DNA of 23,035 nt. Origin: a virus. A program made the translations under genes and the position numbers. Shown one piece after another: positions 1 through 23,035 of this stretch (the first letter of the stretch is position 1; the number at the start of each line of letters is the position of its first letter). The stretch lies in the IMG/VR virus record IMGVR_UViG_3300046683_000154, positions 1-23,035 of that record. One strand, given 5' to 3'. Under the pieces are notes generated by a model. That model saw only the letters and a list, made by a program, of their open reading frames with translations. It was not told the origin of the DNA and ran no database searches.

Positions 1-544
1 CTGGTCCGAAACCGGGCCACTCAACTTTCTTCCCCCAGAACTGCTTCTGGGCATTATGCCACTGGAAAACCAGTCGCTTACGCTGGCTCTTCCTACCAGA
101 TTTAGTGCGGCTGTGGGCCGTGGACTTCCTACCAGATTTTGGTACGATCGTCATCCCAGGTCCTTGATGCCGACTATCTGGTACTCCGATTGGCCAGTTC
201 GTCATCAGAGGCCACGGCATCACAGGAGAGGTGAGCATGACCTTGAGTTGAACCCCCTTGCCTTTCATTGTGGCTGGAGTTTCAACTGAAGGAGCCATGA
301 CGATGAGTCGGTTTACTGTACCCTTGCGATGATCACCATGTCTGTAAGCTGAGAAAGCGCCGAACTCTTCAGCCTCGATCCGGCCACGAATGCGTGACTG
401 GAGCTCTTTACCGATCTTGCCTACTGACGTGACCACGTTGGTTTGAACCTTATTTGAGAAGTATTGTCTCCCGCCCTTCTCGAGAGCTTTGGGGGGACGG
501 ATGTGGCCTGTAACAAGAAGCCTAGAGCCTTGGACGCTAGGCAT
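1..544 (-). CDS. Neck/tail-completion candidate, partial (runs off left edge)
   Basis: An open minus-strand frame starts at ATG 544-542 and has no stop before the window edge, so at least 181 residues are encoded and the C-terminus is missing. It begins MPSVQGSRLLVTGHIRPP. Its ATG lies inside the last codons of the upstream gene (ATGCCTAG overlap), which suggests translational coupling. The N-terminal 100 residues look like a compact alpha/beta protein. Near residues 140-160 a basic stretch repeats KSGRKS twice. Position directly after two connector-like genes suggests a head-tail joining, tail-completion or minor tail role. That role is inferred from gene order only; I do not recognise the family. 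Confidence 0.7.
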   Translation of the reverse strand, partial: MPSVQGSRLLVTGHIRPPKALEKGGRQYFSNKVQTNVVTSVGKIGKELQSRIRGRIEAEEFGAFSAYRHGDHRKGTVNRLIVMAPSVETPATMKGKGVQLKVMLTSPVMPWPLMTNWPIGVPDSRHQGPGMTIVPKSGRKSTAHSRTKSGRKSQRKRLVFQWHNAQKQFWGKKVEWPGFGP

Positions 545-1070
545 GATCGAAGTACCCAGTCTCGCTCACAACCCAGGTAAGATCAAGAACCCCGCCAGCG
601 ACCCAGATGTTACCCTTACTCTCTGTGATAAGTTCCATGGGGCCTTGCAGTTCAACCGCGTTGCACTCGAAGCCAATGATCTTGAACCCGGCATCGCTAG
701 TGTACTGGTGAAAGAACTGGTGAGCCTTGCAGAACTGTTCAAGGGCTGCTGCGTGACGACGAGCAATCTCTTGGCAACTATTAGGATCGCCACCATTCAC
801 AAGGAAGGAGATCTGGCCGGAGTAGTCATAGGTATTCAGATTGTACTCACCCATTTCTGACTCAACCTTGCTGTTGCAGTCAAGGGAGTACTGAGGCAAG
901 GTATCAGTCGCGATCGCCATAATCCCCCCAATCATGGATGAGAGGTCAACCACTTTGGGCATCACTAAGCGGATGGTATCGCCATACTTCGACTGCTCAT
1001 TCGCTAGCAACTCAGCCATGTGAGACAGGAGATGTTCTTTGGTGTGGCTACTGATCTGAGAGAAGTACAT
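537..1070 (-). CDS. Putative tail terminator / neck protein
   Basis: A 177-residue protein whose ATG overlaps the stop of the upstream gene (TGATG). It opens with an amphipathic helix (KEHLLSHMAELLANEQSKYG), followed by strand-rich sequence (DTIRLVMPKVVDL) and a central region NLNTYDYSGQISFLVNGG. Helix-then-beta-sheet organisation, size and position after a connector-like gene resemble tail terminator or head-closure proteins of siphophages and myophages. No catalytic motif, signal peptide or membrane span is visible. The family assignment is inference from context and general fold impression. Confidence 0.65.
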   Translation of the reverse strand: MYFSQISSHTKEHLLSHMAELLANEQSKYGDTIRLVMPKVVDLSSMIGGIMAIATDTLPQYSLDCNSKVESEMGEYNLNTYDYSGQISFLVNGGDPNSCQEIARRHAAALEQFCKAHQFFHQYTSDAGFKIIGFECNAVELQGPMELITESKGNIWVAGGVLDLTWVVSETGYFDHA

Positions 1071-1654
1071 CAGCCTTCTCGATAGTATTCTTCTTCGATG
1101 GCCCGGTGATCCATGTGGACCGTCCAGAGAACTTCAGTCAAGCCATCAGCCGGGAATGAGGATCCCCCACCCTCGTCCCCGTACTGCTTGTACAGAACGT
1201 TGGCTGTCTCACGCAACTCCTGGGCAGTGAGTGAAGTGTCCCGCGTGACAGTTCCCATTGTGCTCCCGCCGCCCATCGTCTCGCGCATCGCGATCTTCGC
1301 AGCGTCAGCAGCAAGTGAGAGGAGAAGCTTGACAGCCGCGAGGGTCACGCTGCTGCCTGAGTCGTCGATGAAGTACTGAACCTCCTCGTCGGAGAAGACA
1401 GCCCAGTAGTACTGGAAGATGATGTCAATGCCCTGACCGGGAGCGACGAAGAGGGTGACAACCCCATCTGTGCGGAGGACTGAGTAGTTGGTGTTCTCTG
1501 AGAGAGAAACCCCATTCACCCAGATGATTAGACCACTAATGATCGGGGCATGACCCAGCTTGTAGATAGTGGTCGCGCCATCTCCTGTAGCCGTCTCCCG
1601 CTCGATCTGGCTCTTATCTCCGGTCTTTAGGCGGACTGCATCTATATCGTTCAT
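1070..1654 (-). CDS. Putative head-tail connector/adaptor
   Basis: A 194-residue protein that starts at ATG 1654, overlapping the stop of the large fibre gene by ATGA. Residues about 28-85 are a beta-rich segment (TIYKLGHAPIISGLIIWVNG). Residues about 100-125 form an alanine/leucine helix (AAVKLLLSLAADAAKIAMRE) of the kind seen in gp6/gp15-like head-tail adaptors, where a short helix follows an acidic start such as DDSGSS. The C-terminus is acidic and hydrophilic (AIEEEYYREG). I infer that it docks on the portal ring and begins the connector. The beta-rich N-terminal half is longer than in the simplest adaptors. Family membership would need a profile search. Confidence 0.65.
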   Translation of the reverse strand: MNDIDAVRLKTGDKSQIERETATGDGATTIYKLGHAPIISGLIIWVNGVSLSENTNYSVLRTDGVVTLFVAPGQGIDIIFQYYWAVFSDEEVQYFIDDSGSSVTLAAVKLLLSLAADAAKIAMRETMGGGSTMGTVTRDTSLTAQELRETANVLYKQYGDEGGGSSFPADGLTEVLWTVHMDHRAIEEEYYREG

Positions 1655-4600
1655 CCGCCCCTCCGAGGCTTAGTAGAACCAAATGCGCTTTGGTTGTTCT
1701 TGTCGGATGACTGGCTGGTACGCCCGAAGTCATCCTGATTGGTTTGATGGGTAGTCTTGTCCGGCTGGGCGAAACCAGAACGGTCTTGAACCCAGTTCCA
1801 CACAGAGGATGTGGCCCTGAAAGCTTCAGTTGCCAGTACGCCAACCGGTTGGATTACGCCTGACAGAATCTTGGCGGTTGTCCTGCGGACTGTGCCCACA
1901 GGGAGCATAGATCCTATCAGAGTGATGCGCCGGGGCTGCTGTGGGGCCACAGAACCTACCGACGTGACCGTCCCTGTGATGGTCTTAGATGTCCTCTGGC
2001 GTACATCACCAGTGGGGACCAGTGTCCCTGCCAGTCTGGTAATTGGTCGTTTGATAACGGACCCGACTGACGAGATGGCCCCGGTCAAGATAAGGAGCTT
2101 AGTTCTGGTAGCTAGTAGAATTCCGGTCGGTGTAATGGATCCGGTCTTGACTGAGGCGATCTTCTTAACGATCAGACCAGTTGACGGGACCGTGCCAGTC
2201 TTGGTTGCTAGTGACTTCCTAAGCAGGGCACCAGTGCTGTTGATGGATCCTGCCAGTGGTAGAAGAGCAACCTTAAGAGCTGCGGCCGTTCCAGTCGGGG
2301 TGATGTTGCCAGTCAAGATCCTGGCTAGGGCGCGCCTAACTGCAACAGTTCCTGACGGGGTGACAGAACCAGTCAAGATCCTGGACAGAGAGGATCTGAT
2401 TGTGAGGACACCGGACTGGGTGACAGCTCCTGTGAAGAACCGAGCCGTCCGCTTGATCACGGTCCCGGATGTGGCGATGGTTCCAGACAGGGATAGCAAA
2501 GCAACCTTGAGCGGGATCATCACCCCAGTTGGAGTGATAGATCCAGTCAAGATCCTAGAGAGGGAGCGCCGGATCGAGAGGGTTCCCGCTGGCGTGATAG
2601 AACCTGTCAAGATCCTAACCAGAGAACGCCTGATCGAGAGAGTTCCTGAACTGGTCACTCCACCGGTCAAGATCTTCTGATTGAACTTGACCAAAGCTCC
2701 AGAGCTAGGGGCTGTGCCAGTCAAGATCTTCTTATCGGCTTTGATCAGTGTACTAGAACTAGCGACGGAACCCAGGAGAGTCTTGAGATCTTTCTTGGCG
2801 AGGAACCCAGAGTTGGAGATGGATCCCAGCTTGAAGAGGTTGGACTGGCGAAGAAGAACCCCTCCCGGTGACACAGAACCGGTGAGGGATTTTGTGTAAC
2901 CAACCCCAGCTCCGGATGATATGCCCGCCGTGTAGTGGGCAGAAACTCGAGTGCTTGACAGGACACTACCGTAGACGGCCACCTCGTCGATGACGCCGTT
3001 GAGCTGCTGGATCGAGGCGTTCGCTGCGATCAGCAGCGGCGCGGTCTGGAAGCTGACGGTCAGCGTTCCGGTGTAGATCAGGGTGCCGTCGAGGTAGACC
3101 TTCGTGCCGTTGGTGACGCCGCTCTGGAACGTCTGCACCGCATGGTGACGTGCCCCATCTGCTGGGAAGACGCCGGTGCCGCGCCACGCAGTGGCGGTCC
3201 AGTCGTAGTAGCCCAGCTCGCCGTCGTTGAGCAGCAGGCTGTAGGCGCCCTCCTTCGTGGCGATCGACCGGAACGCCGTGCCGGGGCTGGAGGTCTTGAA
3301 CCAGGCCTCGACCGAGCCGGTCCCGACCTGTATCACCGATGCGTTGCCGACATCCACCCACTGCGACGTGCCGTTGAAGGTAACCGCTGTGTTTGAATCC
3401 CCAGCAAGTAGACCAATTGATCCCAGGGTTGGGCTGCCGATGTAGGTGCCCGTGTTGCCGTTGCCACTGCTATCGTTCGCTGTGGTACCAGAAGGCTCTC
3501 CCAACCTCCAGTAAGCCGCTGGAGTATCCGTGAAAACAGCAGCCGCATAACTGGTCGGAGGATTGATGGCTGGAGTGGTAGTTAAGAACCCAGCCGGCGT
3601 GTTAGCTCCGGTCTTGGTTACTAGATCCTTCTTGGACAGGAACCCGGTCGGGATGCCAGCAGATCCAGTTTTGACTACCAGATCTCTCTTGACCAGAAGT
3701 CCAGTAGGAGTGGAAGCTCCGGTCTTAACCGCGCTACTATTCTTGATTAAAGCTCCAACTGGGGACACAGAGCCAGTAGCTGATTTGAGGTAGGTAGTGC
3801 GAGCAACTGCAGATCCAGTGGGAGTAGCTCCACCAGTCTTGGTGACAGCATCCTTCTTGATAAGAAGTCCAGATGGGGTGTTGGCCCCGGTCTTAGTGAC
3901 AGCTTCAGCCTTGATCGCCACTCCGGAAGAAGTAACAGCCCCGGTCTTAGTTGCTAGATCCTTCTTGATCAAAGCCCCGACTGGGGTCATCGCCCCCGTG
4001 AGCGTCAGGGTGTAAGTAGTTGTGTTCGTCTCGCCGTTGGGACCGACGGTCTTGTACGGATGTCCAGATGGCAGCGAGGCAACGGTTCCATATCGCCACG
4101 CGAGCCAGCCCTCAATCGACTGGCGATCTGCGGTTGCTAGTGCAGTCTGATAGACGATGATCGCGTGGAGGTCGCCCTGTGGGGCATCTCCTGGATCGTT
4201 CGTCTTACCGACGTAGTGGCCCCACTGGTCGATGGCGGCGGCACTGGAGCTCGTAGCACCGGTCGCTCCATCGCGCCTACCTGTGACGCTAGTTCCCGAC
4301 CAAGTTAAGTCTATCAGGGTCAGCGCGCCGTTGACAAACGAACCAGATGAGTCTCGAACTGCAAGAGAACCGCCGGCCCAGTACTCGAGCAAATCACTGG
4401 CGATGAACAGTCCGGTGCTGGAGTCAAGAGCCCAGAGCGCGTGCCACGCCTTAGCAGCAACATTCAGGCGGAAGACCGCGAACACGGTCATGCCGGTTAG
4501 ATCTGGACGTAACACAGGAGAGGCTGCTGAGTTAGTCAGCGTGTCGTCGCTACCATCGAAGCGGACGCCACCGCGAGCACCTGCGACTGCAGTTTTGTAG

Positions 4601-5913
4601 ATCGGCTGGGCCGTGCTGACCGATGTGAAGGTATACCCGTTACCTGACAGATCAGGCCAGGATGCAACTACGGATCCGTCAGTCTGGGCCAGCGAGTCAG
4701 CATCTAGCCAGAGTAGAAGTCCAGCCTCGGCCAGTGGGTTGTAGGTGAAAATGTTCTGGCTGAACTGGATCCAGGTATCGCCCGAGGCGCCCGCGGATGT
4801 CCCGGCGTAGAACAGGGTGCACGTGAGGCCAGTTCCCATGACCCCACTGGCCTGTGTGATACAATCATCAGCGTAGATTCTGATCCGAAGACGTTGTCCC
4901 GCAGTGATAGATGTATCTGGGCCAGAAACATAGAGCACCTGGGCTGACTCTGTGGTTCCAGGCTCGGTCGAGGCTGTGGCGGCGCCCCAAACTACTGGAC
5001 TTGTACCGTCGCCAGCAACGACTGCAACCTCAACCCGGACAGAGACGTTCGCAGCAGCCGAGCTCTCTAGCATCCGGATGTTGCACTTGGCGATACCGCC
5101 CAGGGTTTGTGCGGGTAGCACGTCGCTGAACCAGTCAACAACAGTGCCACCCGCTGTGTCCGTCATCTGCAGCGGAGCTGTCGGGCCTGCTGCAGTGTTT
5201 CGAACGTCGGTCTGAACCCCGGCCCCTCGAGAGGTTGAAGCCACTCGATCTACCGATGCAGTAGCAACGGCGGATGCCGTGTCCGTTAGATAAAGGGTTG
5301 TTCCAGCAGGCGTGGCATACGCACTAGCGAAGATAAGGTTCTCGGTGAGTGTGAAGTACGAGTCACCGGACGCAGCAGCGGTCGGCCCGTCGTACACGAA
5401 CGAGAAGTTGAAGCCGGTCGCCATCGTGCCGGCATCTCGGCCATAGACACGAACCCGCAACCGGTCGCCACGCTTACAAGCTACACCAGCAGCGGGAGTC
5501 TCAGCGAAGTTGTTTACCGCCTGCCCAGAAGCCACCTCCGTGGTCCGGGCTGTCTGATCGATAAGAGTGACGGCGCCGGTCGCGCCATCAACTTTCTCGA
5601 TGATCGCGTTGATTGCGACGTTGGCGCTCAGGCTCGACTCGAACGCCCTGAGGTTCCAGGTGATGGACCCGGCGATTGTTACGTCAGCTCCGAGAGGAAG
5701 TGAGTACCAAGCGTGAGGCAAGCTACCCGTGATCATCTCGAGGCCGTTCGTTGGCCCTGCCACGGTCACCGTGTTAGCAGTGGCCGCAGCTGCGCCTCGC
5801 GCGGTCGATAAAGCTCTGACGTCCCAGCCAACCGCCGTTCCATTCAGCTTCGCGTCGTTGTTACCGCTCGAGTAGTCGGATGTTAGTGCCCTGAAGTAGA
5901 GCGTTGTCGCCAT
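1651..5913 (-). CDS. Large repetitive fibre/adhesin with two LamG-like lectin domains
   Basis: A 1420-residue virion protein. Residues about 1-195 and 196-392 are a duplicated domain; the copies end in matching blocks ASGDSYFTLTENLIF and ASGDTWIQFSQNIF. Residues about 395-625 are a first concanavalin/LamG-like domain (LLWLDADSL, WPDLSGNGY, RFDGSDD). Residues about 633-780 hold eight 17-21 residue repeats of the type KTGxxTPxGLLxKKDxVT. Residues about 785-1003 are a second LamG domain (AAYWRLGEPSG, NDSSGNGNTGTY, TVTFNG-like core, IDEVAVYG). Residues about 1005-1370 hold about nineteen repeats of the type LTGSITPTGxLxxRRxLxRI. The last 50 residues are rich in Gln, Asn, Ser and Asp. LamG domains bind glycans, so host-surface or mucus-type sugar binding is likely. 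Because the gene lies between capsid and connector genes, a head fibre is as possible as a tail fibre. Confidence 0.9.
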   Translation of the reverse strand: MATTLYFRALTSDYSSGNNDAKLNGTAVGWDVRALSTARGAAAATANTVTVAGPTNGLEMITGSLPHAWYSLPLGADVTIAGSITWNLRAFESSLSANVAINAIIEKVDGATGAVTLIDQTARTTEVASGQAVNNFAETPAAGVACKRGDRLRVRVYGRDAGTMATGFNFSFVYDGPTAAASGDSYFTLTENLIFASAYATPAGTTLYLTDTASAVATASVDRVASTSRGAGVQTDVRNTAAGPTAPLQMTDTAGGTVVDWFSDVLPAQTLGGIAKCNIRMLESSAAANVSVRVEVAVVAGDGTSPVVWGAATASTEPGTTESAQVLYVSGPDTSITAGQRLRIRIYADDCITQASGVMGTGLTCTLFYAGTSAGASGDTWIQFSQNIFTYNPLAEAGLLLWLDADSLAQTDGSVVASWPDLSGNGYTFTSVSTAQPIYKTAVAGARGGVRFDGSDDTLTNSAASPVLRPDLTGMTVFAVFRLNVAAKAWHALWALDSSTGLFIASDLLEYWAGGSLAVRDSSGSFVNGALTLIDLTWSGTSVTGRRDGATGATSSSAAAIDQWGHYVGKTNDPGDAPQGDLHAIIVYQTALATADRQSIEGWLAWRYGTVASLPSGHPYKTVGPNGETNTTTYTLTLTGAMTPVGALIKKDLATKTGAVTSSGVAIKAEAVTKTGANTPSGLLIKKDAVTKTGGATPTGSAVARTTYLKSATGSVSPVGALIKNSSAVKTGASTPTGLLVKRDLVVKTGSAGIPTGFLSKKDLVTKTGANTPAGFLTTTPAINPPTSYAAAVFTDTPAAYWRLGEPSGTTANDSSGNGNTGTYIGSPTLGSIGLLAGDSNTAVTFNGTSQWVDVGNASVIQVGTGSVEAWFKTSSPGTAFRSIATKEGAYSLLLNDGELGYYDWTATAWRGTGVFPADGARHHAVQTFQSGVTNGTKVYLDGTLIYTGTLTVSFQTAPLLIAANASIQQLNGVIDEVAVYGSVLSSTRVSAHYTAGISSGAGVGYTKSLTGSVSPGGVLLRQSNLFKLGSISNSGFLAKKDLKTLLGSVASSSTLIKADKKILTGTAPSSGALVKFNQKILTGGVTSSGTLSIRRSLVRILTGSITPAGTLSIRRSLSRILTGSITPTGVMIPLKVALLSLSGTIATSGTVIKRTARFFTGAVTQSGVLTIRSSLSRILTGSVTPSGTVAVRRALARILTGNITPTGTAAALKVALLPLAGSINSTGALLRKSLATKTGTVPSTGLIVKKIASVKTGSITPTGILLATRTKLLILTGAISSVGSVIKRPITRLAGTLVPTGDVRQRTSKTITGTVTSVGSVAPQQPRRITLIGSMLPVGTVRRTTAKILSGVIQPVGVLATEAFRATSSVWNWVQDRSGFAQPDKTTHQTNQDDFGRTSQSSDKNNQSAFGSTKPRRGG
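1812..2900 (-). repeat. Second repeat array of the fibre gene (about 19 units)
   Basis: The DNA encodes about nineteen consecutive 17-20 residue units with consensus LTGSITPTGxLxxRRSLxRI. At DNA level the word CCAGTCAAGATCCT and close variants recur every 54-60 bp on the plus strand. Units 5-8 and 9-12 match as a four-unit block (ILTGSITPTG then LKVALL), showing a more recent higher-order duplication. Such arrays may expand and contract by recombination. Confidence 0.85.
3570..4015 (-). repeat. First repeat array of the fibre gene (about 8 units)
   Basis: Eight 17-21 residue units of the type KTGANTPSGLLIKKDAVT separate the two LamG-like domains. They are related to the second array by the shared TGxxxPxG core but carry Lys-Lys-Asp in place of Arg-Arg-Ser, so the two arrays have diverged separately. 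They probably act as a rigid beta stalk spacing the two lectin heads. Confidence 0.85.
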
Positions 5914-5925
5914 AGCGCCCCCGCA

Positions 5926-6576
5926 TCAACCGCCAGAGGTGAAGGTCAGTCGATAGGTGGTTTGAAGGGAGTCGCCATTCGCCCCAACCAGGTTAATGGC
6001 GGAGAAGAGGGAGCGATCCAGCATGACCCCCGCGCTCGTGGCCGAGAAAGCGGAATGCTCGGTAACGGCTGGGGTTCCCGAGTCAAGGGTGTTGGTCGCC
6101 ACCGTCTCAAAGATGTTGGCCGCATTCTCTGCGGTTGTCCCTGTGGCCCGTGTCGAGTTCGGGTTGTACTCCGTTGTCAGCTCGGTGACCAGTGCGGACT
6201 GGGAAGCTGCCTCGGCGGTGACACCAGTTCCGAGCCCGTGGAACTTCATGTTCTCGAGCTCGGTCAGGTTCTGGAAGGCATCGACGATGTAGCCGACTCC
6301 CGTGTCGGTCACGACCTTCTTCGAGACGAGGCCGTGATCCTCGACCACGAGCTCGCGAGGATCGAGAAGGCCAAGCTGGATCAGGCCCAGGTTGCGAAAG
6401 ACCTTGATGTGAAGCGAGCTCTCCATGACCACAGAGCGCTTGATCGCCTCGAGAAGATCCTGGGCCAGATTGTATGGAAGATGGCCCAGAGACATCTTGA
6501 CCAGCTTGCCAAGATCGGTCTTGGGATTGTAGTCCATCCCCAGGTAGGAGAGTGGCTCACTCAGCTGAAGCGTCAC
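5926..6576 (-). CDS. Virion structural protein (fibre/baseplate-associated type)
   Basis: A 216-residue protein. I chose GTG 6576 because GGAGG lies 6 nt upstream; an ATG at 6537 has no comparable site. The start overlaps the upstream gene by 20 nt. The central and C-terminal parts carry VGYIVDAFQNLTELENMKFHG, ALVTELTTEYNPNSTRATGT and a closing SLQTTYRLTFTSGG. I recognise this pattern from a conserved uncharacterised phage structural protein often found beside fibre genes. The N-terminal 60 residues are helical. It probably forms part of the fibre attachment or a minor virion protein; the precise role is unknown. Confidence 0.8.
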   Translation of the reverse strand: MTLQLSEPLSYLGMDYNPKTDLGKLVKMSLGHLPYNLAQDLLEAIKRSVVMESSLHIKVFRNLGLIQLGLLDPRELVVEDHGLVSKKVVTDTGVGYIVDAFQNLTELENMKFHGLGTGVTAEAASQSALVTELTTEYNPNSTRATGTTAENAANIFETVATNTLDSGTPAVTEHSAFSATSAGVMLDRSLFSAINLVGANGDSLQTTYRLTFTSGG

Positions 6577-6769
6577 CAGAAACCTCCACTCGCCCTTCCA
6601 GGATGATGCGCTTGACGTTGGCCGGGATGCCCTTCAGAGTCTGGCGAACCAGTAGCTCCTCGTCGGCCTCTCGCTCCAGCGTCTTGATGCCAACCTTCTG
6701 CTCGTTGAGATCGTCGCGATACTCAGCGAGCTCCTCGTCAGTCATCTTTGATAGCTTCTTCTCAGCCAC
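6557..6769 (-). CDS. Small charged helical protein
   Basis: A 70-residue protein starting at GTG 6769 with a strong AAGGAGG site 5-6 nt upstream; that site overlaps the stop region of the preceding gene. The sequence MAEKKLSKMTDEELAEYRDD and the following residues are almost entirely charged helix, likely a coiled coil. A short strand-like end follows (VKRIILEGRVEVSGDASAE). No enzyme motif is seen. Its position between a membrane protein and a structural protein does not reveal a function. Confidence 0.75.
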   Translation of the reverse strand: MAEKKLSKMTDEELAEYRDDLNEQKVGIKTLEREADEELLVRQTLKGIPANVKRIILEGRVEVSGDASAE

Positions 6770-6985
6770 CTAATCCTCCTTCTTATCGTCGTCATCATCT
6801 CGGCGCTGACGTGGCCTCACTATACCCACCACATCGATGCCGACCATCAGAGCTACGATGCCCAGCAGCAGGGCCAGCGCGGCGAATGCGCGTTCTGGCT
6901 CCCGTAGTGTCTCGCTGGGGAATACCATCAACAACACAATTCCTGTTGCCAAAATCCCCGCGATGGCTGCCCGGGCAGATTCCAT
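6770..6985 (-). CDS. Small two-span membrane protein
   Basis: A 71-residue protein whose ATG shares one base with the stop of the glycosyltransferase gene (TGATG). Two hydrophobic segments are clear, about residues 7-23 (AIAGILATGIVLLMVF) and 34-57 (AFAALALLLGIVALMVGI). They are followed by a basic and then strongly acidic tail (RQRRDDDDDKKED). Two spans with a charged cytoplasmic tail fit a holin-like protein. However, no endolysin lies nearby, and coupling to the sugar enzyme may instead point to a membrane anchor or host-interaction role. Holin is only one possibility. Confidence 0.7.
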   Translation of the reverse strand: MESARAAIAGILATGIVLLMVFPSETLREPERAFAALALLLGIVALMVGIDVVGIVRPRQRRDDDDDKKED

Positions 6986-9960
6986 CAGGTCACCCTAGAT
7001 CCATCAAGGACTGATTGGAAGACGAACTGCTCCCACAGGGAGGCGATGTCAGACCAGCTCTTAGCATGGGCACCCAGCTTGATATCATCCCTGACGAATG
7101 GGCCAGGATCATTCTGAAGGAGAGTGATGACTGCATCTACGTATTGCTGGCGCACGTCCCGGTCACCAACGTTACCGTAGATGATAGTTGAAGGTCCATC
7201 GCCGATGGTTTCGGCCAAGGCTGCTAGGTTGTTAGTGACGGCGTGAAGCCCCGCCATCTGGGCCTCTACTGCGGAGATGCAGAAGGTTTCGTGGAAATAG
7301 GTCGGGTATAGCCAGATGCTAGCTCCCAGCAATTCTTTGGCAAGTGTCTGCTGAGTAACGCGGCCTCGGTTTGTGACGTTCCGTGTTGCCATTGAGAGCT
7401 CTGAGACTTTTCTCTTGAAGTCCTGGAGCTTCGGCGAGACACCGCTTGCCGCGTCGATATTGTTCCAGCCATAGAAGTAGTGGAGTTCAGCGTCAGGGAC
7501 CGCTTCGACAACCTGCGGCCAAATATGCTCAAGAATGACATCCAGGCCGCGGTCAGGACTAGAAGTGTAAACCACACGGTGGAGGTTACGAGGGAGATCC
7601 GCAGTGAAGTTCTCAGGAGTGACGCCATTCCCGATGACAAGGAACTTTCCTTCAGGGATGAAAGGATATGTCGACATCATATGTTGCTTGTGCCATTTGC
7701 TCAGGACTACGATCTTGTCGAAGACCTCAGCACGCTCACGAGTCAGGCGAGTTCCAGCATCCGTATCATGCATCCACAGGATGGTTGTGCCAGACTCGAG
7801 TTCCATGTCAGCTAGCTCTGGGAACCGCCAGGCGATAGTGATATCGCTCTTGACCTCGGGAAGGTAAGCGGTCAGATCGCGGTACCGGACTCCATCGTAG
7901 TAGCCCGGCGAGTCGATATCGTTGAAGACCGTGACCTGATACTCACTCTTGCTGAACTCTGCTGCCAGCTTGATGAGGGCTGTCTCAGATCCGCCGATAC
8001 CCTCGTTAACAAGCTTCTGAGGCCCCCACTTCTCAAGCGCCGGCGGGGCTACGAATGAGATGCGGGGGCCTCGAGCTCGAATTCCTGGAGTATAGTCAGC
8101 AAAGATCCAAGCACTGAGTCCCCACTCCTGACGATAGAGATTAGAGATCCTTCCCCGTGAGTTAAGCAGTTGCTCCATGTCAACTAGGTCGAAGATCCTA
8201 AGGTGTCCCTTAAGCTCTACCTTCTCCCAGTCCTCAATCTCGCCCCGCTCCCAAGCGAGATATGGAGTTGTGAGAACGACGTGGTCAGCGATCTTCTCTA
8301 CCGTCTCGAGAAGCTCCGCTGGGTCCACCACGTGTTCGATGGTTTCAAATAGGATGGCCAGATCGTATTTGTAGAAGTCCGCGCACTCCGCCCACTCGGA
8401 CACAGAAGAGATGGCTCCCTGTGTGAAGCCAGCTAGTTCCTTGAGTCCCCACTTCTCAGCCCGTTCGTTGGCGAGCTTGATACACCTGGGATCAAGGTCG
8501 AGTCCATCAACCTTGAAGCCAGCCTTCGCCAGCGGGAGGGAGATGAACCCATCCGAGCAGCCCAGATCTACCACGTTGTGGGCTCGAAGATCCTTAGCAA
8601 CCTTGTGTGCGAAGGCGAGCCGTGGGTAGGCCATCCAGTTCTCTGAGAGGATCGTCTCGTCTGGCATCGGTGCCCAGCCAGGATTGTTCACGTAGTGATC
8701 CGCCATCAGCTGGGGATCTTCGACGTGAGCTGTCATCTGCTGGACCTTGCCCCAGAGCTCGCGCACGCGCTCGTGAGTCTCGATGCTCTTCGGACACTGA
8801 GAGAAGAGAGCCCGAACCTTAAGCCACTCGTCGTTCCGAGCTAGATGCTCCACGAGAGCTAGGAAGTTCTTAAGGACCGCCTCGGTCCGGAGAACCTCCT
8901 TGATCCCAGTGATCTGGCCCAGCAGGGACGGGGTTGGCTGGATAGAGTAAGCCTGCTCTAGGTTCCCAAGGGCTTCGTCATATCGCCCGAGATTAGCGAA
9001 AGCGATGGACGCCGCGAGCAACGGATTGAAATCGTAATCCCGCGGGTTAATGATGAGGGAGGTGCGTGGAACTGGTCGAGCAAATCCTGTAGCGGTCCAC
9101 TCAACACAGGAGAGCCATTCTCCTCTTCGGAAGGCAACTTCGGCCAGTCCAAAGTAAGCATCAGGCCAATCTGGCTGGATGCGGATTGCTGCCATCTCCA
9201 TGCCAACGGCACGGTCCAAATCTCCGGATCGCCGGTAGAGTTCAGCCATGAGATGTGTAGCTTGGTACCGCTCGGCTGACCACTCAGCCCGTCCGATGTA
9301 TCGACGGAGATGGAGAAGTGCTTTCTCGTAGTTGCCATGGAGAGCCTCTTCGCTCCCTAAGTAGTGAAGGAGGCGCTGGGAAGGTTCGGGCTCGGACTCT
9401 TCGAGCTCTCGATAGAGGAGCTCCAGATTGCGAAGTCCCCGAACCTTGTGTTCCCCGTGGTGTCGGATCAGCACATCCTCTACCAAGAAGGGGTCGTGGG
9501 CCACGTCAGCCCGCAAGTACTCGTGGATCCGCCCTTCCCAGCGCCAGAGCAGGTCTGACCGCAGAACCCGCTCCCTTACAAGGAGAGAGGTTGTTCCACC
9601 CCCGCTCTCCCTGCTGTAGTCGTAGTACATATGAAATGCTCCGATCTTCGGATGCATCTCAATCTGCCTACGTAGATTTTCACCGCCAACTACCTCATCG
9701 TCCCCGTCGAGCCACATGAAGTAGTCGGGCTTGGCTGCGAGCTGGACATCCAAGACTCGGTTCCTTGCCTTGGCGAAGTCATCTTCCCAAGGGATAGTGA
9801 ACGCGATGTCTGCGTACTTCTCAGCGATGACCTGAGTGTCGTCGGTTGACTCCCCAGCCAAACCGATAACAACTTGGTCAACGTAAGGGCGGATGCTCTG
9901 AAGACAAGCTTCAAGAGTCGCACCCTCATTCCGGACAATCATGCCCAATGAAATCTTCAC
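6985..9960 (-). CDS. Multidomain enzyme: GT2 glycosyltransferase, TPR region, SAM methyltransferase, GT4 glycosyltransferase
   Basis: A 991-residue protein from GTG 9960. Residues 1-180 are a GT2-type domain (ISLGMIVRNEGATLEACLQS at the start, metal/sugar motif WLDGDDE at 83-89). Residues about 196-345 contain TPR-like helical pairs (YEKALLHLRRYI, YDEALGNLEQAYSIQP). Residues about 440-620 are a class I SAM methyltransferase with motif I VVDLGCSDG at 463-471 and the acidic GLDLDP at 486-491. Residues about 633-980 are a GT4-type domain with GGSET at 656-660, SSPDRGLD near 800 and an EX7E pair, E891 and E899. There is no signal peptide or membrane span. It probably builds a methylated sugar chain on a virion or cell-surface acceptor. 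Its location in the head-tail operon favours virion proteins as acceptors, which is an inference. Confidence 0.92.
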   Translation of the reverse strand: MKISLGMIVRNEGATLEACLQSIRPYVDQVVIGLAGESTDDTQVIAEKYADIAFTIPWEDDFAKARNRVLDVQLAAKPDYFMWLDGDDEVVGGENLRRQIEMHPKIGAFHMYYDYSRESGGGTTSLLVRERVLRSDLLWRWEGRIHEYLRADVAHDPFLVEDVLIRHHGEHKVRGLRNLELLYRELEESEPEPSQRLLHYLGSEEALHGNYEKALLHLRRYIGRAEWSAERYQATHLMAELYRRSGDLDRAVGMEMAAIRIQPDWPDAYFGLAEVAFRRGEWLSCVEWTATGFARPVPRTSLIINPRDYDFNPLLAASIAFANLGRYDEALGNLEQAYSIQPTPSLLGQITGIKEVLRTEAVLKNFLALVEHLARNDEWLKVRALFSQCPKSIETHERVRELWGKVQQMTAHVEDPQLMADHYVNNPGWAPMPDETILSENWMAYPRLAFAHKVAKDLRAHNVVDLGCSDGFISLPLAKAGFKVDGLDLDPRCIKLANERAEKWGLKELAGFTQGAISSVSEWAECADFYKYDLAILFETIEHVVDPAELLETVEKIADHVVLTTPYLAWERGEIEDWEKVELKGHLRIFDLVDMEQLLNSRGRISNLYRQEWGLSAWIFADYTPGIRARGPRISFVAPPALEKWGPQKLVNEGIGGSETALIKLAAEFSKSEYQVTVFNDIDSPGYYDGVRYRDLTAYLPEVKSDITIAWRFPELADMELESGTTILWMHDTDAGTRLTRERAEVFDKIVVLSKWHKQHMMSTYPFIPEGKFLVIGNGVTPENFTADLPRNLHRVVYTSSPDRGLDVILEHIWPQVVEAVPDAELHYFYGWNNIDAASGVSPKLQDFKRKVSELSMATRNVTNRGRVTQQTLAKELLGASIWLYPTYFHETFCISAVEAQMAGLHAVTNNLAALAETIGDGPSTIIYGNVGDRDVRQQYVDAVITLLQNDPGPFVRDDIKLGAHAKSWSDIASLWEQFVFQSVLDGSRVT

Positions 9961-9975
9961 GTGCCGCCGCTCCGA

Positions 9976-10062
9976 TTATGACCTAGGACGAAGAACTAGA
10001 GGGATGGCCAGTAGGATGGCGATGATGACCAGCACGACTAGTTGCCAGTCTTGTACGCTCAT
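9976..10062 (-). CDS. 28-residue single-span membrane microprotein
   Basis: A short frame from ATG 10062 to TAA 9976-9978 encodes MSVQDWQLVVLVIIAILLAI followed by PLVLRPRS. An AGGAGG site lies 8 nt upstream (plus-strand positions about 10071-10077), as strong as any in the window. It has one hydrophobic span (residues about 8-24), a short polar N-terminus and a basic C-terminus, as in small inner-membrane proteins. It sits alone between the capsid gene and the sugar-enzyme gene. No homologue is recognised. Roles as a small lysis, signalling or membrane-recruitment peptide are all open. Confidence 0.7.
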   Translation of the reverse strand: MSVQDWQLVVLVIIAILLAIPLVLRPRS

Positions 10063-10084
10063 TTCTTCTTGCCTCCTAGTTTAT

Positions 10085-10136
10085 GTGGACACAGGGAGGT
10101 CGGGGGAGGAGCCGAACCAGTCCCCCCCGTGTCCAC
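10085..10136 (-). other. Stem-loop between capsid gene and downstream genes
   Basis: An 8-bp perfect inverted repeat (GTGGACAC at 10085-10092, GTGTCCAC at 10129-10136) encloses complementary G-rich and C-rich runs (GGGGGAGG against CCCCCCC). No T-run follows on either strand, so it is not a standard intrinsic terminator. It could attenuate transcription after the highly expressed capsid gene or protect its mRNA 3' end. One arm overlaps a CACAGGG word. Confidence 0.6.
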
Positions 10137-10147
10137 TGGGAAAGGCT

Positions 10148-11200
10148 CTACGGGACGATCGACCCGAAGACGAAGCGCCACTCCATCACCTTGAACGCGA
10201 AGTCATGACGGATCTTGTAGTAGATCTCGTCAAAGTCGAAGGAGTAGGGATCATCCCCACCCAGAACTCCACGAGAGTCCGGATCCTTCAGACCGAGGAA
10301 TGGAGTTGAGTTGCCGTTCAGGGTGATGTGAGCCATGAAGGCTCCACGCCCCTTCAGGTCGGCCGACAGATACCAGTTGTTGGTATCCGTGAAGTACGGC
10401 TCGGTGATGACGTTGGTGATGCGACCCTTGACCAGGTTGGGAATGTAGAGGTTCCCAGCCGTGACCAGAGTGTCGTTGTTCAGCAGCGTCTGAGCGATGT
10501 ACTTGTAGGCCGTGGGGATGATCAGCGTCCGACCCTCGGGACTGACGATCTTGTACCCCTCATCGTCAGTCTGAGCATCGAGCGCCATGTCCGCTGCGAT
10601 CAGCGCGTTCATGCCAGCCTGATCTGCCGTCAGGGCCGTCGTCCCGATGTTGCCATGGGCAGCCGAGAAGAGGGCGTTCCCGTCGAACGTGTTCGGGTTG
10701 GCCTGGAAAACGTTGATCGCGGCTTCCTTCGAGATGGTGCGAGCCATCGCCTCTGCGAACAGAGTCGGAAGCTCGGCCATCTTGTTCAGCCGATCGGAGA
10801 TGATGAGCTGACGAGTCAGTGAGAAGGCAGCGCCCCACTCACGGAGCTTGTACGTCGGCCCGGTGCCTTCGGCGATTGCCATTTCCTCGTAAGGACCGTT
10901 CAGCGGCTTCTCCGGGATGTCGCCGAAGCGCCCGAACCGACTGGACGTGTAGTCCTCGAAGTCATCGACCGAGAGATCTGACGTGTAGGCAGACCACTGG
11001 CCGGAGATCTCCGTGAACCGCTCGAGGAACGAATGCCGCAGGAACTTGCTGATGTACGTAGGGAAGTCCTGAGTGGACATCGCCTCTTCCGCACTCAGCA
11101 GACCATCAGAGGCCGCCTGGCGAGCTTGCATGTACGCTTCGAAGACGCGGAGCCGACGGCCGTTCGCCTCGAAGCCGAATGAACCCTGCTGGTAAGGCAC
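10148..11200 (-). CDS. Major capsid protein (HK97 fold, Mu gpT-like)
   Basis: A 350-residue protein starting at GTG 11200 with AGAGGAGG about 8 nt upstream, an expected strong site for an abundant protein. The N-terminal helix region (residues 1-45) is followed by the P-domain and spine helix sequence around residues 100-165. The LFSAAHGN signature at 177-184 is typical of the Mu gpT-like/major head subunit family. The C-terminal half is beta-rich, with KGRITNVITEPYFTDTNNWY and an ending DFAFKVMEWRFVFGSI. It directly follows the protease/scaffold and decoration genes, as in many phages. It forms the capsid shell. No separate scaffold gene is seen; the scaffold may be the C-terminus of the protease. 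Confidence 0.9.
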   Translation of the reverse strand: MPYQQGSFGFEANGRRLRVFEAYMQARQAASDGLLSAEEAMSTQDFPTYISKFLRHSFLERFTEISGQWSAYTSDLSVDDFEDYTSSRFGRFGDIPEKPLNGPYEEMAIAEGTGPTYKLREWGAAFSLTRQLIISDRLNKMAELPTLFAEAMARTISKEAAINVFQANPNTFDGNALFSAAHGNIGTTALTADQAGMNALIAADMALDAQTDDEGYKIVSPEGRTLIIPTAYKYIAQTLLNNDTLVTAGNLYIPNLVKGRITNVITEPYFTDTNNWYLSADLKGRGAFMAHITLNGNSTPFLGLKDPDSRGVLGGDDPYSFDFDEIYYKIRHDFAFKVMEWRFVFGSIVP

Positions 11201-11215
11201 GACCGTAGCCTCCTC

Positions 11216-11587
11216 TTAGCTCTGGTTGAGGGGGTTGGGATTGAAGAGCTGGGTCTTGCCGGTGGTTGCCGTGCTCGTGGCAATCAGCCGACCGAACCCG
11301 AACCAGCCAGTGGTAGCAACCCCGATCGTGGCCCCGGAGACACCGATGGGAAGGCTCGTGGCTTGCTCAGTGGCGGGAGCCGCAAGGATTGCTCCATTGC
11401 GGGTGACGCCTGGGATGCGCTTGAAGTTCCAGGCGCCATTCAGGATCAGAGTGAAGAGGTCGCCCGACTTCACGTTGTCCTGAACCGTCCCGTACCAACC
11501 CTTGCACCAGACTAGATCACCAGCCGTGTGATCAGTCGTGGCCCGCAGCGTCAGACGCTCGGCTGCGTGAACTCGATGCGTGCTCAT
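11216..11587 (-). CDS. Capsid decoration/cement protein (DUF2190-like)
   Basis: A 123-residue protein whose ATG overlaps the stop of the protease gene (TAATG). The beta-rich pattern fits the DUF2190 capsid-cement family, usually found just before the major capsid gene: an early LRATTDHTAGDLVWCKGWYG, a central GDLFTLILNGAWNF, then an alanine-rich LAAPATEQATSLPIGVSGA and GWFGFGRLIA. It is expected to trimerise and bind the outside of the mature capsid. Assignment rests on pattern and gene order. Confidence 0.75.
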   Translation of the reverse strand: MSTHRVHAAERLTLRATTDHTAGDLVWCKGWYGTVQDNVKSGDLFTLILNGAWNFKRIPGVTRNGAILAAPATEQATSLPIGVSGATIGVATTGWFGFGRLIATSTATTGKTQLFNPNPLNQS

Positions 11588-12627
11588 TAGTCGTTACCCC
11601 CTTCCGTGGAAGTTGATCCCGCGGGGGCCTTGACGCCGAAGGCGCGCTCGAGAGCTGCATGAGTCGGGGCAGTCTCCCGAAGGGTCTTGAAGCTCTCAGA
11701 CCCGGAAGTGGTCGAGCCAGCGCCGCGGATCTTGGGCTTGACCCCAGCATCCTCGAGCTCCTCGCGAGCCTCCTTGATGGCCGCGTCGATCGCGTCCTGA
11801 TCATAGGTGGCGCTGCCATCGAACGCTGCGACCAGACGGTTCGTGGTCTTGACCGGTAGCTTCGCTGCGCTGATCCGCTCGGTGACGAGCCGACCGACGG
11901 TTGCGAGAGTCCGATGCTCTTGATCCCACTGCTCTCGCGCCTCATGGAGCTTCGAGGTCAGCAGGGCAGCAAGCTGGTCCGCGGTCACGCCCACAGGGGG
12001 AGTTGACGTGGTGTTGCTGTCCTTGCTCTCGAGAGCTCCAACGAGATCTGGACGGTGCTGGCGGATCATCTCCGCCGTGACCTCGCTCCACTCCACGTTG
12101 TCTTCTCCTTCGTGTGCTGCTAGGAACTCGTCGATCTTGCCCCCAGCCGCCGGGTTCACGACCCAGTCAACTGAGTTGTTAACGACCAGCTCTTCAACCG
12201 CGTAGTAGGGTTGCTCGCCCTGCGGCTTGACCAGATCCCCTTTGAAGAGAAGGTCAACCGAAGTGCCCATGTAATCCTTCGCCCGCTTGGCAAAGGCGTA
12301 GAAGTTCTCGTCGAAGAACTGGACGGTCCCGATGACCCGGCCATCCTCGCCGATGGTTGTGGACTCGACCCCGGAGACTAGATCCTTCATGCTCCGGCTC
12401 TTCTTCTTTGCGGGAAGGGCGCCGATGCGTTCTGCGTGATCTAGGAACATCCGGGTGCCATTCCAGAAGCCGGCCTCAGATGCCTTCTTCAAGGCACCAG
12501 CAGTCCAGTTCTTCCGGTTCTCTGACATCCCAGGACGGATGAGCGTGACCCTTGCCCTCAGGCTCTCGTCATCAAATTCCGCCTCCAGAGCTTGAAAGAG
12601 TGATCGAGCTCGCTGAGGGGTAGGCAT
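11587..12627 (-). CDS. Prohead protease with C-terminal scaffold-like region
   Basis: A 346-residue protein. Residues about 20-190 look like a herpesvirus-assemblin-type (U35/S78-like) capsid maturation protease, with candidate catalytic His64 in MFLDHAERIG and Ser123 in YMGTSVDLLF. Residues about 200-346 are hydrophilic and helical, rich in Glu, Lys and Ala (for example QLAALLTSKLHEAREQWDQE), as expected of an internal scaffold fused to its protease. Start ATG 12627 follows the previous stop by 2 nt and has GAGGAG upstream. It would drive prohead assembly and then cleave the scaffold during maturation. Confidence 0.85.
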   Translation of the reverse strand: MPTPQRARSLFQALEAEFDDESLRARVTLIRPGMSENRKNWTAGALKKASEAGFWNGTRMFLDHAERIGALPAKKKSRSMKDLVSGVESTTIGEDGRVIGTVQFFDENFYAFAKRAKDYMGTSVDLLFKGDLVKPQGEQPYYAVEELVVNNSVDWVVNPAAGGKIDEFLAAHEGEDNVEWSEVTAEMIRQHRPDLVGALESKDSNTTSTPPVGVTADQLAALLTSKLHEAREQWDQEHRTLATVGRLVTERISAAKLPVKTTNRLVAAFDGSATYDQDAIDAAIKEAREELEDAGVKPKIRGAGSTTSGSESFKTLRETAPTHAALERAFGVKAPAGSTSTEGGND

Positions 12628-12629
12628 GT

Positions 12630-13061
12630 TTACTCCTCGTCGTCCCCGTCATCATCGACGGGCTGGCGCGGAGGATTGGTGCTCTCTCCCTCGTTCATCT
12701 CGGATCCAGCCGTTGCTCGGGTCGGCTGAACCTTAGCGCCCTTCTTGCCGTTGCGGGGCTTCAGAGGGGCTGGCCCGGAGAGGTGGCGCAGCAGGTTGCC
12801 AGCCTTGTTGAGCTGGTACTTCCCGCCGTTCGCCGTGACAACGACGAGAGTCTTCTCGTTGATGCCGATGACCTGAGCCTCGCGGTAGCCCGTCACGCTG
12901 GTGAAGGCCGTGAGGATCTTCTTCTCGCGCTCGGTCTTGTCGCGGGTCGAGAAGGTCTGAGAGATCTCAGGGGGATCCTCGAGAAGCATGGCAGCTTGCT
13001 GCTGCCGCGTCGGATGGAGCGGGCCTTCAACGGGCGTTCCGCCAACGAACTCGCTGGTCAT
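12630..13061 (-). CDS. Small head-operon protein with TGY/NGG domain, paralogue of the 13257-13478 product
   Basis: A 143-residue protein. The frame is open further upstream, but I place the start at ATG 13061 because AAGGAG lies 7 nt before it and the extra upstream residues overlap the preceding gene. A central domain contains TGY, then 18 residues later TANGGKYQL and HLSGPAPL. The same layout occurs in the 73-residue protein two genes upstream. The C-terminus is basic then acidic (RNGKKGAKVQP, later VDDDGDDEE) and probably disordered. Its place between portal and protease suggests a head assembly accessory factor. Function unknown. Confidence 0.8.
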   Translation of the reverse strand: MTSEFVGGTPVEGPLHPTRQQQAAMLLEDPPEISQTFSTRDKTEREKKILTAFTSVTGYREAQVIGINEKTLVVVTANGGKYQLNKAGNLLRHLSGPAPLKPRNGKKGAKVQPTRATAGSEMNEGESTNPPRQPVDDDGDDEE

Positions 13062-13065
13062 GTAG

Positions 13066-13257
13066 CTACTCCTTCTGCTTGGACGTTGACGGCTCAGCGG
13101 TTGACTCGGGCTTTCCCGGCTTCGTCTTCTCGGGAGTCTCAACATCGAAGGCCTCTCGAGCAGCGGTCCTAGCCTCAGCCAACATATCCCACATCGTAGG
13201 CACTAGTCCCATCGCCGCAAGTTCCTCGGTCGAGAGTTCGCTGTAGTTTCTCTCCAT
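13066..13257 (-). CDS. Small hydrophilic head-operon protein
   Basis: A 63-residue protein starting at ATG 13257, sharing one base with the stop of the upstream gene (TAATG). The N-terminal 35 residues form helices (YSELSTEELAAMGLVPTMWD, then MLAEARTAAREAF). The rest is a disordered, Lys/Pro/Ser/Thr/Glu-rich tail ending STSKQKE. It lies between two paralogous small genes. No known family is recognised. Confidence 0.7.
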   Translation of the reverse strand: MERNYSELSTEELAAMGLVPTMWDMLAEARTAAREAFDVETPEKTKPGKPESTAEPSTSKQKE

Positions 13258-13478
13258 TATATTCGGTCCTCAGGATCAGGTGAAGGTCCTTTGATGTGCT
13301 CGATTTCCCCGGACACAGGGAGATGGTATAGACCACCATTCCTCGTGTAGAAGAGGCGCGTGTCCGCATTGAAAGCTAGCAGGTCATTGGAACTGTACCC
13401 TGTTAGCTCTAAGAACTTTAGACGTAGATCGTTAAGATCTGCTGGGAGAGTGATGTCTTGTACTGTACCTCCAAGCAT
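13257..13478 (-). CDS. Small head-operon protein with TGY/NGG domain
   Basis: A 73-residue protein that begins 1 nt after the portal stop, with GAGGAAC as ribosome site. It is essentially one small domain: FLELTGYSSNDLLAFN, then FYTRNGGLYHLPVSGEIEHI and KGPSP. It aligns without gaps from TGY through NGGxYxL to the 143-residue protein at 12630-13061, so the two are probably a duplicated pair. It looks like a small beta-hairpin fold that could bind portal or DNA; function is not known. Confidence 0.75.
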   Translation of the reverse strand: MLGGTVQDITLPADLNDLRLKFLELTGYSSNDLLAFNADTRLFYTRNGGLYHLPVSGEIEHIKGPSPDPEDRI

Positions 13479-13479
13479 G

Positions 13480-15231
13480 TCAGTTCCTCGAGTTGGCTAG
13501 GCGCCCACCGGTTGCTGGGATCCTAGGGGGCCGGTTCTTAAGAAGTCGCTGCTCGTCCGGATTGGGGTTCACCGGGGGTTTGGAACCGGGACCGGACACA
13601 GGAGGCTGGTTCGGATCACCCGGCTTCGGCGGGATAGGCTTGCCATCTGGGCCGACCTTGGGCGGTTGCGGCGGGATGGGGTTCCCATCGGGTCCGACCT
13701 GCCCCACGTTGTTGAGAAGGCTCTGCCGGAGGACTTCCTTCTCGGCCGCGATCCGGTCTTCCTCCAGCTTGATTTCGTCCATGATCCCGGCTAGATTAGG
13801 CACGTCCATCGTCTCCAAAGCCCCTCGGATTGCAGCCAACTTAACGGCCGCGTTGCCCGGAGCGATTTGACTGACGATCTGTGCCCAGCCAGAAGTGAAC
13901 TTAACAACGTCCTGCGTGACAATCGGAGGCATATCCCAGGCGATGTTGAGCTGCTCGTCGTCCGCCGTATCCCCGATGGCGTTCTTAAGAACGAAGCGGC
14001 AGATCTCGTCGAGGTCCGTCTGAACCTCTTTCTGGTAATCCTCGTAGCTCTTGACCATGGGCAGTTCCATGGCTTGAGCTGTTGCCAGGTTCGCGTCGCC
14101 GCCCTCACCGAAGTAAGGTAGGTTGGTTGCGACACCCGCCCCGCCCGTCATGAGGATGAGCCTAGCATCCTCCTTAGCATCGACTGCGCCCGTATCAGCC
14201 CGAAGGCCGGTAATGTCAATGCCCTCGTTAATATCGTAGATTGCCCCTGCGATGGGGCGTGATAGCCTCTGAAGGGAGGTGGGTTCTCCGGCGGACTGTC
14301 CCATCGGAATGCCGCCGATCTTGCCGGAAACCTGTGCTACAGAGGAAGGTCCACCCTTCACCTTCCGAACGTAGGAGAAGGCGTTTGCTGCAGCGTTGAT
14401 CGAACCCCGGTCCTCCATGAAGTTGCGGAAGACCCGGAACCATTCTCTGCTGGCAAAGAGCTCCGAGACTCCCCGCCTTCCGTTCTTCATCCACACAGGG
14501 TTGACCATGCGATGGCGAATGAAGTGGTCTGGCTCGATCATCGAGTCGGGGATGTTAAGCCCCTCAATCTCGGCCAGAGCATCATCCGTCATGCGGTAGT
14601 CGCGGTAGTATCGAACTTGGGGCTTGCCGTTCGGGTCGGCATCCCGCCACTCCCCGCGCCCGTCCTGCGCCTTCGCGTCGTAGATAAGCTTCTTCCAGAC
14701 GCGCTTGTAAAACACAGGGACAAAGCGATTGTTCGGGTCGTAGATGATATCGTCAACCTCCTCCATCGGGATGGTTGACAGTTCAACGTAGGGGGCCGCA
14801 GGCCCAACCGCCATCAGCGTGAATACTTCCCCGTCAGTCAGAAGCTCGTCGAAGCGCTCCTTCATGGAGCTCCACGCACACAGGACAGACTGATTGACCG
14901 GGTGGTTCCAAAACTCCTGGATGATTTCCTTGGACTTATCATCCTTGACTAGGAACGTCACGCCCTTGCCGAAGGTGAACCGGATGGCAAGCTTGATGGC
15001 CTGCTTCGCGAGGGGGTTCTCCTGCCGCAGGATGCGAATCTTGCGGACGATCTCTCTCCGCTTCGCTTGCGGCAGAACCTGGTAGTCGTCCCGCCCTGGG
15101 ATCGAGTTCAAGTTGAGGTAGTATACCTCATCAAGCCGGCGCTCTTGGAGCGCAAGCTCGCTCTGGGTCATCTCCAGCGCCTTGACCAGTTGGATATTCT
15201 GTTCCGCAAGGGCTTCCAGTTTCTTGCCCAC
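13480..15231 (-). CDS. Portal protein
   Basis: A 583-residue protein starting at GTG 15231, 17 nt after the terminase stop. An N-terminal coiled coil (residues about 1-35) precedes the portal core, with PLAKQAIKLAIRFTFGKGVT near residues 95-115, WSSMKERFDELLTDGEVFTL in the wing, and DHFIRHRMVNPVWMKNGRRG. The later part LMTGGAGVATNLPYFGEGGD followed by a long helix matches the stem/crown region of phage portals. The last 80 residues are a Pro/Gly/Asn repeat tail (VGPDGNPIPPQPPKVGPDG). It forms the dodecameric DNA entry ring and binds the terminase. Gene order and length support this strongly. Confidence 0.9.
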   Translation of the reverse strand: MGKKLEALAEQNIQLVKALEMTQSELALQERRLDEVYYLNLNSIPGRDDYQVLPQAKRREIVRKIRILRQENPLAKQAIKLAIRFTFGKGVTFLVKDDKSKEIIQEFWNHPVNQSVLCAWSSMKERFDELLTDGEVFTLMAVGPAAPYVELSTIPMEEVDDIIYDPNNRFVPVFYKRVWKKLIYDAKAQDGRGEWRDADPNGKPQVRYYRDYRMTDDALAEIEGLNIPDSMIEPDHFIRHRMVNPVWMKNGRRGVSELFASREWFRVFRNFMEDRGSINAAANAFSYVRKVKGGPSSVAQVSGKIGGIPMGQSAGEPTSLQRLSRPIAGAIYDINEGIDITGLRADTGAVDAKEDARLILMTGGAGVATNLPYFGEGGDANLATAQAMELPMVKSYEDYQKEVQTDLDEICRFVLKNAIGDTADDEQLNIAWDMPPIVTQDVVKFTSGWAQIVSQIAPGNAAVKLAAIRGALETMDVPNLAGIMDEIKLEEDRIAAEKEVLRQSLLNNVGQVGPDGNPIPPQPPKVGPDGKPIPPKPGDPNQPPVSGPGSKPPVNPNPDEQRLLKNRPPRIPATGGRLANSRN

Positions 15232-15248
15232 AGGGGAACTCCAGTTCG

Positions 15249-16736
15249 TTAGGAGAGCGTGTAGGATGCTCGCTCATCCATTGTGTAGAAGTCTTCGATC
15301 TCCATGCCCTCTCGGGCGTAACCATCCTCGATGCGCATCTCGCCCATCAACTCGGCCATCGTGGCGGGATCAATCCCCTCCATCTCAACGTGAGGTTGGA
15401 CCTCGTTGAACATCTCAGGCCAGGTGTTGTAGTACCCGTACCGCAGAGCATCAAGTGCGTGATTGTCCGCGTCCACTGGGATCTCGGTTTTGTTCGTCTC
15501 GATGCGCTTGCGGCTGTCATCAGGGTAGTGATAAGTGCCGTGTTCTTTGATAAGATTCTTGCACACAGGGGAGATGAATATGCGTGGGATGATCAGCCCG
15601 GGGTCGTCGATGCCCCTCGTCTGTGGCATGATCGATCGGACGGGGTCGCGTAGGAACTTGTGATGGACCCTGATCCCGTCAGCAATCTTGGGCTTCTCCC
15701 CGCCCGCTCGCCACCCGTTCAGTCGCCAGGTTGCTGTCGCCTCCTGGGCTGCTCGGTCGACGATGACCTCAATCTCATCCTTGGGCATGTTCGTGTGCGG
15801 ATCCAGGAGGAAGGGCCACCGCTCCCGAGCTTCCTTGACGATCTGCTCAGTGACGCGGCCCGTCTTGTAGATCTCATCTACGATGTAGACATGCTCGTCA
15901 GGTGTGATTTGAACGAGAAGGCAAGCGTAGGGGGCCGTGGTCCCGGGATCGACCCACAGGGAGGTTCGTAGGTGCTCCTGATATTGGAGCGGTTTGACGT
16001 GGATTTCGTCACTAAACTCGGGGTAAACCAACCCGGCGTAAGCGATAAACTCCGCTTCCCATTCCTGTGCGAACGCCTCTGGGCTGGAGTTTCTCTTCGC
16101 GTCCAGGATCTCAGAGGCTGGCAGGATCGGGTTCCTCCTGCTGGGGATCTTCCAGGAGGCCCAATCCTCCTGCCCGGGATCCTGTCCCCGCTGGTAAAAG
16201 TCGTAGAAGTAGTTAAACCCTCGGGGGGTTGATGTGAAGAGGGCCTTGCCCTGCCGATCCGCCAGTGCTGGGCGGAGGTACTGGTCCCATGTGCGGAGCT
16301 TGAGGCGTGCTGCCTCTGCCACCACGATGAGATCGAGGCCCTCCCCAATGAGCTGGTCCGGGTTCTCCTCAGACCGGCACTCGATGTGGGTGCCATTCTC
16401 GAACTGGATGAAAAGCTCCCTCTCCGACTTGCGTCGTACGGGGATAGCTTTCTTTGTGATGGTGTGTTTCCAGACTTCCCGGAATTCTTTTTCCGCAAGA
16501 TCCATCGTCGGGCCGACAACCCAGACGTAAGAGTCCGGGATCATGCACTGTGCAGTGGCTTCCCGCCCTCCGAGGACTGACTTCCCGATCCGCCGACCCC
16601 CGTCAACTACCCTAAACCGGGCTGTCGACTTGTGAACTTCCCTCTGATAGTCGAAGGTCGCCAGGTTCAAACTCTGGAAAATCTGGGCCTTGACCGCTGT
16701 TGACAACAACTGTGATCTGCTGGAGGAAGCTGTCAT
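15249..16736 (-). CDS. terL: Terminase large subunit
   Basis: This is the DNA-packaging motor. Counting from ATG 16736 (495 residues), the ATPase has Walker A GGRRIGKS at 46-53, Walker B LDLIVVAEA at 134-142 with catalytic Glu141, and coupling motif STPRG at 169-173. The RNase H-like nuclease has acidic residues Asp263 (WVDPGTTAPY), Asp327 (VIVDRA) and the pair in DADNHALDALRYG near 422-434. The frame is open to an upstream start at 16796. I prefer 16736 because MTASSSRSQ is nearest the conserved region, but neither has a good ribosome site. Either way the gene overlaps the small subunit by at least 125 nt, an unusually long overlap. Confidence 0.93.
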   Translation of the reverse strand: MTASSSRSQLLSTAVKAQIFQSLNLATFDYQREVHKSTARFRVVDGGRRIGKSVLGGREATAQCMIPDSYVWVVGPTMDLAEKEFREVWKHTITKKAIPVRRKSERELFIQFENGTHIECRSEENPDQLIGEGLDLIVVAEAARLKLRTWDQYLRPALADRQGKALFTSTPRGFNYFYDFYQRGQDPGQEDWASWKIPSRRNPILPASEILDAKRNSSPEAFAQEWEAEFIAYAGLVYPEFSDEIHVKPLQYQEHLRTSLWVDPGTTAPYACLLVQITPDEHVYIVDEIYKTGRVTEQIVKEARERWPFLLDPHTNMPKDEIEVIVDRAAQEATATWRLNGWRAGGEKPKIADGIRVHHKFLRDPVRSIMPQTRGIDDPGLIIPRIFISPVCKNLIKEHGTYHYPDDSRKRIETNKTEIPVDADNHALDALRYGYYNTWPEMFNEVQPHVEMEGIDPATMAELMGEMRIEDGYAREGMEIEDFYTMDERASYTLS

Positions 16737-17256
16737 ACTTCTCTTGGCCCTCCCCTGTGTTGACCACAGGAGTTCTGCCGCCCTGTGAAGTGCCAACTAC
16801 ACGGTCAAAGATGCGAACCAGGTCCATGACCTCTAGGTTCTTGATGTTGTTGTCTGCAACCAGCTCCGAGAACCGGTTCAAAATGGCCCCGTGGACCTGA
16901 TTGGTCAGCTTCTCTCGAAGCTCTAGGACTCGGGATCGGAAGTCGGAGTCGGTCATGTACTTCCGAATCTGCCGGTCACTGACCCCCGCCTTCGCCCCAG
17001 CCATTTCGTAAGTTCCGCCACAGGCAATGATCGTTGCTGCGATCTCCTGATGCGCGCGAAGGGATGCGTACTTGACGCGCTTCCGCGTGGCGTAATCGCT
17101 CCGGATCTGGTCGAAGTCTAGATCACCGTCGTCTGGTGCGATGATGTCCAGGTTGTCGTCCACCACCTGCAGCTTGCGCTGGATCTGAGGGGTGACGTTC
17201 TTGATCTCTCTGGGGTGATGTGGAATCTCGCGCTGCTTCTTGTGCAGAACGTCCAT
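16612..17256 (-). CDS. terS: Terminase small subunit
   Basis: A 214-residue protein starting at ATG 17256 with AAGGAAG about 4 nt upstream. A helix-turn-helix lies at residues about 70-110 (QEIAATIIACGGTYEMAGAK, then GVSDRQIRKYMTDSDF), the DNA-recognition layout of small terminases. It is followed by an oligomerisation-type helix region. The C-terminal 40 residues are acidic and flexible, and likely contact the large subunit. It recognises the packaging site, which may lie in the structured non-coding DNA just upstream. Its first 134 nt also overlap the preceding frame. Confidence 0.85.
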   Translation of the reverse strand: MDVLHKKQREIPHHPREIKNVTPQIQRKLQVVDDNLDIIAPDDGDLDFDQIRSDYATRKRVKYASLRAHQEIAATIIACGGTYEMAGAKAGVSDRQIRKYMTDSDFRSRVLELREKLTNQVHGAILNRFSELVADNNIKNLEVMDLVRIFDRVVGTSQGGRTPVVNTGEGQEKYDSFLQQITVVVNSGQGPDFPEFEPGDLRLSEGSSQVDSPV

Positions 17257-17806
17257 CGTACTTCCTTATCAGAGTGGTTGCAGCGTCGATCGCCTTCGCC
17301 AACCGCTCGTTCACATTAAACACAGAGAGGTTGAGTTGCTGAGCTACCCTCTCTGGGCTGTTGTTCATGGCCAAACTGAGCGGAATGGCGAGTGGGGGCT
17401 GCCTTCCCATCAGTTCCCAGAGCGCAGAAGCGAATGGGAAGAGGCTGGGAGAGGGTCTTGTGCCCATCTTATTGCGTGCGCGAGAGAAAGCTGAGAGGCT
17501 TTGACCCTGCAACGGGGCGATGATACCCTCTATAACTCGGACGTGGGATTCAAGTTTAGAGGCTTGTTGGGGGTTCCCGTTGTCAGCTAAGGTCCGTTTT
17601 GTGTGGTGTAACTTCCTCGGCAGCTCTCCAATGTAGCCTTCTCGGAGGAAACACAGGCCACAAAATGTGTCTTCCCAGCTGATGTAGAAGCCTTCTGGGT
17701 GCTTACATCCTCCCCTTCCCACTGGAGTTCGAAGCGGAAGAGAATGAACTCGGTGAAAGTCCGCTTCTTCCTGAAACCCAGGTGTGTGGGAGGATGGTGT
17801 AACCAC
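17123..17806 (-). CDS. Putative zinc-binding helix-turn-helix regulator
   Basis: A 227-residue frame from GTG 17806, preceded by AAGGAG at an 8-nt spacing, the best ribosome site in this area. A zinc-binding group is likely from Cys34, His36, Cys49 and Cys52 (GGCKHPEG and TFCGLC). Residues about 148-178 (SPERVAQQLNLSVFNVNERL) resemble the helix-turn-helix of sigma region 4 or LuxR-type proteins. The last 45 residues overlap the terminase small-subunit gene in another frame and look low-quality (Arg/Pro/His-rich). A frameshift, sequence error or simple overlap cannot be told apart. Being first before the packaging genes suggests transcriptional control of late genes, or DNA recognition in packaging. 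Confidence 0.65.
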   Translation of the reverse strand: MVTPSSHTPGFQEEADFHRVHSLPLRTPVGRGGCKHPEGFYISWEDTFCGLCFLREGYIGELPRKLHHTKRTLADNGNPQQASKLESHVRVIEGIIAPLQGQSLSAFSRARNKMGTRPSPSLFPFASALWELMGRQPPLAIPLSLAMNNSPERVAQQLNLSVFNVNERLAKAIDAATTLIRKYDGRSAQEAARDSTSPQRDQERHPSDPAQAAGGGRQPGHHRTRRR

Positions 17807-17821
17807 TCAGTTTTCTCCTTG

Positions 17822-17967
17822 AGCTTCTGCCTCAAGCTTGGACCCGAAACTAGGGCGTTTCGCCAATAGCTTAGCTGTGAGCTTTGCCTGGCCAACCTCT
17901 CAGTTCTAGACACAAGAACTGAGAAGTTAGTTGCATGAGCTTCAGGTCCAAGCTTGAGGGAGAAGCT
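17822..17967. repeat. 27-bp imperfect inverted repeat with central hairpin
   Basis: Arms at 17822-17848 and 17941-17967 are complementary at 25 of 27 positions; the core CCTCAAGCTTGGACC (17830-17844) is perfect against 17945-17959. The 92 nt between them hold a perfect 10-bp hairpin (TCTCAGTTCT at 17898-17907, AGAACTGAGA at 17915-17924, 7-nt loop). The left arm ends just before the ribosome site of the 17806 gene. It could act as a mRNA leader structure, operator or packaging/recombination site. Confidence 0.75.
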
Positions 17968-17971
17968 TGTT

Positions 17972-18009
17972 CCACATCTTCCTCATCCCACAGGGGTGAG
18001 TGGATGTGG
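17972..18009. repeat. Hairpin carrying a CACAGGG word in its loop
   Basis: Outer arms CCACATC (17972-17978) and GATGTGG (18003-18009) enclose inner arms CTCA/TGAG and CCC/GGG around an ACA loop. The stem is interrupted only by short internal loops. No T-run follows, so it is more likely a protein-binding or RNA-structure element than a terminator. Confidence 0.55.
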
Positions 18010-18096
18010 TTCGGATGACTCCAGCTTGGAGAAGTTGTCAGTCAGATGACTGGGAAGCTTGTCCGATGAGCTTCCTGTGGATTTGAAGTCAATAAC

Positions 18097-18643
18097 TTCA
18101 TGTCCGTACACATAGTACCACATGAAGATCGAAGAGTCAAGGAGGCAAGTTTAAAATAATTGAAACCTCAGCTACTCACTTCGAACATTTTAGATGTGAG
18201 AGGCTGTCGAATGAAAGATGGTAAACTAAATTGATCGAAGGAGTGAGCTTCGAGTCAAGCTTATTATCAAGCTCACTGCCAAGCTCAAAGTCAAGCTTCT
18301 CACCAAGCTCAAAGTCAAGCTTGTGGTCAAATCTCCCATAAAATCTTCAGAATAAGCTTCAAGTAGCCTAGTAGTAGTGAGTAAAATGAGCTCTAAATGA
18401 AGCTTTTTGGTCAGTTTTTATGTCAGTTTTTACTCAGTTTTGAGGCCAAAGCTCACTCCAAAAGCTCAAAATACAAGCTCGAATTTTAAACTTCAGCTTC
18501 TCTTAGACACTTTAGATGTGGGAAAATGTTGATCGAAGGCTCTAGTTTTGGCTTCAATCTCTTCCTAAAATCACATCAAATCATCTCAAATTAGATGTCA
18601 AATCTCCCCTATTCTAAGGCCAAAACTAAAATACGGACATGAA
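18097..18643. repeat. 12-bp perfect inverted repeats bounding the AT-rich region
   Basis: TTCATGTCCGTA at 18097-18108 and its exact complement TACGGACATGAA at 18632-18643 flank most of the AT-rich segment. A pair of this length is unlikely by chance in 550 bp. The first copy lies where transcription from the candidate promoter at 18112-18140 would start, so it may be an operator. They may also be ends of an inserted segment. Confidence 0.5.
18112..18140 (-). promoter_or_regulatory. Candidate sigma70 promoter for the packaging/head operon
   Basis: On the minus strand TTGACT (18135-18140) is followed after 17 nt by TACTAT (18112-18117). The -35 matches consensus at 5 of 6 positions and the -10 at 4 of 6. 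It would give an approximately 300-nt leader containing the large inverted repeat before the first gene at 17806. Confidence 0.45.
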
Positions 18644-18828
18644 TATTCGCCAGACAGACACCGTGAAGTCACTGATGTGCCTTCTAGGTCCTCTCAGGCC
18701 ATCTCTGGCATGGCGTCAAGGGTCACACAGGGCGTGAGGATGGGCCTAGGGTAAGCTTCATCCAAAATTGGCTTACATCTTTCGTGATGGCAACATAGGC
18801 TTGCCCCCGCCGACCGCGCGGGGAATCA

Positions 18829-18859
18829 CTACGGGCCGGAATATGCTCCCGGCCCGTAG
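18829..18859. repeat. 11-bp perfect GC hairpin downstream of the 19460-18966 gene
   Basis: CTACGGGCCGG (18829-18839) and CCGGCCCGTAG (18849-18859) form a perfect stem with a 9-nt loop. It lies about 110 nt after the stop of the GC-rich gene. There is no T-run on the minus strand; on the plus strand only GAAAAACC follows. A terminator without a U-tract or a protein-binding palindrome are both possible. Confidence 0.6.
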
Positions 18860-18965
18860 CGAAAAACCTGGCGGCTACGTCAACGGCGCGCGAGCCGCCG
18901 CAGACAATCGGCGCAGAGCGCGAGCCGCCAATCAATGGCGGGACCGCGACCGCATCGGGCGCAGG

Positions 18966-19460
18966 TCACGATGCGTCAACCGGCTTGACGGTTGCCACGA
19001 TGGCGGGTGCCTTGACGCGCGCGACCGGAGCGGTCGCCGCGCGCGGCTTGCGGGGTGCCTTGACGGGAGCGGGCGGCACGATGGTTGCGGCACCATGCCC
19101 AGCGAACGGAGCCGGGAGCGGGACCGACAGCGTGTCATCCATGTTGACTAGGCCGTACTTGCGCGCAACGAACGTCAACAGGTCGGCGGCTTCGTCGATT
19201 GTGTAGGAATGGTCCCGGTTGCTCCCGTCGGGCGGCTCTGCCGCCACGCGCGGGATGGGGGAGCCGACGGGTGCCCGGACAATGTTCCGGAGCGCAATCG
19301 GCTTCACGTAGCCGCCCTTGACGGCGACCCCGTGGATGGTCAGCCATTCCGTCACGAACGGCGCGAGCGCTTCCGCGCTGTAGGCGGTCCCGGGACGGGC
19401 CGTCATCGTGCGAACCATGGTCGGCGCGGCGACCGGAGCGGGAGCGGACTTTCGGGGCAT
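18966..19460 (-). CDS. GC-rich gene for an Ala/Pro/Lys-rich protein of unknown function
   Basis: A 164-residue protein from ATG 19460 with GGAGG 5-6 nt upstream. Its codons are far more GC-rich at third positions than those of the surrounding phage genes. Residues about 20-110 look folded (EALAPFVTEWLTIHGVAVKG and YTIDEAADLLTFVARKYGLV, the latter helical). The N-terminus and the last 40 residues are Pro/Ala with regular Lys/Arg (VKAPRKPRAATAPVARVKAP), like the basic tails of histone-like DNA-binding proteins. I do not recognise the family. Composition suggests acquisition from a high-GC source, together with the adjacent repeat block. Confidence 0.7.
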   Translation of the reverse strand: MPRKSAPAPVAAPTMVRTMTARPGTAYSAEALAPFVTEWLTIHGVAVKGGYVKPIALRNIVRAPVGSPIPRVAAEPPDGSNRDHSYTIDEAADLLTFVARKYGLVNMDDTLSVPLPAPFAGHGAATIVPPAPVKAPRKPRAATAPVARVKAPAIVATVKPVDAS

Positions 19461-19965
19461 CGTGCCCTCCGTACTAGCGTCCGTTCGGAGCAGAGCCGAA
19501 CGGACCGCAAGCCTACCACGGCCCGCCGACCGCCGTCAACGTCGCCGATTCCGCCGACCGGAGCGATCCGCCGACGGCCCGACGGGAGCGATCCGAACGG
19601 CCCGCCATCGGCGGGAGCCGTCCGCCAGGATTCCGTCATATTCCCCGATTCCGCCGTAATCGCATCCGTCATATTCCCCGCCAGCTACGATAATCGCATC
19701 CGTCATCATGCGCCAACAATCGCCGCCGACCGCCGATGATATCGCCTATCAATCCCGCCAGGGCGACGATAATATCCGCCGACCGCCGTCAACCATTCCG
19801 ATGATATCGCCTATCAATCCCGCCAGGGCGCGTATATTCCGCCGACGGTCGCCGACCATTCCGTGCTATTCCGCCGACCGCCGACCATTCCGTCATATTC
19901 GCCGCCGGCCCGCCAGCTATTCCGTGCTATTCGCCGCCCATTCTGTCATTTTGAAGTTTTATTCC
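19461..19965. repeat. GC-rich non-coding mosaic of short interspersed repeats
   Basis: No credible gene. The plus strand is strongly C-rich and built from recurring words: CCGCCGACCGCCG (about 19530, 19724, 19777, 19874), ATTCCGTCATATTC and variants, ATTCCGTGCTATTC (twice) and TAATCGCATCCGTCAT (twice). A perfect 33-bp direct repeat occupies 19733-19765 and 19798-19830. A related CCGCCGACCG also lies at 18808, beyond the neighbouring gene. It would be the transcribed leader of the 19460 gene if the promoter near 20025-20053 is used. Confidence 0.75.
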
Positions 19966-20024
19966 CCGCATGCACGTATATTTATAAGATGTCTGGGAAG
20001 CTGCCGAAGTTGTTCTTAAGGCTG

Positions 20025-20053
20025 CTTATAGCAGAAGTTTTTGAAGTTGTCGA
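20025..20053 (-). promoter_or_regulatory. Candidate sigma70 promoter reading toward the 19460 gene
   Basis: On the minus strand TCGACA (20048-20053) and TATAAG (20025-20030) are 17 nt apart, each matching consensus at 5 of 6 positions. The surrounding DNA (19970-20160) is AT-rich, in sharp contrast to the GC-rich repeats it would transcribe. It would give a leader of about 550 nt before the next gene. Confidence 0.5.
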
Positions 20054-20355
20054 AAAAACTTTTTCTTTCAAACTACAACTACATCTCACATCTAAAGTAT
20101 TTGTGGTGAAAGATGTTTCGAAGTTTTAGTTGTAGTCGATAATAACATTGAACTACGACTTCCACTAATACCTCAGGCCATGAGGGTGGATGTCCTTTTG
20201 GGAAACTAGCCTAAGACGTAAAAGTGACACAGGGAGGCCAGAACTCAGAAGCTCGTGAACGAGTTTTCCCTGTAGCGGTGTGTGTTGCAGTTGCACCATA
20301 GTGCTAGGAGGAGATCTGAGTGGCAGTGAGTGGATGTAAAAAGATTAATCTACAC
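20054..20355. other. Non-coding interval with a possible stem-loop and a CACAGGG word
   Basis: No gene is visible. ACTACAACTA near 20072 and TAGTTGTAGT near 20127 are 10-bp inverted repeats, with ACATCT/AGATGT nested inside, so a sizeable stem-loop can form. A CACAGGG word is at 20228-20234. Nothing else stands out up to the terminator. Confidence 0.45.
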
Positions 20356-20396
20356 AAAAAAAGGGCCAGACAAATCATCTCGATCTGCCTGACCCT
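20356..20396 (-). terminator. Intrinsic terminator
   Basis: The minus-strand RNA would fold AGGGUCAGGCA against UGUCUGGCCCU, an 11-bp stem with two G-U pairs and a 13-nt loop. It is followed directly by seven U residues (plus-strand A-run 20356-20362). It lies about 200 nt after the stop of the acidic-tail protein gene and would end transcription from the perfect promoter at 21293-21321. Confidence 0.85.
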
Positions 20397-20489
20397 ATGC
20401 ACTAGAAGCGGAGGATTACTCTCTACGGAGAAGCTCGAGGCCCGTTCCCGTTATCAGTATTACCCCCGTCAAGATGTTTCAAGAGGGAA

Positions 20490-20524
20490 GCCATAGGGGA
20501 GGATGCTGTCCTAACCCCTATGGC
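20490..20524. repeat. Strong 10-bp hairpin upstream of the terminator
   Basis: GCCATAGGGG (20490-20499) pairs perfectly with CCCCTATGGC (20515-20524), and AGGA/TCCT extends the stem inward, leaving a small loop. It lies in the 3' untranslated part of the acidic-tail gene, between its stop and the intrinsic terminator. It has no U-run of its own. mRNA-end protection or a small RNA released between hairpin and terminator are possibilities. Confidence 0.6.
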
Positions 20525-20595
20525 CGGAGTTATGTAGAAGTTGCCCTACTATGTAGAGCTTTTAGGAATGGGGCCAAAAACAACCCCCCCCTCAT

Positions 20596-21234
20596 CTACT
20601 CCTCGTCATCCTCCTCGAGATCCTCGAGCTCGTCATCATCCTCTGAGTCCTCATCCTCTGAGTCCTCATCTTCCTCGATGACTTCCTCGGTGACTTCCTC
20701 AGCCTCCTCGGTGTCATCATCATCCTCAGCCTCTTCCTCGTCGTCCGCGTCCGAAGCTGTGATGTCCTCGAGGATCTCCTCGTTCTCGTCAAGATCGCCG
20801 AGCTCGTCGGGGGCCTCATCAACTTGAGCTTCCGACTTCGCCTTGCGCCCCCGCTTGCGCGTTCCCTCAGTTGTTCCGGATTTCATCAGTTCCGCGATGC
20901 GGGGAAGATCGGCCTCGCTGAGGCTGTAGCGCGAGTATTCCTTGTCGTTGTACCCACCATCGTCCGTGCGAAGAACTCGGCGGAGAGCAGTTGGCGTAAC
21001 GTCCCTGCCAAGCAGTTCGGAGATTTTCTCCGCGAACTGGGCAGTATTCATGCCAACGGGCTGCTCCTTCTTCTTCTTTGCCGGAGTAGCAGTCTTGGAA
21101 GTTGGCTTGGCCTTGACCTTGGCCTTGGCAGTTGTTGCCTTGACCGGAGGCTGCTCGACAATCGGCTCAGGCGCCGGAGCAGAAGCCTTGACCTTCTTCT
21201 TGACGATGGGAGTTGTTGCCGCCACGTCTGCCAT
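20596..21234 (-). CDS. Basic-linker, acidic-tail protein, possibly DNA-binding
   Basis: A 212-residue protein starting at ATG 21234, chosen because AAGGAGAG lies about 8 nt upstream and because the longer open frame would begin inside the promoter -35 box. Residues 10-58 are a Lys/Ala/Pro linker (TAKAKVKAKPTSKTATPAKK). Residues about 60-120 are a folded unit (GMNTAQFAEKISELLGRDVT, then YSLSEADLPRIAELMKSG) resembling a small helical DNA-binding domain. An AT-hook-like RKRGRKAK follows, and residues 139-212 are almost all Asp and Glu. The pattern resembles nucleoid proteins or DNA mimics. A dedicated consensus promoter and terminator suggest high, independent expression. Family not recognised. 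Confidence 0.8.
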   Translation of the reverse strand: MADVAATTPIVKKKVKASAPAPEPIVEQPPVKATTAKAKVKAKPTSKTATPAKKKKEQPVGMNTAQFAEKISELLGRDVTPTALRRVLRTDDGGYNDKEYSRYSLSEADLPRIAELMKSGTTEGTRKRGRKAKSEAQVDEAPDELGDLDENEEILEDITASDADDEEEAEDDDDTEEAEEVTEEVIEEDEDSEDEDSEDDDELEDLEEDDEE

Positions 21235-21292
21235 TTGAAGTAGTCTCTCCTTTGCCGTGCTGTCGGTCCAGACACTCTGAACCTGTATGCAC

Positions 21293-21321
21293 ATTATATT
21301 ATATGCGGTTGGTACTGTCAA
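21293..21321 (-). promoter_or_regulatory. Perfect-consensus sigma70 promoter
   Basis: On the minus strand TTGACA (21316-21321), a 17-nt spacer and TATAAT (21293-21298) match the bacterial housekeeping consensus at all 12 positions with optimal spacing. Transcription would start near 21286, giving a leader of about 50 nt before ATG 21234. Confidence 0.85.
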
Positions 21322-21352
21322 GGTTAAGTTTTAATAAGCACCCCCAGATGCA

Positions 21353-21616
21353 CTAGTAGTTCTCGTCGCCGCACGCGCATGGTGCGAAGTGGCAAGATGC
21401 GCATTGACGTATGGGATTTGGTCCAACAAGTTTCTCGGCGAAGGATTGCGCCCCCTCGAGAAAGTCGAAGTATCTTGTGAGGAACGGTTTACGTTTGCCG
21501 TCGATGCCCTGAACACGCCAGCGTGCGAAGTCGCCGTCGTCCAGTTGATCGATGACAATGGTCCGGTCCACCATGATGTGGATTTCGGATACCCTGGTGA
21601 AGTTAGCCCTTGGCAT
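21353..21616 (-). CDS. Small protein with C-terminal zinc-binding cysteines
   Basis: An 87-residue protein from ATG 21616, with AGAAGGT as ribosome site and a 14-nt overlap with the upstream gene. The body contains MVDRTIVIDQLDDGDFARWR and RYFDFLEGAQSFAEKLVG. The last 17 residues hold CASCHFAPCACGDENY, whose four cysteines and one histidine could bind zinc. It is the last gene of the right-hand cluster before the promoter at 21293. No family is recognised. Confidence 0.7.
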   Translation of the reverse strand: MPRANFTRVSEIHIMVDRTIVIDQLDDGDFARWRVQGIDGKRKPFLTRYFDFLEGAQSFAEKLVGPNPIRQCASCHFAPCACGDENY

Positions 21617-22166
21617 TGATGACCTTCTGCAGTTTCATCGAGAGGTTGATATCCCCCAACCCGAAGTCGCTGGCGAACGTTGGGGGATTGCTTGAGAAGC
21701 GGGCTTTCCAAAGATATGCGAACGTGTCCCAGAATGGGTCGACGAACGGATGTCCCATGATGCCCAATGCTTCGATGATTTCCCAGGTAGTTACGACCAT
21801 CAGTTCGAGTCGATTGCGGTTGACCATCGTCCTGAGCGCCAGCAAGAGGTTGTTCATACGCTCGCTGATGTCGAGGATGCCCTTGGCCTGAACGATCCAG
21901 ATGTCCTGACCCCTAGATGCGAAGCCGAGGTCCATCCATTTGAACCCGTAGTATTCCGCCTTTGCCTCGTACAGTTTGTCTACCATGTCCTTGCCGATGT
22001 CGATCCAGAGGTATTGCCCCTCGAGGATGCCGTCCCACACCTGACGGGCCTGAAGTGCGTTGATGGCCTCTGGGTAGTCCCACAGCCATACGCAGTTGAA
22101 GCCCAACGTGATGTTGCCCCCCGGCGAGATGTAGACCTTGCGACCGGGAACCATGATGTTAGTCAC
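21603..22166 (-). CDS. Hypothetical protein of the right-hand cluster
   Basis: A 187-residue protein starting at GTG 22166, overlapping the preceding stop by GTGA. An N-terminal segment rich in beta and aromatic residues (VYISPGGNITLGFNCVWLWD) leads into a mixed body (EGQYLWIDIGKDMVDKLYEA). A long helical stretch follows (ISERMNNLLLALRTMVNRNR, LMVVTTWEIIEALGIMGHPF). No membrane span or catalytic motif is certain. Tight coupling with both neighbours suggests they act together. Confidence 0.75.
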   Translation of the reverse strand: MTNIMVPGRKVYISPGGNITLGFNCVWLWDYPEAINALQARQVWDGILEGQYLWIDIGKDMVDKLYEAKAEYYGFKWMDLGFASRGQDIWIVQAKGILDISERMNNLLLALRTMVNRNRLELMVVTTWEIIEALGIMGHPFVDPFWDTFAYLWKARFSSNPPTFASDFGLGDINLSMKLQKVINAKG

Positions 22167-22573
22167 GAACCATACCCCATAGGAAAGCTGAAGGCGACGC
22201 GGCTGATCATGGCCTCAGCGACCAGTCGATCCTGGTTGGTGAAGCCCTCCCTTTCGAGAACGTCCCAATCGAAGCCCTTGAGTTGATAGTCGTGGAAGTC
22301 TACCACGTTGTCCTTGGTGATGCCCCTCGAGAACTCGTCCTTGAAGAAGGCGAAGATACTGACGTAGAGGATCGTATTGAGCCAGTTGTTCCAGTCGCGC
22401 CGTTGTCGCTGGTCCTCGGTCAGTTTGTCGTTGTTCCGCCAGTCCTCCGCGCTGATGTCCCCCTGCCACAGTTCAGGAAAGACGTATTCCTTTCGCTTTT
22501 CCAGATCCATGCAGTTGTCCGGGGGCACCCAGCCCTGAAACAGTTGCTCGTTGGGAACGATGCGTCGCGTCAT
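22163..22573 (-). CDS. Hypothetical aromatic-rich protein
   Basis: A 136-residue protein from ATG 22573 with AGGAG 9 nt upstream; that site overlaps the stop of the gene before it. It is unusually rich in Trp and Phe, for example LWQGDISAEDWRNNDKLTED and WNNWLNTILYVSIFAFFKDE, the latter possibly a short hydrophobic helix. The end is MISRVAFSFPMGYGS. Unknown function; a structural or host-interaction role in the co-translated cluster is possible. Confidence 0.75.
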   Translation of the reverse strand: MTRRIVPNEQLFQGWVPPDNCMDLEKRKEYVFPELWQGDISAEDWRNNDKLTEDQRQRRDWNNWLNTILYVSIFAFFKDEFSRGITKDNVVDFHDYQLKGFDWDVLEREGFTNQDRLVAEAMISRVAFSFPMGYGS

Positions 22574-22585
22574 GTCAGATGACTC

Positions 22586-22879
22586 CTAGTATTCGCTGTC
22601 GAAGTATGGGTCCACGAAGCGGTCTTCGTAGGCTGATTCGAGGTCCCCGTCCTCGTTGAGGAAGCGGTTCACGCTGTCCCCGGTGAAGGCCATGTCAGGA
22701 TGTCGCTCCATGACCTCGTTGAGGATTTTCTTCCTGTCCTCGTAATCTTGGTCGTAAACCTCCTCCTCATCCTCCTCTGCATCCTCAGCCTCCCTCATGG
22801 TCTGGTCATGGTCAACTTCCTCCGCTTCTTGACTCTCGCGCTCGCCCTGTTGCTGGATGTACCAAGTCGGCTCACTCAT
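22586..22879 (-). CDS. Small acidic protein
   Basis: A 97-residue protein whose ATG overlaps the stop of the gene before it (ATGAGTGA). Residues about 15-50 are strongly acidic and helical (EAEEVDHDQTMREAEDAEED). They are followed by RKKILNEVMERHPDMAF and an acidic aromatic tail (YEDRFVDPYFDSEY). Small acidic phage proteins can be DNA mimics, chaperones or inhibitors; nothing here identifies which. Confidence 0.7.
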   Translation of the reverse strand: MSEPTWYIQQQGERESQEAEEVDHDQTMREAEDAEEDEEEVYDQDYEDRKKILNEVMERHPDMAFTGDSVNRFLNEDGDLESAYEDRFVDPYFDSEY

Positions 22880-23035
22880 CGGTTGTACCCTCGTGATAGA
22901 AGACGAAGCCCTGATGCCAGAGGTTGCTCACGATACCGTAGAGGAAGTCATCCCCCAGACTGTCCAAGCTCGGGAACTCTGTAAGTCGTTCCATCATGCT
23001 ATCGCGTTCGCTGCCAGCGTTGAAGAGGCAGACAT
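22872..23035 (-). CDS. Hypothetical protein, partial (5' end beyond right edge)
   Basis: A minus-strand frame enters from the window edge and ends at TGA 22872-22874. The visible 54 residues include FNAGSERDSMMERLTEFPSL and LYGIVSNLWHQGFVFYHEGT. The stop is embedded in the start of the next gene, the same coupling seen throughout this cluster. Too little is present to assign a function. Confidence 0.6.
   Translation of the reverse strand, partial: VCLFNAGSERDSMMERLTEFPSLDSLGDDFLYGIVSNLWHQGFVFYHEGTTDE

Follow-up and report, generated by a model that had tools for sequence, protein, structure and literature searches.

The window, as we call the whole stretch of DNA analysed here, is a 23,035-base viral record that carries a set of phage head genes and, immediately downstream of the major capsid protein (MCP) gene, one long gene joining two glycosyltransferase (GT) domains, a TPR region and a methyltransferase (MT) domain. 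The relevant features, all on the minus strand, are as follows, with the evidence in brackets.

15249..16796, minus strand: terminase large subunit (Pfam, phage profiles)
13480..15231, minus strand: portal protein (phage profiles)
11587..12627, minus strand: head maturation protease (phage profiles)
11216..11587, minus strand: 123-aa protein upstream of the MCP, present in most relatives; a candidate decoration protein
10148..11200, minus strand: MCP (PF25209, NF045541-like), immediately upstream of the fusion gene
10085..10136, minus strand: strong RNA hairpin just past the MCP stop codon, with no recognised U-tract
9976..10062, minus strand: 28-aa hydrophobic open reading frame (ORF) with a single TM-like segment, between the MCP and fusion genes, AGGAGG upstream (sequence)
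6985..9960, minus strand: GT2-TPR-MT-GT4 fusion gene, 991 aa (ORF, Pfam, alignment, AlphaFold2 model)
9436..9960, minus strand: GT2 (GT-A) domain, residues 1–175 (Pfam, alignment, profile comparison)
8725..9432, minus strand: TPR helical region, residues 177–412 (Pfam, model, profile comparison)
8077..8661, minus strand: class I SAM methyltransferase (MT) domain, residues 434–628, motif I VVDLGCSDG (Pfam, alignment, model)
7006..8067, minus strand: GT4 (GT-B) domain, residues 632–985, GGSET and E891-x7-E899 (Pfam, alignment, GT4 tree, Foldseek)
6770..6985, minus strand: ORF of 71 aa containing two hydrophobic stretches; the start codon overlaps the fusion gene stop (TGATG) (sequence)
1651..5913, minus strand: 1420-aa fibre-like virion structural protein with a lectin-like Laminin_G_3 domain (Pfam, phage profiles)

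An earlier sequence-only reading of this DNA had described a four-part sugar enzyme encoded among virion structural genes. Profile searches bore out both the surrounding head genes (MCP, protease, portal and terminase) and each part of the enzyme. The gene is one uninterrupted frame with a GTG start and zero internal stops, and every domain of its product was matched by at least one Pfam profile above cut-off: Glycos_transf_2 at residues 4–103 (33.3 bits against a cut-off of 23.3), TPR_14 and TPR_2, Methyltransf_23 at residues 455–603 (52.2 bits against 27) and Glyco_trans_1_4 at residues 803–950 (37.5 bits against 27). The Pfam profile PF00534 scored slightly under its cut-off (25.7 versus 26.4 bits). 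The four motifs named in that reading were all present in the translation, with WLDGDDE at 83–89, VVDLGCSDG at approximately 463–471, GGSET at 656–660 and the EX7E pair at E891-x7-E899.

Alignment of 15 sequences showed that the GT2 residues W83-D85-D87-D88, W139/W141 and H146-E147 are invariant. The first domain is assigned to GT2 by its profile score together with invariant D85-x-D87-D88, the last to GT4 by Glyco_trans_1_4 together with invariant E891 and E899, and the MT domain to the class I SAM methyltransferases by its profile score and by motif I, which is conserved across the window clade. An AlphaFold2 model built from the 15 aligned sequences had a mean pLDDT of 88 but a pTM of 0.64, so the domain folds are reliable and their relative placement is not. 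Judging from sequence and model, the enzyme appears to have no obvious membrane segment.

The MCP and fusion genes lie on the same strand, separated by 187 nt that contain the hairpin (−33.4 kcal/mol, z −3.6). A scan of this gap found no terminator-like and no promoter-like site, which makes co-transcription of the two genes plausible. The 28-aa ORF within the gap has a good ribosome-binding site; in most relatives the gap does not leave room for such an ORF.

The same gene was found in other phages. A single-protein scan of IMG/VR gave no relative, and a distant DNA search among phages with the head region found nothing. An IMG/VR scan with the MT-GT4 part as query recovered 15 contigs (L088–L102) that carry the gene with 48–52% identity over that part; we count 14 as distinct because L090 and L091 are identical in scores and lengths and are apparently the same phage. 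In relatives whose contig is long enough, the frame encodes a single protein of 988–1069 aa (contig ends truncate the genes of L100 and L102), and the alignment shows conservation of the catalytic motifs. The fusion follows directly after the MCP in all 14 loci that have upstream sequence, at 49–106 nt from the MCP end to the aligned enzyme start in most, at 297 nt in L094 and at 483 nt, with one small gene between, in L096. Most relatives also have a hairpin in this gap, with a different sequence. The gene order (terminase, portal, protease, small protein, MCP, fusion enzyme) is kept, and the MCP linkage holds while the genes downstream of the fusion vary. In the close pairs tested, pN was far below pS in every domain, by an approximate Nei-Gojobori count in which synonymous sites were often saturated. 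The domains are thus maintained under purifying selection, and the fusion is a real conserved gene rather than a chance joining.

We found the same activities in different arrangements in other phages. A tree of the GT4 domain separated the four-domain clade (support 100/99) from a GT2-TPR-GT4 clade without MT (99/98) and from a clade that has MT-GT4 as its own gene, with GT2-TPR encoded nearby (98/94). L109 also has the four domains but is distant and falls outside the main clade, one phage contig encodes a permuted GT4-MT-GT2 fusion (L113:2199-4970), and L112 has a degenerate MT-like segment. The genes of the MT-less proteins come after phrog_1328 MCPs, in most cases separated from them by one or a few small genes, and the split GT2-TPR and MT-GT4 forms lie approximately 1–4 kb downstream of phrog_1005-type MCPs. 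Because these forms also lie downstream of MCPs, the same activities are tied to three MCP families, as profiles separate them. We considered that L009 might be a fusion interrupted by an insertion and dropped that explanation, since other split loci show that the two-gene form is stable across its clade. Among deposited phages, such a fusion of two GTs is present in three Manatee Spring podoviruses of equal length (MW202524, MW202718 and MW202743), with the protein named ‘beta4glucosyltransferase’. Like the window protein, theirs is a single GT2-TPR-GT4 chain (28–36% identity over the shared parts) and lies one small gene after the MCP; in contrast to it, their chain lacks the MT, with two separate MT genes further down, and its GT4 has EX7K. 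In these podoviruses the enzyme is the first in a larger cluster of GT and MT genes. EX7K replaces EX7E in the GT4 of most MT-less relatives (L002, L007, L010–L018 and L023), and EX7E is kept in the window clade, L009 and L005; the exchange may reflect a different donor. Other phage chains with several GTs were GT17-GT2-GT4 (L025:7670-11071, 1133 aa) and GT2-GT4-GT2 (L008:3825-7166, 1113 aa).

We compared the parts of the enzyme with characterized proteins. The nearest profiles to the GT2-TPR half were GmaR (E 5.5e-29), SunS (2.6e-23) and 7msk ThuS (1.2e-18), and Foldseek aligned this half to SunS/ThuS with E of approximately 1e-15 and TM(target) of 0.54–0.61. GmaR, a Listeria flagellin O-GlcNAc transferase, and the glycocin S-glycosyltransferases SunS and ThuS share with the window protein a GT-A domain followed by TPR-like helices, by sequence as well as fold, and all three have polypeptide substrates. 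A GT2 domain joined to TPR helices and related in sequence to proven polypeptide GTs places the window protein among GmaR/SunS-like enzymes, although it has an additional MT and GT4 and falls far below the cut-off of the SunS family itself (TIGR04195, 28.6 versus 350 bits). The TPR part of GmaR has been proposed to recognise flagellin (PMC9638930), and that of FlmG was shown to bind its flagellin substrate (PMC7591256). The MT domain resembles UbiG, WbdD and the mycofactocin oligosaccharide methyltransferase MftM, far under the family cut-offs where these are given.

Two precedents resemble the locus more broadly. For the type B flagellin of C. difficile, GT1 adds GlcNAc and an MT-containing GT2 adds two rhamnoses, which it is proposed to methylate (PMC5207246). 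As in the window, the GT genes adjoin a gene whose product is abundant and self-assembles, and a GT2-family initiator is followed by extension and proposed methylation; that locus differs in being bacterial, in using separate proteins and in extending with a GT2-family enzyme rather than a GT4. A flagellin gene also lies beside the GT2-TPR gene in at least 3 of 50 bacterial loci, a minimum because our flagellin screen used a crude pattern. One of the three is the Thermoanaerobacterales locus L078:6597-9905, where a GT2-MT-GT2-TPR protein of 1102 aa adjoins the flagellin gene. The second precedent is mycobacteriophage Corndog, in which an O-methyltransferase gene and three GT genes lie between portal and protease (PMC4351075), likewise within the structural operon. 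Corndog, Che8 and Myrna have glycosylated proteins (PMC12363180). These phages encode GTs and carry the glycan on a capsid or tail protein, as proposed here, but theirs are separate genes, and a tblastn search of the phage collection with the window protein gave no match to any of the three.

We think it likely that the fusion is a single-chain glycan-building enzyme that decorates a phage head protein in late infection. The TPR region would dock the polypeptide substrate, GT2 would use a nucleotide-sugar to attach the first sugar to a side chain (Ser/Thr, or less likely Cys), GT4 would lengthen the chain by at least one sugar, and the MT would O-methylate a sugar, possibly stopping extension. 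This assignment of initiation to GT2-TPR, extension to GT4 and methylation to the MT follows the analogy with C. difficile type B flagellin; we infer the order of the steps, their chemistry, the identity of the sugars and the biological benefit. Since related phages keep the gene at the same place, the enzyme probably puts a short methylated sugar chain on the phage particle. GT genes lying within the structural block and kept among relatives, as we found here, are what virion glycosylation predicts. It is the best-supported interpretation, drawing on kinship with polypeptide GTs, constant MCP linkage, purifying selection and the precedents of Corndog and C. difficile. The core of the sequence-only reading, a methylated glycan on a virion protein, thus stands on the same grounds. 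Co-transcription and immune hiding, two details of that reading, are unsupported, as is an actinobacterial host: relatives of the terminase and MCP share less than 60% identity in every case and come from many hosts.

Virion glycosylation is already known, as is a capsid operon with individual genes for GTs and an O-methyltransferase (Corndog). What appears to be new, within the scope of our searches, is the conserved combination in one chain, encoded behind the capsid gene. Our estimate is evenly balanced for the wider proposal that one conserved polypeptide is a self-contained synthase that initiates, extends and methylates a phage-head glycan, its parts being split, permuted or MT-less in unrelated phages yet still tied to capsid genes. 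To our knowledge, few phages are proven to have glycosylated particles. If the proposal is true, a single-chain family that keeps its place behind the capsid gene across many uncultured phages would suggest that capsid glycosylation is far commoner than known, and the compact enzyme would be useful for studying substrate choice, chain length and methylation.

The most likely target would be the MCP or the decoration protein. Across 12 genomes, enzyme distances track those of the head genes (r 0.85–0.92), as expected for a gene inherited with them. With the other head genes controlled, the partial distance correlation between enzyme and MCP was −0.03, indicating no MCP-specific link, and the values for protease (0.54) and portal (0.38) were larger. 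Without additional MCP correlation, the candidates stay the MCP, the decoration protein, other head proteins and the fibre. Glycosylation of a tail fibre or other tail protein, a variant of virion glycosylation, is the alternative that we take most seriously, though we consider it unlikely. The 1420-aa protein with its lectin-like domain is encoded further downstream on the same strand, and tail tube subunits are among the published glycan carriers of mycobacteriophages (PMC12619734); however, linkage to the MCP persists among relatives whose downstream genes differ.

The MT domain could also have a role other than the one proposed, either structural or in methylating side chains of proteins. 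Some phages do without it, as the MT-less proteins and the degenerate segment of L112 indicate, but its conserved motif I and its low pN relative to pS in the window clade, together with the presence of sugar and small-molecule O-methyltransferases among its related families, make this improbable.

GTs are also used in DNA hypermodification, and we therefore tested DNA glycosylation. The enzyme might glycosylate and methylate modified pyrimidines in phage DNA, such as 5hmC made by a phage thymidylate synthase (TS)-like hydroxymethylase, and so guard against restriction. Four of the five long fusion-carrying relatives, all in the window clade, encode a PF00303 protein:

L115:3475-4251, minus strand: thymidylate-synthase-like gene (PF00303)
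L116:2888-3667: thymidylate-synthase-like gene (PF00303)
L117:3296-3994, minus strand: thymidylate-synthase-like gene (PF00303)
L118:2859-3545: thymidylate-synthase-like gene (PF00303)

The best solved relative of the L115 protein, the one tested, is a CMP 5-hydroxymethylase, and by our reading it has Asp at the TS Asn177 position, so modified cytosine in the DNA of the L115–L118 phages is possible. No second gene matching PF00535 or PF00534 was found in the five long relatives. Glycosylation of DNA bases would pair a hydroxymethylase with the GT across the family, but PF00303 had no match in L094, in the window fragment or in any of the 14 records with MT-less, split or degenerate enzymes; these records and L094 indicate that the enzyme family is independent of the TS-like gene. 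In addition, the GT2-TPR kin act on polypeptides, and the gene follows the MCP rather than lying among replication genes. A DNA role thus has some support in the window clade and fits the wider family poorly, and we regard it as very unlikely. As separate observations, L115:508-3036 (minus strand) encodes an 842-aa protein that combines DNA polymerase A with a 3'-5' exonuclease and, at the N terminus, a uracil-DNA glycosylase domain; genes for a dUTPase and the TS-like protein lie nearby. In L117 the TS-like gene is next to one for a dCMP deaminase.

Serotype conversion is a common role of phage GTs, and small hydrophobic ORFs flank the gene on both sides, but modification of host surface glycans or a host protein (for superinfection exclusion or receptor change) is a similarly remote prospect, given an enzyme that seems to lack a membrane segment, a fixed MCP linkage that such a role would not lead one to expect, and no PF00589 integrase in the five long window-clade records, which makes lysogenic conversion less likely.

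Searches of the window for Rfam families and tRNAs gave none. An ORF-poor segment at 17914–18722 (GC approximately 47% over 18–19 kb) contains direct repeats at 12 bp spacing (AAGCT-type) and inverted repeats, and is possibly an origin, packaging or regulatory site.
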